64,000 bases of DNA. It comes from Polyangiaceae bacterium (GTDB taxonomy: Bacteria; Myxococcota_A; Polyangia; Polyangiales; Polyangiaceae). Location of the stretch: assembly GCA_025353725.1 (NCBI GenBank), contig JANXOF010000051.1, positions 124,001 to 188,000 on the forward strand, in the 5' to 3' direction. Below the pieces are notes generated by a model. That model was given only the letters and a program-made list of their open reading frames with translations. It had not been told where the DNA came from and did not search any database. Of this stretch, positions 1 through 64,000 are shown in pieces (the stretch's first letter is position 1; each line of letters starts with the position of its first letter). The position numbers and the translations under genes were made by a program.

Positions 1-1329
1 CTTGTTGAGCATCATGCCGTAGCTGCCATGCTCGGTTTTGAACCCGCCGTTGAACGCCGCAGCAACCCGCGTATAAACTGCCGCGTCGCGCGGAATACGA
101 CCAGCGCCTGGCGGCCCAGTGAGCGGCTTTGGGTCTTCATTTCCCGCCTCGAGTGCGAGGTCGAGCTGCCGCATGTCCATCGCCACGAGCGTCACTTTTG
201 CGTAAGGCCGCGCCTCGTCAGGCCTGACGAAAGCACGATAAAACATAGGGGGCGGTGCCTCGCCACCCGACGGCGTTGGCGTCGCTTTAATCCACGGTTG
301 AGTCGGGGGGGTCCACTCGCCTTCCCCGGGCTCGGGCGTCTTCCACATCGACACCATCGGCAATGGCGGCCAGTGTCCGAGGTCTGTCGCTGCCTGCGAC
401 GCATCGAGCAAGGGTGCAGGGGTGGGCGCTTCGGCCTCGCGCGCGAAGGCGTCACCTGCGCTTGTCGCACTGAAAAGCGCCTGCTTTACGGCATCGGTCC
501 CCGCAAAGGTCTTTTCCTCGAGCCACGCCACTGGCTCGGGTCCGACCCAGGGTACCGCGCGGACGGTGTCGACGGCCCAAAAGATAAAAGGCTTCGCAAG
601 GTGGCGGCGCGCCTCGACGCGTAGTCCGCTCGAAGCATTCGGGGCGAGCTCGTTCTTCGCGAGGTCGAGACGTCCGACGCGCGTCGCGCCAAGCGAGCGA
701 ACGTCATCCGCCAGCACGATAGCGAGCGACTCTTCGGTCAGTGTAAGGCCAAGGCGTTGCGCTGGCTGCTCGAGCGTCACGTCGACGCGGCCGATGCCGT
801 TCGAGCTCCCCGTAAGTTGAAGGTTGGTGATCGCCGCCGTCGCGCGGTCAACAAGCCTTTTTGAGGCGTTTTGAGTGCCCTCCCCCTCCAAATCGAGCAC
901 GGTGACGCTCTGCTCTTGGCCGAAAGCAAAGGTCGCATACGCCGCACGCGAACCGTGAACGACGAGCGAGTGGTCATCACCGAGCAGCGTTGACGTCAGG
1001 TTGTAGGGAGAGCGCACGGTGAGAACGCGCCCCTCAGGCGACAGGCGAGCGCGCGCTCGGTAGAGGTCACGTGGACCGTTCGCGACCTCACTCGCGAGAT
1101 ACAGAACGAGCCGGCCAAACACGAAGTCTGAAACGACGCCGCCCGAAGGCTCCCAGCGCACGTCCTCCTCGCGAACGACGCCTTGCGAAGCGGAGCCGAG
1201 CATCGTCGCAAACTCCGGCATCGTAGAAGGCGCCGGCCCGCCTTCCCAGCTACCGCCGACAGCCACTGCGAGCGAGCCAAGAGACAACCCGCCGAAGAGT
1301 GCGCCCCGTCCGCGAGGGAACCTAGCCAA
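1..1329 (-). CDS. Phosphodiester glycosidase (NAGPA-like) family protein, 5' part only
   Basis: The reading frame is open from a TTG at 1329 to the left edge of the window, so about 443 residues are visible and the C-terminus is missing. The N-terminus reads LARFPRGRGALFGGLSLG, a basic stretch plus a hydrophobic stretch, so export is likely. About 420 residues in, the motif AAFNGGFKTEHGSYGMM matches the start of the phosphodiester glycosidase (NAGPA/DUF2233) fold, where an FNGGF-type turn lies near the active site. The preceding 400 residues are beta-rich and not recognised. The start overlaps the stop of the upstream pseudouridine synthase by 8 bases, which suggests translational coupling. 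The TTG start is inferred, because no ATG or GTG fits. The family call rests on one motif, while the coding status is clear from the long open frame and its composition. Confidence 0.72.
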   Translation of the reverse strand, partial: MARFPRGRGALFGGLSLGSLAVAVGGSWEGGPAPSTMPEFATMLGSASQGVVREEDVRWEPSGGVVSDFVFGRLVLYLASEVANGPRDLYRARARLSPEGRVLTVRSPYNLTSTLLGDDHSLVVHGSRAAYATFAFGQEQSVTVLDLEGEGTQNASKRLVDRATAAITNLQLTGSSNGIGRVDVTLEQPAQRLGLTLTEESLAIVLADDVRSLGATRVGRLDLAKNELAPNASSGLRVEARRHLAKPFIFWAVDTVRAVPWVGPEPVAWLEEKTFAGTDAVKQALFSATSAGDAFAREAEAPTPAPLLDASQAATDLGHWPPLPMVSMWKTPEPGEGEWTPPTQPWIKATPTPSGGEAPPPMFYRAFVRPDEARPYAKVTLVAMDMRQLDLALEAGNEDPKPLTGPPGAGRIPRDAAVYTRVAAAFNGGFKTEHGSYGMMLNK

Positions 1330-2254
1330 GGAGCCTCGCCATGTCCTCGGGCAATTCCGACGTGACGTCGAACGCGAGCTCCGGATCGCCTCCACCGTTG
1401 TAAGAGACGCGCGCCGCGTGGAGGGCGTGGCGATCTAGCCCCGCCACCGCAGGTCCGCCGTAGAGGACGTCACCGGCAAGCGGATGCTCGATAGCGGCAA
1501 AGTGCGCGCGAAGCTGATGGCGAACCGCGCGCGCAGCCTCGGCACGCACGAGTGCCCAGGGGCCCACGCGGCGCTCGACGCGGTACGTCGTCACGGCGGG
1601 TCGGGGCGCATAACGCATAACATCCCGGGGATGGATACACGGGTAAACCCTCCGCTTGTCCTTCGGGTGATTCGTTATCGGGTACTCTATCGTGCCTTGA
1701 TCGGGCAGACTCTCGGAGGCGCAGACGAGAAGGTATTCTTTTGCTATTTTCTCCGCTTGGAGTGCGTCTCGCAGCGCGTCAAAGGCATCGGTCGTCCGAG
1801 CCACGACAACAAGTCCTGAAGTCTCGTTGTCCAAGCGATGAACCATCCCGGGCTCACGTGCGGAGTACCCAACCCCCACCAGCTCCGGGTAGCGACCCGC
1901 TAGAGCATTGGCGAGCGTGCCTGTCTCGTCGGCCCGAAGCGGCGCCGTCGGCTGCCCTGCCGGTTTATCGACAACGAGAACACACGCGTTTTGGTGGCGT
2001 ACCGTCAACGCCGCTCCCGCCTCGGGCAACGCGGGTGCGTCCTCCACGCCGAACATCGCGGCGTCGACCACGATCCGATCGCCCTCCTGCACTGTGCCGC
2101 CTTTCGCGACGACGCGCCCGTTGACGCTGACGGCACGCTCTTCAATGGCTCGCTTGACGCGCGCGCGAGAGGCGCCTTCGACGAGCTCTACGACCGCCTT
2201 ATCAAGCCTTGCCCCATTCAACTCACTTGTGACCGTGACCTCGAGCTTCGTCAT
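1322..2254 (-). CDS. RluA/RluD-family 23S rRNA pseudouridine synthase
   Basis: This 310-residue protein isomerises uridine to pseudouridine in structured RNA, most likely large-subunit rRNA. Residues 1-70 form an S4 RNA-binding domain (LDKAVVELV, then AVSVNGRVV). The catalytic domain carries the family signature HRLDNETSGLVVVA with the nucleophilic Asp, and later VRHQLRAHFA, the RLU-type RhQIRvH motif. Length and order match RluD rather than the shorter RluA. It is the last complete gene of the left-hand minus-strand series and its stop overlaps the start of the next gene. The exact target uridine cannot be told from sequence. A second RluA-type gene lies at 36444-37415. Confidence 0.93.
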   Translation of the reverse strand: MTKLEVTVTSELNGARLDKAVVELVEGASRARVKRAIEERAVSVNGRVVAKGGTVQEGDRIVVDAAMFGVEDAPALPEAGAALTVRHQNACVLVVDKPAGQPTAPLRADETGTLANALAGRYPELVGVGYSAREPGMVHRLDNETSGLVVVARTTDAFDALRDALQAEKIAKEYLLVCASESLPDQGTIEYPITNHPKDKRRVYPCIHPRDVMRYAPRPAVTTYRVERRVGPWALVRAEAARAVRHQLRAHFAAIEHPLAGDVLYGGPAVAGLDRHALHAARVSYNGGGDPELAFDVTSELPEDMARLLG

Positions 2255-2289
2255 TCCCGACGGAACCTAGTACTGAGCGAGCGAAGTTC

Positions 2290-3828
2290 CTACTTGGTTC
2301 CCGATCCGGCCGGCGACTCGCTAGCGCTGCCGTCGTTCGCAAGGGTCCCGACGGTAGGCTCCACCACAGACGCCAATCCGAGAGGCGCCGACTCAGCGTG
2401 AGGCGCGGGACTAGGCAGCGTGGGCACTGAAGCCGGCACGGAAGGCGAAGGGGCTCGGACGGACGAGACGGGAATAGCCTTCGCGGCTCGAGCCATCCCA
2501 TGGCCGGAGGCTGCACGTGTCCCCGCGGTATCCTCGGGCGCGGAGATAACGATAAATGACGGCGCCTCTGAAGGGCCTGTCGGCGCTGCAGAGGCGGACG
2601 CCGGCGGTGACAAATCGTGCTCCGCAGCCGCGCGCGGGGGCGGTTCGCTTCCCGCCAGCGAAAACCCGATGAGCACGATAGCCACAGCCATCGCGAGCAG
2701 CCCGATGGCAAGCGCAAGCGGAGGCACGCCTTTGGAGGGATGTCGGCGCGACGTCGACGAAACCGGTGGCGCACCTTCGGACGGCTTCGAGGAGCGCCGC
2801 GCCGACGTCTCGGCAAGCGTGGAGCTCGCCTCGTGAAGGGACGCGCGAGCAGCGGGTGGATACGTCACCCGCATGGGTCCGGACATCGACAGTGTGCCTA
2901 ATGCAGTCTCGGTTTCGTCCGCCATGACGTCGTCGAAGACCTTGAGGTCACGCATCGTCGGCATGGCAGTCACGACCGCAGTCCGGAACGCAATCCGCAT
3001 GGTTTGGACGTCCGGCCATCGGTCGGCTTTGTCGAATGCGAGGGCGCGATCGATCACCAACCCGATGCGTCCGTCCACCGCATTCGCGACGCTCGACAAC
3101 GCCCGAGCAGGCTTTGAGGCCGCCGTAAGCAGTTGTGCATGCGGATCGCGGCAAGAATGCACGTGTTCGCCCGAGAGCAGCGTGAAGATCATCGCACCCA
3201 GCGACCAGACGTCCGACTGCGCGTCCACCTCGTCGCGCGCTCCTCTCGCCTGCTCGGGCGACATGAAAGCGGGCGTGCCAATCACAAGGCCTTGCAAGCT
3301 GATGGGAGAGCCCGGATTTCGATCAAAGATGCGCGCAGTCCCGAAATCGAGGAGCTTTAGCACCCCGCGCTTTGTAAGGAATACGTTCTGCGGTTTCAAA
3401 TCGCGATGAACGATCCCAGCCGCGTGAACCGCAGCGACAGCACTCATCAATTCCTCGACGACCTCCGCAAAGTCCTCAATCGCGAGGCGCCCATCCATCC
3501 GAACACGTCGCTCTTCAAGCGTCTCGCCTTCGAGAAGCTCGAGAACGAGGTAGACAGACCCATCTTCGGTCATTCCGTCATCGCGGATCGGGACGACGGC
3601 ACGATGCTTGATGGCGTTCGCGATTCCAGCTTCGCGTAGGAAGCGTTCAGTCCGCGAGGGTTCCGCGCAGAGAGCAAGGTGAAGAACCTTGAGTGCCGCA
3701 CGATGGCCATTGCGGTGCGTCGCCGCATAAACCGCAGAGGTCGCCCCCCATCCAAGGAGCGCGTCGATGCGCCAGCGGCCATCGACGACCGAACCTAATC
3801 GTTTTTCGTACTTCTCACGTTCGCGCAT
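2290..3828 (-). CDS. Eukaryote-like Ser/Thr protein kinase, single transmembrane helix
   Basis: This 512-residue Hanks-type kinase has an N-terminal cytoplasmic catalytic domain. Visible motifs are the glycine loop GWGATSAVY (26-34), lysine 47 in AALKVL, the catalytic loop HRDLKPQN (141-148), DFG (161-163) and the activation-segment end MSPEQ (about 189-193), so it should be active. A Ser/Pro-rich linker follows, then one hydrophobic helix at about 369-391, then a Pro/Ala/Ser-rich extracytoplasmic tail with no recognised sensor domain. I start at ATG 3828, where the family N-terminus begins; a GTG at 3870 would add 14 residues. It lies 103 bases downstream of the HD/PATAN gene and shares strand and probably transcript with it and with the larger kinase upstream. 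Confidence 0.92.
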   Translation of the reverse strand: MREREKYEKRLGSVVDGRWRIDALLGWGATSAVYAATHRNGHRAALKVLHLALCAEPSRTERFLREAGIANAIKHRAVVPIRDDGMTEDGSVYLVLELLEGETLEERRVRMDGRLAIEDFAEVVEELMSAVAAVHAAGIVHRDLKPQNVFLTKRGVLKLLDFGTARIFDRNPGSPISLQGLVIGTPAFMSPEQARGARDEVDAQSDVWSLGAMIFTLLSGEHVHSCRDPHAQLLTAASKPARALSSVANAVDGRIGLVIDRALAFDKADRWPDVQTMRIAFRTAVVTAMPTMRDLKVFDDVMADETETALGTLSMSGPMRVTYPPAARASLHEASSTLAETSARRSSKPSEGAPPVSSTSRRHPSKGVPPLALAIGLLAMAVAIVLIGFSLAGSEPPPRAAAEHDLSPPASASAAPTGPSEAPSFIVISAPEDTAGTRAASGHGMARAAKAIPVSSVRAPSPSVPASVPTLPSPAPHAESAPLGLASVVEPTVGTLANDGSASESPAGSGTK

Positions 3829-3931
3829 CGGAGCCCGGAACTTTTCCTGCGAGCCCAGTCTTGCACACACAAATCACGGGCCGCAAGGGAGTGACTGTCG
3901 GACAGCCGACTCAATTTCACCGCAAACGTCT

Positions 3932-6709
3932 TTACGACTGCGACTCCTCATCCTCCGCGTCAGCGACACGTGTGTTCGGCATGGTGACGGCAGGTGGTTT
4001 CGACGGCGGATTCGACGGACGGGCAAGCTTGCTCGGCAGGGGAGGTGCGGGTCGCATCAGGTTTGTAGAGGCGTCGACGCGACGCAGTCGCGGAGGAGAG
4101 CGTGGCACCGACGCTGGTGGAGCTCCACTGACCGGCGCCGCCGCGCCCGAAGGAACGCGCGCCGCCGCTCCGCCTGGTCGCAAGGGCCTTGCCGCCCTCG
4201 GCGCCATGGGTCCTTTTTCTTGGCCCTCGAACGCAAACTGCCTCGTGACTGCGAGGGAGTACACGAGCGACGACACCACCGACTCGTCGGCAACGGCGCG
4301 CTCGAGCAGGAAGCCAAACGGAACGCTCTCCGCACGGATGACCGCGAGCGTCGCCTGCTCAAGGGGCAAAAGCGCAAGCTCTGAGAGGTCTGCTTCCCCA
4401 TGGATCCGCAACGGATGCTGGCGGATGCGATTCAGAGTGGCTCGAACACGGGCGCGATCGGTCCATGGACGCACGCTCGCAAGGACAGGACTGATGGGGC
4501 ACCCCTGCGGGCCCGCCTTACCGCCCCACCCGTCCAGCAAGTCGACCCCCCGGTAGTACGCGTAGGTCATCTCCGGCGAGAGATTGGCGAGGTGAGCGAT
4601 TCGCTCGAGGATTTGCGCCTCGAGCGCCCAAGCAAGCGCCTCTGGAGACACGAGCGCTCGACCGACAAGGTATTCACCGAGAAGCATACCGTGACGCCCA
4701 GCCGCAACGACCGCCTGCTCCATCGCGTTCGCCTCGACCATTCCACCTCCCGCGAGGACTTCGCCGAGAAGCGCAACCTGCGCGCACACGCGAACTTTAG
4801 CGGGAACTCCGTTGACAAAGTGAAGGGTCTCGTCGCCGCCACTACCGTGGATAATGACGCTTCCTGAAAGCGCGTGGTCAAGCATGTAGACGAGGACATG
4901 CGGGAGCGGAGTAGCGCCGAAGGTGCCGCGCGCCGTAGCCTCCGCGCTTTCGCGACGCACCGAAGGGCGTGCTGTCAGTCGCTGGGCGAGCTCATCGTCT
5001 TCCTCAACCCCGACAGCGAGCGACGGCGAACCGTCGGTCTCCTCTGCGGACACGGGATGGAGCGAATCTCGGATCATGCGGCCCATCGCTGCAGCAACGG
5101 CCGAAGGGGTTGAGCCGATGGCCGAGGACGAGCTGACTTCGTCTCGAGCCCTTCGCGAACGCGGACTCTCCGCCTTCGCGGCGCCACTCGACTCGGGTAC
5201 CACGTCGTCCCACCCCTCATCATGCGCGCGCTCGTCGGTCTGCGCCTCAAGCCGAGCGTTTGCACGCCAGCCGTCGATCCGGATGACGCGCTCTACACGG
5301 CGCGAAGCATCCTCACGCATCTCGATTTCGAGCGGAGCGACCGGCTCTCCATTCGGGCCTGCGAGGAGCCGCACACGCGGCTTGTCTAGGGGGTCGCGAG
5401 GACTTCGGACAACAGCAGCCATTTCGCCGGTCGAGAGCAGAACTACCGTTCCTATCGGAATCAAACCGAGTGCGGAAACAAGCATTCGCAGAACGACTTG
5501 ACCCTGGGAGTCCTGAAGCTGTTCGGCCAAGGTGACCACGGCGTCGTCGGGCGCGGGCGGAACGAGTCCGGGTAGGGGCGTAAGCAAATCGTTGTAGAGG
5601 CGCGCGACAGCAATGACCTTCGCATGGAGCGTGGGCGCCCGCGCTCCCCAGTATACGGGGCCAAGCCACGTCTCGCGGCGAAGCCAAAGCGCCTCGAAAG
5701 CGAGCACGGTGCGGGTAATCGACGGCTCGTTCACGCGCCCCAGCGCGGTCAGCACGGCGGCAGCTCCCGCGGCGAGGCGATCTTCCTGGTCCTCTGAAAG
5801 AGTGGTCGGCCCGACCATCCCCGGAATGTCGGGTTCGTCGGCACTCGACAGGGCCATCGCGCGCGGGCGGGCAACATCATGCATCATGGCCGCCATCGCA
5901 ATCTGCGAGAGAATCGCACGGTCTGAGGTCACCTCGCGCGACATGGCCACGGCCAAAATCGCGGTGTTGACGGCCCGCCCTGCTTCATCAAAGTTCGCAT
6001 TTCGTACTTCGGTGACGCCCAAAAAAGCAGGCGTGGAACCTTCGGACAAGTCCACGAGGCTTTGCGCAATACGCTTTATCCGACGAGGCAGAATGTACCG
6101 ACTCGCGTGCAGGTCTTCAAAGAACCTACGCATAACGACGACGGCAGAGGCATAGGTGCGAACGATGCGCTCGTCCGAGCTCAGGGTTTCGAGCTCAAGG
6201 CCACGAAGCCGTGCCGCGTCGGCGACAGGCCGAAGGCGAATTTTCGAGGTCGCGAGAACAGACTCCGCGCCTCCCGATCCACGCGCCGAGACGGGACTCG
6301 CCGTCCGGTAGCTCGACGAGATGTGTTCCGCAAAGGCGCGCAGCTCGTCGCGGGTTAAATCACGTTGAATCGAGAGTTCGGATCCGCCTAACTTCTCGAA
6401 AAGATCAGCTAATTCACTCGCAACTTCGTACGTTCCTCGCGAGCCTTTGAGAAGTTGACCGGCCACGAAAATCGCCTTGTGCGCGAACATGACATTGACG
6501 TTCGAACCCGAGCGAAGGCAGTAGTCACCGATGATTTGATGCGTTTGTTCAAGCTGCCGGGTAAATGCCTGGTTGGTCAGGTCATGGAGTTGAGCGAGCT
6601 TCGCCAAGCGGTAAATCGCGACGACGACGCCCGCGCCAAGCTCGCGCGCGTGCTCGCGCCGCACGCCCTCGCCGGCATCGTTCGTCACGATGTCGAGCTT
6701 CATCGTCAT
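3932..6709 (-). CDS. Degenerate HD-domain protein with C-terminal PATAN/DUF4388-like domain
   Basis: This is a 925-residue cytoplasmic protein. Residues about 230-300 resemble an HD or HD-GYP phosphohydrolase: RAVNTAILAVAMSREV followed by MMHDVARPR. The first metal-binding His of the family appears to be Arg and no GYP motif is visible, so catalysis is doubtful. An Ala/Ser-rich linker (about 500-590) leads to a C-terminal region with GTFGATPLPHVLVYML and FVNGVPAKV, the pattern of the PATAN/DUF4388 regulatory domain common in myxobacteria. The tail is Pro-rich and basic. Its ATG overlaps the stop of the upstream kinase as ATGA, so the two are translationally coupled. I infer a regulatory partner or substrate of the flanking Ser/Thr kinases; no specific ligand can be assigned. 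Confidence 0.8.
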   Translation of the reverse strand: MTMKLDIVTNDAGEGVRREHARELGAGVVVAIYRLAKLAQLHDLTNQAFTRQLEQTHQIIGDYCLRSGSNVNVMFAHKAIFVAGQLLKGSRGTYEVASELADLFEKLGGSELSIQRDLTRDELRAFAEHISSSYRTASPVSARGSGGAESVLATSKIRLRPVADAARLRGLELETLSSDERIVRTYASAVVVMRRFFEDLHASRYILPRRIKRIAQSLVDLSEGSTPAFLGVTEVRNANFDEAGRAVNTAILAVAMSREVTSDRAILSQIAMAAMMHDVARPRAMALSSADEPDIPGMVGPTTLSEDQEDRLAAGAAAVLTALGRVNEPSITRTVLAFEALWLRRETWLGPVYWGARAPTLHAKVIAVARLYNDLLTPLPGLVPPAPDDAVVTLAEQLQDSQGQVVLRMLVSALGLIPIGTVVLLSTGEMAAVVRSPRDPLDKPRVRLLAGPNGEPVAPLEIEMREDASRRVERVIRIDGWRANARLEAQTDERAHDEGWDDVVPESSGAAKAESPRSRRARDEVSSSSAIGSTPSAVAAAMGRMIRDSLHPVSAEETDGSPSLAVGVEEDDELAQRLTARPSVRRESAEATARGTFGATPLPHVLVYMLDHALSGSVIIHGSGGDETLHFVNGVPAKVRVCAQVALLGEVLAGGGMVEANAMEQAVVAAGRHGMLLGEYLVGRALVSPEALAWALEAQILERIAHLANLSPEMTYAYYRGVDLLDGWGGKAGPQGCPISPVLASVRPWTDRARVRATLNRIRQHPLRIHGEADLSELALLPLEQATLAVIRAESVPFGFLLERAVADESVVSSLVYSLAVTRQFAFEGQEKGPMAPRAARPLRPGGAAARVPSGAAAPVSGAPPASVPRSPPRLRRVDASTNLMRPAPPLPSKLARPSNPPSKPPAVTMPNTRVADAEDEESQS

Positions 6710-9700
6710 GCGGTGGACACTCCACCGTCGGGCTCACTTAAGCGCTGACCAATCAATCGTGCGGCCGCCTTGGCCGTAGCCCGAGTCTCCTCGGAGACGC
6801 CCCACCGAGACAGCGAGAGCTCGTGGAGCGCGGCCCCTATGGAACGAGAGCAAGAAAATTCACCGAGGACCTCAGCGGCTAGCGAGCGCGTGGCTTCGCG
6901 GCTCGCGCTTACGAGAACGCCACTTTTCTTCGCAAGATCCATCACGAGGGTTTCGCCGCGTTCGGGCACGAGAAGAATAGCCGCCCGCAGAAGCGCACGT
7001 CGCTCATCGCTACCAAGCTCGCCAAAGCCCTTCCCGTTGATCATGCGCGCGACGGAGACCCACAGGTTTCGCATCTGGTAGCGCGTAATCGTGGAGAGAG
7101 CGACGAGCCGTACGATAGCCGACGGGTTGTCAAGCCACGTGGAGAGTTCCTGCTCGGCCTGCTCAGCCGACGACGCAAGAACAACACGTGCCTCGATTCG
7201 CGCGACGATGTCCTCGCTTTGGGCGAGGCGAGAGAGAGCCTCGTGTGCGGCGCGCGTCCCGGATCGTGCGAAGACCTGCAGCAGCATCGCGACGGTTTCG
7301 GCACAGCTTCCAGGGACAGCTGAGGCGACCTCTCCCTCTCGCCCGGCAAAAAAACGTTCAATGAAAAGCACGAGTTCAATTCGGAGTTCGGGCTGAGAAG
7401 CCTCGCGCACCCTCGAAAGGACGGTAGGAAGTTCGATGGCGCCGAGCGACGCTAGCACCCCACGGAACGCGCCGAGGGCGCTTGGGTCCTGCTCGAGCAC
7501 GTTGAGCGAGATTTCGAGTGTCTCGCCGCCAAACATCGCGTTGGTCAGTGCGGAAGCAAGCTTGCCCACGTTGTCTGCGTTTTGGACGCGCTGACCAAGC
7601 CGCCCAAGAAGCGCCTCGCGCAAGTGAAGTGCAACGCCGAGGCGGCCGGCTACGGCAAGGTCCGTGGCGGACTTCCGGAGCGACGCGAGCACCAAAGGCG
7701 CATCGCGGTTTGCGGCAGAATCGAGATAGCCTTCGACGAGCGCGTCGACGTACCGCTCGCTCCACTGCTCGCGCGAAAGGTCGAGTTCCTTTTGCAGGGC
7801 TTCGCGAGACGGCGCATCGATGGCGAAGGGTGACTGCGGACGGAGGGATCCAAGGACCGCGCCGTTTGTCGACAGCGACATTGCGTGCGCCTCAACGCGA
7901 TTCATTTGATTTTGCGCAGCCCGAACGGCGAGGTCTTCGATTTGGTCCGCCTCGCCGTAGAACGCCTCGCGTTCCTTCGCGTCGCCTTCCGCGAACGCGT
8001 CCACGACTTCATATTTCACGTGCGAAAACGCCTTTTCCCAGAAGGCTGCGGCAAGGTCGTCTTCTGGAGGAAGGTCGCGTCCTGGGTCGACGAGAAAAAG
8101 AGCGAAGAGCTCACGCAGTTCTTCAAGCGTAATTCCACGGTCGATGCCGAGCGTACGTACCCCACACGCGAAAAGATTGTAGGGAATCGCGTCAAATGGC
8201 GGTCCGGGCTCCCAAACCGTGTGACCGAGCGACAAGAACGAGTACGGCCTGAGCGTCCACGCGATCAAGGCCGGTTGAGACTTTAGAGTGTCGACGATCG
8301 CTTCGTAGGCGGTACGGAGCGTGCGGTCCGTCGCAGGGTGGGCCCAGCCGAACTGACGCACGCTAGGCAAGACGCGGTCGAAGTGCTTCATGAGATCTCG
8401 CAACGATTGCACGCGCGGATCGGATTCAGAAACCTCCGGAACAAGTTCAACTAACGACTCAATGCCAGCGGCGGTCTTTTCAGGAGATGTCCGCGCGACT
8501 ACCGACGGAGTAGGCCGCGGCACGTCCGACGTCGACGGCGACGCCACCGCCGGTGAGGCAACACTCGAGAGCGAGGGGTTACTCGCGCGCACGACTTGAA
8601 TGGGGGCTGGCTCGAGCAGCGCAACGACTTCTTGCGGGCGAGGCGGAGGACGAGCCTCGAGCGCATTGACATTTTCAAGCGGCATCAACTCGAGCAGTCC
8701 GCGCTGCATTTCGCGCGCATCCTGAAAGCGATTTCGACGATCCCAAGCGAGCGCTTTATCGATGCATTTGATGAGCTGAACGGGCAGGTGCGGCGCGAGA
8801 CGAGCGACCGACGGGATTGGCTTCGTCGCCGCCATGACGAGGGCTTCTTGCTCCGTGCGACCGTTGTTTATGCGCTGCCCGGTGATGAGCGCGTGCATCA
8901 TCGCGCCCATCGAGAAAATATCCGCCCGTCCGTCGAGTTGGTCCACCAGACCCATCGCCTGTTCGGGAGACATGTACGCAGGGGTCCCGAGCGCAGTGCC
9001 CGTTGCCGTACGTTCGGACGTTGCGTCGCGCATCTGTGCAACGCCAAAGTCGAGCACTTTAATTTCACCTTCATTCGTGATGAAAATATTTGCAGGTTTC
9101 AGGTCGCGATGGATGACGCGAATCGCATGGCACGACGCAAGGCAGTCAACGACGCGCTCGCAGATTTGCAAGACGCGACCAACAGCCATCGTCCGTCCCG
9201 ACTTTTTCCAGGCGCCGCGAACGGTCTCGCCCTCGAGCAGCTCCATGATGAGGAACGGATCCCCCTCCTCAGTCATGTCGTCGTCGAGCACCTGAACCGT
9301 CGCGGAGTGATTGACCTTATTGGATACATACGCCTCGCGTAGGAAACGCTCGCAGACGCCCTTTTCGCGGGCGAACTCAGCGTGAAGAATCTTCAGCGCG
9401 GCACGCTGCCCATTGCGGTGAGAGGCCGCATAAACGGCGGCCATTCCACCGACGCCAAGGAGCGCATCAACGGTCCACTTTCCCTTGATGACGGTGCCTA
9501 TCCTGACGGTAGGTCCTAGGTCATCCGAGGCTTTGGAAGGCTTCACCAGATCAGCCACTCGCCACGTACCGCCCGCCCCTGCGGACGACTCCTCTCCCTT
9601 GATACCGCACGAATCGTGAGGCACTCGGGAACCGAAAAGAAACGATCGAGCCTCAAGGGGTGGCTTACCTCCGAGGATATCGGCCTGAACAGTCGGAGGA

Positions 9701-9750
9701 CACTCTAATTTAGCTAGAGCGCGACGAGAAAACGAGGTTTCAACGTCCAC
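6706..9750 (-). CDS. Large Ser/Thr protein kinase with C-terminal HEAT-like repeats
   Basis: This 1014-residue Hanks-type kinase has the glycine loop GVGGMAAVY (99-107), lysine 120, HRDLKPAN (214-221), DFG (234-236) and MSPEQ (260-264), and appears catalytically complete. No transmembrane helix is evident, unlike the kinase at 2290-3828. After a Pro/Ser linker the rest is helical and looks like HEAT-type repeats, for example SAIVRLVALSTITRY and RSLAAEVLGEF, which could be a protein-docking surface. The GTG start at 9750 gives an 80-residue N-terminal extension; a GTG nearer GTWRVADL is a possible alternative. The stop overlaps the start of the HD/PATAN gene (ATGA). Short sequence repeats lie just upstream (9752-9814). 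Confidence 0.9.
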   Translation of the reverse strand: MDVETSFSRRALAKLECPPTVQADILGGKPPLEARSFLFGSRVPHDSCGIKGEESSAGAGGTWRVADLVKPSKASDDLGPTVRIGTVIKGKWTVDALLGVGGMAAVYAASHRNGQRAALKILHAEFAREKGVCERFLREAYVSNKVNHSATVQVLDDDMTEEGDPFLIMELLEGETVRGAWKKSGRTMAVGRVLQICERVVDCLASCHAIRVIHRDLKPANIFITNEGEIKVLDFGVAQMRDATSERTATGTALGTPAYMSPEQAMGLVDQLDGRADIFSMGAMMHALITGQRINNGRTEQEALVMAATKPIPSVARLAPHLPVQLIKCIDKALAWDRRNRFQDAREMQRGLLELMPLENVNALEARPPPRPQEVVALLEPAPIQVVRASNPSLSSVASPAVASPSTSDVPRPTPSVVARTSPEKTAAGIESLVELVPEVSESDPRVQSLRDLMKHFDRVLPSVRQFGWAHPATDRTLRTAYEAIVDTLKSQPALIAWTLRPYSFLSLGHTVWEPGPPFDAIPYNLFACGVRTLGIDRGITLEELRELFALFLVDPGRDLPPEDDLAAAFWEKAFSHVKYEVVDAFAEGDAKEREAFYGEADQIEDLAVRAAQNQMNRVEAHAMSLSTNGAVLGSLRPQSPFAIDAPSREALQKELDLSREQWSERYVDALVEGYLDSAANRDAPLVLASLRKSATDLAVAGRLGVALHLREALLGRLGQRVQNADNVGKLASALTNAMFGGETLEISLNVLEQDPSALGAFRGVLASLGAIELPTVLSRVREASQPELRIELVLFIERFFAGREGEVASAVPGSCAETVAMLLQVFARSGTRAAHEALSRLAQSEDIVARIEARVVLASSAEQAEQELSTWLDNPSAIVRLVALSTITRYQMRNLWVSVARMINGKGFGELGSDERRALLRAAILLVPERGETLVMDLAKKSGVLVSASREATRSLAAEVLGEFSCSRSIGAALHELSLSRWGVSEETRATAKAAARLIGQRLSEPDGGVSTA

Positions 9751-9751
9751 C

Positions 9752-9814
9752 GATCGCTGATCGCTGATCGAGCGTTCACTAAAGCCTCTTTAACCAACCG
9801 GTCGGTCGGTCGGT
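9752..9814. repeat. Two short tandem repeats in the 80-base gap before the large kinase gene
   Basis: In the gap between the P-type ATPase-like gene and the kinase gene there are two perfect copies of the 7-mer gatcgct (9752-9765, followed by a partial copy) and four copies of the tetramer cggt (9799-9814). They sit directly 5' of the kinase start on the minus strand. Four-base repeats can vary in number by slippage; this one is outside the reading frame, so any effect would be on expression. A functional role is inference only. Confidence 0.6.
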
Positions 9815-9831
9815 CGGCTGGACGGTCGGCT

Positions 9832-12378
9832 CTAGACGGACCCGCGGTCGCGAACGAGCGCCATCGAACAGACGGAAGCCAACGCCGCCACTATCGGAGC
9901 GAACATGGGCGGTGCAGCGCCGAAGGCGAGCCCGAGGAGCACGATGCCCTGCGCAGCAGCCCCCAAGAGAGCGGCAACCTTTGCTCGATCTCGCCAAACG
10001 CGCGGAATCGTCAACGCATGAGCGGCATCACGTACGTCGTCCGACGCGAGAGCGACACCCCACTCACGAGTGGTGGCTCCTGCAGCCATCATCACAACGG
10101 CGACGTGAGCGGCCAAAAGCGCGCTTTCATCCGACGACGGATGACCAATGACGGCGACCACGTGTCCCCCCTCTTGGAGCGCGCGAACCTCGTCGCCTCG
10201 ACGACTGGAGAGTATTTCCGGTCGCACGTGCTCGATGGCGAGCGCTTGCGCGATAGTGTCGCACGTATCACGCGCCTCGCCGCTGAGGAAAATAGGTTCA
10301 ATGTGTGCATCGTGCAATCTTTGGATAGCCGCACGCGCACCCGAGCGAAGTGCATCCTGCGAAGCGAGCAACCCGACAATCCGGCCTTCGAGCGCGACAA
10401 GAAGGACGCTGCGGCCCTCGGCCTCGAGCTCACGAATGCGCGCGTCGGCAAGGGCTACGCTAATTTTCTCTTCCAGCAGAAACGCTCGGGTACCGACGGT
10501 GGTAACTGTCCCATCAACGCCGACGGCCACGACTCCACTGCCGTCATACGCGCGCACGATGCGAAGCTTTTCGGCGGCGACGTCGGCGGCAGGGGTTAGC
10601 CGCGAGATCGCTTCAGCGGCAGAATCCTGCGAGCCCGAGAGCGAAGCGGCAGCGATGGCAAGGAGGCGCGCGGCATCGACTCCGTGCGGGCTCGAAGCGC
10701 CGGAGACACGGAGCCCGCTCAGCGGTTCGACGGCCACGATCTCCGGCGCACCGAGCAGAACTGTACCGCGCGAGCAAACGACCGCAACGTCAGCGCGCGC
10801 CGCGGCGTCGAAAGCCGCAGCGTCTCGGTACGTGATGCCACGACGCTGCGCCTCACGAAGTCCAAAGGCGTACGCCATGGAGACGGCCGTGGCGGACGCG
10901 AAGCCCGCGACCGCATAAGCGCCGGCACTTGCAGCAATCACTACGTCTGGCCACGCCTCGTTACCCGCGTACGTGGCTGAACCGACAAGCACTGCCGCGA
11001 GAGGCATGCCTAGCACGAGAACGCGAAGGACCCTCACAACCATCGGCGCGGCGACCGCGACACTCGAACCTGGACCTCCGTGCGGGCGACCCGCACGAAG
11101 CCACGCGCGCTCGTCTCGCGTGGACGTCGCCTCTACAAGAAGGCGGCCGGAGAGCACCGTAGCGCCAGCGACGACCGCATCGCCTTTTCGCTTCTCGAGC
11201 AAAATCTGCGAATCGAGCCACGGAATCACTTCGGCCTCGAAAGCGATGACGTTCCCGTCGACGCCGAGGACGTCTCCGGCCTCGGCCAAAACTTCATCGC
11301 CCACCTCGACGAAGGCGGCGTCTACCTCGTTCGTTCCCTCCTCGGACGCTACGCGCACCCGGCAGGCAAGCGCGGTCTCGAGACGCCCGTAACCATCGTC
11401 AAACTCGCGAAGCACGCGCCCCACCATGATGTCGACGAGCCAGGTAACCAACGCCGCGACGCCGAGATAGGCGGCGTGCGAAGCGGCGTGCGGCGAGCCT
11501 TGAGCGTGGGAGAGCGAGGCGCCGACCGCGCCCAGCGCGACGGGAGCCAAGAGCACCCAGCGCGCGGGCTCACCGGGTTCACGCGCTCGGATCATCCCAT
11601 GCAGTCCGAGACTCAGCGCGGCGGCGAACGCCAGCGGCAACCGGAGCGCGGAGCCCGCAGCTTCGCCTGCGAGTGGGATGACGGCCGCAAGGCATCCGCA
11701 AGCGATACCCGCGGCGGGCAGCACGCGCTTCGCCTGCGCGAGGCGCCTTTGCAGGAGCTGCGATGCGTGGAGGTCTAGCTGCCGCGTCGTGCCGTTGAGC
11801 ACCGGCGCCTCAACGTCCTCGACATGCGGAGACAACGCACGCTCCGCAGCGAGAGCCCGTGAACGAAGCGTCGGTGGCGAGAGCGTCGTCACCCCGACCT
11901 CGGTCACCTCGAGCGGTGGCGAGGCTTGAGACCGAGCGCGCTGGGTCTCAGCGCGAGACGACACGCCATGCGGAGCCACAACGCGAGCGAGAGACGCCGG
12001 GAGCGAGTCACTCGAAACCCCAACGGGGGTCGCTAGCGCGTCAAAGGGTATGTCGACCGTTTTGTTTTCCGGGTCAGAAACAACGGGCGACGGATCAAGT
12101 CGACGGGAAATCGACGACCCCTCCGGGAGAAAGCCCGACTCCCGGTTTGGGGCGACCTCTGGCGCCTCCAAGGTCATCGCATCAAGAAACCCACGTCTCG
12201 AGCGCGCATCAACAGACAAAGTCTTGCAAGCGACGCCGCAGAAGTACCGAAATCCGCCTCCTCCTTCGACGATCGCGACATGACCCGCCCGCAACGGGTC
12301 GATGGGCTTCTCGCACCCGGCACACACCGAAATTTCGGCGGACGCTCGAACCGAGGTGATCGAGCGCGAAGGGCTCAT
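9832..12378 (-). CDS. P1B-type ATPase homologue lacking the catalytic motifs (pseudo-ATPase)
   Basis: This 848-residue membrane protein keeps the layout of a heavy-metal P-type ATPase but not its chemistry. The N-terminus has a CxxC...CGVAC cluster (Cys19, 22, 47, 51), possibly metal-binding, then about 150 low-complexity residues. Membrane helices fall near 220-320, 445-500 and 800-840. The actuator-domain region (355-420) aligns, but the usual DESMLTGES segment reads WLDSQILLEK. In the membrane, CPC aligns with AGF (491-493). The DKTGT phosphorylation motif reads CSRGT (535-539), so the phosphorylated Asp is Cys535. The MLTGDN motif reads FLSGEA and GDGINDAP reads GHPSSDES. All losses are in one open frame without stops, so it is a diverged protein and not a pseudogene. 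A transport role is unlikely; sensing or scaffolding is possible. Confidence 0.83.
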   Translation of the reverse strand: MSPSRSITSVRASAEISVCAGCEKPIDPLRAGHVAIVEGGGGFRYFCGVACKTLSVDARSRRGFLDAMTLEAPEVAPNRESGFLPEGSSISRRLDPSPVVSDPENKTVDIPFDALATPVGVSSDSLPASLARVVAPHGVSSRAETQRARSQASPPLEVTEVGVTTLSPPTLRSRALAAERALSPHVEDVEAPVLNGTTRQLDLHASQLLQRRLAQAKRVLPAAGIACGCLAAVIPLAGEAAGSALRLPLAFAAALSLGLHGMIRAREPGEPARWVLLAPVALGAVGASLSHAQGSPHAASHAAYLGVAALVTWLVDIMVGRVLREFDDGYGRLETALACRVRVASEEGTNEVDAAFVEVGDEVLAEAGDVLGVDGNVIAFEAEVIPWLDSQILLEKRKGDAVVAGATVLSGRLLVEATSTRDERAWLRAGRPHGGPGSSVAVAAPMVVRVLRVLVLGMPLAAVLVGSATYAGNEAWPDVVIAASAGAYAVAGFASATAVSMAYAFGLREAQRRGITYRDAAAFDAAARADVAVVCSRGTVLLGAPEIVAVEPLSGLRVSGASSPHGVDAARLLAIAAASLSGSQDSAAEAISRLTPAADVAAEKLRIVRAYDGSGVVAVGVDGTVTTVGTRAFLLEEKISVALADARIRELEAEGRSVLLVALEGRIVGLLASQDALRSGARAAIQRLHDAHIEPIFLSGEARDTCDTIAQALAIEHVRPEILSSRRGDEVRALQEGGHVVAVIGHPSSDESALLAAHVAVVMMAAGATTREWGVALASDDVRDAAHALTIPRVWRDRAKVAALLGAAAQGIVLLGLAFGAAPPMFAPIVAALASVCSMALVRDRGSV

Positions 12379-12436
12379 GGGCCGTGGGCGTGGCCCTCAC
12401 GCCGCGCCGTGTCAAGTGAACGCGCGAAGAAACGTT

Positions 12437-13648
12437 TTACTTGGCGTTCTCTGCAACTTCGACGAGCACCTTGCGCACCGCGGCAACGCCCTCGGCAAGT
12501 TCGCTCTCACGAACCACCAACGGGGGCGAGAACCGCAAGACGCGCTCGCCGGCCGCTGTAAGCAGCACCCCCGCATCGGCAAGCTTTGGCAGAACGTCGC
12601 GAGCGACGAAACCGGGCTTCAAAACAAGGCCGCGCAACAGCCCTTCGCCCCGCTCACTTTCGCAGACCGTCGGAAGGTCTTTCGCGACACTTCCGAGCAT
12701 CGCAGACAGCCTTTCTCCATTGGCCTTCGCGGCAGACACAAGGCCTTCTTCATCAAGAATCGAGAGGACCGACCTCGCCGCCGCGCTTGCGAGTGGGTTT
12801 CCGCCGTACGTTGAACCGTGCGTCCCGGGGGGAAGAGCGGTAGCAAGCGCCTCCGTGGTCAACATGGCGCCGATCGGGAAACCACCGCCAAGGCCCTTCG
12901 CGAGCGACACCGCGTCGGGCTTTGCGCCCGTATCTTGAAATCCAAACCACCGACCAAGGCGGCCCATCCCGGTCTGCACTTCATCGAGCAAGAGAAGCGC
13001 GCCGTGCTGGTCGCACGCGCCGCGCAGCCCGGCGAGGAAACCGGCGGGCGCCGGTAGCACGCCGCCCTCCCCTTGCACGGGTTCGACGATAATCGCCGCT
13101 ACATCCCGGCCCATATGGGCGTTCACGGCTTCAAGATCACCGTACGCCACGTGAACGACCCCCTCGACGGCGCCAAAACCTTCTCGGTACTTTGGTGTCC
13201 CGGTCATCGAGAGCGCTCCCATGGTTCGCCCATGAAAAGCATTGTGGAACGCTATGATTTTGGTTCTCGTTTCGCCCCGCGCGTACGCGTAACGGCGCGC
13301 GAGTTTGAAAAGCGCCTCGTTCGCTTCAGCTCCGGAGCTGCAGAACATCGCGCGGTCCATCCCGCTACGCGCGCAGAGCTCCGCGGCAAGGAGGATGTTC
13401 TCCTCGTTGAAAAAGTAGTTTGATACGTGGGTTAGTTTGGCGGCCTGGTCAGCTATCGCCTTTACGTGACGAGGATGCGCGTGCCCGACGGAGCACACGG
13501 CGACGCCGGCGGCGAGGTCAAGCCAGCGCCGACCGTCCACGTCGAAAAGCTCGCAGCCCCTTCCGCGCGAAAACACAATCGGAGCGGGTTTGTAGTTGGG
13601 GTAAAGGCGCCTCGATGCGGTGGCAAGTAGCCCTGCGCTCTTAGACAT
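12437..13648 (-). CDS. argD: Acetylornithine/class-III aminotransferase
   Basis: This 403-residue PLP enzyme of aminotransferase class III most resembles N-acetylornithine aminotransferase of arginine synthesis. Seen are the PLP-phosphate region FCSSGAEANEALFKLAR, the aromatic motif YAYARGETRTKIIAF, the Asp of LLLLDEVQTGMGRLG, and the Schiff-base lysine in SLAKGLGGGFPIG. Length and the EVQTGMGR motif fit ArgD or succinylornithine transaminase; ornithine or GABA aminotransferases are less likely. No other arginine gene is nearby, so the substrate is inferred from family likeness. It lies 51 bases after the HAD gene and 58 bases before the P-type ATPase-like gene on the same strand. Confidence 0.87.
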   Translation of the reverse strand: MSKSAGLLATASRRLYPNYKPAPIVFSRGRGCELFDVDGRRWLDLAAGVAVCSVGHAHPRHVKAIADQAAKLTHVSNYFFNEENILLAAELCARSGMDRAMFCSSGAEANEALFKLARRYAYARGETRTKIIAFHNAFHGRTMGALSMTGTPKYREGFGAVEGVVHVAYGDLEAVNAHMGRDVAAIIVEPVQGEGGVLPAPAGFLAGLRGACDQHGALLLLDEVQTGMGRLGRWFGFQDTGAKPDAVSLAKGLGGGFPIGAMLTTEALATALPPGTHGSTYGGNPLASAAARSVLSILDEEGLVSAAKANGERLSAMLGSVAKDLPTVCESERGEGLLRGLVLKPGFVARDVLPKLADAGVLLTAAGERVLRFSPPLVVRESELAEGVAAVRKVLVEVAENAK

Positions 13649-13699
13649 GGTGCTCTCGAACGTTACTCGTTCGTCGGCGCTCCGCGAGGGCCAAAAGAG

Positions 13700-14488
13700 C
13701 TACCACCGCGAGGCGAGGATGGCTCTGGCAATTTCGGCAAAGCCAGCTCCTCGCTTCGACGGCGCGACCCACCGCGGCGGCACACTCAAAACCCGGGCAT
13801 AGGCGCGTACGTTTTGGACCCCGAAAGTGGTACGAAACGCCGCAAAGCATGCGGCATCGTTCCCGCTGTCGCCGACGAACGCCCAGCGATGCAGCGCGGC
13901 CCCCGCGTCGTCTCCGAAGTGCGAACGAACGAAGCGTATCGCGCCGCTTGCCTTGTCGTCGCTCTCGAACGTTGCATGAACATGGACCGAAGAGCGCGTC
14001 GTCCGGGCCCCCTCGGCAAGAATGAGACGCGTGAGCTCCGCCACGTCTTTCGCGTCTACACGCTGGCGCTCCGCAACATCCCACGCCGCGTCGCAGCGGC
14101 GCGCCCGAGCGTCATCGGCAAGTTTGATCGAAGGCATGACGCGCGCGACGGTCCGAACGAGCTCGTCGAGGCGCGCCGTGCGCGCGGTCACTTCGGCTTC
14201 GCTGCCGGAAACGGAGACAGCCACCCCTTTTCCTTCGCGCACGACGTGAACCGCGCCGTTCTCGGTGACGGCTCCGTCGATCGGCCACTGACGGACGATC
14301 ACCTCACCCCAACCACTCGGCCGGCCCGTGACTGCGACGAGTCGAAGCCCCGCCTCGTGGAGAGCCCAAAGCGCCTTATAAGCCTCACGCGTCAAAACGC
14401 CGTGCGAAAGCACCGTATCGTCGAGATCAAACAACACGCCAACGATGCCTTGCGCCTCGGCAGAAGGCAGCATCGCGAGGTCTCTCAT
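13700..14488 (-). CDS. HAD-superfamily (subclass IIB) phosphatase
   Basis: This 262-residue cytoplasmic hydrolase has HAD motif I FDLDDTVLS with the nucleophilic Asp, motif II VAVTGRPSGW, and motif III/IV FVGDSGNDAACFAAF. The GDSGNDAACF form and a cap inserted after motif II match the Cof/MPGP subgroup that acts on sugar phosphates. The start ATG overlaps the stop of the upstream methyltransferase gene (ATGA), so the two are coupled. The substrate is not evident. Mannosyl-3-phosphoglycerate phosphatase is one candidate by likeness, but no partner synthase is present. Confidence 0.87.
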   Translation of the reverse strand: MRDLAMLPSAEAQGIVGVLFDLDDTVLSHGVLTREAYKALWALHEAGLRLVAVTGRPSGWGEVIVRQWPIDGAVTENGAVHVVREGKGVAVSVSGSEAEVTARTARLDELVRTVARVMPSIKLADDARARRCDAAWDVAERQRVDAKDVAELTRLILAEGARTTRSSVHVHATFESDDKASGAIRFVRSHFGDDAGAALHRWAFVGDSGNDAACFAAFRTTFGVQNVRAYARVLSVPPRWVAPSKRGAGFAEIARAILASRW

Positions 14489-15669
14489 CGTGGCTCGACC
14501 CGCGCGATCACGGCTTTCAGGTAGAGGCCCTCCGAGAACGCTGCAGGCACCGGATGATCGGGCCCTTGAAAGGCACGCTCCACGATGGTGGCTTGGACAT
14601 TGGCGCGGACGGCGCCCGTCGCAAGCGCCCGCGTAAGCGCGAAGAGATCAACGGCGCCCGAGCAGGAACACAAGACGATGAGCCCGTTCGGCTTCGTCGC
14701 TCTACAACCCAATTCCGCGAGCTTTGCGTACATCACGAGCGCCTGGTCGCGCGCTCCCCGCGTGGGCGCGAGGCGCGGCGGATCGACCACCGTAAGGTCG
14801 AACGTTCCCGCAGCCTCCTGCATGAAGCGACGCGCGTCGCCGCGTTGGTATCGCACGAGAGTGTCGAACCCGTTCAGCTTGGCTTGCGCGGCCCCAACCT
14901 CAACCGCAACGGCGCTCTCATCGACACAAATGACCTCACTCGCCCCGCCGCGCGCGGCCGCGAGGCCGAATGCACCAATGTATGAGTATGCGTCGAGTAC
15001 GCGTTTTCCCGACGCGAGCGCTTCCACGCGACCGCGGAGTTCTCGCTGGTCGAAGTAAAATCCGGTTTTCTGCCCGACGTCACTCGGAAGCGCCCAAGCG
15101 ATACCGCGCTCTTTGAACGTCATCGACGTCGGCGCCGTACCGAAAACGACCCCTTTACCCTCGGTAAACCCTTCGATTTTCGCCGCTCCCGCCGGCGTGC
15201 GGTCGAGAATGGCGCGGGGATGGAAGACGTCCGCGAGCGCTTCAAAGATCATCGCCTCGCGAGCCTTCATGCCGAAAGTGAGGAGCTGAACGACCAGCAC
15301 ATCCTCGAACCGGTCGACGATAAGCCCGGGAAGCCCATCGCCTTCGGCGTGAACGACGCGGTAACCTGTCGTGTCTGGCGACGTACCCAGGCCGAGCTGA
15401 TGACGCGCCGCGAGCGCGCGCTCGAACTTCGAGCGAAAGAGGGCCGCGTCGATAGGCGTCGCCTCGTCGCGAACGAGAATTCGCACGGGAATCGCGGACC
15501 CTTGCGAGTAGAAGCCTCGGCCGAGAAAATTCCCTCGCGGGTCAACGACATGCACCTCATCGCCGCGGGTCACCCCGCCTTCAATCCGGTCGACCGCTTG
15601 CGCGTAAACCCACGGATGACCCGCCCAAACGGGCTGAACATGACCTGATTTCAGCCGAACACTCGCCAC
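14485..15669 (-). CDS. rlmI: Class I rRNA m5C methyltransferase, RlmI type
   Basis: This 394-residue SAM-dependent enzyme is expected to methylate a cytosine of 23S rRNA (C1962 in E. coli RlmI). The N-terminal PUA domain covers about 1-75 (KSGHVQPVWAGHPWVYAQAV, GRGFYS). The central domain is typical of the family, and the C-terminal Rossmann domain has motif I DAYSYIGAFGLAAARGG, VICVDES for the SAM ribose, VVDPPRLAP (motif IV) and CSCSGAV with the catalytic Cys. The start is GTG at 15669. It opens the long minus-strand series and its stop overlaps the next gene. The 345 bases upstream probably hold its promoter, but I could not place one. Confidence 0.92.
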   Translation of the reverse strand: MASVRLKSGHVQPVWAGHPWVYAQAVDRIEGGVTRGDEVHVVDPRGNFLGRGFYSQGSAIPVRILVRDEATPIDAALFRSKFERALAARHQLGLGTSPDTTGYRVVHAEGDGLPGLIVDRFEDVLVVQLLTFGMKAREAMIFEALADVFHPRAILDRTPAGAAKIEGFTEGKGVVFGTAPTSMTFKERGIAWALPSDVGQKTGFYFDQRELRGRVEALASGKRVLDAYSYIGAFGLAAARGGASEVICVDESAVAVEVGAAQAKLNGFDTLVRYQRGDARRFMQEAAGTFDLTVVDPPRLAPTRGARDQALVMYAKLAELGCRATKPNGLIVLCSCSGAVDLFALTRALATGAVRANVQATIVERAFQGPDHPVPAAFSEGLYLKAVIARVEPR

Positions 15670-16015
15670 GCAGAGCCTCTTACACGAGCGACGCTCCGAG
15701 CACGAGTAGGGACGCTACCTCGGCTCAAGGGCTGGCTTATTGGTGCGCAGACGGATCGATAGCTCGAGGGACTCGGCAGGAAGATTGCGCTCTGCGAAGC
15801 GACCGCAGCGTGAACTGCCGGACACAGTAAAGACGATGAGTGCGTCGGCAGTCTGCCTAACCCTGCTGAACTGAGCGCGTTCGAGCCTCTGTTCACCGTG
15901 GCACTCAGGTTGCTTTCAGGGCATTCTGACGAGGCTGGACCGGGTCTCCAACCGGCCTGCTCGTTCAAGACTTCGCGTGAGATTTCGCACCGAAAACAGC
16001 GAGGCAGGGTTCTAA
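15670..16015. other. Intergenic region between divergent genes
   Basis: About 346 bases separate the start of the rlmI-type gene (minus) from the start of the outer-membrane barrel gene (plus). I see no convincing reading frame, tRNA or strong hairpin. It should hold promoters for both directions, but no clear pair of -35/-10 boxes stands out. Confidence 0.6.
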
Positions 16016-16987
16016 ATGAGTCGCATCGTTCGCGTTCGCACCTCGTCAAGTTCTCACGGTTTTTCGAGCCCTCGTCTCGGGAGCCGTATCCAGGCGTTCC
16101 CCCGTGCTCGCGTCAGCGCTGGCGACACTGGCGGCCTGCGAGTCCGTCCAGGATCTGGCTCGAGGGGGTGGTGGCTTGGACTCGCGGCACTTGCGGTCTT
16201 CACGGCGTCCCCCAGCGCCGCGCGCGCCGACGACGGCAAGGAATGCCCTCCCGGCAGCTGGTTCTGCGGAGATGCCTCGCCGCCGGCGACGGGGGCGAAC
16301 AAGGAACTTCAGCCCCTTCCCGCTTCGGGAGGAGCCACCGAGACTAAGCCCGCACCGGCTCCCCCCCCGGTCGTGGTCTACCAGCCACCGCCGTCGACGG
16401 TCATCGTTCCACCGCACGAGGCTCCCCCTCCGTATTACTATGTACCGCGCCAACCGCCGCGTAAGCAGGAATGGGGACTAAACCTCCACGTCGGTGGCCT
16501 CGTCCTCGGTAAAGGACGAGATGACAATGCGGGAATGGCTCTCGTAGGCCTCGGCCTTCGCTTCCGGCCCCTTCCCGCCTTAGCCCTGGAGGTCGACCTC
16601 GATGTCGCAGGCGGCCGCGACTACAACGGATTTCGGCGCAGAGAAACTGCACTCGGCTTCAACGGACTCCTCTTTCTAAACCCACGAGACCGCGCCCAAG
16701 TCTACTTCTTGGCCGGCTTCGGTTGGGCAGGCGCGACGGCGATCGACGACCGTTCCGGCTACGACTTGGCAGAGTACCATTACGGATACTTCGGAGGTAC
16801 GGCCGGGATCGGACTCGAATTCCGTCTCTCCAAACTTGTCGCCCTCAACTTCGACGTTCGCGGGTTTGTCCGCGGCCGCGTCGATGAACGCAAGCGCGAC
16901 TACCCCGAGTTCGTCTCAACGGACGGTCGGACGAGCAACACTTCTGGCGGTGGGCTGTTGCAGGGCGGGCTCACCTTTTATTGGTGA
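16016..16987 (+). CDS. Outer-membrane beta-barrel protein
   Basis: This 323-residue exported protein has a long basic N-terminus and then the hydrophobic stretch WWLGLAALAVFTA ending in SAARADDGK, a likely signal-peptidase site near residue 70. A Pro-rich linker (PPPVVVYQPPPSTV) leads to about 180 residues of alternating beta strands (WGLNLHVGGLVLG, MALVGLGLRFRPLPALALEV, VYFLAGFGW) and the terminal aromatic FYW, which is typical of outer-membrane barrels recognised by BAM. No specific function is visible. ATG 16016 follows a purine-rich gaggcaggg; no later ATG, GTG or TTG precedes the signal stretch. It converges on the HU gene. Confidence 0.82.
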   Translation: MSRIVRVRTSSSSHGFSSPRLGSRIQAFPRARVSAGDTGGLRVRPGSGSRGWWLGLAALAVFTASPSAARADDGKECPPGSWFCGDASPPATGANKELQPLPASGGATETKPAPAPPPVVVYQPPPSTVIVPPHEAPPPYYYVPRQPPRKQEWGLNLHVGGLVLGKGRDDNAGMALVGLGLRFRPLPALALEVDLDVAGGRDYNGFRRRETALGFNGLLFLNPRDRAQVYFLAGFGWAGATAIDDRSGYDLAEYHYGYFGGTAGIGLEFRLSKLVALNFDVRGFVRGRVDERKRDYPEFVSTDGRTSNTSGGGLLQGGLTFYW

Positions 16988-17077
16988 GTCAGCGCATCGA
17001 GACCTAGAGGCCTAGAGACCCCGCGCCCCCCCAACGCGTAGCACTCGGCTCGCCGGCTGCGGCCTAGTCTACAAAAC

Positions 17078-17118
17078 GACACACGCGCTGTTTCCCTTCG
17101 GACAACAGCGCGTGTGTC
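17078..17118 (-). terminator. Perfect 15-bp hairpin terminator of the HU gene
   Basis: The arms gacacacgcgctgtt (17078-17092) and aacagcgcgtgtgtc (17104-17118) are perfectly complementary with an 11-base loop. Read on the minus strand, the stem is followed by gttttgt, a short U-tract, and it begins 43 bases after the HU stop. On the plus strand no U-tract follows, so it mainly serves the HU gene, although the stem could also stop read-through from the barrel gene. Confidence 0.88.
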
Positions 17119-17161
17119 ATCGACAGTGGGCCGAGGGTTGACCCTCGCGCCACTCACGGAG

Positions 17162-17476
17162 TCACTGAATCAAGTCTTTGAGCGCCTTCAGGGCTGTGGC
17201 TCGGACCTTCTTCGAGGCGGGCTTCGCCGGGAAGTTTTGCATTTGGCCCGTAAAAGGATTTCGTCGCTCCCCCGCCGGGATCGCCTTCTTCTTCACGGTC
17301 TTCAGCTTCAGGAGGCCTGGAATCACGAACTCGCCCGGGCCACGGGGTCCAAGCTGCTTCTTGATCAGATCGGTAAGCCCCTCGAACACCTTCCCGACAC
17401 TCTTCTTGTCGAGCTCGCTGTATTGGGCAATGTCCGAGATTACTTGAGCCTTCGTCATGCGCTTAGCAGCAGCCAT
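17162..17476 (-). CDS. HU/IHF-family nucleoid protein
   Basis: This 104-residue DNA-bending protein has the N-terminal helices MTKAQVISDIAQYSELDKKSVGKVF, which match the HU dimerisation region. The beta arm carries RRNPFTGQM, the HU signature with the intercalating Pro, and the C-terminal helix is ATALKALKDLI. The core IPGLLKLKTVKKKAIPAGER differs from the usual IGFGTFEVR, placing it in a divergent HU branch and not with the canonical HupB. The start is supported by aggag nine bases before the ATG at 17476. It is monocistronic, with a long upstream region and a perfect hairpin terminator. Confidence 0.92.
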   Translation of the reverse strand: MAAAKRMTKAQVISDIAQYSELDKKSVGKVFEGLTDLIKKQLGPRGPGEFVIPGLLKLKTVKKKAIPAGERRNPFTGQMQNFPAKPASKKVRATALKALKDLIQ

Positions 17477-17874
17477 TTGAGTATTCTCCTATCAAACTTT
17501 GCGAGCTCACGTCGTTTACCGCGAAGAGTCGCGATCGACCGATGTTGAGCCACGCGTGTGTCGGCGATTCACGTGTCGCATTCGCACCCGCTCGTTTCGC
17601 TAAGCCAAAAGCTAAAGCAAGTACGACTAGTGGGTGCGGACACGTCATAGAGTCCGTATGAGTCCGTATGAGCAGGCCCGAGTTTTCAGGCTCGAAACCG
17701 CTTCATAAACTAAGGGCTAACATCGGCTGTTCCATCCCGGCAAGGGAAAAACACGGCTCGATCGCGCTTTTCAGCCTTTTGTGCCGCGCGTTTAGGTGCC
17801 CTCGTGAATGTCACGCGATCGCATGAAGCCGCGATAATCCAAGGGAATTCGAGGTCAAGGACCGCGTAGAAAGC
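17477..17874. other. Intergenic region upstream of the HU gene
   Basis: These 398 bases lie between the stop of ybeY and the start of the HU gene, both on the minus strand. They are AT-richer than the surroundings and should contain the HU promoter, but I cannot choose one -35/-10 pair with confidence. A direct repeat sits near the middle. I saw no tRNA or reading frame. Confidence 0.6.
17651..17670. repeat. Tandem duplication of a 10-mer
   Basis: agtccgtatg occurs twice in direct tandem about 175-195 bases upstream of the HU start. It may be a paired regulator site or chance; nothing else supports a function. Confidence 0.55.
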
Positions 17875-18441
17875 CTAAGGTCGCGCCCGTTTCGGCGGTT
17901 GCCTCTTGAGACTACGCGGCACGACTTTTGACGAGAGCGTTCGCGTTTTTTCTCCTTTCGGAACCAGTGCGGCGGATGCTGCAGTGCACAAACGAGCGGT
18001 CTCCACGCGCATCCGACGGTCCTCGGCGACCGTCCGGTGATCCCAACCCAAAAGGTGAAGGAGCCCATGCGCGAGGAGCATGGTCACCTCGTCAAGGACG
18101 CCGATGCCCCGCTCTTCAGCCTGCTTTCTCGCAGTAGGGACGCTAACGATCACGTCCCCTAGCAGCTCCCCGGCGAGCTCCCCGAATTCACCCTCGTGCA
18201 TAGCAAAGGCGAGGACGTCGGTCGGGCGATCCTTCCCGCGATAGCGCTTGTTGAGCTGGTGTACCACCGCATCGTCCGTGAGAACGAAGGAGACCTCAGA
18301 CGTATCTCTTTCGACAGCGGTCACCATCGCCTTCAAACGACGCATGATTTCTTGACGTTTGATGCCTTGGTGCGGGCCCTTTTGGAGAGTCAATGCAATC
18401 GCCACGTGTCGGCGGGTACCCTTTGCGTCCCGTCGGGTCAA
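17875..18441 (-). CDS. ybeY: Endoribonuclease YbeY (16S rRNA maturation)
   Basis: This 188-residue zinc-dependent single-strand RNase acts in 16S rRNA 3'-end processing and ribosome quality control. The diagnostic motif HGLLHLLGWDH (three zinc-binding His) is present, preceded by RYRGKDRPTDVLAFAM and LLGDVIVS, both family hallmarks. About 35 C-terminal basic residues (PRSLKRQPPKRARP) extend past the usual end. The start at 18441 gives an N-terminus (VAIALTLQKGPHQG) that aligns with other YbeY proteins. The usual neighbour phoH is absent. A glycosyltransferase operon starts 18 bases away on the opposite strand, so the two share a very compact divergent promoter region or one promoter lies inside a gene. 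Confidence 0.95.
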   Translation of the reverse strand: MTRRDAKGTRRHVAIALTLQKGPHQGIKRQEIMRRLKAMVTAVERDTSEVSFVLTDDAVVHQLNKRYRGKDRPTDVLAFAMHEGEFGELAGELLGDVIVSVPTARKQAEERGIGVLDEVTMLLAHGLLHLLGWDHRTVAEDRRMRVETARLCTAASAALVPKGEKTRTLSSKVVPRSLKRQPPKRARP

Positions 18442-18459
18442 CGTGCAACAGTTCGCGTG

Positions 18460-19176
18460 ATGCGTCCGCCGTGGCTCGTGCGTACGTGTGCCATCATCCC
18501 GGCGTATCAGGCCGAAGCGACGCTCGCCGGCGTCGTAGCAAACCTCCGCGAAGCGCTACCCGAACTTGCTGGTCGCATTTTCGTGGTCGACGACGGCTCG
18601 ACGGACGACACGGCCGGTGTCGCGTTGGCCACGGGGTGCCAACTGCTCTCACACCCGAAGAACAAGGGCAAAGGAGCCGCACTGCTTACTGGATTTTCGG
18701 CCGCGCAAACGGTCGGTTACGAGGTTGCAATGACGGTCGATGCCGATGGCCAACATCCAGCGTCCGAAGCGAGACGCGTCCTCCTTGCCTCCGGTCGTCC
18801 CGACGCGTTCGTCCTCGGCACGCGCGATCTCGCGCGCGCGGGAGCGCCACGCAAAAACCGTTTATCGAATCAAGTTTCGAACTTCTTTCTTTCTCACTTC
18901 GCAGAGCGGAACCTGCGCGACACGCAGTGTGGACTGCGGCGCTATCCAATCCGCGCCACGCTTCAACTGGCCGCACGCGGCCGAGGCTACGACTTCGAGG
19001 CCGAAGTCCTTCTCCGCGCCATCTGGGCAGGCCACGAAGTCGTGGAACAGCCCATTGATGTGGTGTACCCGGCGGATCGCGTGACGCACTTCCACGTCGT
19101 GCGCGATCCCTGGCGCATCGTACGCGCGGTCGTTGTCGCTCTAAAAGACCATCATTTTGGACAGACTCGTCAGTGA
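18460..19176 (+). CDS. Family 2 glycosyltransferase
   Basis: This 238-residue soluble GT-A enzyme is of the DPM1/polyprenyl-phosphate sugar transferase type. Seen are the N-terminal IIPAYQAEATLAGVV, VVDDGSTDDT for nucleotide binding, NKGKGAALLTGF, and the DxD motif in VDADGQHP. Near residue 150 the sequence QCGLRRYP matches the acceptor region of this branch. No membrane helices are visible. I start at ATG 18460 (or the adjacent GTG 18457), because longer upstream frames would run into ybeY. Its stop overlaps the next gene by one base (TGATG), forming an operon with a C45 hydrolase and LolA. The donor and acceptor are unknown; a lipid-linked sugar is likely. Confidence 0.88.
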   Translation: MRPPWLVRTCAIIPAYQAEATLAGVVANLREALPELAGRIFVVDDGSTDDTAGVALATGCQLLSHPKNKGKGAALLTGFSAAQTVGYEVAMTVDADGQHPASEARRVLLASGRPDAFVLGTRDLARAGAPRKNRLSNQVSNFFLSHFAERNLRDTQCGLRRYPIRATLQLAARGRGYDFEAEVLLRAIWAGHEVVEQPIDVVYPADRVTHFHVVRDPWRIVRAVVVALKDHHFGQTRQ

Positions 19177-20696
19177 TGCGCACCGACGGCCACGCGACGC
19201 GACTTCATCGAGCGATCCCCACGTTCCTGCGCCGTCACGCGAAGAAGCTGGCGGCGAGTATGGCGTTGCTGGTCGCGCCGCTTACGGCCCATGGGGTGGT
19301 GGACTCTATCGCGCGCATCACGCCGCCCGACATCGGGACTCTCGACGTTCATCTCACGGAGATGACTGAAAACGAAGGCATTCGACACGCCGGCCTCGGC
19401 TGGTCGGTCGTCCGAGGCGTTCGCCTCGCTCACCTTGGGGGGAGCCCGGAAGACATCGGCACGCAGCACGCGAGTCTCCTCCGCGAGGGCATGCGGGCGA
19501 ACGAGGAGGTCGTCTGGAACGGCTTTCGTGACGTCGTGCCCTTCGGGCCCGCTCGCGCGCTTCTCTTCGACGCGGGCCGCGTTCGCTATCGTCACGTCGA
19601 CGAGGGGTTCCCGGACGCGCGACGGCGCGAAATTGCGGCTGAGTCACGTGCGTTCGCCCCCGATCCGTTCACCTCGCACATGCCGACCTATTCGCGCATG
19701 GTCTTCTTGCACGCACTTTATGACATCGCGCTGAGCTTTGAACATTCCCCCCTCCTCGGGTGCACGGCGTTCGGGCTTGGACCTGACGCGACCGTCGACG
19801 GTCATTCGCTTTTCGCGCGCGCCTTCGACTTCGAGGCGGCGGACATCTTTGATCGCGACAAGGTCGTATTTATCGTGCGCGAATCGAACAAGATACCGTT
19901 CGCGAGCGTCGCGTGGCCGGGGTTCGTCGGCGTGGTCACGGGAATGAACGCCGAAGGGGTGGCTGTCGCCGTCAACGGAGCCCGAGCGCGCGAGCCGAGC
20001 ACAACCGGTATGCCTGTAGCGTTCTCGCTCCGCGAAGCCCTCGCGGAAGCCCACGACACGTCGGAGGCCGTGGCTATCCTTTCGCGGCAGGCGGTCATGG
20101 TCTCGCACATCGTGTTCGTCGGCGACGCAAGAGGCCGTTTTGCGGTCGTCGAGCGCGCGCCAGGGATGCCTGCGTACGTGCGCGGAAGCCGTACCGCGTC
20201 GTGGCTTTCCGTCACGAACCACTTTGAGGGTCCGCTCAAAAGTGATCCGCGTGATCTCCGCGTTCGAGCGACCACCACTACGCTGGAGCGCCGCGTACGC
20301 GCTGACGCGCTCGTGTCCGAGCTAGCCCCCCGTACAGCAAGTGTGAGCCGCGCCGTCGCCGTGCTTCGCGACCACGGGTGCGCGAGCGGGGACGCGTGCC
20401 CGCTCGGTGATCGCCGTTCGCTCGACGCCTTCATCGCCACGCACGGCGTCGTTTTTGACCTCACGTCACGCGAGGCGTGGGTTTCTCAAGGGCCTCATTT
20501 ATCGGGTCGGTTCGTGAAAGTAGACCTCGCTCGAATCACCTCGACACCCGCGGGAGTCGTGCCCGACGCGACCTTCGAGACACTCCCCGAAGATGACGTG
20601 CTGACAGACGGGCGCTATGCTGAGGGGCGTGAGCGCGCGGGAGGTCCTCTCATGGGACCAGGCGCTCGTCCGCGGAACAACGGCGCGCACAAGTGA
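19176..20696 (+). CDS. C45-family Ntn hydrolase/acyltransferase, exported
   Basis: This is a 506-residue protein with a basic N-terminus and the hydrophobic segment LAASMALLVAPLTAHGV near 30-45, so it is probably exported or membrane-tethered. The central region matches the peptidase C45 (acyl-CoA:6-aminopenicillanate acyltransferase-like) and acid-ceramidase-like group: LLGCTAFGLGP has the Gly-Cys site where self-cleavage would expose the nucleophilic Cys, followed by FARAFDFE and VTGMNAEGVAVAVNG. Members hydrolyse or transfer amide-linked acyl groups. Start ATG 19176 overlaps the glycosyltransferase stop, and an in-frame GTG at 19173 is equally possible. Its stop overlaps the lolA start. 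The substrate is unknown; the company of LolA suggests lipid or lipoprotein chemistry. Confidence 0.78.
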   Translation: MRTDGHATRLHRAIPTFLRRHAKKLAASMALLVAPLTAHGVVDSIARITPPDIGTLDVHLTEMTENEGIRHAGLGWSVVRGVRLAHLGGSPEDIGTQHASLLREGMRANEEVVWNGFRDVVPFGPARALLFDAGRVRYRHVDEGFPDARRREIAAESRAFAPDPFTSHMPTYSRMVFLHALYDIALSFEHSPLLGCTAFGLGPDATVDGHSLFARAFDFEAADIFDRDKVVFIVRESNKIPFASVAWPGFVGVVTGMNAEGVAVAVNGARAREPSTTGMPVAFSLREALAEAHDTSEAVAILSRQAVMVSHIVFVGDARGRFAVVERAPGMPAYVRGSRTASWLSVTNHFEGPLKSDPRDLRVRATTTTLERRVRADALVSELAPRTASVSRAVAVLRDHGCASGDACPLGDRRSLDAFIATHGVVFDLTSREAWVSQGPHLSGRFVKVDLARITSTPAGVVPDATFETLPEDDVLTDGRYAEGRERAGGPLMGPGARPRNNGAHK

Positions 20697-21388
20697 AGAC
20701 TTGCACCAAATCGCTCGCGGCAGCCGCGTTGGCGCTAGGCTCGCTTGCGGCGAGTCCGGGAGCGCCTCCCAGCACGGACGCGGGCACAGCGCACGTCGCG
20801 CAAGCGACTGCAGGTAACGAACCGAGCGAGAGGCTCACGGCGGTCCAGTTCGATGCGCTTCTCGCTGAAATTGCGACAGCCCGCAAGTCGGTCAAGTCAC
20901 TCCGGGCGACGTTCACCCAAGAGCGAACGCTCACGCTTCTGGCCACGACGATCACGTCGACCGGCGAGCTTTCCTTGACGATGCCTGACAGACTTCGATG
21001 GGAGCTCACATCGCCCGATGACATTGTCTACCTCGTGGGGCCGGAAGGACTTTCCTATCGAACACGCTCCTCGAAGGCGACGGTGCCGAAAGCTGGAGCG
21101 ACCGTCGCGAAAGCGCTCACGGATGTACGCGCGCTCCTTGCAGGCGACCTCGCGGCGCTAGGTGAGCGCTATGTTCTCGAAGGTTTACGAACGGCTCACG
21201 ACGTAACCCTTACGGGGACAGCGAAGGACCGAGTCGCAACCGTACGGACGTTCACACTCACCCTCGACAAGAATCTCGTGATGCCCCTTGCAGCAGCGTT
21301 CACCGAAGGCAAACGCGACGCCATCGCGCTACGGTTTTTGAACGTCCGCATCAACGTGCCGGTCGACCCAACCTCCATGCGACCGTGA
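20693..21388 (+). CDS. LolA-like lipoprotein carrier
   Basis: This 231-residue periplasmic protein has a signal peptide (KSLAAAALALGSLAA) and the LolA pattern: SLRATFTQERTL near residue 80, then GELSLTMPDRLRWEL, the strand with the Arg/Trp that open and close the lipid cavity, then VYLVGPEGLSYR. The C-terminal half is consistent with the half-barrel fold. The function would be shuttling lipoproteins or lipid from the inner to the outer membrane. The GTG start overlaps the upstream stop (GTGA). Whether it is the housekeeping LolA or an LolA-like protein dedicated to this operon is open; in the second case it might serve the glycosyltransferase or hydrolase product. Confidence 0.83.
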   Translation: MKTCTKSLAAAALALGSLAASPGAPPSTDAGTAHVAQATAGNEPSERLTAVQFDALLAEIATARKSVKSLRATFTQERTLTLLATTITSTGELSLTMPDRLRWELTSPDDIVYLVGPEGLSYRTRSSKATVPKAGATVAKALTDVRALLAGDLAALGERYVLEGLRTAHDVTLTGTAKDRVATVRTFTLTLDKNLVMPLAAAFTEGKRDAIALRFLNVRINVPVDPTSMRP

Positions 21389-21441
21389 AGTCACGTTGCT
21401 CGCTCGTAGCGAATCAAGCGACCCCAGAGTAGTGTGCCGGC

Positions 21442-22026
21442 GTGCTTGCGGTTCCCTCTCGCTTTGACATCCGAGCCCACCCCGTCGAGACGGCGCGACT
21501 TCTGCTACATCCGCTCGACGCGACAGATTCCAGAGACCTCTGGAACGGCATCGAGAGCTCGCGTTCGCATCTCGAACCTTGGCTCCCTTGGGTCCCTTTC
21601 AACTTCGATCTCGAATCGAGCGGCCGGTACGCCGAGGCAAGTGCGGCCGAATGGGACGCGTCGCGCGCCTGTCGTTTTTCAATCCGCGATCGCAAGAATC
21701 TTCGATTTTTAGGTGTAATCGGCATCGAATCGTTCGCCCATCTCCACGAAAGTGTCGAGCTCGGCTACTGGCTGCGCAACGATGCGCTGGGAAGCGGGCT
21801 GATGACGGAGGCAGGGAGCGCGGTACTCGCGTGGGCGTTCGACCGCGTGAACGCACATCGCGTACGGGTGGCTGCGGCGACCGACAACCACGCGTCACTC
21901 GGCGTGATTCGGAGGCTCGGCTTTCGATTCGAAGGAATCGCGCGTCAGGCCGAACGCTGCCAAGGGCGCTGGCTCGACCACGCCGTGTTCGCGCTTCTGA
22001 TGGCGGACGCCCGCGCGCTACGTTAG
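21442..22026 (+). CDS. GNAT N-acetyltransferase, RimJ/RimL type
   Basis: This 194-residue cytoplasmic acetyltransferase shows TARLLLHPLDATDSRDLW, LEPWLPWV, then IGIESF, ELGYWLRNDALGSGLMTEA (the acetyl-CoA binding motif A region), VRVAAATDNHASLGVIRRLGF and a C-terminal beta strand. This order is characteristic of RimJ/RimL/SpeG-like enzymes that acetylate N-termini of ribosomal proteins or small amines. The start is GTG 21442. It follows lolA by 53 bases and ends two bases before the convergent gene. The target is unknown. Confidence 0.88.
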   Translation: MLAVPSRFDIRAHPVETARLLLHPLDATDSRDLWNGIESSRSHLEPWLPWVPFNFDLESSGRYAEASAAEWDASRACRFSIRDRKNLRFLGVIGIESFAHLHESVELGYWLRNDALGSGLMTEAGSAVLAWAFDRVNAHRVRVAAATDNHASLGVIRRLGFRFEGIARQAERCQGRWLDHAVFALLMADARALR

Positions 22027-22027
22027 G

Positions 22028-22930
22028 TCACTCGCGAAACCGCGCCGTGCAGCTCTCGACGAGCCCGCGGAGGCGCGGCAAACCTTCCACGGTTTGAGCG
22101 CCGTACCACGTCAGGTCTTTACCGCCGGTGCGAACGACCGCGCCGCGTGACGCTGCTGGGATCGCAAGCGCTCGGAACACGTCCGCGTCGGCCTCGGTAA
22201 ACGGATGCGGCTCATCGGGGAGAAGCACAAGCTCCGGAGCGAACGAAACGACCTCCGCGATCGTGACGCGCGGATAGCGCGTATCGCGCCCCGCAAGCTT
22301 ATCGGTTGAAAGCGCCCTGGCTTTGCCAAGATCGGCGGCGAGCGGATAGCGCCGTTCACGATCGGCGAATACATTTTGCGCTCCCGCAAGGTCGAGCATG
22401 TCACTAATGAAGGTAGCTCCGTGAATGGTCATGAGCGGGTCCATCCAAATCGGGCAGAAGGTGCGGAGCGGAACGCGTGTCGCTCGAGCGGCTTCAGCCT
22501 CGCGGATGGCCTCGTAGCCGCTTTTGAGGAGTGTCCGCACCGACGGTTCGCGCTCGACATGCAAAATGCGCGCAAGACGCGCGAGGTGTCCAAGACCCTC
22601 CGCGGCACGTTTCGGGAACGCGACAAACACCTTCACGCCGCGGGCGACGAGCGCCTCGAGATCACTCTTCGTGTTCTCCTCCTTGTTCGCGATGACGAGG
22701 TCGGGCGAGAGGTCGAAAATCGCCTCGAGCCTCGGATTTTTCGTGCCTCCCACACTCGGAACGTCGCACGCGAACGACGCGAACGACGCGGTGGAAGGCG
22801 GCAATTCGCAGTAGTCGGTTCGCCCGACCAGCGCCGAAACGCACCCAAGCCGCGCAACGCTGTACGTATCGCTGGGCACGAGAGAGACGATACGTTTCGG
22901 CGGTGCCCCAAAAACCAGCACGCGTTTCAT
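22028..22930 (-). CDS. Cytoplasmic helical-backbone metal receptor (BtuF/FepB-fold) protein
   Basis: This 300-residue protein has the fold of cobalamin/siderophore periplasmic binding proteins: PKRIVSLVPSDTYSVARLG, VGRTDYCELP, IFDLSPDLVIA, VKVFVAFPKRAAEG, a long central helix, then FAPELVLLPDEPHPF. I start at ATG 22930, so there is no signal peptide or lipobox; it would be cytoplasmic, which is unusual for a binding protein. No ABC permease or ATPase lies beside it. It closes the thyA-folA series on the minus strand, 22 bases after the small lipoprotein. A role in cobalamin or metal handling is a family-based guess. Confidence 0.8.
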   Translation of the reverse strand: MKRVLVFGAPPKRIVSLVPSDTYSVARLGCVSALVGRTDYCELPPSTASFASFACDVPSVGGTKNPRLEAIFDLSPDLVIANKEENTKSDLEALVARGVKVFVAFPKRAAEGLGHLARLARILHVEREPSVRTLLKSGYEAIREAEAARATRVPLRTFCPIWMDPLMTIHGATFISDMLDLAGAQNVFADRERRYPLAADLGKARALSTDKLAGRDTRYPRVTIAEVVSFAPELVLLPDEPHPFTEADADVFRALAIPAASRGAVVRTGGKDLTWYGAQTVEGLPRLRGLVESCTARFRE

Positions 22931-22952
22931 GTCATCTTCGATTCGCACTCTT

Positions 22953-23324
22953 TCAGTCCTCCTCTTGCGGCAACGGAGGCGCTGGCGGCCCGCCGTCGGC
23001 GTGAACGCCCACGCGAGCCGCGCAGTCCGCCCAGGTAACGTCAGCGCACTTGCGCGGCGCGCGAGCGACGCAGGCGACAACGTTGGCACTCTCACGCTCG
23101 ATAATGCGATCGCTGACGAACTCGCAGCCGCGGGTGCACTCGGCCTCGGAACATTGTCGACTCGCGCGCGCCACACACGACGCTACGCAGGTATCGATAG
23201 GCTTGTTCGCCGGTTCGAGCACACGCCCACACGCAAACGAGCTCAGTAAAGAGACAGACAAAAGAAAGGCGCCTACTATACCTCTGTACGAACGCGAATC
23301 TGGCATTATGCGAAGGGCGCTCAT
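22953..23324 (-). CDS. Small Cys-rich lipoprotein, function unknown
   Basis: This 123-residue protein has the hydrophobic stretch IVGAFLLSVSLLSSFACG, ending in a lipobox-like SFAC. Eight or more Cys follow in the mature part (CVASCVARASRQCSEAEC, CADVTWADC), consistent with disulfides outside the cytoplasm. It ends in Pro/Glu/Asp. ATG 23324 overlaps the folA stop as TGATG, so I prefer it to longer in-frame starts; ATG 23306 (MPDSRSY) is an alternative. No family is recognised. Confidence 0.7.
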   Translation of the reverse strand: MSALRIMPDSRSYRGIVGAFLLSVSLLSSFACGRVLEPANKPIDTCVASCVARASRQCSEAECTRGCEFVSDRIIERESANVVACVARAPRKCADVTWADCAARVGVHADGGPPAPPLPQEED

Positions 23325-23812
23325 CACCACGAGCGCGTCTCCCTGTCGAGGGTAACGAACTCCACACCTTCCGTCTCTGCGCGGCGACGATCGGTCTCGC
23401 GCCATGGCGTGCGATCGAAAGCCGGAAAAAACGTATCCGCCTCGACCTCTTGGTGAACCTCCGTGAGGTAGATCCGCGTCGCATAAGGCATCGCGATTTC
23501 GTAGATCGCCGACCCGCCGATGACGTGCGGCTCTGCATCGCTGGAGCGAGCCGCCTCCACCGCCTCGGCCACCGAGCCGAACACCTCGGCTCCTTCGAGA
23601 AAAAGCCCGGGCTGACGGGATACGACGAGGTTGCGGCGCCCCGGAAGTGGACGCCCGACCTCGTCCCACGTCTTACGCCCCATAATGATGGCGTGCCCCA
23701 TCGTGATGCGCCTGAAGTGTTTCAAGTCTTCGGGAATGCGCCACGGTACTTTACCGTCTTTGCCGATAGCGCCGTTGTCGCCAATCGCGACGACCATTAC
23801 TAGCGGCCTCAT
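23324..23812 (-). CDS. folA: Dihydrofolate reductase
   Basis: This 162-residue NADPH-dependent enzyme reduces dihydrofolate to tetrahydrofolate, regenerating the cofactor used up by thymidylate synthase. Seen are [19 protein letters not shown] (Met20-loop region), the active-site acid in [28 protein letters not shown] for [21 protein letters not shown] and a typical C-terminus. The start ATG overlaps the thyA stop (ATGA), the classical thyA-folA pairing. Length and motifs are normal. Confidence 0.96.
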
Positions 23813-24651
23813 ACCGACACCTCGGCTCTAATGTGCGGATGGGGGTCGTAGCCATCGAGCGTAAAGTCCTCCGCCCGGAACGAAAAAAGGTCATTTACGG
23901 CCGAATTGATGCGAAGCGCCGGGAGCTTCCGTGGCTCGCGCGAGAGCTGCAGCGTCGCTTGCTCAACATGGTTGTTGTAAAGGTGCGCGTCACCGAACGT
24001 GTGAATAAATTCGCCAGGTTTCAGGCCCGTAACGTGGGCTATCATGCGCGTGAGAAGCGCATAGCTCGCGATATTGAAGGGAACGCCGAGGAAGACATCG
24101 GCGCTTCGCTGGTAGAGCTGACACGAGAGCTCTCCGTCTTGAACATAGAGCTGAAAGAGCGTGTGACACGGCGGAAGGGCAACCTGGTCGGCCTCCTTCG
24201 GGTTCCACCCCGTGACGATGAGGCGACGACTCGACGGGTTGGTCGCGAGCTCGTCGAGCACCCGCTTCAACTGGTCGACGCCATCGGAGGCGTAGGTACC
24301 GTACGGCCCAGGCGTCGCTCCGAAGTTCCGCCATTGGTGGCCGTAGACGGGACCAAGCTCGCCCGTAGGTCGATCGAAACGCGACGTTTGCTCGAGCGTC
24401 GCCCACTCGTTCCAGATGCGCACGCCGGCATCTTGCAAAGGCTTTACGTTCGTCTCGCCGCGCACGAACCACAAGAGTTCGTGAATGACGGATTTGAAGT
24501 GGAGTTTCTTGGTCGTGAGAAGCGGGAAGCCCTCGCGGAGATCGAACCGCGCCTGGTAGCCGAAAACGCCTCGCGTTCCCGTACCCGTGCGGTCCGCACG
24601 TTCTTTGCCCGACGTTAGAATCGTCTGCAGCAGCTCAAGGTACGCACGCAT
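23809..24651 (-). CDS. thyA: Thymidylate synthase
   Basis: This 280-residue enzyme converts dUMP and methylene-tetrahydrofolate to dTMP. The N-terminus [12 protein letters not shown] and [11 protein letters not shown] are typical; the active-site Cys is in [31 protein letters not shown] binds dUMP. ATG 24651 is chosen because it matches the family N-terminus; an in-frame extension upstream is low-complexity and would approach the VWA gene. It forms an operon with folA (ATGA overlap) downstream. The presence of thyA, and not thyX, makes the cell dependent on folA recycling. Confidence 0.96.
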
Positions 24652-24706
24652 CCGCGCGACGTACCACGTGCTGAGACGGCGCGCGAAGCGTACCGCGGCC
24701 CTTCGT

Positions 24707-26086
24707 TCACTTGGGCAACGCCACGACCGACCCGCACGTGAAGCGCGCGGAGAGCGTACCGTCTGGTGTCGTCTTGAGCTCCGTGCACGCGTTACCGACG
24801 AGTTCAAGGGTGCTCGGGTCTTTCAGCCGCCAACCCTCCGCCTCGCCGTACGGCAGCTTCTTCCCGTTGAGCGTCACGGTGCCGGAACCTTCCGCGCCAG
24901 CCTGCACGCGGCCATTGAGCGCGAAGGAACACGTCCGCGCATCTTGAACAATCTTCGTCAGTGCGGCGATGAGAGCATCCGGCGTCGTGGGTTCGATAGC
25001 GCTTGCGTCTCCGGTCGCGGGGTCTTTGCCCTGCCCCGCATTCGCGACGGCCTTAAAGTGAGTCTGAGCGTCAGGCGTTGCCGCACCGATCGCAATGACA
25101 AAGGTGCTGATCTTTTTCGCGTAGGCGTGTTGAGCCGCGAGTACGACTGCGGCGCGCCCTTCGGGCGATGGGCTACTCGAGTCGCAAACCCCTGGCTCTC
25201 CGTCCGTCACAAGAACGACCACCTTTGGAGCCGTGGTGACGACGGCTGCGAACCCTTTCGGATCGTTGACTGTACCGTCGAGGGCCAAGCCCGCAACCGT
25301 AAGTAACGCCGGCCCCGTTGGCGTATCGTCGTCGACGCCCGCAGGACGCAGAAGCGCGTCAATTGCCGTGAAGTTGTTGAGCGCGAACGACGTTCCCCCA
25401 AACGTCTTCCCGTTGAAGCGAGGGCACACGTTGTCTGTGGGTGGCGGCAAGAGCGAGTTGTCACCGTCGTTGGGGTTTGAATCCGTCGCCGAGTAGAGCT
25501 GAATGCCCAGCTCGGCCTCGCCTTGGAGCTTCTTCACGATTCCGCCCGCTGCGGGAGTGGCTCCGATAAGTACGTCTTTCAACACCGACCAACGACAGTC
25601 GGGATCACAATTCTTGCTCGCTCCCGTCGGAAACTTGTTGAACTGCATACTCGACGATTGGTCGAGCAAGAACAGAACCTTCGGAATGAGCTTCGTGAGC
25701 GCCACGTCGGTGTCCGCGCAAACGCTGTCCGTACTCGAATCGCTCGTCCCACCCACGCCGCCATCGCCGCCGCCACCGAAGCCAGGCACATCGTCGGCCC
25801 CGCAGCGACCGCGCGGTGAGCACGACACGCCTTTGCATGTCTCTCCTGCAGCGCACTCTGCCGTGCAGCGATTGCCAACGCCGCAGTAAACGCCATTCGG
25901 GCAATCCGCGTCGGTCGCGCAGGACAAGCCACACTGCGCTTTTTGAGAGTTTTGGCAGGGGTCACTGACATCATTGAACTGACTGTTCGTCGCGTCGCTG
26001 CCGCAGTGCACGGCGGCGAGGAGCGCGAGAACACCGAACGTAGTGGAAGCAAAAGCAACGTGCGCGCGGAGTGGCTGCATCCCCAA
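24707..26086 (-). CDS. Cys-rich VWA-domain lipoprotein
   Basis: This 459-residue exported protein has a signal segment [13 protein letters not shown] with Cys as lipidation site. A Cys-rich module ([18 protein letters not shown]) like those of myxobacterial surface proteins follows, then a Gly/Asp linker. A von Willebrand A domain starts near residue 135 with the MIDAS motif DQSSSM, the Thr region [12 protein letters not shown] and [11 protein letters not shown]. The C-terminal 90 residues form a further beta domain with more Cys. VWA domains bind ligands or proteins through a metal ion, so adhesion or complex assembly at the cell surface is likely. It ends 55 bases before thyA. Confidence 0.85.
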
Positions 26087-26201
26087 GGAGTATCACGCGC
26101 ACGCGCCGCGCAACTTCGCTTTGCAACGTTTCATCGAGTACACACGACGAAGACAGGCACACGGATCCTACGACGATGTGGTCAATTCGCGTCCTGTAGA
26201 G

Positions 26202-27581
26202 TCAACGAAGCGCCATCAACGAGATGACGTGCCAGCCGCCTTTTTCCACGTCAATCGCCTGCGCCCGCTGCCAGCCGCGGGCGTCAATGGCGACTTGATG
26301 GCGCCCAACAGGTAGCCTCACACGCGCGACTGCCATACGGGCCGGGAGCGTCTCCCAGCTTCGCGTATCGGGTGTGTCGAGAGATGTGAGTGTAATCTGC
26401 GCGCCGAGCGACGCGATAAACCCAAGGACGCTGTCGCGTCCTGCCGCCACCTGGATCCCCTGGCCGACAGCCGCTCGAGCCACGAGTCGAGTAATCGCAC
26501 TAACGACGACTTTTCCCTCGATTTTTTCCCACTCCGAACGCACTTCACGGTCGACATCCACCGCCTCTTCGAGGACCACACTGTTGCGGTCGACACGCAA
26601 CGACGGCAGCTCCCACGTGCCACGGCCCGGCGCCAAGGACGGGTAATTGACCCACGTGACGAGCCCTTGCGCCGCAAGTTTGTGCGCGGCGACGGCGTCG
26701 CCCGGATTGAGGGACGAAGCAAAGTAGGTGAGCGCGAGGCCAATCGGAATTCGGTTCGCCATTTTATGCGCGACGCGGCCGTAACCAACGACGAAGAGCA
26801 CCTCGCCGGTTTCCTCCTTAGCACCTTGCGCTCCCAGCGCGTCTCCTCCGTCATGCTCGGAGCTTGACGCTTGTGCGAGCAGCGCGGTGATTCGCGGGCT
26901 TCGGTACTGGGCTCTCGAGGCGAGACGCCGCACTGATTCCGCGAGCGTTCCGAAGCCCGTGAAGCCGAGCGCCTCGTCGTAGTACCGAAGCGCCTCGTCG
27001 GCGTCACCGCTCTTTTCGAACGTGAAACCTGCGAGCAGGCTCCCGAGTCCGAGCACCGGGTTATCCGCATGCTTCATCGTGTCGCGGTAGTATTTTTGCA
27101 TGACGGCCAGCCGACGGGCCTCGATACGCGCGCCGTTGAGATCTTTCGTCTCCAGATAATTCACCATGTTGAGCGTGTTGATCATGAGCTTCTCGTAAGG
27201 AGGCGCCTGATACCGCCCAGAGGAGCCACTAAACACGTACTCGCCCAGAGAGTCGCCGGCGTTCCGTGCGAGGTCAAGCATGTCGACAGCCTTGTCGGCC
27301 GCCTCGAAGTCTCGCTTTGAAAGGCTAAAGTCCGACGCCCCCTGCTGGACACTCGCCCGGTCGAGAACCAGAATGGCGTTATCGCCTTTAATATCTTTGG
27401 GAAGTTCAGCCGACGTCTTTACACCGAGTTCGTCGTCGAGCGCGCGGAGGGCGGCCTTCGCGTTACCCGCGTCGAGCGCCGTACGCATTCGAAGCGTACG
27501 CGCCTCGTGACCGCCACAGGCGACGACCCACGGAACCAAAAGGGCCGCGGATAGACGAAGGGTAAAGGCAATACCGCGCAT
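26202..27581 (-). CDS. COG3014-family lipoprotein beside LpoB
   Basis: This 459-residue lipoprotein has the signal segment LSAALLVPWVVACGG with a lipobox Cys near residue 22. The mature part is helical and TPR-like: ALDAGNAKAALRALDDEL, then KGDNAILVLDRASVQQG, NMVNYLETKDLNGARIEARR and DADEALRYYDEALGF, a pattern I recognise from COG3014 proteins. The C-terminal third is mixed (AAVGQGIQVAAGRDSV) and ends in a PEGA-like beta strand set (VRLPVGRHQVAIDARGW). COG3014 genes often adjoin lpoB in other proteobacteria, and the lpoB-like gene lies 12 bases upstream here. A role in controlling peptidoglycan synthesis from the outer membrane is inferred. Confidence 0.78.
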   Translation of the reverse strand: MRGIAFTLRLSAALLVPWVVACGGHEARTLRMRTALDAGNAKAALRALDDELGVKTSAELPKDIKGDNAILVLDRASVQQGASDFSLSKRDFEAADKAVDMLDLARNAGDSLGEYVFSGSSGRYQAPPYEKLMINTLNMVNYLETKDLNGARIEARRLAVMQKYYRDTMKHADNPVLGLGSLLAGFTFEKSGDADEALRYYDEALGFTGFGTLAESVRRLASRAQYRSPRITALLAQASSSEHDGGDALGAQGAKEETGEVLFVVGYGRVAHKMANRIPIGLALTYFASSLNPGDAVAAHKLAAQGLVTWVNYPSLAPGRGTWELPSLRVDRNSVVLEEAVDVDREVRSEWEKIEGKVVVSAITRLVARAAVGQGIQVAAGRDSVLGFIASLGAQITLTSLDTPDTRSWETLPARMAVARVRLPVGRHQVAIDARGWQRAQAIDVEKGGWHVISLMALR

Positions 27582-27593
27582 GGGAGGCTGCGG

Positions 27594-28211
27594 CTACTTC
27601 ACGGCTTTCGTGATGTACGCTTTGCGCTGCCATTTAATGGCTGAAGTCTCCACGTCGATGACTTGAAGAAAGAGAAAGTACTGCACGCGACGCATATCGG
27701 CCGTGCGTTCGTCGTTGCCTGACACCTTCCCCGTAATAAAGTATCGCGCCCCAAGCTGCTTGCCATACTTGGCGGCGTTCGACGGATTGAATACAGCGTT
27801 CTGCTGACCCTCGACTTCGCGAATCATCTGGTTTTGGCGTTCGCGAGAGAGCACTTGGACCGTCCCCGAATCGACAAGCCAAGTCTCGGCCTCGCCAAGA
27901 AGCGCGTCGAGCATCGAATCGATGTGCTCGCTCGTGCTGTTTTGGAACGGGAAGATGGCGACGTTTGGCGACGGATGAGTAACGCGCCACTCGTTCATGA
28001 CCGGCGCCGCGCGCAAGTTATCGAGCGTTTCGCGGAGCGCGCGCTGAATGTCGTCCTTGTCGAGCCCGGTCGAAAGCGCGTGTGCGTCGATGGACGGGTC
28101 ATTCGCTCCCCGAACGACCTCGGGGCCGCACGCGAGGCTCGCGCTTGCAACGCAGGCGCAGAGCGCTGAAACCAGGACGGCGAAGGGACGAGTGGAAGAG
28201 CAAAGCCTCAT
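27594..28211 (-). CDS. LpoB-like penicillin-binding-protein activator lipoprotein
   Basis: This 205-residue lipoprotein has a signal sequence (VLVSALCACVASASLACG) and the lipobox SLAC. The mature domain shows the LpoB/CsgG-like alpha-beta fold: NVAIFPFQNSTSEHIDS, LLGEAETWLVDSGTVQVLSR, AKYGKQLGARYFITGKVSG and QVIDVETSAIKWQRKAYI. LpoB spans from the outer membrane to stimulate PBP1b. Start ATG 28211 is fixed by the ribosome binding site ctgaggtg seven bases upstream; a GTG three codons earlier lies within that site. It heads a two-gene operon with the COG3014 lipoprotein. Confidence 0.87.
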   Translation of the reverse strand: MRLCSSTRPFAVLVSALCACVASASLACGPEVVRGANDPSIDAHALSTGLDKDDIQRALRETLDNLRAAPVMNEWRVTHPSPNVAIFPFQNSTSEHIDSMLDALLGEAETWLVDSGTVQVLSRERQNQMIREVEGQQNAVFNPSNAAKYGKQLGARYFITGKVSGNDERTADMRRVQYFLFLQVIDVETSAIKWQRKAYITKAVK

Positions 28212-28217
28212 GAGAAT

Positions 28218-28223
28218 CACCTC
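28218..28223 (-). promoter_or_regulatory. Ribosome binding site of the lpoB-like gene
   Basis: gaggtg on the minus strand lies six bases upstream of ATG 28211. It decides the start: the in-frame GTG at 28220 falls inside this motif. Confidence 0.75.
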
Positions 28224-28480
28224 AGGTATGAGCCCTTAGCATAGCCGAGCGCGCCTCCGACCATCGGCACGTACGCAGGTCGCTAGCGTCGACGCTTCGT
28301 TGGAGTCCCCGGATCACCCAAGGGCCACACAGATGGATCAACCGTGCGACGGTAGCTTACCGCGAGCAGGCGATGTAGGCGTATGCACCACACTTCGTGC
28401 GACGGCGTCTTTCTTGCTCGAAAATGACGAGCAGCAAAAGACCGCCCAGCCCGGGCGAGCCGCTGGAAGGTGGTCCGCGC

Positions 28481-29632
28481 GTGATAACTTCTTATGAGTC
28501 GGCATCAAGACGCATGCACCGCCACAGAATCCGAAGAGTCTTTGTTCGGCTCGCGTCGATGGCGCTCCCGTTGTGCGCAGGCCTCTCAGCTTCCGTGCCC
28601 GTGAAGGCTGCGGTGGGTGATTCCGTCTCCGTCGAGTCCTTGCCCGAGGCCGCTCCGAAGCCTAAGCCGAAGCGGAAGCCTCTCAAAAAGCCTGCAAAGG
28701 CGACGCTACCGAATCCGACGCCGCCCGCACCGGACAGTGCGACGACGGACATTCCTCCGACAACGACGGCGCCGACGAGCACTACGCCCGCGATACCCGC
28801 CGAACATGACGCGATCGTCGCTGTGGCGGCCCCCGTGGTGGCCTCCGCTGCCCCGACAGCCCCGATCGAACTCCCCGTGCAGACGACGAAGCCGCTCGCT
28901 GCGGAAGCGGCGACTCGCGCTGGAGAGGCGAATGCTGACGCCGGCGTTACCCTTCACCTTGGCGCGCGCTACAGGTTGGGTATCCTCCCGCAGCCGGTCA
29001 TCAACCTGTTCGCGCGCGGCGGAGGAACCTACTTGTTTCACTTCGTAGGCGCTGAGCTCGACGCGCGCTGGAAGCGATTTTCGCTCACGCCTTCCCTCGC
29101 GTACGCTGACCTTTCTACGCGCGGCGACGCGTTCGGCGCGAAAGGCCACTCCACGGCGGGTTATGTCTCCTATGTCCAAAGTGATCTTCGCGCAATCTTA
29201 GCGACGGTCGATATCGCATGGGCCTTTCCGGTGTCGCGACGGCTCGACGCTGAGTTGGGAATGGGCCTCGGTATAGGGATTCCTTTTGGTGACTTGAATA
29301 ACACCTGGGTCTACGGGGCGCCTGAAGGTCCCATCGCGCTCGGAAATGGCCGCTATGCCGGATGTAAATCCGTCACCGATGGCGTTGGGTGCAGACCGCA
29401 AGACCACGCCTCGCCAACGCCGGTTCGTATTGGCCAATATGTGGAGCGAGGGTGGAGCCGCGGAGGCTCCTCGCCCGACGTCATTCCGTGGGTCGCGATT
29501 CCCCAAGCGGCGCTTCGCATCCGCCTATCCGAATCCATCGCGATGCGCGTCGGCGCCGGCCTTGCGACTACGGGTTTTTGGGTCGGTGTCGGAGTAACCC
29601 AAGCGCTCGCCTCCGCGCCGCACGCCCCTTGA
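28481..29632 (+). CDS. Exported beta-barrel protein with Pro/Thr-rich linker
   Basis: This protein of about 383 residues has a basic N-terminus and the hydrophobic stretch VRLASMALPLCAGLSASVPVKAA as signal peptide. A long low-complexity linker (PKPKPKRKPLKKPAK, then TTTAPTSTTPAIP) could cross peptidoglycan. The C-terminal 230 residues are beta-rich (VTLHLGARYRLGIL, FSLTPSLAYADLS, LDAELGMGLGIGIPFG, WVGVGVTQ) and look like an outer-membrane barrel. GTG 28481 has ggaagg ten bases upstream; ATG 28514, just before the signal peptide, is the alternative. Its last 65 bases overlap the convergent protease gene. No specific function is recognised. Confidence 0.78.
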   Translation: MITSYESASRRMHRHRIRRVFVRLASMALPLCAGLSASVPVKAAVGDSVSVESLPEAAPKPKPKRKPLKKPAKATLPNPTPPAPDSATTDIPPTTTAPTSTTPAIPAEHDAIVAVAAPVVASAAPTAPIELPVQTTKPLAAEAATRAGEANADAGVTLHLGARYRLGILPQPVINLFARGGGTYLFHFVGAELDARWKRFSLTPSLAYADLSTRGDAFGAKGHSTAGYVSYVQSDLRAILATVDIAWAFPVSRRLDAELGMGLGIGIPFGDLNNTWVYGAPEGPIALGNGRYAGCKSVTDGVGCRPQDHASPTPVRIGQYVERGWSRGGSSPDVIPWVAIPQAALRIRLSESIAMRVGAGLATTGFWVGVGVTQALASAPHAP

Positions 29633-30488
29633 ACGACGCCAGCGCGATAGCCGCGACGACGACGACGGGAGTGAGGTTAGCGCCAGAGTCATGCGTGGCA
29701 CCCGAGGACACGGCGCAGCCGTCACCGACGGGAGCCGTAGGGTCATACGCATCGCAGATCGCGGCGAGGTCATCGTCCGTCAATCCGGGCGCCGGACTCG
29801 ATTGATAATAGGCATACATAATCGCGGTTTTTTGGTCCGAGTGGGCAAGGCCGAGGAAGTGCCCCATTTCGTGACGAACAACGGCCGCGAACGTTTGCTC
29901 TTGGCCGTTTGGGTCCTTCGCGTAAGCATCGAAAATCTGGCTTTTATAAACGGCCATGCTCGCCTCGTTCGTCAGGCCTGACGCGGGGACAAACACGTTT
30001 GTCGTGACGGCGAGCGTCCCCGGTTTTGGCGGCTCGCTCCCGCGAAACCGAATCTCGTTCTTGGTCGCGGCAGCCGTCCCCAGAGGTCCGCCGTTACACC
30101 GCGCTTCGTCCACGTCGACTAAACGAATCGTCGGCGAGTTAAGGCCGCCCTTCGTGCGCGTGCAGGGTGCCTCGGTCCACGCCTTCGCCGCGCTGACCGT
30201 AATCGCTCGCGCCCGATCGAGCGTGATGGCTCCCTGGAGCTCGGGTTCGACGATCACGCGGTATTCAATGCAGCGTATCGGCCAAAAGAGAGGCAAACCG
30301 CCGGGTTCGTCGCCGCAGGATCCCGTGACCGAGGGGTCGTAGCTCGCATCTTCGGGAGACTTCGTCGACTTGCGACAATACGCCTCCGCCGGTAGCGCAG
30401 AGGCGAGCGAAGCCAACGTCGCGAGAGTTGCAGCGAGGACGACGCGCCTTGATGACGAGGAAGCAGTCAAGGGTTCAGAGTGACGCAA
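29568..30488 (-). CDS. Secreted matrixin-type zinc metalloprotease with MYXO-CTERM-like tail
   Basis: This 306-residue exported protease has signal peptide VVLAATLATLASLASALPAEA. The catalytic motif HEMGHFLGLAH gives the three zinc-binding His and the Glu, and a Met-turn follows in AIMYAYY, placing it with matrixins (M10/M12-type metzincins). Cys pairs in the N-terminal half suggest disulfides. The tail has GCAVSSG, a hydrophobic stretch LTPVVVVAAIALASF and RAARRR, the layout of MYXO-CTERM sorting signals (Cys, helix, Arg cluster) processed by myxosortase. The tail is coded where the gene overlaps the convergent barrel gene. The substrate is unknown. Confidence 0.87.
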   Translation of the reverse strand: MRHSEPLTASSSSRRVVLAATLATLASLASALPAEAYCRKSTKSPEDASYDPSVTGSCGDEPGGLPLFWPIRCIEYRVIVEPELQGAITLDRARAITVSAAKAWTEAPCTRTKGGLNSPTIRLVDVDEARCNGGPLGTAAATKNEIRFRGSEPPKPGTLAVTTNVFVPASGLTNEASMAVYKSQIFDAYAKDPNGQEQTFAAVVRHEMGHFLGLAHSDQKTAIMYAYYQSSPAPGLTDDDLAAICDAYDPTAPVGDGCAVSSGATHDSGANLTPVVVVAAIALASFKGRAARRRALGLLRHRPKNP

Positions 30489-30519
30489 AGCACGCGTCGT
30501 GGCTACTCAAGTCGGTACG

Positions 30520-31545
30520 TCAGAGCGCGCGCACGGCCGCGTCGAGCTTGCGGCTCAACACCGACGACTCCTGGGCGCCTTCGAGTCTCACGGAATCCAT
30601 ATAAATCGTCGGCAATCCATGACCGAGCGCGGCGCGAAACATGTCGCTATCGGCCTTGATGCGGGCTTCGGTTTCGGCGCTCGTAAAGCATTCGCGAAAC
30701 CGTACGACATCGAGACCCGTTCGGGCCGCCAAAGCCTCGCAGCCCTCGTGTGTAAGCTCCGCCACGTCAGTCGCAAAAAGTGCCTCCGCGACCTCATCAC
30801 CCTTCCCCATCGCTTCGCCGCAGCATGCCGTGCGCGCGGCATCCATCGCGTGCGGGTGCATCCGCAAGGGAACGTGCCGACGTACGACGCGAACCTGATC
30901 TTTACGAGCGGTGAGCAGTGGATGGAACGCCGCGTGCGTCATGCGACAGAACGGACATTCAAAGTCCACGAATTCTACGACGGTCACTTTACCTGGCGCC
31001 GTTTTCCGCATTTCTTCGGCGATAACAGCGGGAAAGTCAGCCGGAAGCGTTTTTTTCGACATTCCGACAGCCGTAGGAACGCCAATGGCCGCACACGTAA
31101 GTGCCGCCGCGCCAACGAGCTGAACCTTGTGTTGCGGTGGGTCCCACCGGAAGCGGAGGCGCGCAACTGAAAGGCCAAAGACAAGGAGCGCCGAAACGTC
31201 GGCCACGAGGCAAAACGGGCAGACTGTTTTTAGGTACGCTTGAACGCCGAGAAGTACGAGCGCGACAGCGGCGCCGAACGAGGCGAGGCTCGCTTGCACT
31301 GCCCGCGCGCGGCCACCAGGCAAGAGCTGGGCAAGCCCCATGGCAAGAAAGCCGCCGATGCCGAACAGCGGCGTAGGGATACCGAGAGGGTACGCGAACA
31401 CGGTACGCCTCACGACGCCGCAGCCGCCCTCAGCCGCGCAAAAGACGGGCGAGGGGCGCACGTAGTCGATAAGCAAAAGCGAACTCGCCGCGAGAGCCGT
31501 CACGCAGAAAAGAACGACCAGCCAGAAAGGAAGGGGCTTTTTCAC
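30520..31545 (-). CDS. VKOR-DsbA fusion, disulfide-forming membrane protein
   Basis: This 341-residue protein joins an integral-membrane vitamin K epoxide reductase domain to a thioredoxin-fold DsbA-like domain. The VKOR part (1-160) has several membrane helices, the loop cysteines 36 and 42, and the active-site CPFC at 109-112. The extracytoplasmic part has FVDFECPFC (active site 197-200) and the cis-Pro region GHGLPTIYMD near the end. Such fusions pass electrons from substrate proteins through the thioredoxin domain to VKOR and then to quinone, replacing DsbA/DsbB. This fits the many Cys-rich exported proteins in the window. It is divergent from the RNase R gene. Confidence 0.93.
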   Translation of the reverse strand: MKKPLPFWLVVLFCVTALAASSLLLIDYVRPSPVFCAAEGGCGVVRRTVFAYPLGIPTPLFGIGGFLAMGLAQLLPGGRARAVQASLASFGAAVALVLLGVQAYLKTVCPFCLVADVSALLVFGLSVARLRFRWDPPQHKVQLVGAAALTCAAIGVPTAVGMSKKTLPADFPAVIAEEMRKTAPGKVTVVEFVDFECPFCRMTHAAFHPLLTARKDQVRVVRRHVPLRMHPHAMDAARTACCGEAMGKGDEVAEALFATDVAELTHEGCEALAARTGLDVVRFRECFTSAETEARIKADSDMFRAALGHGLPTIYMDSVRLEGAQESSVLSRKLDAAVRAL

Positions 31546-31633
31546 GGCATTGACACCCTAACCCCAAGGCACACGGACTCCGTGCACAATATTCCCGGGA
31601 CGCCCAGAGGCGCCTCGCGTAAGAAAGCAGGAT

Positions 31634-34471
31634 ATGCGTAAACCTTTGCCTTCCAGCACCAAAGTGCTGGAGCTGCTGGCCCGCCAAAACCGCGCGCTTG
31701 ATGCGCAGGAAGTCGGCGAATACCTCGGCGTCGCGCCCGCGAGTCACGAGGGCCTACTTCGTGTCCTCGACAACCTCGTTTTTGACGGCGTTGTCACGGC
31801 ACGAGCCGACAAGTTCAGCCTCGGGAGCGCGGGCCTCGCGAGCACCGAAAGGGTGCCCGGAAAAGCTGGACCCTTCGCGACTTCGCCGGCAAAGGCGACA
31901 CCGCCCACGCGGGCAAGTCGCGGGGCCGAGACCAAGCCGAGCGAGTCTCACACGCGTAGCAACCCGAAGGGGCAGAAGTCATCGAGCCGAGGCACCACCG
32001 AGAAAAAAGAGCTGAAAGGACTGCCGCGTGAGCTCGCGCGCGCCGCAGCCAAGCGGAGCAACGACCCACGTGAAAGTGCTGAAGCGCGCGCTCATGCGCA
32101 GCTCGATCGGAGCCAACGAAACGTCGCCCAAACCTCGCCACGTGACCGAAGTAACGACCGAGAGATGCCGCGGTTTCAAGTCGCGAGCGAGCCTCACGCG
32201 AAGCCTGCGTTTGAGCCGAAGCGGGCCCCTGCGAAGAGCGGCGGGCGTAGCGATCGCGAACGGCGCGAAGGCTTTTTGAAGATGAACCCGCGGGGGTTTG
32301 GTTTCGTCGCCAGCCCGACGGCAAGTGGCGATGACGCTTATGTCTCGCCCGAAAATCTCGCCGGTGCGATGCACGGCGACCACGTGATCATTGAGATTGT
32401 CGCGCGCGGCTCTCGTGGGCCCGAAGGTCACATCACGGAAATCAAGGCCCGAGGCGCGCAGCGCGTGTCAGGCATCTTGCGCCGCCGCGGCAAGAGCGCC
32501 TGGGTCGAGCTCGATGACCCACGCATCAAGGGCCCCGTCGTGCTCACGAGCGAGGTCGACAAGACCAGCGCCGAAGGCGAAGGCAACAGTGGCAAAGACG
32601 GTCAGGTCGTCGTCGTGCAGATCACTCGATTTCCTGCGACTTCTGACGAAAATCCCGAGGGGAAGCTCATCGCTGTGCTCGGGGCGCCAGGCGAGCTCGA
32701 GGTCGAAACGCGCAAAGTTCTGCTCATTCACGGGATTGAAGAGATCCACGGCGCAGGAGCTATCGCCGAGGCGGAAGCGTTCGGTTTAACCGTCCCGGAA
32801 GAGATGCTGGCAGGTCGTGAAGACCTCACGCATCTTCCACTTCCAACGATCGACCCGGAAGACGCACGAGACCACGACGACGCCGTGTGGGTTCAGCGAA
32901 CCGCTCAGGGTGGCTACGAACTGTGGGTCGCTATTGCCGACGTCAGCTCGTACGTGAGGCCGGGGACGTTCATTGACGACGAGTCACGTGCGCGCGGTTG
33001 CAGCATCTACTTGCCCGACCGCGCCATTCCGATGCTCCCTCGCGCACTGTCGTCGAACTTGTGTTCACTGCTTCCCGACGTGATTCGCTTGTGCCTTTGC
33101 GTGCACGCCGTACTCGACGCAAACGGCGATATTCTGACGACCCGTTTGATTCGCGGCTACATGAAGAGCGCCGCGAAACTCACCTATGGCGGCGTTGCGC
33201 GCACGCTCGGCTTCACGGAAAACCCGCCCCGTGATCCAAAGGCGGACGCGATGATCGAGGGTTTGAAAGTCGCCAACGAGTGCTCGCGTCTGCTGCGCGG
33301 TAAACGCACGAAACGTGGGGCACTCGCCTTTGATCTGCCTGAGGCCGTCGTGAAGCTCGACGAAGAGGGCAAACCGAAGTCCGTGAGCAAGCGCTCGTCC
33401 GACCCAGGCATGAAGAAGGCCTACCAGCTCATCGAGGAGCTGATGATCTTTGCTAACGAGAGCGTCGCGCGTTGGTTGCTGGAGCGTCAGCTTCCCGGCG
33501 TCTATCGCGTGCACCTCCCGCCCGATCCAAAGAAGCTCGATAAGCTGACCGCCATGTGCGAGATGCTCGGCGTCGAGTTTGACGCGACGGCGACGCAAAC
33601 ACCGAAAGGCCTTGCCGCGCTGCTCAAGCAGTTTGCCGATCACCCACTCGCAAGCGTGCTCAACAACCTGCTCCTTCGCTCGATGAAGCAGGCGACCTAC
33701 GACGTCCAGAACCTGGGTCACTTCGGTCTTGCTTCAGAAGCGTATCTTCACTTCACGTCGCCGATTCGCCGGTATCCCGATCTCGTCGACCATCGGATCA
33801 TTCACGCCGCCGTCGACACGGACGAAAAGGCGAGGCGCAAGCGCATTCAGGCCGTCGGTGACATCGACAAACTCACCGAAGCCGCCACGCAATCGTCACT
33901 CGCGGAGCGCCGAGCGATGGAGGTCGAACGCGAAATTGTCGACATTTACCGCTGTTTTTACATGATGGATCACGTCGGTGAGCGCTTTGAGGGCACTGTG
34001 TCCGCGTTCGTCGGCACGGGCGCATTCGTCACGCTCGACGAACCGTTCGTGGACGTCATGGTGCGCATCGAGGATATGGGCGCCGAGTATCGCATCGAGG
34101 ACGACGGCCTGATGGCGACGAGCGCGCGCTCAGGCGACGCCGTACGGCTCGGCGACCGCATGCTGGTCGACATTACCGACTGCGCCATTCTCCGGCGCAC
34201 AGTCTACGCGAAGCGCGTTCGTAACGCGGATGACGCCGCCGACGACGCGCTTGCACGGCGTGAGAACGTCTCACGTCGCGAGGTGCCGCGAGGTTCCGCG
34301 CCTCGCGGCGGTTCCTTCGGCAGCGGGCACGGTCGCTTGACGACGCGTGGCAAAGAGGGGCGCGGCGCCGGCGGCCACGCGGAAAGCCGCGCACGAGCGT
34401 CGAGCGAGTCTGCAAAAAAAGCGGGCAAGAAAAGCGGGACCAAGAAAAAGCCGAAGGGAAAAAACCGCTAG
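31634..34471 (+). CDS. rnr: Ribonuclease R
   Basis: This 945-residue processive 3'-5' exoribonuclease degrades structured RNA. An N-terminal winged helix (KVLELLARQNRALDAQEVG) is followed by a long basic, disordered linker (about 75-210). The cold-shock domain has GFGFVAS, and the RNB domain has TIDPEDARDHDDAVWV with the four catalytic Asp and later HFTSPIRRYPDLVDHRII. The S1 domain is GTVSAFVGTGAFVTLDE, and the Lys/Arg/Gly-rich tail ends KKSGTKKKPKGKNR. Length exceeds E. coli RNase R (813) mainly through the linker and tail. Start ATG 31634 fits the family N-terminus. Confidence 0.95.
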   Translation: MRKPLPSSTKVLELLARQNRALDAQEVGEYLGVAPASHEGLLRVLDNLVFDGVVTARADKFSLGSAGLASTERVPGKAGPFATSPAKATPPTRASRGAETKPSESHTRSNPKGQKSSSRGTTEKKELKGLPRELARAAAKRSNDPRESAEARAHAQLDRSQRNVAQTSPRDRSNDREMPRFQVASEPHAKPAFEPKRAPAKSGGRSDRERREGFLKMNPRGFGFVASPTASGDDAYVSPENLAGAMHGDHVIIEIVARGSRGPEGHITEIKARGAQRVSGILRRRGKSAWVELDDPRIKGPVVLTSEVDKTSAEGEGNSGKDGQVVVVQITRFPATSDENPEGKLIAVLGAPGELEVETRKVLLIHGIEEIHGAGAIAEAEAFGLTVPEEMLAGREDLTHLPLPTIDPEDARDHDDAVWVQRTAQGGYELWVAIADVSSYVRPGTFIDDESRARGCSIYLPDRAIPMLPRALSSNLCSLLPDVIRLCLCVHAVLDANGDILTTRLIRGYMKSAAKLTYGGVARTLGFTENPPRDPKADAMIEGLKVANECSRLLRGKRTKRGALAFDLPEAVVKLDEEGKPKSVSKRSSDPGMKKAYQLIEELMIFANESVARWLLERQLPGVYRVHLPPDPKKLDKLTAMCEMLGVEFDATATQTPKGLAALLKQFADHPLASVLNNLLLRSMKQATYDVQNLGHFGLASEAYLHFTSPIRRYPDLVDHRIIHAAVDTDEKARRKRIQAVGDIDKLTEAATQSSLAERRAMEVEREIVDIYRCFYMMDHVGERFEGTVSAFVGTGAFVTLDEPFVDVMVRIEDMGAEYRIEDDGLMATSARSGDAVRLGDRMLVDITDCAILRRTVYAKRVRNADDAADDALARRENVSRREVPRGSAPRGGSFGSGHGRLTTRGKEGRGAGGHAESRARASSESAKKAGKKSGTKKKPKGKNR

Positions 34472-34478
34472 CGCCGAA

Positions 34479-34493
34479 GGCCACGCGGTGGCC
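34479..34493. terminator. Small hairpin between convergent genes
   Basis: ggccac gcg gtggcc forms a 6-bp perfect stem eight bases after the rnr stop. No U-tract follows in either direction, so it is at best a weak or Rho-assisted stop. Confidence 0.35.
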
Positions 34494-34517
34494 AAAGCCT
34501 CGAGTCTTCGCGACGGC

Positions 34518-35090
34518 CTACCTTTGCGCGCCGCCGTCCGGCGTCAGAGGTCCCTCTTTTGGAGGCCACGGGAGAGCCATTCGCGTGTCTTTCGCGCGGT
34601 CCCAAAGTTCGAGCCGCGTTCCTCGATTCGTGGCCGGGAAGAGCACGCCGATGCGAGTCTTGAGCTTCGGCTCGAAGCGCGGCGTGGCGCGGACTCCGGC
34701 GTCAACGTCCGCCGCACCTAACATGGGAAAGTCAAAACGCACGCGCTCGATGAGCGCAGGCCCCTCGAACAGTTCGAGTGCAAAGCGGCCCATCATCCGA
34801 GGCGTGACTTGCGGTACGCCCATATCGACCTTGTGAACCTCTAAGAGGTAGATCTCCTCGCGATCCCATCGCAGGTCGAACACCCACTGAAATCGTTCCG
34901 ACATCGCGGGCGGATCAGGGGGGATCCTTGAAATACGCGCTGAAGCGCCCCCCGCTGCGCCCGCGTCACCAACGTCGGCGGCAGCGTCGGTTTGCAACGC
35001 AAGGACGACAACGCCAACACCAACGACGGAAGCCATCACGAACGCCGAACGCATGGAACCAGGAAGGGCTGTACGGCAATAACCTCGCAT
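34518..35090 (-). CDS. Exported protein of unknown function
   Basis: This protein of up to 190 residues has a hydrophobic signal segment FVMASVVGVGVVVLALQTDAAA, then an Ala/Gly/Asp-rich spacer and a beta-rich domain (FQWVFDLRWDREEIYLLEV, ALIERVRFDFPML, RIGVLFPATNRGTRLELW). No family is recognised. ATG 35054 (MRSAFVMAS) gives a more usual signal peptide and may be the true start. It converges on rnr. Confidence 0.75.
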   Translation of the reverse strand: MRGYCRTALPGSMRSAFVMASVVGVGVVVLALQTDAAADVGDAGAAGGASARISRIPPDPPAMSERFQWVFDLRWDREEIYLLEVHKVDMGVPQVTPRMMGRFALELFEGPALIERVRFDFPMLGAADVDAGVRATPRFEPKLKTRIGVLFPATNRGTRLELWDRAKDTRMALPWPPKEGPLTPDGGAQR

Positions 35091-35215
35091 GAGAGGGATA
35101 TTCCACGCTTCAGGCAGCGCGCCAAGCTCGACAAAGGAACAGGCATTTACACACGTCGCACAGCCCGCGCTCGCCTCAGCGCACGTGCCTTCGATCTACG
35201 CGAAGCGTGGACGTA

Positions 35216-36352
35216 TCATTCACAGGTGCCCATCCAAGAATCGCCACATGGACGATTGGACTTCGGGCGCACGACTTCCTTTCCGGCGATCGCCGGATCC
35301 GCGCGAAACCCGATGACGAGGCTTAATGCGTCGCAAGGATCCTCGTGACCGTCAACGGCGCGGTCCGACGGGAGGTCTTGCGCCTCGCAAAACTTTTTGC
35401 GAATTTGCGCGTAAGTCGGGTCCGTTCCACAAAGAAAACCCGGGAAGGCCGGCGACGAAATCGGAATGCCCTCGAGACTCGTAAGCAGGTTTTTTACGTT
35501 CATACGAAAGGCAAGGACGCCGTCTTCGAGCGCATACCCCCGCCCCCTCTTTGCGACCGTTGCCGTAACGATTCCGGACGTTACGGGGAAAGTTAGGTTT
35601 CCTACGCGAAGCGTAGACTTGAGTTCTGCGACGAGAATCCCTCCGCGCACGTACGCCCTCGTGTCAGCACCGATCGCTAGACCCGGCGTTCCACTGGCAA
35701 AGGAATCAGAGTCGACCGTCCACTTGTCGTTGCCGTCTGCTAGTGGCGCCGGGTGGCTCGTCCCGCCGTCGGGCGACTCGATGCCCATCGTATTGAGAAG
35801 TGCGCACTCGACTTCATCGTCGTCGGGTTCACCGTTGTACTTCCGCACTCTGAGCAAGAGCCCGACATTGCCGGCACGAACGTTACTATCGATGTTCGCG
35901 GACTTCGCGGGGTCGGGCGAGTTGCCGGCACCGAGGAGCGAAGTAATTTCGAGGAAAAGCGATCCTGCGGAGTTGTCGATACCATTTGCCAAGTCGCAGA
36001 CACTTGAGCGCCCTTTCGGATCACACGCGCGGGCGCCTGGGCATGAACAAAGGTTATCGAGGTCGTAGCCTTTCGCAGTCAGGCTTCCCCCGTCCATGGC
36101 GTCGCCGAAACTGAACTTCGAAAAGGCCGCGACGAACGATAGACTTCCACCATCCAGGTGGCCCGTCGGAGCTGGACGAAGCGGAGGCCGAGCGCTGGTG
36201 CACCCCGCGTCTTCCTGAGTGCCAGCTTCAGCTGCCGGAGGTTGAGCGGTCGCTTCTGGCTTGCTTCCTGCGTATCCGTCGAGCGAATTCAGGAGCGAGC
36301 AACCACCGGCGACCAAAGCGACTATCGCGAGTACAGACAGCAGTGGACGCAT
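35216..36352 (-). CDS. Lipoprotein of unknown function
   Basis: This 378-residue protein has an excellent lipoprotein signal, MRPLLSVLAIVALVAGGC, with Cys18 as lipidation site. A Pro/Ala-rich spacer follows, then a beta-rich body with paired Cys (CSCPGARAC, FLCGTDP, DPCDALSLVIGF, RPCGDSW). It is one of several such surface lipoproteins in the window. No domain is recognised. It is 91 bases downstream of the second RluA-type gene on the same strand. Confidence 0.83.
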   Translation of the reverse strand: MRPLLSVLAIVALVAGGCSLLNSLDGYAGSKPEATAQPPAAEAGTQEDAGCTSARPPLRPAPTGHLDGGSLSFVAAFSKFSFGDAMDGGSLTAKGYDLDNLCSCPGARACDPKGRSSVCDLANGIDNSAGSLFLEITSLLGAGNSPDPAKSANIDSNVRAGNVGLLLRVRKYNGEPDDDEVECALLNTMGIESPDGGTSHPAPLADGNDKWTVDSDSFASGTPGLAIGADTRAYVRGGILVAELKSTLRVGNLTFPVTSGIVTATVAKRGRGYALEDGVLAFRMNVKNLLTSLEGIPISSPAFPGFLCGTDPTYAQIRKKFCEAQDLPSDRAVDGHEDPCDALSLVIGFRADPAIAGKEVVRPKSNRPCGDSWMGTCE

Positions 36353-36443
36353 CGTTGCGAAGGAGCGTAACGCAAAATGCCAATCGGTCGTCGAGACTTG
36401 TATGGCCCCACGTGCAGCGTGACACCGACGTTCGCGTACATGG

Positions 36444-37415
36444 TCAGGGATCGAGCTCGCGGGTCAAGGCGAGCGCCCACGCTTCAGGCGCGCCGCCGAG
36501 CGAAGACCAAACCTGTTGGAGTTCAAGTGGGATGGGGGCTGCGGCCACGAGCGACCCGCCATCGTGTCCCGGGACGGTGACCTGCGCGGCATGAAGTGCA
36601 ATGCGCGTGAGCGACAGCACGCGTCCCGTTTCAAGCGTGATTCGCGTGACGCCGCCGTAGTCGCGGTCGCCAAAAAGTGGCGTCCCGGCGTGGCTTGCAT
36701 GAACGCGGATCTGATGGGTACGACCGGTGTGCGGCCCGACGGCGAGCATCGCGAAACCACCCGCACGTGCCACGCGTGCCCACGACGTGCGCGCGGGCTT
36801 TGCATTTGCGCCGTTCGCGGCGCGGTGCAACGGGTCCGGCCCCTCGCCAATCGGTGTATTCCACACACCCGAACTCCCTCGCGTCGCCTCCGAGGCGCCC
36901 GGCTCGAGCAACATCTCAGGCGCAAGCGCGATGTAGCGACGCCCATAGAGGCCTTGCTCGCGCGCCCGACGAAGCCGCGACTCCGCAAGAGCCGTCGTCG
37001 CGAATACGACGACGCCGCTGACCGCGCGATCGAGCCGCGACGTCACGCGCACGTCCGAGACGGCGCACCCAGCCCAATCCGCCGCGAGCGCGACAAGCGC
37101 GTGGGATGCCCCAACGTGATCCGCGACCGTCGGAATTCCCGCGGGTTTGTTGCACGCGAGCAGCCCGTCACGCTCCCAAATCACATCGGCCTTGGCTTGC
37201 ACGCGAGCGCCACCAGCCGGCGCACGGCCGATGTTCACCTCGTCGCCGACGTTGACGCGACGGGACGCATCCGTCACGCGCAAGCGGCCCACAAAGACGC
37301 GGCCCTCGGCGACGGCATGCGCGCCTTCCCCGGCCCTAACGACAATGGCGCCAACGGTCCCGCCGTCACCCTCGCGGACAACCCAACGCCTCTGTTGCGA
37401 GCGCGGCACGCTCAC
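36444..37415 (-). CDS. Second RluA-family pseudouridine synthase
   Basis: This is a 323-residue protein. The N-terminal 75 residues resemble an S4-like domain (VFVGRLRVTDASRRVNVGDEV). The catalytic domain has LLACNKPAGIPT, VTSRLDRAVSGVVVFA with the catalytic Asp, GRRYIAL, and the C-terminal HTGRTHQIRVHASHAGTPL typical of the family. The RLD motif reads SRLDRAVSG instead of HRLDxxTSG, so it belongs to a branch other than the synthase at 1322-2254, and its target may be different. The GTG start overlaps the stop of the phosphotransferase gene (GTGA), which suggests coupled translation of two unrelated enzymes. Confidence 0.9.
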   Translation of the reverse strand: MSVPRSQQRRWVVREGDGGTVGAIVVRAGEGAHAVAEGRVFVGRLRVTDASRRVNVGDEVNIGRAPAGGARVQAKADVIWERDGLLACNKPAGIPTVADHVGASHALVALAADWAGCAVSDVRVTSRLDRAVSGVVVFATTALAESRLRRAREQGLYGRRYIALAPEMLLEPGASEATRGSSGVWNTPIGEGPDPLHRAANGANAKPARTSWARVARAGGFAMLAVGPHTGRTHQIRVHASHAGTPLFGDRDYGGVTRITLETGRVLSLTRIALHAAQVTVPGHDGGSLVAAAPIPLELQQVWSSLGGAPEAWALALTRELDP

Positions 37416-40111
37416 GACGTTTCCAGCGTGCTCGGGAGTCGCTCGACGATGCCGCGATCTCCGTCGATACGTATGCGGTCCCCTGTTTTCAGGGTCCGCG
37501 TCACACCGTCGACGTTCACAACGCTCGGCACGGCGAGCTCGCGCGCGACGACCGCAGCGTGGCTAAGCGGGCCACCAAGTTCAGTCACTACCCCGGCGGC
37601 GATACAGAAAAGTGGCGTCCAACCCACGTCGGTCGTGTGGACGACGAGAATTTCGCCAGGCTGCAACTCGCCCATCGACGAGGCCGATAGCAGCACGCGC
37701 GCGCTTCCCTCAACCACGCCGGAGCTCGCACCGATGCCTTGCATCACGTCGCCCCCGGAGGGTGGCCATTGCACCGACTTGGGAGCCCCGACGAACGTGG
37801 CGGGAGGGTCAGGCCGCGCTTGGTCGCGGACGTATTCCGCACGGCGAGCTCGCACGAGCGGCGCCAGATCCGTGCGTGATGCACGAAGTGCTTGAACGAC
37901 CTCGTCGACGGTGAGAAAGAACACCGTATGCGTGGCGCGCAGCGGTGAATTCGCGGCTTGAAGCTCCCGCCAGTCGTCCGCAAGTTCGGGCACCAAGCGT
38001 AGCAGGCGTCGGTCAGCGTCGAGTGCAACCTCGCGAAGCATGCCGAGGACGCGCGTGACGTTCGTGCGCATTTGTTCTCGTCTTCTCGCCGCTTTTTGTG
38101 CTCGCGCCACGAGATGACGAACGAGGGTTCGCTGGACGACCGACAAGCGAGACAGGAGACCTCGCATCGCGGCGTCAGCTTCGAGCTTCGCGCGTCCCAG
38201 CTGCTTTTCGACATCGCGTGCCTCACCTCGCAGCGACACGCGGATCATTGCGAGCACGGGGCGGGCGTCTTCCTTCCATCGCGGCGTAGACAGCTCGGCC
38301 TCGCGAACCGCGCGGTCGCCATAAAGCTCTAAGAAGCTGAGTAGCGCTCTTTTCACTGGCCCTTCGGGGATGGCATGAAGCGTCGCCGTCTCTTTCTCGA
38401 GGACATCATGAGCACCGCGGTCGCGGCGGGCCAGCTCCGCGATGCGCATCACGCCAATGGCCGGCTGAGCGCTTTCGAGATCGCGTATCCCACGCGTCAG
38501 CTCCTGCGCGAAGCGCGACGCCCCCTTCGGCACGGCGCGCGAAAGTACAGCCTGAAGCGCGAGGTGGGTCCCCAACGCGCTCGCGGCGCACGTCAGCATC
38601 ACGTCCCCAGTCCGCTCGAGTAGCGCTTGTAAGTCGCGAATTTTTCGTGCGGCCCCCTCGTCCGGAAGAATCGCGAGGTCGAACTCTTCGTGAAACGCGA
38701 ACGCACGTTTTGCCTCGACCTCAAACGTTTCGACGTCCTCGTCGAGCCGAAGCTGGTCGCGCAAAAGTCGCGATGCGGTAAGCGGAAAGCGAGCGTAAAA
38801 ACTCTTGTGCGAGTTCGCGGTGACCTGCACGGCAAGTTCGTCGCCGCCCGACCCGCCGCCAAGTTCCACGAGAGCGCGTGGGTCGAGCCACGGAACTTGC
38901 GCCGCAATGCGCATAAACTCCGTGAGGTTCAGATAAAACCGCCCATACACGTGCCCGACGAGCCGCGCGTGCTTGGGTACCGTGCAACCGAGCGTGCCGA
39001 ACGCTTTGCGAAACCCAGATTCGCTGTACTCCCCAGCGATAGACCACGTGAACGGCGTCGCGACCCCGGGAAGGGCTTCGCCGACGTTGCACTGGCTCCA
39101 AACGGTGTCCGCGTCGCCGCCGTCGGGAAACCCGCTTCCGGTCACGTGGCGTGCTTGAACCAGCCACACGCGCGAGCTCTCGCACACGAACTCGACATCC
39201 CAAGGCACGTCTTCAATTTGCTCGAGGCGCGTGGCGACGTCGGCGAGAGCCTTGATGGATGGGCCGTCAAGCGCGGGATCATCGGGTCGCTCCACGGGCA
39301 CTTCCACGAAGCCGTCGGCGCCCACAACGAGGGCGCGTAGCTTGCGTGCGATGGTACGTTGAAGCACTTCGCCGGTTTCGCTGAGGCGCAGCATATCGGG
39401 TGTCGTGACGCCGTCGACGACGGGCGATCCGAGGCCGAATCCCGAGTTAATGACGCGCTCACGCGAACCTCTGTGGTCGCGTGTGAACATCACCCCCGCC
39501 GCCGTGGCACGAACCACGGGTTGGATGACCACCGCCATGCCCATGTCGCGGACGCCTCGCGCCGCGAGGTAGCCGAGCGCGCGACCCGAGGCTGTCGACG
39601 CCCACACCCGCCGTACCGCGCGACTCAGGTCCGCTTCACCTCGCACCCCCAGCACCGACTCGGCGAGCCCCGCCATCGATACAAGAGCGCCATCCTCGCA
39701 CGTCGCGCTCGAACGCACCGCGAAGCCCCAGGGAGCGTCCGCACCACGCCGCAACCAGAGCTCTGCGAGTTCGTCTTCGAGGTACGTGGGCAAGCGCGCT
39801 TCGAGGATGGCTTGGCGCGCCTCGGCTGCACGCGTGTAGACTGCACGATTTGAAGCGGCACGGAGAAGGGAACGTGGCTCGCATGCGGGAGGTAGCTCGC
39901 GCAGCGCGGCGACGAACGCCTTTTGGGGCAGAACCCACGTCTCAGGGACGAGAAACCCATGACGACGCAGCCACGCGAGCTGTGAGGCCTTTCCGCCGAC
40001 ATGCGCGCGATCCGAAAGCGACTCGTCGCGCGCGAGCGCGTCCAGCGTCACGATCCACTTAAAGCCCTGGGCCCGACCGGGCGTGTGGGTAGCGAGCGCC
40101 TCCTCCGTCAT
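37412..40111 (-). CDS. PEP-synthase/rifampin-phosphotransferase-like three-domain enzyme
   Basis: This 899-residue protein has the layout of rifamycin phosphotransferase (RPH) and PEP synthase. The N-terminal ATP-grasp domain shows VGGKASQLAWLRRHG, FAVRSSATCEDGALVSMAG, AGVMFTRDHRGSRERVI and WLVQARHVT. A long helical middle domain (about 340-800) resembles the RPH substrate-binding part. The C-terminal swivelling domain has ELGGPLSHAAVVARELAVP with the phosphorylated His. Members transfer the beta-phosphate of ATP to a small molecule through this His. Lacking the C-terminal PEP-binding barrel of true PEP synthase, it fits the RPH type better. ATG 40111 is preferred to 40153. The substrate is unknown; rifamycin-type resistance is possible but unproven. 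Confidence 0.85.
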   Translation of the reverse strand: MTEEALATHTPGRAQGFKWIVTLDALARDESLSDRAHVGGKASQLAWLRRHGFLVPETWVLPQKAFVAALRELPPACEPRSLLRAASNRAVYTRAAEARQAILEARLPTYLEDELAELWLRRGADAPWGFAVRSSATCEDGALVSMAGLAESVLGVRGEADLSRAVRRVWASTASGRALGYLAARGVRDMGMAVVIQPVVRATAAGVMFTRDHRGSRERVINSGFGLGSPVVDGVTTPDMLRLSETGEVLQRTIARKLRALVVGADGFVEVPVERPDDPALDGPSIKALADVATRLEQIEDVPWDVEFVCESSRVWLVQARHVTGSGFPDGGDADTVWSQCNVGEALPGVATPFTWSIAGEYSESGFRKAFGTLGCTVPKHARLVGHVYGRFYLNLTEFMRIAAQVPWLDPRALVELGGGSGGDELAVQVTANSHKSFYARFPLTASRLLRDQLRLDEDVETFEVEAKRAFAFHEEFDLAILPDEGAARKIRDLQALLERTGDVMLTCAASALGTHLALQAVLSRAVPKGASRFAQELTRGIRDLESAQPAIGVMRIAELARRDRGAHDVLEKETATLHAIPEGPVKRALLSFLELYGDRAVREAELSTPRWKEDARPVLAMIRVSLRGEARDVEKQLGRAKLEADAAMRGLLSRLSVVQRTLVRHLVARAQKAARRREQMRTNVTRVLGMLREVALDADRRLLRLVPELADDWRELQAANSPLRATHTVFFLTVDEVVQALRASRTDLAPLVRARRAEYVRDQARPDPPATFVGAPKSVQWPPSGGDVMQGIGASSGVVEGSARVLLSASSMGELQPGEILVVHTTDVGWTPLFCIAAGVVTELGGPLSHAAVVARELAVPSVVNVDGVTRTLKTGDRIRIDGDRGIVERLPSTLETS

Positions 40112-40158
40112 GGCGCACGATGATACCAGCAACGGCTGCGGTAAACTCCGCATCGGCG

Positions 40159-41133
40159 CTATTCACGAGCGAGAGCGCGGTCGTGCCAGAGAAGCATCTC
40201 GATAGCGCCCGGTCCCCGATTAAACGCGTACTCGTGCGGCCCCGGAACGTCACTGAAATCGTGAGCAATTCCGGCTCTTTTCCACGCGACTGAGGCATGC
40301 GTGAGGGCGCTTCGGAAGTAGTCCGCCTGGCTCGTGAGCAACCGCAACTTCAAGTCGGGGCTCTTGGCGCGTGCGGCCTTCGCGAGCGCCGTGAATTCCA
40401 TGACCTGGTCGTCGCCCACGGCCGCCTGTGTGGCTCCGACGGCCCCAAACGCCTCGGGATTGGCGAGCCCGATACGCAACGCTGCCGCCCCGCCGAGGGA
40501 GACGCCGTCAAGCCCATACGACCTTCCCGCCATGAGCACGGGAAGCTCAGCCTTAACCCGAGGCATGACCGATTCGATGAGATACCGAGCGTAGTCCTTC
40601 ATAGGAGCTGGCTTGCGAAGGTCGAAGTCGGGCAGGTACGGACACACTACGACAAGCCCGCGAAACGGCGTCACGCGAAGGGCGTCGTTCGTTTCTGCAA
40701 GGTGCGCAGGGTCGACGAATCCTTCATAGTCACGGCTTGTGAGCGGCGGCGCGCAGACGCGATCGATCGCGCGCAGCAGAGCGTAGTCGCGGGGCCAGCC
40801 CATTACTCCCTCGACGGGTCCTTTGTTCGCCTCACCTCGGCCGTGCAGCGCGACGAGCACGGGTAGCCGTTCGGTGGGCGGGGTCCACGACGGCACGATC
40901 ACCACCGCACGGCCGCCGCTGTCGAACGTCCAGGTCTGTGTTCCTACGCGCCCGCGCGCCCTCGCCTCGGCGGCCGCGGACGCGTCAGCGAGGGGCATTT
41001 CCGGCAGCGCATCGGAAAGCGGAGAGGCCAGTGGCGCCACGTCGCCGAGTGCGGCGGGCTGGCGGCGCGAGCAGCCAAAAGACTCGAAAAACGCGACCGA
41101 GCCGAGTCGCAGAAAGCGTCGCCGCCCAAGCAT
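40159..41133 (-). CDS. Exported alpha/beta-hydrolase (esterase-like)
   Basis: This 324-residue protein begins MLGRRRFLRLGSVAFFESFGC, a Tat-like RRxFLR motif and a Cys that could be lipidated, so it is likely outside the cytoplasm. The body is an alpha/beta hydrolase of the esterase D/feruloyl esterase type: LPVLVALHGRGE (oxyanion region), VVVCPYLPDFDLRKP, the nucleophile elbow GVSLGG with catalytic Ser, and PGPHEYAFNRG with a candidate His. It is 47 bases before the start of the phosphotransferase gene on the opposite side of the junction. The substrate is unknown. Confidence 0.84.
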   Translation of the reverse strand: MLGRRRFLRLGSVAFFESFGCSRRQPAALGDVAPLASPLSDALPEMPLADASAAAEARARGRVGTQTWTFDSGGRAVVIVPSWTPPTERLPVLVALHGRGEANKGPVEGVMGWPRDYALLRAIDRVCAPPLTSRDYEGFVDPAHLAETNDALRVTPFRGLVVVCPYLPDFDLRKPAPMKDYARYLIESVMPRVKAELPVLMAGRSYGLDGVSLGGAAALRIGLANPEAFGAVGATQAAVGDDQVMEFTALAKAARAKSPDLKLRLLTSQADYFRSALTHASVAWKRAGIAHDFSDVPGPHEYAFNRGPGAIEMLLWHDRALARE

Positions 41134-41139
41134 GGGAGC

Positions 41140-41514
41140 TCAGTCCTCGGGTGGCGTCGGCGCCGCGCCTGTCGCCGCACGCACGAGGTCTTGGAGCCCC
41201 GGGTCGCTTCTCATCTGGTCGCGGAGCAGACTTCTTATCTCGTCGAGCTCCGACGAATGAAGACCTTTGAGCGCGGAGGTTGCCTTGTCGACTTCGAGGT
41301 CGACGAACCCGTTCACGTCGACCTCTCCCGCCTGGAAGCGCTCAAGAGACGTCAGCCCAGCCGCTCCGTCGACGTGGGTAGCATGCGACGTGGCCAGCGG
41401 TCGCTCGACCTTGAACACAGCGTCTGTTTTGGCAGCGTGCGACGGCCCCGAAACACCTGAAACCTCGGAGGTCGAAGGAAGACCTGCGCCTTTACCAATT
41501 CGGTCGATCGCCAT
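41140..41514 (-). CDS. Small conserved-looking protein of unknown function
   Basis: This 124-residue hydrophilic protein has no signal peptide. The N-terminal half is disordered (Ser/Gly/Ala/Val). The C-terminal half is probably helical: LTSLERFQAGEVDVNGFVDLEVDKA then ELDEIRSLLRDQMRSDPGL. It lies six bases upstream of the esterase gene and is probably co-transcribed. No family is recognised. Composition and position support a real gene. Confidence 0.65.
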   Translation of the reverse strand: MAIDRIGKGAGLPSTSEVSGVSGPSHAAKTDAVFKVERPLATSHATHVDGAAGLTSLERFQAGEVDVNGFVDLEVDKATSALKGLHSSELDEIRSLLRDQMRSDPGLQDLVRAATGAAPTPPED

Positions 41515-41620
41515 GGGGCCTCGTAAGTCTAGCGGATGTTGCCGATCGCCGTATGCACGGCGTCGCGGGGGCCTCTCTCGACCCGAGGACGAGGGAGTTG
41601 CGTAAAATATTCAACGCGTT

Positions 41621-43117
41621 TCAGCGGCATCGGAGGCGGCAGTCCATGACCGCATCAAAGCGGCAAAACATGGAGGAAAGACCAGGGAAAAGACCTTCTG
41701 GCCCGCCGCAGCGAAAGCGGCAACCGTTCGCGGTCGGTTCGGCGTTCACGGCGTACCCGTCGGTCGTACACGTTCCGTCGCCGCATTCGGTCTTTTCGGT
41801 CCGGCAGCCGCTCACGGCGTAGCCCGGCGGGCACTCCCACGCGCGCTCAGTCGCCGCGTAGTCGGGCTTGCGGTGCACTCCGGTATCGACGTGCTCGTGC
41901 CTTCGAAAGGTCGGTTTTCCAGTGAGCGCGTGGGCGCTGACGTGAAGGCTTTGAGCCCGAGGCGTGACCCGTACGTCGGCGTCGCGAGGAACGAACTGAA
42001 CGGTTTCGTCACGCGTCAGCGGTTCGCACCCCAACGTTTCGCCCTCCGGCTTCCAGGTCATCGGCAGGTCGATGCTCGCCAGAGCGGGAATGGAGAAGCT
42101 GCGCGCACCGAGCGTTGCGACGAGATCAATCGACGCACGATTAACGACGTGGAGAAGGCGTGTCGCTTCTCTTCCGTAGGGAACCTCGCCGAAGTCGAGC
42201 ACCTCGGGCGCGAGCTCGGGCGCCGGAAAGGAGAACTTGCACACGTCGTCGAGCGGGTAGAGCGCGTAGGCGATGGGAACCGGGTTTTTGACGGCGAACG
42301 TGAGAGGTTTTGGTGCGCCGCTCGCGCTTTTCCCGAACGTGGAATCGAGCCCGTCGATCTCGAGACCCCCAACCACCGTCTGGGTGATGCGCGCGTCACT
42401 CGCGGAGAGTCGCGCCTTGAAGAACGCAAGTGCCCCGCCGTGTAACTCACTCGCGCGAACCGTCATCTCGAACGACAGCATACCTCCCATTTTTACGGCA
42501 CCGATGAAGTGGGTCGCGCGACCACACGCGCACCCTTCGCGCGTTAAAACGACGTCGTCCGACGCGCCGAAAAACTGAGGATCGAGATCGCGAACGAACG
42601 CGAGCGCGACGAGACTTATCTTTCGCGACGAAGCTTCGGCGCCAGCCGAAACGGGCACGAACGCCGTGAGATCGGCGTCGGCGGAAACGAGCTGTTGGTC
42701 GACGGTCACGCCCACATACGTGAAATCGATCGTCGAGGCGTCAACGCGTACGGACAGCGTCTTGTCTTGCGCGACCACTCCGTTGCGCTCCTGGGCACAA
42801 CGCGTGGGTAGGACGCTGTAGTCGGCTTTGCCAAGGAAACGCTGAACTCCTCGACCGGGCGCCATCGAGCTCGAGGCATCGAGAAGGTACTCGTGCCGCA
42901 CGTTGCCGAACGCGGTCGAAGCGGCAATCAACCCCTGCGCGCGCCGGCACGAAGCCTTTTCTAAACCCGCGCACGAGCCTCCTCCAAGCGCGCCCGAAGA
43001 CGATGGCTCATTCGCCCCGGACGGCGCACGGAGGCCGGCACAAGCGACGAGCCACGCGAGCGACGCCACCGCAATCGAAGCTCGGGGCCGTAGGTTTTTG
43101 TCTGTTATCGCGTCCAT
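41621..43117 (-). CDS. Cys-rich lipoprotein of unknown function
   Basis: This 498-residue lipoprotein has the signal segment IAVASLAWLVACAG with lipobox VAC. The mature part begins with a Gly/Ser spacer and is beta-rich, with a choline-like ASPM/immunoglobulin-type segment PEVLDFGEVPYGREATRLLHV (the DFGxVxxG pattern of ASH domains). The C-terminus is very Cys-rich (ECPPGYAVSGCRTEKTEC). No catalytic motif is seen. Start ATG 43117 overlaps the end of the upstream gene by 13 bases. Surface display is likely. Confidence 0.82.
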   Translation of the reverse strand: MDAITDKNLRPRASIAVASLAWLVACAGLRAPSGANEPSSSGALGGGSCAGLEKASCRRAQGLIAASTAFGNVRHEYLLDASSSMAPGRGVQRFLGKADYSVLPTRCAQERNGVVAQDKTLSVRVDASTIDFTYVGVTVDQQLVSADADLTAFVPVSAGAEASSRKISLVALAFVRDLDPQFFGASDDVVLTREGCACGRATHFIGAVKMGGMLSFEMTVRASELHGGALAFFKARLSASDARITQTVVGGLEIDGLDSTFGKSASGAPKPLTFAVKNPVPIAYALYPLDDVCKFSFPAPELAPEVLDFGEVPYGREATRLLHVVNRASIDLVATLGARSFSIPALASIDLPMTWKPEGETLGCEPLTRDETVQFVPRDADVRVTPRAQSLHVSAHALTGKPTFRRHEHVDTGVHRKPDYAATERAWECPPGYAVSGCRTEKTECGDGTCTTDGYAVNAEPTANGCRFRCGGPEGLFPGLSSMFCRFDAVMDCRLRCR

Positions 43118-45735
43118 GCGATGCGCGCCGAACGCGCACGTTTGTCCGCGGGAGTTGGTCCATCATCGTTGAAGTAAACGGTGCCGCCTTCGAGCACGAG
43201 GGCCACATCGAGCGAGGGCGGGCCGTCGAGGGTGAGGAGCGCCTGCGCTCGCGGTTCCGCCACCGCGAGATCGACGGCATCGAGCGCGATGGCGTCGCTC
43301 ATGCTCCGCGCAATCACCGCACGCCACACGCCTGCGGCGCTTTCAAGGGCGACGGATGTGGCCGCTCCGTCGCCGCCTAGTGGCAGCTTTTTCGGTCTCG
43401 TCGACGTCCCGCTCGCGTCAATCGTGGCCTGCATGGCGCCGTAACCGCTCGACGTCGGGGATTCGGTACCGAGGGGAGCTTCCTCAATCCACGCGACGTG
43501 CACGCTGTCGTCGCCAGCGGCCGCGAGCTGCGGCGTGCGTGAATGCGCGGCCGTGGCCAGCAAGCGCTGTTCCGGGAGCGTGCGCTTTGCATCTTTCGCA
43601 TCGACTGCCGTGACAAAGATGTCGGCCATGCCGTCGCGCGTGCTCTCGCGTGGGTCGGCCCACGCCAGCCAAACCTTGTCGCCACGCGCAAGCGCCACGA
43701 GATCGCTCGCATCGCCCGCGGCGTTCGTGAGCCGCTCACCGTTGCCACGCGCGAGGGCATCCGTCACGCGCGCGGCGTAGACTTCTCCGTTCCCGTCGCG
43801 CCCGTCGACCCATGCGACAAGCCAGCCGCCCGCGGCCCACGCGATAGCGACGTCACTCGCGTCGCCCTTTGTGGTCGTGAGCTGGAGATCTCTGCCTTTC
43901 CTGCCCTTCGCGTCGATTTTGGTGACGTGCACCTGCGGATCGCCGCCGTCGCTCCCGACCCAAACGACGGCGCCGCCGTCTTCCGGTTTTGCCGCGGGCG
44001 CTATCGCGACGCCGCCCACAGCGAGAGCGCGTGTCGTAAGGACGATCGGTGCCGACATCGCGCCGGTGGCATCAATCACGCGCGTCGAAAGAACGAGCGG
44101 CGCGTGGCGCGCGTCTTCTACGGAGGCGCGGGACCTCGCCGCGGCCGGTTCGACTTTTGAAGCAAGCGTCGCAAGAATGTGCGCTTCCCCGATACGCGTC
44201 GCGGCCATGTCGACGACGGTCTCGAGCGTCGCAAAAGCGCTCACGGAAGTGACATGCGGGCCCTCGTTGGCTGGCCCAACCGGCAGACCAGGTGCAGGCC
44301 GCACGTTGACACGCGAGCGCACCTCCGCCGCGCGAACACGCGCCGGCGCGGAACCTGAAGCCGCGAGCGCGAGGCACGTTTCGCCCTCACACATCATTCC
44401 CCAAGCTAACGCGGCCGGGTCAGCACCGAACGCGAGTGGCTCGCGCTGCAGCGTGGCGAGGCTAGCGTTCGTCCTTAAAACCGTGGGCAGCGCCGGGGCG
44501 TCGGCGCACTTTGGAGACTCTGCATCGCAATCGCGGAGGGTCGCGAGCAGCGCGAAACCGCCCGACGTCGCCACAACTTCAGGCGAGGCGCGGCCGACCG
44601 TCTCCAGCCGCGATCCGCGACCCTCGACGCTGAGCGACGCTCCGATTCGTGCAAGATGCACATGCCGAACGTCACCCGCCCGCGTGACCGGGGCCTCCCA
44701 CATCAACGCGGTTCCTGAAGCTCCACTCGCGAGCCCGAGCAGCGCCGCACCTCCGCGCGCCTCGACCGTTTTATGTGGTCCTTCGACTGTTCCGGACGAC
44801 GTGAGGGCCGCGACAGAAACCGAAGGTTCCGTGGTCGTGCGATCCGTCCAGGCGAAGACGACGCGTTCGGAGGACCGCGCGACTTCTACGTCACCACTGA
44901 CGAGCGGTGATGAGACCACGACGACGGGCGGCGCGCTCGCGTGGCCTTCTGCGTCGAGCTTCTGGAACGCGAGGGTTCCACCTTTCGCGTCTCTCGCCGT
45001 TGAGACGGTCGACAGGCCGAGACCGCCCGGTAGCGCGAGCGCATGCCACCCCGAAACACCCAGCGCGAGGCGGGCGGGGACGCCGCGCACGTTCCCTGCG
45101 GCGTCGAGTGAAGCCGCGATGACGTTGGCGTCGGCGCCGCGCGTTTCCTCAGCCCAAAGGACGACGGCGCCTGCGCCCGTGGCCACAATGTCGACCCAAA
45201 CGACGTCATCACTCGTACGCGCGAGCTCCACGGGCTTGCTTCGAGGCGCTCCGTCGTCTCCGACAACGACGGACCAGAGGGCCTCGCCGCGATCCGTCAG
45301 CGCGGTCCACGCAAGCGCGACCGCTGGAGACGGGCCGAGCGTCGGTCGAACGACGAGCGTCGTCGTGTCGGCACCGACGACAGCCACCGTTTTTGCTGGC
45401 CCTCGAGGTTCGCCGACGTCATTCAACGGCATCGCGACCACACGGCGCGCGTTGCTCTCCGTGGCGGTCACCCACGCGACGATTCCGCCGTGACCCGGAA
45501 CACGGGCGAGGAACGGGCCGAGGGTCCGATCGCCGATTGACCCGAGGAGGTGACCGACCACGGCTTGCGCGTTTGAGACGACGGGCCTCGGCGTTTCGGC
45601 GCCTTCGAGGCTCGACCCCGCGAGCCTCGTGTTCCCCGGACAACCGGCGCAGCCGGCCGCGAGCGCAGCGGTCAGGAAAGTAGCTCGGACCAGGGGGAAG
45701 TAGGCTCTTGGCTCTCGGGTCGACGGACGGATCAC
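43105..45735 (-). CDS. Large lipoprotein with beta-propeller-like repeats
   Basis: This 876-residue protein has a lipoprotein signal TFLTAALAAGCAGC. The body is a string of about 50-residue units with a W/A strand followed by acidic turns, e.g. VVLWAEETRGADANVIAASL, VVFAWTDRTTTEP, WLVAWVDGRDGNGEVYAARV and VWLAWADPRES; the shape suggests a beta-propeller, possibly two. No active-site motif is visible. The GTG start at 45735 overlaps the stop of the AgmX-type gene (GTGA), so longer in-frame starts inside that gene are rejected. A long opposite-strand open frame (43871-45493) is a GC-driven shadow. Confidence 0.82.
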   Translation of the reverse strand: MIRPSTREPRAYFPLVRATFLTAALAAGCAGCPGNTRLAGSSLEGAETPRPVVSNAQAVVGHLLGSIGDRTLGPFLARVPGHGGIVAWVTATESNARRVVAMPLNDVGEPRGPAKTVAVVGADTTTLVVRPTLGPSPAVALAWTALTDRGEALWSVVVGDDGAPRSKPVELARTSDDVVWVDIVATGAGAVVLWAEETRGADANVIAASLDAAGNVRGVPARLALGVSGWHALALPGGLGLSTVSTARDAKGGTLAFQKLDAEGHASAPPVVVVSSPLVSGDVEVARSSERVVFAWTDRTTTEPSVSVAALTSSGTVEGPHKTVEARGGAALLGLASGASGTALMWEAPVTRAGDVRHVHLARIGASLSVEGRGSRLETVGRASPEVVATSGGFALLATLRDCDAESPKCADAPALPTVLRTNASLATLQREPLAFGADPAALAWGMMCEGETCLALAASGSAPARVRAAEVRSRVNVRPAPGLPVGPANEGPHVTSVSAFATLETVVDMAATRIGEAHILATLASKVEPAAARSRASVEDARHAPLVLSTRVIDATGAMSAPIVLTTRALAVGGVAIAPAAKPEDGGAVVWVGSDGGDPQVHVTKIDAKGRKGRDLQLTTTKGDASDVAIAWAAGGWLVAWVDGRDGNGEVYAARVTDALARGNGERLTNAAGDASDLVALARGDKVWLAWADPRESTRDGMADIFVTAVDAKDAKRTLPEQRLLATAAHSRTPQLAAAGDDSVHVAWIEEAPLGTESPTSSGYGAMQATIDASGTSTRPKKLPLGGDGAATSVALESAAGVWRAVIARSMSDAIALDAVDLAVAEPRAQALLTLDGPPSLDVALVLEGGTVYFNDDGPTPADKRARSARIAWTR

Positions 45736-46241
45736 TGGGCGATTTCCTCGTAGCTCTTCGTCATCGAAATGACACCGGTGTGACTCCGAGGGAAGCGAGC
45801 ATCGGTGAGAGCCGTTTGCGCGCAAGCCTCGAGTCGGGCATCCGCCTTGCCGGCGGGAAGGGTCGCGCCGAGTAGCCGCCCTTCTTGGTCGATGCCGAAC
45901 TGGATTGAAACGCGCTCGCGAAGGAGATTCTTCCGTTTGCGATACTCAGCGACGCATCGTTGAATCTCGACCGATTTCTCATCGACGGCAGCCCCTATGA
46001 GTTGTGTGGCCTCCGCGGCGGACCCCGCAAACGGCCTAGCCGCTCGAGGCTCAGTGCCCGCCATGCCTCCATTCGAGACACCGCCGTCGGCTCCAACGGC
46101 TCCGTTCTGAGCTTCTACGCGCGACCGACCGTCCGCCATGGGCGCCGTAGCCACGGACCCGCCACACCCAACCCCAAACGCCACCGCGCACCAGAGGAAA
46201 ACCCTTGAAAGCAGCGCGGTCGAAACATCTCGGGTGTCCAT
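45732..46241 (-). CDS. AgmX/PglI C-terminal-domain lipoprotein
   Basis: This 169-residue protein has the signal segment VFLWCAVAFGVGCGG with a lipobox Cys. The mature domain shows IQRCVAEYRKRKNLL, RVSIQFGIDQEGRLLGATLP and CAQTALTDARFP, the TonB-C-like pattern seen at the C-terminus of gliding-motility protein AgmX and PglI in myxobacteria. A free-standing lipoprotein with this domain could be part of a cell-envelope complex. Its stop overlaps the start of the propeller lipoprotein, so the two are probably produced together. Confidence 0.8.
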   Translation of the reverse strand: MDTRDVSTALLSRVFLWCAVAFGVGCGGSVATAPMADGRSRVEAQNGAVGADGGVSNGGMAGTEPRAARPFAGSAAEATQLIGAAVDEKSVEIQRCVAEYRKRKNLLRERVSIQFGIDQEGRLLGATLPAGKADARLEACAQTALTDARFPRSHTGVISMTKSYEEIAQ

Positions 46242-46342
46242 CGCGCGACGACGCTACCACACGGTGCACGCACGAGGCGGCGACGGCGCGAACACGCAGT
46301 CAAAACCCAAACCCTCCGCACGCTGCGTGCCGTCAACGATCG

Positions 46343-47290
46343 TTAAGACGCGCGAAGGATCCGGCAGATGTATCGTTGCTCCCACTCGATGGCGCGGCTG
46401 TACGTCCGGAAGAGCCGCTCTCGCTCGAGAAACTCAGGTGGGTGGAGCACGCGACGGGCCGTCACACCCTTCGCGGAAGCGGACGCGAGGCTTGCCTGTT
46501 TCAGGACCGTCCCCCGGGCGGCTGGAATCATGTGATGCAACATCTCATGATAGACGACGTAGGCGACGAAGTAGCGCGGCACCCAGGAGCGATCGAGCGT
46601 CGGATGAATCCGAATGAGGCGCTCGAGGTTGCTGTAGCTTCCGAGCTTGATGGACTTGCGTGGAGCGTCGGTCCGACGCGGCTGCTTCGGCCCCCAGGTC
46701 ACGAGAGCGTGGCATCCTCCGTCGAAGTAGCGCGCGTTAAGCTCATTGAAGATCGCGAGCAGGTCGTGGTAATTACCCTTCGCGAAAAGCGGAATCGCGC
46801 GAGCGCGACGGCGGGCGAGGCGGGCGCCGTTGGCTTCGATGTAGTTTCCAACGATAATGCTCGCGAGCCGGTCCCCGCGCGTGACATAGCGGACGAGCGC
46901 GACGGCGACGCGAATCGGCGCGTCCAAAAACATGTGATGAATGCGTGCGTGGAGGACGCCGTGCCGCATCGAGTGGGAGATAATCGAGTGGCGGTTATCT
47001 GTAATCGAGAGAACAACGACTTTGCCTGGGCTTGCAGCCTTAAGCTTTCGTTCAAGCGCTTGGCGAGCGCCTTCATGAACGAACAGTTGAGGCGCGGCGT
47101 GAACGGCGGCCGGAAACACCAGCGCGAGCTGAGCGCTCACTCGTTCGGGAATGCGGATGGCCGCGGCGGAAAGGGAGAGGTGCGAAAGATGACCACCCGC
47201 CCGCGACGCGTGCCCGGCCGCACTCGTTGCATGGCTCAGGCGCGGGGCCAGCCATGCTTCGATGCTTGAGGCGGTGCGCGCTTTCATCAT
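46343..47290 (-). CDS. SprT-like zinc metalloprotein
   Basis: This 315-residue cytoplasmic protein has LLAIFNELNARYFDGG then LVTWGPKQ, the start of a SprT fold, and the motif VVYHEMLHHMI with HExxH for zinc binding. In SPRTN this group cleaves proteins cross-linked to DNA; bacterial SprT-like proteins are little studied. The first 100 residues are not recognised. A TTGACA box lies about 35 bases upstream, but no good -10 was found. It is alone on its strand, between an intergenic hairpin and the AgmX-type gene. Confidence 0.8.
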   Translation of the reverse strand: MMKARTASSIEAWLAPRLSHATSAAGHASRAGGHLSHLSLSAAAIRIPERVSAQLALVFPAAVHAAPQLFVHEGARQALERKLKAASPGKVVVLSITDNRHSIISHSMRHGVLHARIHHMFLDAPIRVAVALVRYVTRGDRLASIIVGNYIEANGARLARRRARAIPLFAKGNYHDLLAIFNELNARYFDGGCHALVTWGPKQPRRTDAPRKSIKLGSYSNLERLIRIHPTLDRSWVPRYFVAYVVYHEMLHHMIPAARGTVLKQASLASASAKGVTARRVLHPPEFLERERLFRTYSRAIEWEQRYICRILRAS

Positions 47291-47431
47291 GACGGGTCTC
47301 TTTCGGGGTAAGGGACGCTTGGATAGGTGTCAAGGAAAGGGCTTTTATCGTTTGATATCGGAGAGTTATAAAAGAGGCCTCGCGCCCCCACCCCATGTAG
47401 GGTTGTGTAGTTTTAAACAGTAAGTCAGTCG

Positions 47432-47454
47432 CCAATCAGGCTTGACCTGATTGG
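47432..47454. terminator. 9-bp perfect hairpin downstream of sixA
   Basis: ccaatcagg cttga cctgattgg is a perfect 9-bp stem with a 5-base loop, 35 bases after the sixA stop. The U-rich tract (ttttcatttt) follows on the plus strand, so the classical terminator orientation is opposite to sixA and to sprT. It may stop an unseen plus-strand transcript or simply end the recA-sixA message as a hairpin. Confidence 0.6.
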
Positions 47455-47488
47455 TTTTCATTTTCGAGCTACCCGGCAAGCTCACAGT

Positions 47489-48019
47489 TCACGTGCGGCG
47501 CCAATGAAGCGCCTTCGGTTCGACAACGAAGCGAAAAGTCGCACGAAACTCGAGTCCGGCGACATCTGTGTCAGACGTAAGCTTTAATCCCACAACCATT
47601 GCTTTCGCCATTCCGGACGATGAAAGCTTCGGGCCAACGAGCGACGTCACGAGCGACGAGAGATCTGGTTCGTGACCGACGATCATCACGCGATTTCTTC
47701 CTGCGCGAAGGAGTTCGATGAGAAGCGGGAGCTGGTCGACCCCCATTCCTAGCTCGCGCCGTATCTCTACAAGACATGGGGTCGCCCCCAACTGCGTCAT
47801 ACTTGCCCTATTCGCAAGCTCGGCGACGAGCTCCGCAGTTTCGAGGGCGCGCACACGCGGACTCGTGAAGATGATGTTCGGCCTTTCGCCCTCGTCGCAC
47901 ATCGCCTGAGCGACGGCGAGCGTACGGTCTCGACCTTCGGGCGTGAGTCGACGGTCCGCATCTCGACCTGACGGAGCACAATCTTCGGCCGGGCCGTGAC
48001 GCATGATGTAGAGCTTCAT
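47489..48019 (-). CDS. sixA: SixA-type phosphohistidine phosphatase
   Basis: This 176-residue histidine phosphatase of the phosphoglycerate-mutase-like superfamily has the RHG motif MRHGPAEDC near the N-terminus, an acidic pair in DRRLTPEG, FTSPRVRALETAE and the second catalytic His in VGHEPDLSS. SixA removes phosphate from His of histidine-containing phosphotransfer proteins. I start at ATG 48019 (MKLYIMRHG), the usual SixA start; ATG 48040 would add seven residues. It lies 49 bases after recA on the same strand. Confidence 0.9.
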   Translation of the reverse strand: MKLYIMRHGPAEDCAPSGRDADRRLTPEGRDRTLAVAQAMCDEGERPNIIFTSPRVRALETAELVAELANRASMTQLGATPCLVEIRRELGMGVDQLPLLIELLRAGRNRVMIVGHEPDLSSLVTSLVGPKLSSSGMAKAMVVGLKLTSDTDVAGLEFRATFRFVVEPKALHWRRT

Positions 48020-48068
48020 TTGGCTCACTTTTAGCTCCATTACAGCCGGAGCTGAGCCAAAGAGTTCC

Positions 48069-49325
48069 CTAGTTGGCGGGCTTTGCTGGCGCCCCCGCGC
48101 GCTTGGACTCGCTTTCTGGACTCCCGCCACCCGAAGCGCCGGGTGAAGTCCCTTTCGGAGTGCCTACTGCAGGAATCCGAACGACGGGCTGCCCATCCGG
48201 AGCCACCTCCGTCGCAGACGCAGACTTTGTCTCTGCCTTAGCCGCCGCAGCCGCGTTCTTCGCCGCAGAGGCGGTGTTTTCTTCAAGCGTCGCGCCGGCG
48301 GTACCGCGCCTGATGTTGTGCTTCGCAAGAATCTGACCCTCGAGTCGATCCATCATCTCGGGGTGACTGTCGAGGTACGCTTTGGCGTTCTCGCGGCCCT
48401 GACCGATACGCTCGCTACCGCACGAGTACCATGCACCACTCTTGTCCACGAGACCGAGGTCGGTCGCGAGGTCGAGGATGTCGCCCGAACGGCTAATCCC
48501 CTGCCCGTAGAGAATATCGAATTCGACCTCGCGGAACGGCGGGGCCATTTTGTTCTTTACGACCTTCACCCGCGTGCGATTGCCGATCGAGACGGGGTCT
48601 TTCTTGTCGCTCGTTGCAGCCTCTTTGATCTGACCGATGCGGCGAATGTCGAGACGCTGAGACGCATAGAACTTGAGCGCATTGCCCCCGGTCGTCGTCT
48701 CGGGCGAACCAAACATCACGCCAATCTTCATCCGAATTTGGTTGATGAACACGAGGAGGCAGTTCGAGCGCGCGACCGTTCCGGTCAACTTGCGAAGGGC
48801 TTGGCTCATGAGGCGAGCCTGCAACCCGACGTGGCTATCGCCCATGTCGCCTTCGATCTCCGCCTTCGGTACGAGCGCCGCAACCGAATCGATAACGATA
48901 ATATCGACCGCATTCGAGCGGACGAGCATGTCAGCGATTTCAAGCGCTTGCTCGCCGAAGTCGGGCTGCGAAACAAGTAGCTCGTCGGTCTTCACACCGA
49001 GCTTGCGGGCATACGCCGGGTCGAGAGCGTGCTCGGCGTCGATGAAAGCCGCCACGCCGCCGGCTTTTTGAACTTGCGCTATTGCGTGTAGAGTAAGGGT
49101 TGTTTTACCGCTCGACTCGGGACCATAGATTTCGATGATACGTCCCTTCGGGTACCCGCCTATGCCGAGCGCAATATCGAGTCCGATCGAGCCGGTCGGG
49201 ACGACCTGAATGTCGTCGGCGAGTGACGCTCCCTCCTTGAGGCGCATGATCGCGCCCTTGCCGTATTCTTTTTCGATGCTGGCGAGGGCGATGTCGATGG
49301 CCTTGAGGCGGTTCTTGTCTTCCAT
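48069..49325 (-). CDS. recA: RecA recombinase
   Basis: This 418-residue ATP-dependent strand-exchange protein also serves as co-protease for LexA. It shows Walker [11 protein letters not shown], the catalytic Glu region [15 protein letters not shown], loop L1 [20 protein letters not shown], Walker [13 protein letters not shown] and loop L2 [20 protein letters not shown]. The last 70 residues form an Ala/Lys/Ser-rich tail (about residue 345 on) longer than E. coli RecA's acidic tail; the last residues are neutral to basic, not acidic. ATG 49325 has ggag seven bases upstream. The promoter and LexA-like palindrome are listed separately. Confidence 0.98.
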
Positions 49326-49362
49326 TAGGGGCTCCGGCAGGTAGTGGCGGCGTCTGCGTGAA

Positions 49363-49391
49363 TATATACTGATTCTTTGTTCAGTTATCAA
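49363..49391 (-). promoter_or_regulatory. Sigma-70-type promoter of recA
   Basis: On the minus strand TTGATA (49391-49386) and TATATA (49368-49363) are separated by exactly 17 bases. Transcription would start near 49356, leaving a leader of about 30 bases to the recA ATG. Confidence 0.85.
49369..49384. promoter_or_regulatory. Candidate LexA box inside the recA promoter
   Basis: ctgattctttgttcag (palindromic ends CTGA...TCAG) fills almost all of the spacer between the -35 and -10 boxes of recA. The right half GTTCAG matches the core of the LexA motif reported for Myxococcus (CTRHAMRYBYGTTCAGS). By eye about 13 of 17 positions fit. Binding here would block RNA polymerase, as expected for SOS control. 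Confidence 0.72.
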
Positions 49392-49612
49392 GGTCTGCTC
49401 CAAACGTTCTGATCTTCGCGCTTTTTGGGCGTTGTTCAGGTGGACGAAGAACGGGGTGAGTGAGGCAGCTCCTCGCGTGCCGTACGCTCGACGTCCCAGA
49501 GCTACGTCGCTAGGGTTCGCGATACACATGGCGCAGCTTTGCTTCCTTGGGCCCCATCGAGCGTACAAGTGAAGGGCGTCGAGGCCACGACGCCGCTCAA
49601 CCTCGGGCAAGC

Positions 49613-50935
49613 GTGACGCCCGCTACGAACGTCACGTGGGGAGTTCCTCCGATAGCGCTCGCGCTGCTCATGATAGGCGTCTCAAGCTCAGGGAGCGCTT
49701 GCAAGGCTCACAAACGCGAAGATTCATCGGCTCTCGCGCCACGCGTCGAACCAGCAACGCCCGCAAGCGTCGCGGCGCGTCTCGGCATCGACGCGGCAGT
49801 GTTTGTCGACGCCGTCGACACGATGGACCCGCCGGCGCCCCCCGGAGATCTGAAAGAGGAGCTGGAGCGATTCGTGAATCTCGACATATGCGTAAAGGAG
49901 AAAGCAAGGCTGGATCCGCTCGTCGGTGATGCGCTACGCGCCATCGGCTACGACACGTTCCTTCGCGACGCGTGCCGCCTCCTCGAAGCCGCCAAAGACC
50001 CGACGCACGAGAGGTGCGACAGCATCGACTCCAGCGGCATGCGTGTTGAGTGCAAAAAATGGGTAGCCATGATCTCGCGCGTGCCGGCCGCCTGTCCTCT
50101 CGACTTCGAAGGTCTTGAAGCGCGCGGTCGTGCAGTGACTTGCGTTGCCGTCGCGAGCGACGACCCGCGCCTCTGCGCCAGCGAGAGGAGCCTTGAGCCA
50201 CGCGCGACCTGCGATGCACTCACTTCGCGGGACGACGCGAAGTGCGCCGTGCTCTACGGCGATCGTCGCGCGGCATGTGCGCGCGAGGTGTCACGATGGC
50301 GGTCACTCCTGCTCGCGACTCTGAGGTCGCCACTTAAACCTTTGCCTAAGCTCACCGCAACGCGCGGCACACTCACCGTAAAAAGCGCCGATGGCGAGAT
50401 GAAGGAAACGGGCGATGCAGGCACACTCGCCCCCGTCGTGCTCCACGCTGACGTAGCGTCGGAGGTTGCGCAGGGCGCGGTGGTGGTCACGTCACGCGAT
50501 CGGGCACGCGTTGAACTTGGAATGAGGGGTGAAAGCACGCTCTCTCGCGTGGCGCATTCCCCGAGCGGGTCGACTCGCCTCGGGATTGCGCTTGTGATGG
50601 AGCCGAACGCTATCGCGAAGGAACCGCCCAAGCCGGTGCTCGAACGACTCGAACTTGCCATTCCTGGGGAATCGACCGTGGTGTACCCACCCGCGACATG
50701 TGATTGTCGACTCACACACGTGCACGTCGACCGCGCGCGGGGCGGGGAGGTTTCTCTTTTGCTCGAAGGCACGTTGAGCCAAGGGAACCGGAGCTATTCG
50801 ATACAGCTAAACCTCGCGACATTTGTGCGAGACGTGGTCGAAGAAGGACCCGACAGCCACGTTCTAGCGCCGGTCCACCCTTTGATAAAACCCGGCACCA
50901 CCCCTGCCGTGGGCCCGGGACTCAAACTCCAATGA
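49613..50935 (+). CDS. Cys-rich lipoprotein of unknown function
   Basis: This 440-residue protein has the signal segment [19 protein letters not shown] with a lipobox-like GSAC. The first half is helical with many paired Cys ([47 protein letters not shown]); the second half is beta-rich. No family is recognised. GTG 49613 is preferred to an ATG at 49547 because it directly precedes the signal peptide. It is divergent from recA, so the two share a 287-base upstream region. Confidence 0.78.
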
Positions 50936-51659
50936 AAAGGCGATGCGCGAAGTTGCGCTCGAGGCGGGCGCGCAGAACTTTGTCCGCGGCTAGCTCGATA
51001 TCGTACTCAATGCGCTTGAACTCAAAACGCTTGTCATCCGTGTCGTAGGCGATGTAGCTCGCGCGGTTGTCGAAATCGCGAGGCTGACCGACAGAGCCTA
51101 CCGAGACGATGTATTTCTTCTCTGGCGAGAGCTCGAAATCGACGGCGGGCAATTCTTCAACGCTCGTCCGCGTGAGCGCGAAAACTTTGCAGAGGTGCGA
51201 GTGGCCAATCAGCGTAATGTGTCCGAGCTTGTCCCAGAGCGGAAGGCATTCGCGCGCCTGTTCGGGCGCGAAGATGTATTCGAACTCTTCTAGGCGCACG
51301 GGTGAGCCGTGGCACAAGAGGACCTGCTCCTCCTCCAGGAGGTGCTGGTAAGGGAGCTGCTTCAGCCACGCCATGTTCTCTGAAGAGATCATCGCCGCGT
51401 GCACATCGAGTGCGTGGCGCGCGGCCTCGTAATAGTACGAGTAATCCATGCGACCCGAGACAGCGGCGTCATGGTTTCCGAGAATCGTGACCTTGGCTAC
51501 CTCGCGGACGAGGTCGGCGCACTCGTTCGGAGAGCCACCGTATCCTACCGTGTCGCCAAGGCAGTAAAAGACGTCGATGGCTTCCTTGTCGAAGGCCTCG
51601 AGGACGGCCGAAAGCGCCTCCAGATTTGCATGGATGTCGCTAAAAACACCAATCCTCAT
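50922..51659 (-). CDS. Calcineurin-like metallophosphoesterase
   Basis: This 245-residue two-metal phosphoesterase shows all family motifs in order: SDIHANLEAL (DxH), CLGDTVGYGGSPNE (GDxxGYG), ILGNHDAAVSG (GNHD), LLCHGSP and LIGHSHLCKVF (GHSH). The GDTVGYG form matches the YfcE/MJ0936 group that cleaves phosphodiesters. No signal peptide is present. The 3' end overlaps the convergent lipoprotein gene by 14 bases. The natural substrate is not evident. Confidence 0.92.
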   Translation of the reverse strand: MRIGVFSDIHANLEALSAVLEAFDKEAIDVFYCLGDTVGYGGSPNECADLVREVAKVTILGNHDAAVSGRMDYSYYYEAARHALDVHAAMISSENMAWLKQLPYQHLLEEEQVLLCHGSPVRLEEFEYIFAPEQARECLPLWDKLGHITLIGHSHLCKVFALTRTSVEELPAVDFELSPEKKYIVSVGSVGQPRDFDNRASYIAYDTDDKRFEFKRIEYDIELAADKVLRARLERNFAHRLFIGV

Positions 51660-51718
51660 GGACCTTCTAGGCTAGGCCCCATCGGTTCAAACGGAAAGGG
51701 GTATAACGCCTGCCGACC

Positions 51719-52399
51719 ATGCCGCCTGCTCTTCCTCCTTCACCACCACCGTCGTCTCCGCCATCATCTGGCTCGCTGCCCGAGGCCCTCAACGGGACCA
51801 ACGGCGCCGGGCATTCTCACGAACCCTCGCCCGATGTCGAACCTGAACCCCTTGTGGCTCCACCGAGTCAAGTGGCCGAGCTTGTCGCCGCGTGCGTCCG
51901 ATTTATCGCCTCGAAGTACAAGGTTGCGCTCGACGGAACGCCGGACACGCTAAGCCTCGTCGATCAGTACATTCGCGAGGCGAGGAACGCTTACAAGGAC
52001 CGACCCGAGAGCATCGACCTCGTCGCGCCCGCCGTCGGCGCGTACCTCGGCGAGGTCATGCGCCAAGAATTCGGCGCCGAGTGGTTCGCGGAGGGCTCGC
52101 ATGAGGCGTGGCGACTTTACTTTACGAACACGTTCCTCGCGTTCAACCCTGTCGGAATCGCGCGCGAGGCCATTCGCATGGAAGAGGAGCAAGGCTGGAA
52201 CGCTCACCTCACCCTCGATCCGGCGGAGCGCGAACTCATCGAGGAACGGATCGCCATCATGCCTGACGTCGACGAGGCTGAGTACTACCTGCCGACCACG
52301 CGGTTTGACGTCATCACCGTGGTCGTGGAGACGCTCCGCGCGCGCGCTGAACAGTCAGGCACGGCGGACGTCACCTTCAACCGTGCGGATTACACCTGA
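51719..52399 (+). CDS. Soluble protein of unknown function
   Basis: This is a 226-residue protein. The first 50 residues are Pro/Ser-rich, followed by a compact alpha-beta region: VAELVAACVRFIASKYKVAL, LSLVDQYIREARNAYKDRPE, VAPAVGAYLGEVMRQEFGAEW and a C-terminal helix. No signal peptide or catalytic motif is visible. It is divergent from the metallophosphoesterase gene 59 bases away. The folded part is conserved in character, but I do not recognise the family. Confidence 0.72.
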   Translation: MPPALPPSPPPSSPPSSGSLPEALNGTNGAGHSHEPSPDVEPEPLVAPPSQVAELVAACVRFIASKYKVALDGTPDTLSLVDQYIREARNAYKDRPESIDLVAPAVGAYLGEVMRQEFGAEWFAEGSHEAWRLYFTNTFLAFNPVGIAREAIRMEEEQGWNAHLTLDPAERELIEERIAIMPDVDEAEYYLPTTRFDVITVVVETLRARAEQSGTADVTFNRADYT

Positions 52400-52410
52400 G
52401 AAAAGACCCG

Positions 52411-53733
52411 TCACCGAACGCGCGTATCGGGCACGCCTAGCTGGACCTGGCCCGGCACCGGTGAGGTCGTGGGACTGTCGGGCGCTTCGCCGAGGAACGT
52501 ACGCGATTGAGCCGTGTAGCGGCCTTTCGGAAGCCCGTGCATTGTCGTTTTCGCTCGCGGTGCGCTCCAAGCGACAGTGACTCCGTCGATGTGCATGAGC
52601 CGAACTTGATCGGTCGCGTTTACGACGATGAGGCCGTCGCTGGGTGCGCGGGGTACGGTCTGAACGTCGCCTGGCCCCGTCCGGAATGACGCGAGCTCAA
52701 GGGCCGTGAGCGCGGTGTGCAAGCCGTTTACGACGAGGGCCGCGGCAACGGATGAGGGCGCGAATGTGGCGTCGGCGGGGGGAACGGAGAGCGAATTTGG
52801 GGCGCTGTCCGATTTGTCAAGCTTATCCGACTTTTCGCGCTTCAGCACGCCCGTCAGCTCGAACCCGAGCTGTCCGCGTCCGGTCCAGCGAAACTCGGCG
52901 CGCACGGGGAGTTCCGCATCCGCACAAAGCGGAGTGGACGGCGGCGCGTTTATCAAATCGAGCAACATGCGACAAAGGAGGATGCCGCCGCCGTCGAGGT
53001 CGGAGAGTCGGCCGATCTCAAAAGTCGCCTTTGCCGCACGCGTCACGACGTCGACCTTTCGTGTCCGGATCCCGATGCGCTTGCCCGCTTCGTCTTTCGG
53101 AGAAAGGTCAGCAAACGTGATCGGGGCGACGTCGAAACGACCCTCTCCCAAGAGAGCACGCAACGTCCCTGGTGCGAGCGGTCGGTACGTCGCGACGCCG
53201 GGCCACACGAGCACATGGCCGTAGCGATCGCTTCGCGCGCGGAGTTCACTCTCGGGCGGCAACAGCCAGCCCGAGCCGAGTACCACGGTGCGCATGCGCG
53301 AGGCGCTTACGTCGATAGCGAGCCTCAACTCCGTTTTCTTGCGCGCGCCCTCGAGGGCGACCGCGTTGACCTCGGGCGCTCGCGGCGGACCGCTCACGTC
53401 GCCGTACTTGAGCACGGCGGAAAGTGTGTACACAACGGGATCGCGCGCGGAAACATCTGCGCCAAGCGGGACGTCGCCGCGGAAACCGGACGGGGTCGAG
53501 CCTGATTCTGACGTCGCAACCTGGGCAAGGCTCGCCAGAGCCGTAGGGACAATCGCAAGCGGCGCGGGTATCGCGCTGGCCTGAGGGCTTGGGGTCGCGT
53601 CCGGTGTGTTCTCGCCTTTCGGCTCCTGGCCCGTGCACGCCACTCCCAGGACCAAGAGAATGAGTCGCCCAGCGGAGCTTAGGCTCGGCGAAATCCTGAA
53701 CTCGGCGAGGTTCGGAAGGCGCGAAGCGCGCAC
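52411..53733 (-). CDS. Lipoprotein of unknown function
   Basis: This 440-residue protein has the signal segment RLILLVLGVACTG with lipobox GVAC. A Pro/Ala/Ser spacer is followed by a beta-rich body (ELRLAIDVSASRMRTVVLG, AEFRWTGRGQLGFELTGVL) and a C-terminal domain with DGLIVVNATDQVRLMHIDG. No catalytic motif is seen. The GTG start is three bases after the stop of the HAD phosphatase gene, so it is in the same transcript. Confidence 0.8.
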   Translation of the reverse strand: MRASRLPNLAEFRISPSLSSAGRLILLVLGVACTGQEPKGENTPDATPSPQASAIPAPLAIVPTALASLAQVATSESGSTPSGFRGDVPLGADVSARDPVVYTLSAVLKYGDVSGPPRAPEVNAVALEGARKKTELRLAIDVSASRMRTVVLGSGWLLPPESELRARSDRYGHVLVWPGVATYRPLAPGTLRALLGEGRFDVAPITFADLSPKDEAGKRIGIRTRKVDVVTRAAKATFEIGRLSDLDGGGILLCRMLLDLINAPPSTPLCADAELPVRAEFRWTGRGQLGFELTGVLKREKSDKLDKSDSAPNSLSVPPADATFAPSSVAAALVVNGLHTALTALELASFRTGPGDVQTVPRAPSDGLIVVNATDQVRLMHIDGVTVAWSAPRAKTTMHGLPKGRYTAQSRTFLGEAPDSPTTSPVPGQVQLGVPDTRVR

Positions 53734-53736
53734 GAC

Positions 53737-54486
53737 CTAAGTCGTTCGGAAGTCAGCCACGATGTGCACCTTTGACTCGAGCGGCGGCGCGCCTGGAAGG
53801 TGCTGCGTATCGACGAAGACCACGTCAGCCTCGGGGTTCATTTCGCGGAATGCGTTGCAGTTCCCAGGCTCGTTGTCGAACGCCGCAACGACATGCCCCA
53901 CGCGAGCGAGCTTCGGGCCCTCGTTGCGCTTGAAAAGCTCATCGGGGATCGACGCGTCGGGTTTGCAGACGAGCTCCGTGCCGACAACCCCGATCGGAAA
54001 GCCGAGGTCTCGGATGCTCTGAAAGGAACCCATACCCATCATCGGGAAATCACGCCCGGTGAAGTAAACGAGCGAAGCTCCCGCTGCGTAGCACGCGCGC
54101 GCAAAATCGACGGAACCGTCAAGTGCGATATCGTGTTTGAGATAATCGTCAGAGAAAAAGCGAGTTTTCCAAAACGCTTCAGCGCGCTTGGCGAGCTCGG
54201 GATGCTCGAGGCCGAGCTTCCGTAGTGTGTCCGTAAGCAAGTAAGCAAGGCTCTCGGCTTTCGCCGCGGCGATGGCCTCGGAGTGGGCGTGCGCTTCCTC
54301 ACGGAGCTCGAGGGCGAGCTCTTGAAGAATGGCCAGCGTGCGCGGTCGGTTGTCCATCAACGTGCCGTCGAGGTCGAAGACCACAACGGGGCTGGGGTGA
54401 CCGACGGTCGCCTTGCATCGCGCGACGATGCGCGCGAAGAGGTTGCGCTGGTCGACGAGGGAGAGGCGGGTAAAAGCGGTAACCAT
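53737..54486 (-). CDS. HAD-superfamily phosphatase
   Basis: This 249-residue soluble hydrolase has motif I VVFDLDGTLMDN with the nucleophilic Asp, a helical cap region rich in Lys/Glu, motif II LVYFTGRDFP, and the motif IV region VVAAFDNEPGNCNAF. The DNEPxN form resembles acid phosphatase or phosphoserine phosphatase-like HADs more than Cof types. ATG 54486 (MVTAFTRL) is preferred to the ATG 36 bases earlier. It lies 60 bases after the Bax1-like gene. The substrate is unknown. Confidence 0.85.
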   Translation of the reverse strand: MVTAFTRLSLVDQRNLFARIVARCKATVGHPSPVVVFDLDGTLMDNRPRTLAILQELALELREEAHAHSEAIAAAKAESLAYLLTDTLRKLGLEHPELAKRAEAFWKTRFFSDDYLKHDIALDGSVDFARACYAAGASLVYFTGRDFPMMGMGSFQSIRDLGFPIGVVGTELVCKPDASIPDELFKRNEGPKLARVGHVVAAFDNEPGNCNAFREMNPEADVVFVDTQHLPGAPPLESKVHIVADFRTT

Positions 54487-54546
54487 CGGGAAGCTGTGCG
54501 ACGTACCACAAGGTCGTCGCACACGGAAGCTCGGTGGCTGCGCCCG

Positions 54547-55740
54547 TCATGCGAGGCGCAGTGTTTGCGTCGCGGCGGCAATCAACGCGGACGCATCCAC
54601 GCGTCCCTGTCGATAGGGGAGAATCGTCGGCGCAGCCGACAAGGCACCTAGCGCGTGGCGCGCATCGACGCAGACAAGAATGGGAACCTCGACAGCGGCG
54701 AGGGCCTCCACTTTCTTGGCTAAGTATTGGGGATCCCAATAACCGACGATCTCGACGAGAACGCGGCTTGCCGTACCGCGCAAGCGAAGCGTGAAGTCTG
54801 GAAAAAAGAGGCGCCTTCCCACACGAATAACCGTATCCTCGCGCGTGAGTTCCCATTCCGCGTGAAACCTCCGCACGTCGCTCGCGAGGCGACGCTCGAC
54901 TGCACTGTCATGGGACTTCGGGAGCACGTGGAGAAGCGGGAGAGGCGCCGCGGCGTCGAGATCAAGCCCGTAGCGTGCACCGCGCAACACGACGTCCGCC
55001 CGCAAACTCCACCCCGCAGTCGTCGCGAGAGTCGGCAGGATGCCCGCGAGGGTACGCCCATACTTTAACGTCTCGTGAAACAAGGAGAGCGGCCCTGAGA
55101 GAGCTACTTCGGTCCCGTCGTCGCGGTCCTCGAACATCGCCATGAGCCCCATCAGCTTCGCGTAGCGGACGACGCTTCGCGTGTGCGCGCGAACCCGCGC
55201 GACCACACGCGTGGAGCGCATGAGAAAGGCCTGCGCAAGCGTCATGTTGTAGCGCTCGACCAAGTCGACCACGGAGGCCGCTTCCGCGGGCGGCTCGAGA
55301 GCGCGGGCGCTATTTCTATCGGCAAAAACGCACTTTTCGAGGATTTCGGCGCCGATCGAAAGCTCGCGAGACGCCTCGGCCAGCGCGGCGGAACGGCTTC
55401 GGCCGACCTTCGCGGAAAACAAGACCTCCCGGATACGCGCGGGTGCCAGTGGAGACGCTACGCGAGTCTTCCACCTTCGGCGCTCGGTCACCCAAACGCC
55501 CATCACCTGCTTGGCGCCCGCACCATGCCGCCGCGCTATCGGAACGACCGCCGTTCGGATGCGCTCGTCAGCGAGGCCCGCGGGTTGCTCGGAAAGCGCC
55601 TGGAGCTCCTCGGCGAGAACGCCGAGCCAAATGTGGTCGCTCGAGGTGAGCCAGTCAGGGACGATCCGCTCCACAAGCTCGCCCGTAGGTAGAGACTCAC
55701 GCGGGAGAAGCCGGTACCCGAGCCAACGATCCTGCAGCAT
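54547..55740 (-). CDS. Bax1/DUF790-family nuclease, partner of XPB-like helicase
   Basis: This 397-residue protein resembles archaeal Bax1, which binds XPB helicase and cuts DNA bubbles in nucleotide-excision-type repair. The C-terminal nuclease core reads LFFPDFTLRLRG then VLVEIVGYWDPQYLAKKVEAL, the PD...E-IVGxW pattern of DUF790. An upstream part has VERYNMTLAQAFLMRSTRVV. ATG 55740 has gagg six bases upstream and fits the family start. The first 44 bases overlap the end of the helicase gene, a tight coupling that supports a joint function. Confidence 0.86.
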   Translation of the reverse strand: MLQDRWLGYRLLPRESLPTGELVERIVPDWLTSSDHIWLGVLAEELQALSEQPAGLADERIRTAVVPIARRHGAGAKQVMGVWVTERRRWKTRVASPLAPARIREVLFSAKVGRSRSAALAEASRELSIGAEILEKCVFADRNSARALEPPAEAASVVDLVERYNMTLAQAFLMRSTRVVARVRAHTRSVVRYAKLMGLMAMFEDRDDGTEVALSGPLSLFHETLKYGRTLAGILPTLATTAGWSLRADVVLRGARYGLDLDAAAPLPLLHVLPKSHDSAVERRLASDVRRFHAEWELTREDTVIRVGRRLFFPDFTLRLRGTASRVLVEIVGYWDPQYLAKKVEALAAVEVPILVCVDARHALGALSAAPTILPYRQGRVDASALIAAATQTLRLA

Positions 55741-57085
55741 GCTTGCCTCGTGTGTTTGCTTTCCGTTCGTCGGTCGTGTCGGCCGTGACCAACTCAAAAA
55801 CGAGCGCGCGCTTTCCTGGCGCGGGCCTGAGCACGCGGCCGATACGCTGCACGTGCTCTCGTGCGCCGCCCATTCCCGCGACGATGATCGCAATGCGAGC
55901 ATCGGGCACGTCAATTCCCTCGTTTAATACGCGAGCAGACGCGATCGCCCGAAACCGGCCCGCGCGAAAGTGTTCGAGCGTTTTCTGGCGTTCTCGGGCA
56001 CTTGTCTCGGCGGCAATCACGGGTACGAGGTTGTCGAGCGCAACGGCGTAAGCATTTTCCGCGTACGCCGTGAAAACGATGGTGCGGTCCGCCTCGTGGC
56101 GCGCCAGCAGCTCGGCGACCAAACGACGCTTTGCTCGAGGAAACGCCGCGAGCTCCTGAGCTTTACCGTTGTCTCGCAGCGCTCGGCGCCCCTCTGCGCT
56201 CTCACCAAGCGCGCGTGCGAGTGTCGCGTAGTCGGCGCCGGGATAGGCGCGCGAAAAGGTGCGACACAGTTCGCGAAAGCGGCTCGTTCCTAACGCGTAG
56301 GCGGCGCGCTCATCGTCGTCCAACTGGACCGAAATGCGCGTAAGCGTGACGTGCGCAAGGTGCGTCCCGACGAGATCGCCAAACGCGAGTTCGAAGACCA
56401 CCGGGCCTACCATCTCGTCGAGACGCGCGGCCTGGTCGCAACCTCGTTCGGGCGCCGTGGCGGTCAGTCCGAGACGCGCAATCGCGGCGGAGGCCTCGAG
56501 CGCTTCGACGCGCATTCCCGAGCCGAAGTGATGAACTTCGTCGACGATAAGCAGACCAAAGCGGTCGCCAAGCATATCCATCTGGCGATAAGCACTCTCA
56601 AAGGTCATGACGGTGACGCGCTCGATTTGGCGTTCGCCATCGCCAAGCATACCAATAGGCTCCTTCAGCCAGGACGCGAGCTCGATGCGCCACGCCGTGA
56701 CAAGCGCTCGCGTGGGGCAAAGGACGGCTGTCGGGAGTCCAGTATCCAGGAGCGCGGCAATCGCTACGCGAGTCTTCCCTGCCCCCGTCGGCAAGACGAC
56801 GACGCCGCGACGTCCGAAGGCGCACCATGCTTTGAGTGCCTGCGACTGGTACGAGCGCAAGCCAAGATCGCAAGCGGCAGGAACACGGCGCGCCCACGAT
56901 GCGCGAAGGCCGTCGCTGAGGGTAACCCCTCGCGCCCCGATGACGTGAACGAGCTCGCGAAGGCGATACGCCGCCGCGCGGTGCCCCCCCGTCCGCGGAT
57001 CCCAAAGCGCGCCAGGAAGCTCGTCTACGCCGGCGCCCTCGAGCGAGAGCGTCCCACGCTCGAAGCGAATACTTGTCGGCGCCAT
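55697..57085 (-). CDS. XPB-like superfamily 2 DNA helicase
   Basis: This is a 462-residue helicase. The N-terminal 70 residues match the XPB-type damage-recognition region (SIRFERGTLSLEGAG, ALWDPRTGGHRAAAYRLREL). Helicase motifs: Walker A LPTGAGKTRVAIA (99-105), motif Ia CPTRALVTAW, motif II VDEVHHFG (182-185, DEVH), motif III GLTATAPE and motif VI QRIGRVLRP. The pairing with a Bax1-like gene and the short length (archaeal XPB is about 450) fit XPB and not the RecQ or UvrB families. I start at ATG 57085. The C-terminal tail is basic. Confidence 0.88.
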   Translation of the reverse strand: MAPTSIRFERGTLSLEGAGVDELPGALWDPRTGGHRAAAYRLRELVHVIGARGVTLSDGLRASWARRVPAACDLGLRSYQSQALKAWCAFGRRGVVVLPTGAGKTRVAIAALLDTGLPTAVLCPTRALVTAWRIELASWLKEPIGMLGDGERQIERVTVMTFESAYRQMDMLGDRFGLLIVDEVHHFGSGMRVEALEASAAIARLGLTATAPERGCDQAARLDEMVGPVVFELAFGDLVGTHLAHVTLTRISVQLDDDERAAYALGTSRFRELCRTFSRAYPGADYATLARALGESAEGRRALRDNGKAQELAAFPRAKRRLVAELLARHEADRTIVFTAYAENAYAVALDNLVPVIAAETSARERQKTLEHFRAGRFRAIASARVLNEGIDVPDARIAIIVAGMGGAREHVQRIGRVLRPAPGKRALVFELVTADTTDERKANTRGKHAAGSLARVPASPA

Positions 57086-57192
57086 GGCGATGGCCGAAAG
57101 CGAGATTCGTGCCTGCGCGCAGATGCGCCTTTGCCGAGAAACGCTAGGCGCGCGCACTGTCCGAGACAGCACGGACCGCGTCGCGCTCTGGT

Positions 57193-57972
57193 TTACTTCC
57201 GACGGAGGACGAGCTGGCCCATGACGCAAATGACGGGCGGCGCAGGACGCTCACCCATCGCAACGCTTCTCAAGTCGTGTGCCATCACGTCAAGCTCGCG
57301 TGTATCGAATGCGGAGACGGCGAACGGGTCACCGCGCCAGTGGGCCGCATTAAGCGCGTGGAGCTGCGCCATCGCTCTGGAATCGAGGACTAGCGTGCTC
57401 TGCACGAAGCTTTCGACATGCCAGTCTTCGGTAGTGGCGAGCGCAGGCAGACGTGAGCCGATATACATATCTTGGCCATAGTGGCTTTGAAGCTTCGCAA
57501 CGCGCGTGTAGTAATCAGAAAATGTGGGGTCTTCAGAGCCGAGCGCGCAATTCTCTTCAAGTACGAGCAAGCCTCCCCGTTTCATAGCAAGCGCACAAGC
57601 GTCGACGAGCGCCCGCGGCGACGCGAGGTGCGTCAAAACGTAGCGCGCGTACGCAACGTCGACGGAAGCGACGGGATATGGAGACTTAGTGACGTCATGG
57701 GCAGCCACGGTAACATCAACTGGAAGCCAACTCCGCGCGCGCTCTACGAGGCGCTCAGAGGCATCAAGTCCCCAAGTTCGTGCGGCGCGCACTGTGCGGT
57801 GCAGAAGCTCGGTCGTATAGCCAGGGCCGCAGCCTAGGTCGACCGCGAGTGACGAAGTCGCAGGCCGCACACTTTCGAGGAGCGCCGCGCTACTCGGTTC
57901 AAAAACGCGCGCAAGAAGCGAAAGCCGATCGGCGGCGCGGTCGTTATCTCCGAAGGTGTAGTGATGCGCCAT
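57193..57972 (-). CDS. SAM-dependent class I methyltransferase
   Basis: This 259-residue methyltransferase shows motif I VDLGCGPGYTTELL, LDASERLVERARSW and VDVAYARYVLTHLASP (motifs II-III), then MKRGGLLVLEEN. The pattern is that of UbiE/Methyltransf_11 small-molecule enzymes, not of RNA or protein methyltransferases. ATG 57972 lies 14 bases after the FabH-like gene stop and just before the family N-terminus. Being immediately downstream of a ketosynthase-like gene, it may methylate the product of the ThDP/FabH pair; this is inference. Confidence 0.88.
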   Translation of the reverse strand: MAHHYTFGDNDRAADRLSLLARVFEPSSAALLESVRPATSSLAVDLGCGPGYTTELLHRTVRAARTWGLDASERLVERARSWLPVDVTVAAHDVTKSPYPVASVDVAYARYVLTHLASPRALVDACALAMKRGGLLVLEENCALGSEDPTFSDYYTRVAKLQSHYGQDMYIGSRLPALATTEDWHVESFVQSTLVLDSRAMAQLHALNAAHWRGDPFAVSAFDTRELDVMAHDLRSVAMGERPAPPVICVMGQLVLRRK

Positions 57973-57986
57973 GTCGGTAGACAACG

Positions 57987-59000
57987 TTACACCATGTGAG
58001 CGTTCGCTGACCGATGCCACTGAAGCATCAGCGTGCCCACCGACATGCCGGACCCGAGACCGCAGAGGAGAATTCTGTCACCGTGTTTAAAAAGCCGTCG
58101 TTCCGCGCCATGATTGAGATTTATGAGAACATTTGCCGGACCGCAGTTCCCGTATTCTTTCCGCGTTTCGATGACTTTGTCCGCAGCTACTCCAATCCGA
58201 GCTACCCACTGCACGGAAACGGGTTTGACGTTTTGATGAGGGCACACCCAATCAACATCCGCGAGCGAAAGACGGACCTTCGCTAGTAAAGTCGCCACGG
58301 CGTTTGGAACCGCAGCCATACCCCACTCAACAAATTCTTTGGGATCGCCGCTACGCTCAAGGTCGATATAAAAGCGCGAACGCACGGAGCCATCCTCGAA
58401 CTGAGTCGTAAACTTAGGCTTTTTCACCTCGATGCCAACGTTTTCCCAATACTCGCCTTTAGCGGCCATGTGACTACCAAGTACGCCCGACGCCTCATCA
58501 ACCTCGCCGAGTACGACCGCCGCAGCACCGTCGCCGCAAACAGCGAAAACGGCTGGGTCGGAGAAATCCATCGCGCCCTGGAGCTGACACGATGCCACGA
58601 CAAGTATCTTTTTATACGCACCCGTTCGATGTAGAGCATGGGCTATCGCCAAAGACGGCACGGGGCTTATCAGGGACATATTAACTTCAAATGCAGCAGC
58701 GTTGAGCGCTTTTATCTTATGCTGCGTTAAAGCAATATTCGATGGGTTGGTTTTCTCGGGCAGCAGCGTTGAACCAATGATAAGATCGAGTTCTTCGGCT
58801 CTCCATCCCGCTCGTTTCAAAGCCTGCAACGACGCCGCTGACTCCAAGTCTGTCGCTGTTTCAAACGTCCCAACGTAATGAGCACCGACGTCCCAGGCGG
58901 CGAGCAGTTCCGGGTCTGCGCCGAGGGCAAGAAAATCGGGAATATCGACCTTTTTCGCCGGAAACGACGCCCCAGTTCCCACCACAGCAAGATGTTTCAA
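57987..59000 (-). CDS. FabH-like (KAS III) protein with catalytic Cys replaced by Leu
   Basis: This 337-residue protein has the thiolase fold of 3-oxoacyl-ACP synthase III. The active-site His (CPHQN, His255) and Asn (EYGNCGPAN, Asn285) are present, as are the GDGAAAVVLG and GLGSGMSVGTLM motifs. At the nucleophile position, where FabH has AFDVAAACAG, this protein reads AFEVNMSLIS, so Leu110 takes the place of Cys. It cannot form the usual acyl-enzyme. It may act as a decarboxylase, an acyltransferase without an acyl intermediate, or a non-catalytic partner. The gene is noticeably AT-richer than its neighbours (about 40-50 % G+C in places), suggesting separate origin. It lies nine bases after the ThDP gene. 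Confidence 0.88.
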   Translation of the reverse strand: MKHLAVVGTGASFPAKKVDIPDFLALGADPELLAAWDVGAHYVGTFETATDLESAASLQALKRAGWRAEELDLIIGSTLLPEKTNPSNIALTQHKIKALNAAAFEVNMSLISPVPSLAIAHALHRTGAYKKILVVASCQLQGAMDFSDPAVFAVCGDGAAAVVLGEVDEASGVLGSHMAAKGEYWENVGIEVKKPKFTTQFEDGSVRSRFYIDLERSGDPKEFVEWGMAAVPNAVATLLAKVRLSLADVDWVCPHQNVKPVSVQWVARIGVAADKVIETRKEYGNCGPANVLINLNHGAERRLFKHGDRILLCGLGSGMSVGTLMLQWHRSANAHMV

Positions 59001-59009
59001 GGAGTTAGT

Positions 59010-60761
59010 TCACGGCTCGACGAAACCGGCAATCGACTTCGCGCGATCTCCGAGCGGTGGCGCAATGGCACCATCGACGCGCACCTCGATAAGCGAAGGG
59101 CCTGAGTGGCCAAGAGCCTCTCGTACAGCTCCTTGGATTTGTCCTGGGCGATCTACCACCCACGCCGCGAGGCCCATGGCTCGCGCTATGGCAGCGACCT
59201 CGAGCGGCCGCTTGTATCGGACCGAGGCCAGCGGGACACGGGAACCAACCAGCTTGGAACCGTGCCACGTAATTCCGTGCATGTTGTTATTTTCGACGAT
59301 CCAGATCACGCGTACTCCGTATTCAGCCGCAGTGACGAGCTCCATTCCATTCATCGTAAAACACGCGTCACCGATGATAGCAAAGACCGGTCGCTGTCTG
59401 TCTACAAGCGCCGCACCAATGGGAGCTACGGTTCCGTGGCCCATGGAACCGAAGCCTAAATTCAATACGAATTTTTGACCTTCTTTGATCGTTAGGTAGT
59501 GAATATTCGACAGCATGTGGCCCCCGATATCCGAAAATATAACCGCGTTTTTCGGCAAGACCTCCTCAAGGTCCTTTCGCCATCGTTGAGGAGCGAGAGG
59601 TAACTGCTCCGACGTGCGCAACTCGGGCGAAGAAAATACACGGGGCGTTGGCGGCTCGCGGGCCCACACGGAAGCCGACCGCTCTCCTTCCCGCATCAAA
59701 CGATGCAAGTGGTAAACGAGCTCGACTAAGACGGTTTGAGCGTCACCCACAAGGGCCACGTCCACCGGGTAGTTGCGACCAATTTTATCGGAATCGATAT
59801 CGAGCTGAATGAAGACGCGATTTCTCCTCAGCTCGGGCGCCCAATTCAACGTCGCCGTTTCATTGAGCGACGTTCCGACTGTCAAAAGTACGTCAACTTC
59901 GCTCCCAAGCAAAACATCGCGCGCTCCGGCATGCCCCGCGAAGCCCATGACTCCAAGCGACAGCGCATGGTCTTCCGGGAAGAGGCCTTTACCGCGTGGG
60001 GTCGTCGCGACGCGTGCCGGCAAAAGTTCGGCAAGCGCTCGGAGGTGCTCTTCGCCGCCCGCAATGCCCACTCCCCCACCTGCAAAGAGTACGGGCCGCC
60101 TCGCATTGAGAAGGTACGCTGCCGCGCGCTGGACAGCGACGCGATCGAAGGTTTTCGTATCGGGCCGATACGTTTTCGGGTCGAACCATGCTTCTGCCAA
60201 CGGACGCTCCCAGAGGTCGACGGGCACGTTCAGGTGCACAGGGCCGGGACGACCCGAGAGCGCGTGCCTTAGAGCGCGCCGAAGGTGCTGCGCCATGCTC
60301 TCGGGCGATGTGACCATAGCCGAATACTTCGTCACCGGACGAAACATGGCCACGATGTCCATATCCTCACGAGAGGTTTCTTGCGCCGCGCCTTTGCCGA
60401 ACATGTGACTGGCGACTTGTCCAGTCACCACGAGCATCGGTACGCCATCGGCAAACGCGCATGCCACGCCCGTGATCATGTTCGTCGCGCCAGGTCCAGA
60501 CGTACCGGCGCACACGGAGAGTCGCCGACTCATGCGGGAGTAGCCGTCGGCCATAAAGGCGGCTCCCTCCTCATGTTTTGACACCACGAGTTCAATATCG
60601 GGGTCCGCCTCGACAACCTCGAAGAACGGATGGAGCAAGCCTCCTGGAATTCCGAACACAACACTTACGCCTTCGGCTTTCAAGTAACGAAGGAAGACAT
60701 CGATAGCTCGCGGAGCCGCGCGAACGGTGGTGACCTTAGGTGGAGGGAGAGAAATCGTCAC
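59010..60761 (-). CDS. Acetolactate-synthase-like ThDP-dependent enzyme
   Basis: This 583-residue enzyme has the three-domain layout of acetohydroxyacid synthase. The Pyr domain has FGIPGGLLHPFFEVV and the catalytic Glu64 in SKHEEGAAFMADGYSR. The central domain shows LLNARRPVLFAGGGVG. The PP domain has IGDACFTMNGMELVTAAEYG and WIVENNNMHG for ThDP/Mg binding. Such enzymes couple a pyruvate-derived two-carbon unit or another alpha-keto acid to an aldehyde or keto acid. No small regulatory subunit (ilvN) is nearby, so branched-chain amino-acid synthesis is not the likely role. The GTG start overlaps the stop of the sensor kinase (GTGA). Confidence 0.87.
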   Translation of the reverse strand: MTISLPPPKVTTVRAAPRAIDVFLRYLKAEGVSVVFGIPGGLLHPFFEVVEADPDIELVVSKHEEGAAFMADGYSRMSRRLSVCAGTSGPGATNMITGVACAFADGVPMLVVTGQVASHMFGKGAAQETSREDMDIVAMFRPVTKYSAMVTSPESMAQHLRRALRHALSGRPGPVHLNVPVDLWERPLAEAWFDPKTYRPDTKTFDRVAVQRAAAYLLNARRPVLFAGGGVGIAGGEEHLRALAELLPARVATTPRGKGLFPEDHALSLGVMGFAGHAGARDVLLGSEVDVLLTVGTSLNETATLNWAPELRRNRVFIQLDIDSDKIGRNYPVDVALVGDAQTVLVELVYHLHRLMREGERSASVWAREPPTPRVFSSPELRTSEQLPLAPQRWRKDLEEVLPKNAVIFSDIGGHMLSNIHYLTIKEGQKFVLNLGFGSMGHGTVAPIGAALVDRQRPVFAIIGDACFTMNGMELVTAAEYGVRVIWIVENNNMHGITWHGSKLVGSRVPLASVRYKRPLEVAAIARAMGLAAWVVDRPGQIQGAVREALGHSGPSLIEVRVDGAIAPPLGDRAKSIAGFVEP

Positions 60762-62497
60762 AGGGCTTCGGCCTTCCGAATCGTCACAACGCGCATAATC
60801 ATGCTTTCGAGGTTGTCATCAGGCACCACGGATTGCTCATCGCTTGGAGGGCTGGCAGGGAAATGAGCCCAGAATGTCGTCCCGACGCCAGCTTTAGTCA
60901 TCACGTCCAGCCGACCGCCGATTTGGGCCAAGAGCCGTACCACGCTCGATAAGCCGATACCGTAGCTGTTGGCGCGCTGAGCAGGCTCGTTCGCAGGACG
61001 AGGTCGGAAGATGCGATCGACCTGAGCGGCGGGAATGCCCTGCCCCGTGTCGCACAGCTTGAGGGTGAGAAAACCAGGACTGGCCGGTGGTCCACTCTCC
61101 CCTGGTGAGCGCTGAGACGTCGCCGGCGTCCCGCAAATTTCAAGGAGGATACTTCCTTTATCAGTGTACTTTGCAGCATTCGTGAGAATGTTGTCCACCA
61201 CGCGGTCGAAAACGAGGGGGTCGACAACGATCTCATCGGGTGCTTCACGGCTGCAAAACACGGTCACTTTAATCTCACGCCCGTGTACGAGCGCCTTTAA
61301 GCGACGGCGGAAGGTCTCGACAAGCGGAGCGACGGCAACGGGAACGGGGGCGAGCTTCAAAAGTCCAGTGTCCGCAGTGACGACCGCCATGAGCTTCGTC
61401 AGCATCACCTCTATCTGCGCAGCTGCGGTCTCCATATCCCTTAGGGCATCGCCCTGAAGGCCTCCTTTAATAGTGTCTGCGAGGAACTGCGTGTTACCGC
61501 GCAAGACAAAAAGTGGGTTTCGTAAATCGTGGGAGAACCCTTTCATGCTCGAAACGCGCGTTTCCTGAATTCCATCGAGGCTTTTGACCACTCCCTCGAG
61601 TGCGGCAGTCCGTTCTTGAACTTGCTCCTCCATGACGCGAATCCACTCGCGTTGACGTTGGTTCAACGCCACGATCTCGGAGCGAGCTTCGGCCTCGTCG
61701 TCCCCCACGGTGCGAAGCACGGCGTTTACGTCATTGGCGAACCGAAGGTTGCTCGCGCTGGTGCGTCGAAGGTCAAAAAGGTGGGCCGCGCCAGCCCCGA
61801 ACAGCGGCAGAAGCGCAAAAGCTGTCCACGGGTGAACTGTTGCTGGGATGAAAAGTGCGGCGAGAGCGCCGACTCCGAACCCGGCAAGGACCGGTGTTCG
61901 TCGACTTCGTTGAAACCACGAAAGTTGGTATTCACAACATTTGTCACCGTTCGCGACGCAGCCGTTTTCGATGAGCTGCGCGAGCGGCAGGCCCCACATG
62001 GTTGGCCCATAAACAAATGCAGCTTGGCGTGAGAGACACAAAAGTCGAGATTCGGCCTTGTCGGATGTATATCGAACTCCAAAGGTCAAGCGACTCGATT
62101 CAAGCACTTCAAACCGACTGGCTCGCAACATCTGCTTCGACATTTTGGCTGCCGATTCAAAAAATTGCTGGACCGAGAGCGCGCGAACCATCAGACGAAC
62201 CGGTCCCATGCTCTCGAAGAATTCCTCACCGCACGCACGAAGAAACGCGGCGTCGTCCGAGACCAGCCCTCGTGCGAGTGCGTTGAAGTGCTCGACTTGA
62301 CCCAGGCTGAGCCAATGCGTAGCGCCATCGATTTCGGACGCTCGGAAGGCGCTCGAGCTAGCTAGCTCGTCGAGCTTCGCAGCACCGTGGTGCTTGGCGA
62401 CCCAGCGCGCGAGGGCGGAGAGGATCTTCGCGTTGAACTCGGCGGGCGCGCGTGGTTCGGCGGCCAGCGCCGACAGATGCCCAGGTCGCTCGCTCAT
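60758..62497 (-). CDS. Membrane sensor histidine kinase with V4R-like input domain
   Basis: This 579-residue protein has an N-terminal cytoplasmic domain (about 1-195) with GPTMWGLPLAQLIENGC and GDKCCEY: Cys180, 187 and 188 and the surrounding fold resemble V4R (4-vinyl reductase) domains that bind small ligands or metal. Two membrane helices (202-219 and 224-240) are followed by a coiled region, then the kinase: H-box KGFSHDLRNPL with His323, N-box NILTNAAKY, DTGQGIP and YGIGLSSVVRL. No response regulator is adjacent. ATG 62497 is preferred to a longer in-frame start. Its stop overlaps the ThDP-enzyme start, so sensor and enzyme are translated together. Confidence 0.87.
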   Translation of the reverse strand: MSERPGHLSALAAEPRAPAEFNAKILSALARWVAKHHGAAKLDELASSSAFRASEIDGATHWLSLGQVEHFNALARGLVSDDAAFLRACGEEFFESMGPVRLMVRALSVQQFFESAAKMSKQMLRASRFEVLESSRLTFGVRYTSDKAESRLLCLSRQAAFVYGPTMWGLPLAQLIENGCVANGDKCCEYQLSWFQRSRRTPVLAGFGVGALAALFIPATVHPWTAFALLPLFGAGAAHLFDLRRTSASNLRFANDVNAVLRTVGDDEAEARSEIVALNQRQREWIRVMEEQVQERTAALEGVVKSLDGIQETRVSSMKGFSHDLRNPLFVLRGNTQFLADTIKGGLQGDALRDMETAAAQIEVMLTKLMAVVTADTGLLKLAPVPVAVAPLVETFRRRLKALVHGREIKVTVFCSREAPDEIVVDPLVFDRVVDNILTNAAKYTDKGSILLEICGTPATSQRSPGESGPPASPGFLTLKLCDTGQGIPAAQVDRIFRPRPANEPAQRANSYGIGLSSVVRLLAQIGGRLDVMTKAGVGTTFWAHFPASPPSDEQSVVPDDNLESMIMRVVTIRKAEAL

Positions 62498-62711
62498 GGA
62501 GTTGCTTGGGTGCAGTGCAAAGGGTTGACTCCAGAAGACAGGAACATACGGAAGCAGCGTTCGGATGCGGCCCGGTGCCGCGCCCTTACATTTCAGATCT
62601 GGCATCCTACGATGCACAAGTGAACAAAGGCGTTCTCCTTTTTCTGCGCGCTTCGGTCGCAGGTGGAAGCGCCCGACCCTGCGGTCAATGTGCTACGTCA
62701 TGCTGTAGAAG

Positions 62712-63833
62712 ATGGCGGTAGAACGCGACCATTACGAGGTTCTTGGGGTCTCCAAGTCGGCAAGTCCAGAGGAAATCAAGGCTGCTTTCCGCAAGTTAGC
62801 GTCGCTTCACCACCCGGATCGGAATCCCGACGACCCGAAGGCCGCGGTTCGTTTCAAGGAACTGAACTCGGCCTACCAAGTGGTCGGGGATCCTCAGCGA
62901 CGCTCGATGTACGATCGTTTTGGTCACCGCGCCGAGGGCGCGGGTTCCCCTTTTGCAAGCAACGGCCCTTTCGCGGGCGGGGTGGTCGACTTCAGCGACA
63001 TCGCTATAGACGGCATTCTCGGCGATCTTTTGGGCGTCTTCGGCGTTGGCCGAGGCGACAAGGGCGACGTCAAACGGCAGCTCGAGGTAACCTTCGAGGA
63101 GGCAGCCTTCGGCACGACCAAAACCATGCGCTACGCACGCATCGTCGCGTGCGATGAATGTCGCGGCTCCGGCTCCGAGCCCGGGACGGCTCCTGAGACC
63201 TGCACGGCGTGCCAAGGCCGAGGGCGCGTTCGGTTCCAACAGGGAATTCTCCCGATCGCGGTCGAACGTGTGTGCCAACGTTGCAAAGGGCGTGGCTCGG
63301 TGGTGGTAAGGGCGTGCGCGATCTGCAAGGGGAGCGGGCTCGTGACGAACGAAAACGAGATTGAGGTCACACTGCCACCCGGCGTTGAGCACGGCGCCAC
63401 GCGCGTGGTGAACGGCGCGGGCAACCGACCACGCCCGGACAAGCCAGCAGGCGACCTCGAGCTCGAGGTTCTCGTCGCGCCGCACCCATTTTTCAAGCGA
63501 GCCGGGGACGACGTTGTTTGTACCGTACCGCTCGCGTTCACCCAAGCCGCGCTGGGCTCAGAGGTCGAGGTCCCGACGCTCGACGGCAAGGGCCAGCTTC
63601 GCGTCCCTGCTGGAACGCAGCCGGGAACCACGCTCCGCATCAAAGGCAAAGGAATGCCGAAGCGCACGGGGTTAGGACGCGGCGATCAGCGCGTTGAGGT
63701 AACCATCGAAATTCCGACGTCGCTCACGCAGCGACAGCGCGAACTTTTGGAGGAGCTCGCGAAAGAGCTCGGCGACGACATTCACCCCCAGCGGAAAGGG
63801 TTTATGGACAAGCTTCGCGATCTCTTCGAGTAA
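62712..63833 (+). CDS. dnaJ: DnaJ co-chaperone
   Basis: This 373-residue Hsp40 stimulates the ATPase of DnaK and delivers unfolded proteins. The J domain shows DHYEVLGVSKSASPEEIKAA and HPDRNPDD with the essential HPD; the Gly/Phe region is short; the zinc domain has four CxxCxGxG repeats (CDECRGSG, CTACQGRG, CQRCKGRG, CAICKGSG); the C-terminal domains carry DLELEVLVAPHPFFKRAG. Length is normal. No dnaK or grpE is beside it. It is divergent from the sensor kinase, with 214 bases between. Confidence 0.96.
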   Translation: MAVERDHYEVLGVSKSASPEEIKAAFRKLASLHHPDRNPDDPKAAVRFKELNSAYQVVGDPQRRSMYDRFGHRAEGAGSPFASNGPFAGGVVDFSDIAIDGILGDLLGVFGVGRGDKGDVKRQLEVTFEEAAFGTTKTMRYARIVACDECRGSGSEPGTAPETCTACQGRGRVRFQQGILPIAVERVCQRCKGRGSVVVRACAICKGSGLVTNENEIEVTLPPGVEHGATRVVNGAGNRPRPDKPAGDLELEVLVAPHPFFKRAGDDVVCTVPLAFTQAALGSEVEVPTLDGKGQLRVPAGTQPGTTLRIKGKGMPKRTGLGRGDQRVEVTIEIPTSLTQRQRELLEELAKELGDDIHPQRKGFMDKLRDLFE

Positions 63834-63846
63834 GCGCGCGAGCCTC

Positions 63847-64000
63847 TCAAAAGACTGCGTGCCACTCCACCATTCCGCCGCTGGCGGCCGGTGCGACCGT
63901 GACGCTCTTCGCGATGGCGCGCTCCGGTGTCGTTGCGGGCCATAATGCGCTCAGCAAAATATCTGTCAGGACCAGCGCGGAGGCGCCCACGCCAAAGCCG
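63847..64000 (-). CDS. 3' end of a membrane/exported protein gene cut by the window edge
   Basis: The minus-strand frame from the right edge to the TGA at 63849-63847 reads 50 residues: a hydrophobic stretch GFGVGASALVLTDILLSAL, then KSVTVAPAASGGMVEWHAVF. It is short, but the composition (membrane helix then a beta-like end) and the convergent position 13 bases after dnaJ support a real 3' end. The family cannot be told. Confidence 0.6.
   Translation of the reverse strand, partial: GFGVGASALVLTDILLSALWPATTPERAIAKSVTVAPAASGGMVEWHAVF

Follow-up and report, generated by a model that had tools for sequence, protein, structure and literature searches.

A histidine kinase and ThDP enzyme gene pair with exchangeable partners in a Polyangiaceae bacterium: a candidate operon for making and sensing a small molecule

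Does a short run of minus-strand genes in a Polyangiaceae bacterium encode both the synthesis of a small molecule and its detection? The question arose from an original prediction for the window, the whole 64,000-nucleotide stretch of DNA analyzed, which described a kinase with a V4R-like ligand domain, an acetolactate-synthase-like enzyme, a FabH homologue and a UbiE-type methyltransferase in one overlapping series. All four genes were present where they had been placed. The sensor histidine kinase gene (60758..62497, minus strand) encodes an H-NOX/V4R-like domain, a hydrophobic hairpin, HisKA and HATPase_c. Its reading frame is also open from a GTG (60758-62617); the ATG at 62497 is the better fit because the nearest relative, locus L085, aligns Met-Ser-Glu there. 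The gene for the ThDP-dependent carboligase-type enzyme (59010..60761, minus strand; GTG start, 583 aa, TPP_enzyme N/M/C) overlaps the kinase stop by 4 bases, and the KASIII/FabH-like gene (57987..59000, minus strand) starts nine bases past it, both as predicted. No regulator gene was identified adjoining this operon.

The methyltransferase gene (57193..58020, minus strand) fared differently. The predicted 14-base spacing from FabH holds if translation starts at the ATG at 57972 and fails with the GTG at 58020, which overlaps FabH. The protein scored 21.6 bits against the UbiE model (cut-off 216), so it is better described as a general class I SAM methyltransferase. It matched nothing in 73 ThDP loci at E 1e-3, and at E 1e-15 it was found among 58 genomes only in its own genome and two others (G272 and G177). 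It lies in an insertion with XPB-like and DUF790 genes and is absent from L085 and L112. Given the lack of a match in the 73 loci and the separate insertion, it was rejected as a member and is probably outside the kinase-ThDP system. A HAD-family hydrolase gene (53737..54522, minus strand) adjoins FabH in L085 and was not found in L112, and thus may travel with FabH.

A conserved pair and its variable partner

Loci carrying relatives of the ThDP gene were compared. Of 35 close-clade loci (best 80 of 87 matches), 29 encode a kinase core no more than 200 bp upstream of the ThDP enzyme, compared with 0 of 30 loci of 25-32% relatives, some of which (L130, L138, L148 and L156) have little flanking DNA. 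This linkage is above chance. The kinase-core profile draws on the window kinase plus 22 of the 35 loci and is hence biased towards them; it did reach GAF kinases as distant as those of L117, L118 and L151, and still more distant ones could escape it. A tblastn search with the window kinase alone found the same 29 loci and none of the 30 controls. Two citryl-CoA-lyase-like genes, A and B, follow the pair in 26 of these 35 loci. FabH takes their place at the same chromosomal site in the window and L085, and is by its position a local substitute for them; L092 has the pair without a partner. Thus the kinase and ThDP genes stay together in relatives and the four-gene set does not: judged from sequence, the conserved unit is a two-gene core.

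The 35 loci represent one pattern scan and no census. Carriers of the pair are scattered myxobacteria and a few distant bacteria; many loci come from metagenome contigs, for which the label may be mistaken (L113, L094 and L107), and one, L102, belongs to a named strain, Paraliomyxa miuraensis SMH-27-4. The ThDP tree, in which long proteins were trimmed to their last 590 residues, omits L104, L105, L113, L119, L120, L122 and all loci from L126 on except L136; its fork with the window, L085, L112 and eight more has support of 91/87, which is not strong. Between the window and L085, dN was 0.10-0.23 and dS was saturated and unusable; no rates were obtained for FabH. Among the open-licence PMC papers listed in literature searches, none describes this operon, as judged by titles and abstract starts.

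In nine loci of more distant relatives (35-40%), the ThDP gene adjoins a KASIII gene. A kinase gene directly follows KASIII in six of these (L080, L081, L082, L084, L123 and L136), a gene for an HTH-receiver protein lies just upstream in three (L081, L082 and L123), and some of these loci include hybrid kinases and regulators. The ThDP enzyme of L136 carries a receiver domain, the one such fusion seen; under the broader reading of a new signalling class, discussed below, synthesis and phosphorelay may regulate one another in that lineage. No receiver match came from the N-terminal extensions that the ThDP enzymes of L080, L084 and L124 bear.

The sensor domain of the kinase

HisKA and HATPase_c in the window kinase score above the Pfam cut-offs; the phospho-acceptor His is absent in 3 of the 23 aligned kinases (L087, L092 and L102). 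By hydropathy, the sole strong membrane candidate is the hairpin at about residues 240-283, and the sensor domain is predicted to be cytoplasmic. The Pfam V4R model (PF02830) did not match the window sensor domain, to which no family was assigned, and a sensor profile gave nothing convincing against PDB sequences (best 0.026). Among the 23 aligned sensor domains, PF02830 matched weakly in eight (best E 0.0008) and PF12625, the AraC-type N-terminal domain, in nine (best 1.4e-5). The genome itself has two Pfam V4R matches, both away from the window kinase.

The AlphaFold2 model of the domain (176 aa, 61913..62440, minus strand; pLDDT 94.8, pTM 0.89) was compared with known folds. H-NOX matched at a TM of about 0.7 (Z 13.4 over 170 residues, rmsd 3.4), tying with the VirS N-domain (Z 12.8); Bet3 followed at Z 9.7. 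The matches include proteins that bind heme (H-NOX), phenols (MopR) and palmitate (TRAPPC3/Bet3). The predicted fold is of the H-NOX/V4R/Bet3 type. The term "V4R-like" finds no support from the Pfam model and is right in the wider sense of this fold group, and fold comparison of the predicted structure supports a ligand-type domain on the kinase.

Which ligand this domain would bind bears on the function of the operon. The kinase might do no more than control the operon or nearby metabolism through a cue unrelated to the product (NO, redox state or heme, for example), with the ThDP enzyme making an ordinary specialized metabolite. We consider this unlikely, if well short of negligible. In its favour, heme-binding H-NOX domains give the best fold matches, and a YxSxR-like pattern is common (column by column: Tyr in 21 of 23, Ser in 17, Arg in 13 and Lys in 5 more). 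The candidate column for the proximal heme His, a helix-end position picked from secondary structure alone, holds His in 11 of 23 sequences; the window has Lys there and L085 has Gln. Three columns hold Cys in 23, 21 and 23 of 23 domains, which is reminiscent of V4R and not of H-NOX. In favour of an unrelated cue, other or unrecognized sensor parts occur in kinases encoded beside more distant ThDP genes (GAF in L118 and L151, PAS in L107), so what is sensed may be something other than the ThDP product. The sensor profile (A4) matched only L082 (0.0015) at the loci of more distant ThDP genes, and a profile-profile comparison with four kinases of such loci gave 84% at E 7e-6, a single comparison that is suggestive only.

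Partner proteins and the ThDP enzyme

The FabH-like protein of the window scores above the cut-offs for PF08545 and PF08541 (ACP_syn_III) and misses the FabH subfamily model TIGR00747 (133.1 versus 292.1). When aligned to PDB 4ryb, its active-site Cys position is Leu and the catalytic His and Asn are kept. The L085 copy is 70% identical and also has Leu. Among the ThDP loci searched, only the window and L085 have a FabH of this kind, and in a 377-genome Myxococcota sample, with at most five candidates per genome scored, no match listed outside the window exceeded 33% identity. The A and B proteins of the relatives are related in sequence and fold to citryl-CoA lyase (PDB 6hxp); KASIII and citryl-CoA-lyase-like proteins both have folds of acyl-CoA carbon-carbon chemistry. 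The partner alignments comprise just 13 A proteins and 12 B proteins. Most citryl-CoA-lyase motif residues are gone from the aligned B proteins: the catalytic GHxxY His is Val in all 11 intact ones, and 3 of 12 (L103, L108 and L116) retain the AHGG-type His. Both genes are split across several frames in L104, as is the A gene in L112. No B protein was found in the window's own genome with profile A3, a search that had no positive-control genome.

With a window partner that lacks Cys and B proteins that lack most motif residues, it may be that neither kind of partner performs acyl chemistry. They could be non-catalytic subunits that bind CoA or acyl-ACP, with the ThDP enzyme or the kinase responding to acyl-CoA levels, in which case the operon would read metabolic state and make no signal. 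This is improbable in our estimation: the Val in every intact B protein and the loss of Cys in 4 of 14 ThDP-linked KASIII proteins (window, L085, L123 and L136) favour it, whereas the other 10 keep Cys.

All three TPP domains of the ThDP enzyme score above the Pfam cut-offs, and no PLP family is listed for the protein. The ThDP residues H63/E64 and GD...NN are kept in the orthologue alignment (A1). The nearest solved relatives are BbmA (8x3x; 443 bits, E 1.6e-131), which shares a GKGAxQE stretch with the window enzyme, and CsmA (8x3z; 335 bits); an AHAS structure ranks next (241 bits). No paper was found on the BbmA and CsmA pathways, so their reaction is not transferable. In a plasmid collection, all 276 records were below 60% identity, the best among the matches listed being about 31%.

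A role in primary metabolism, as an acetohydroxyacid/acetolactate synthase or other housekeeping carboligase with a regulatory kinase, is very improbable: the enzyme is its genome's best match to the AHAS large-subunit model TIGR00118, but its 389.7 bits are below the curated cut-off of 538.35, no AHAS small-subunit gene was recognized among the scanned neighbours, neither IlvC nor IlvD matched at E 0.001 in this 97.55% complete genome (controls matched 14 of 14 in each search), and five genomes (G239, G295, G046, G056 and G102) hold an orthologue plus another ThDP enzyme at 34-37% identity. A branched-chain AHAS role was accordingly set aside as unlikely. It is likewise unlikely, with no IlvC or IlvD match, that the enzyme is the cell's only acetohydroxyacid synthase, one of two findings named in advance as fatal to the signalling idea. 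The other, scattering of the genes in relatives, holds in part, for the four-gene set and not for the kinase-ThDP pair.

A proposed signalling operon

The reading we favour, with a probability of roughly 0.45, is a signalling operon with a two-gene core in which the product of the ThDP enzyme is made and then sensed by the kinase. Three of its elements are seen in the sequence: the conserved pairing, the difference of partner at one site and the lack of an IlvC or IlvD match. The sensor fold comes from structure prediction, and the ThDP activity, the role of the partner, the ligand, the direction of signalling and a response regulator are inferred. The kinases and regulators beside ThDP-KASIII pairs in the 35-40% relatives also favour this reading; the kinases that lack the phospho-acceptor His, the pair without a partner in L092 and the failure to identify a regulator gene adjoining the operon count against it. 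The putative ThDP enzyme would join 2-oxo acids, or a 2-oxo acid with an aldehyde or acyl group, giving an acyloin or an alpha-hydroxy-beta-keto acid. A partner with an acyl-CoA-handling fold, usually the pair of citryl-CoA-lyase-like proteins and in the window the Cys-less KASIII, would act on this product or with the ThDP enzyme. Binding of this product, or of the acyl substrate, to the H-NOX/V4R-like domain would change the phosphorylation of the kinase. Synthesis and sensing of a small molecule by this operon is a good hypothesis, and the product may be of the hydroxyketone type; stigmolone, which the original prediction had mentioned, has no support from these results. For cell-to-cell signalling, the molecule would have to reach the cytoplasmic sensor by uptake or diffusion.

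Parts of this arrangement have precedents. The xenocyloin enzymes of Xenorhabdus combine an acyloin-forming ThDP enzyme with KASIII-like proteins, and are not known to include a kinase. Among signalling systems, the alpha-hydroxyketone systems CqsA/CqsS of Vibrio and LqsA/LqsS of Legionella have a synthase and its cognate kinase in one cluster (PMC3376566), so that, as in the window, an enzyme that forms carbon-carbon bonds is encoded together with a sensor histidine kinase. However, that synthase is PLP-dependent and its receptor has six membrane helices, whereas the window enzyme is ThDP-dependent, the sensor is a predicted soluble-type H-NOX/V4R-like domain, and hydropathy gives the kinase one strong hydrophobic stretch. 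The carbazole systems CqsB3/CqsB1 and NzsH/NzsJ, with related clusters noted in Sorangium, are a proven biosynthetic pair of ThDP and KASIII enzymes (PMC7466098). They share with the window a ThDP carboligase-type enzyme and a KASIII-like protein; the relevant passages of that paper mention no kinase, and the window KASIII lacks Cys. The broader claim of a new signalling class, in which a ThDP synthase and an interchangeable, retired acyl-CoA condensing partner make a ketone-type signal read in an H-NOX/V4R-like kinase pocket, is doubtful at present.

If the favoured reading of a signalling operon is true, it adds another chemistry to the known synthase-kinase signalling pairs and shows how myxobacteria could arrive at ketone-type signals. 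The swap between citryl-CoA-lyase-like proteins and a Cys-less KASIII at a single site offers a natural experiment on the remaining role of "retired" enzymes, and the named-strain carrier Paraliomyxa miuraensis makes the system testable. The kinase-ThDP operon with its swappable partners hints at small-molecule synthesis and sensing of a kind not described so far.

Conservation of the kinase and ThDP enzyme genes

The four minus-strand genes named in the original prediction are present at the positions it assigned. The kinase gene (60758-62497 from an ATG, up to 62617 from a GTG) encodes HisKA and HATPase_c domains above their cut-offs and a single strong hydrophobic stretch at approximately residues 240-283, and its stop overlaps the ThDP gene (59010-60761; three TPP domains) by four bases. 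Nine bases separate the ThDP gene from the FabH-like gene (57987-59000; both KASIII domains) that follows it, and the methyltransferase gene (57193-58020) overlaps FabH, or lies 14 bases beyond it if an ATG start is used. The operon is flanked upstream by a plus-strand DnaJ gene and downstream by minus-strand genes for an XPB-like helicase, a DUF790 protein and a HAD hydrolase.

The ThDP alignment was scanned against a genome-contig collection of 84,980 species, and the best 80 of 87 matches represented 73 distinct loci. The close clade comprises 35 of these (L085-L116 and L119-L121), with ThDP identities of 57-87%. Its carriers are mainly Myxococcota metagenome bins, with one named strain, Paraliomyxa miuraensis (L102), two Fermentibacterota (L089, L111) and a record titled Candidatus Sabulitectum (L104). 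A ThDP copy of at least 58% identity was found in 15 of 377 sampled Myxococcota genomes, including the window's own, and the next match was 43% identical.

A kinase-core profile identified the kinase on the same strand and no more than 200 bp upstream of the ThDP match in 29 of the 35 close-clade loci, and tblastn with the window kinase recovered the identical 29. Among the others, L105, L106 and L120 have fewer than 500 bases upstream and L113 has a broken contig end. In L107 a kinase lies downstream instead, beyond the partner genes A and B, and L109 has a downstream protein 24% identical to the L107 kinase, with only a PAS match visible before the contig ends. No kinase core was found, by either profile or tblastn, in 30 control loci with ThDP relatives of 25-32% identity (L126-L135, L137-L150 and L152-L157; up to 10 kb of flank on each side, less in some). 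No description of this operon was found among the open-licence papers listed by our literature searches.

Several other features of these loci were observed. A short VVTIRK-like C-terminal tail is conserved in all 23 aligned kinases (approximately 60761-60790, minus strand, in the window). The kinases of L087, L092 and L102 have lost the phospho-acceptor His motif, so some members of the family may be pseudokinases. L113 (DLHW01000025.1, titled Methylococcaceae) has a partial ThDP gene at its contig end preceded by inverted, broken ThDP-like stretches, and is perhaps a misassembly or mislabelled.

Partner genes and their probable replacement

In the close clade, the ThDP gene is usually followed by two genes, A (approximately 230 aa) and B (approximately 265 aa), which occur in this position in 26 of 35 loci. 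L093 has A and then ends, L088 has both upstream of the kinase, and a KASIII gene stands in their place in four loci (L085, L090, L095, L106). No partner was found in L092, and the contigs of L101 and L113 are too short to show one. Profile searches of the PDB gave the citryl-CoA lyase 6hxp as best match for both A (E 4.6e-8, 13 proteins) and B (E 1.4e-13, 12 proteins). Up to 11 of the 12 B proteins matched NCBIfam citryl-CoA-lyase models (best 8.5e-15), well below the cut-offs where these are shown, and fold comparison of the predicted structure of A (pLDDT 86.7) ranked citryl-CoA-lyase chains first (TM approximately 0.6). The GHxxY and AHGG-type His residues, which are functional in citryl-CoA lyases, are largely changed in B: the former is Val in 11 of 11 intact aligned proteins and the latter is retained only in L103, L108 and L116.

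The operons of the window, L085 and L112 lie at one chromosomal site, downstream of the DnaJ gene and upstream of genes for proteins of 440 and 226 aa. L085 is 87%, 67% and 70% identical to the window in ThDP enzyme, kinase and FabH, respectively, and L112 is 79% and 56% identical in ThDP enzyme and kinase. The site holds A and B in L112 (A split over two frames) and FabH in L085 and the window. In the ThDP tree the window and L085 are paired (100/98) and this pair is joined by L112 (100/100); the next fork is weaker (91/87), with A and B in 7 of 11 rows. The simplest reading is that FabH took over the place of A and B. The HAD gene, found in L085 and the window and not found in L112, may have arrived with FabH. 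L085 and L112 both lack the methyltransferase, XPB-like and DUF790 genes, and the methyltransferase has no match in any of the 73 ThDP loci; for these reasons, the three are probably an insertion outside the system. The XPB-like and DUF790 genes are adjacent (54547-57229, minus strand) and presumably correspond to the archaeal XPB-Bax1 repair pair. The original prediction was sound in pointing to a kinase–ThDP system worth following, but mistaken about the unit, with FabH a local substitute and the methyltransferase an intruder.

In an alignment with PDB 4ryb, the window FabH has Leu at the Cys position and retains the His and Asn. Among 14 KASIII proteins adjoining ThDP genes (window, L085, L090, L095, L106, L123-L125, L136, L080-L084), the Cys is retained in 10 and lost in the window and L085 (both Leu), L123 (Ser) and L136 (Ala). 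Of the four window genes, FabH is the poorest in G+C (54%; third positions 55%), and on this composition may be a recent arrival, but the third-position G+C of the L085 FabH is 90%.

The ThDP enzyme, the sensor domain and a possible signal

The ThDP enzyme scored 389.7 bits against the biosynthetic AHAS model, below its cut-off of 538.35. Among solved structures, the best matches were BbmA (8x3x, 443 bits) and CsmA (8x3z, 335 bits), for which no paper was found in our literature search; an AHAS followed at 241 bits. A branched-chain AHAS role is unlikely because ketol-acid reductoisomerase and dihydroxyacid dehydratase have no match in the window's own genome (97.55% complete), and each search matched 14 of 14 control genomes. 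Judged from gene content, the organism is possibly a branched-chain amino acid auxotroph.

We propose that the ThDP enzyme would form a product, that a partner with an acyl-CoA-handling fold would process or gate it, and that the kinase sensor domain would sense it. PMC7466098 describes ThDP and KASIII enzymes as an established pair in the carquinostatin and neocarazostatin pathways, where the former couples indole-3-pyruvate with pyruvate and the latter, KASIII-like, condenses the product with an acyl-ACP; the window likewise has ThDP enzyme and FabH. The combination of kinase and ThDP enzyme also resembles the plan of synthase and cognate kinase in Cqs and Lqs, which differ, as outlined in PMC3376566, in having a PLP synthase and a six-helix receptor. 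For stigmolone, the myxobacterial hydroxyketone mentioned in the original prediction, the analysis found no support. In the main rival explanation, the kinase would respond to another stimulus, such as NO, redox state or heme, and merely control the operon.

An AlphaFold2 model built from 23 orthologous sensor domains (pLDDT 94.8, pTM 0.89) matched H-NOX best in Foldseek (TM approximately 0.7), followed by the MopR phenol-sensor domain and palmitate-bound TRAPPC3. VIA-align gave Z 13.4 for H-NOX (170 residues, rmsd 3.4), tied with the VirS N-domain (Z 12.8), and Z 9.7 for Bet3. Weak sequence matches to PF12625 (9 of 23), V4R (8) and HNOB (7) were found among the domains, and none of these three matched the window domain; a YxSxR-like pattern is common. 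A candidate His column has His in only 11 of 23 domains and Lys in the window, and heme binding by the predicted domain is uncertain. A second protein with a related sensor domain (E 1.3e-8 and 1.1e-6) is encoded elsewhere in the same genome (L159; G000:C92:32741-33391, plus strand).

Signalling genes also accompany more distant ThDP relatives. In nine loci with 35-40% ThDP identity and an adjoining KASIII (L080-L084, L123-L125, L136), a kinase directly follows KASIII in six (L080, L081, L082, L084, L123, L136) and none was found in L083, L124 and L125; an HTH-receiver protein lies immediately upstream in L081, L082 and L123. In L136 (9500-11710, plus strand), an N-terminal receiver domain is fused to the ThDP enzyme (E 2.3e-21), followed by the Cys-less KASIII and a hybrid kinase; no receiver domain was detected in the long ThDP proteins encoded by L080, L084 and L124. 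In addition, a kinase follows the ThDP gene in L117, L118 and L151 (41-42% identity; two titled Elusimicrobia), with GAF domains in the L118 and L151 kinases. Lastly, in the Chloroflexota locus L122 (9636-13618, plus strand; 41% identity) the ThDP gene is interrupted and spans two ORFs; a STAS gene immediately precedes it, and an RsbW-like ATPase gene lies one gene beyond it. Members of the ThDP family thus recur beside signalling genes whose sensor types differ, which favours a signalling role and counts against a single fixed ligand.
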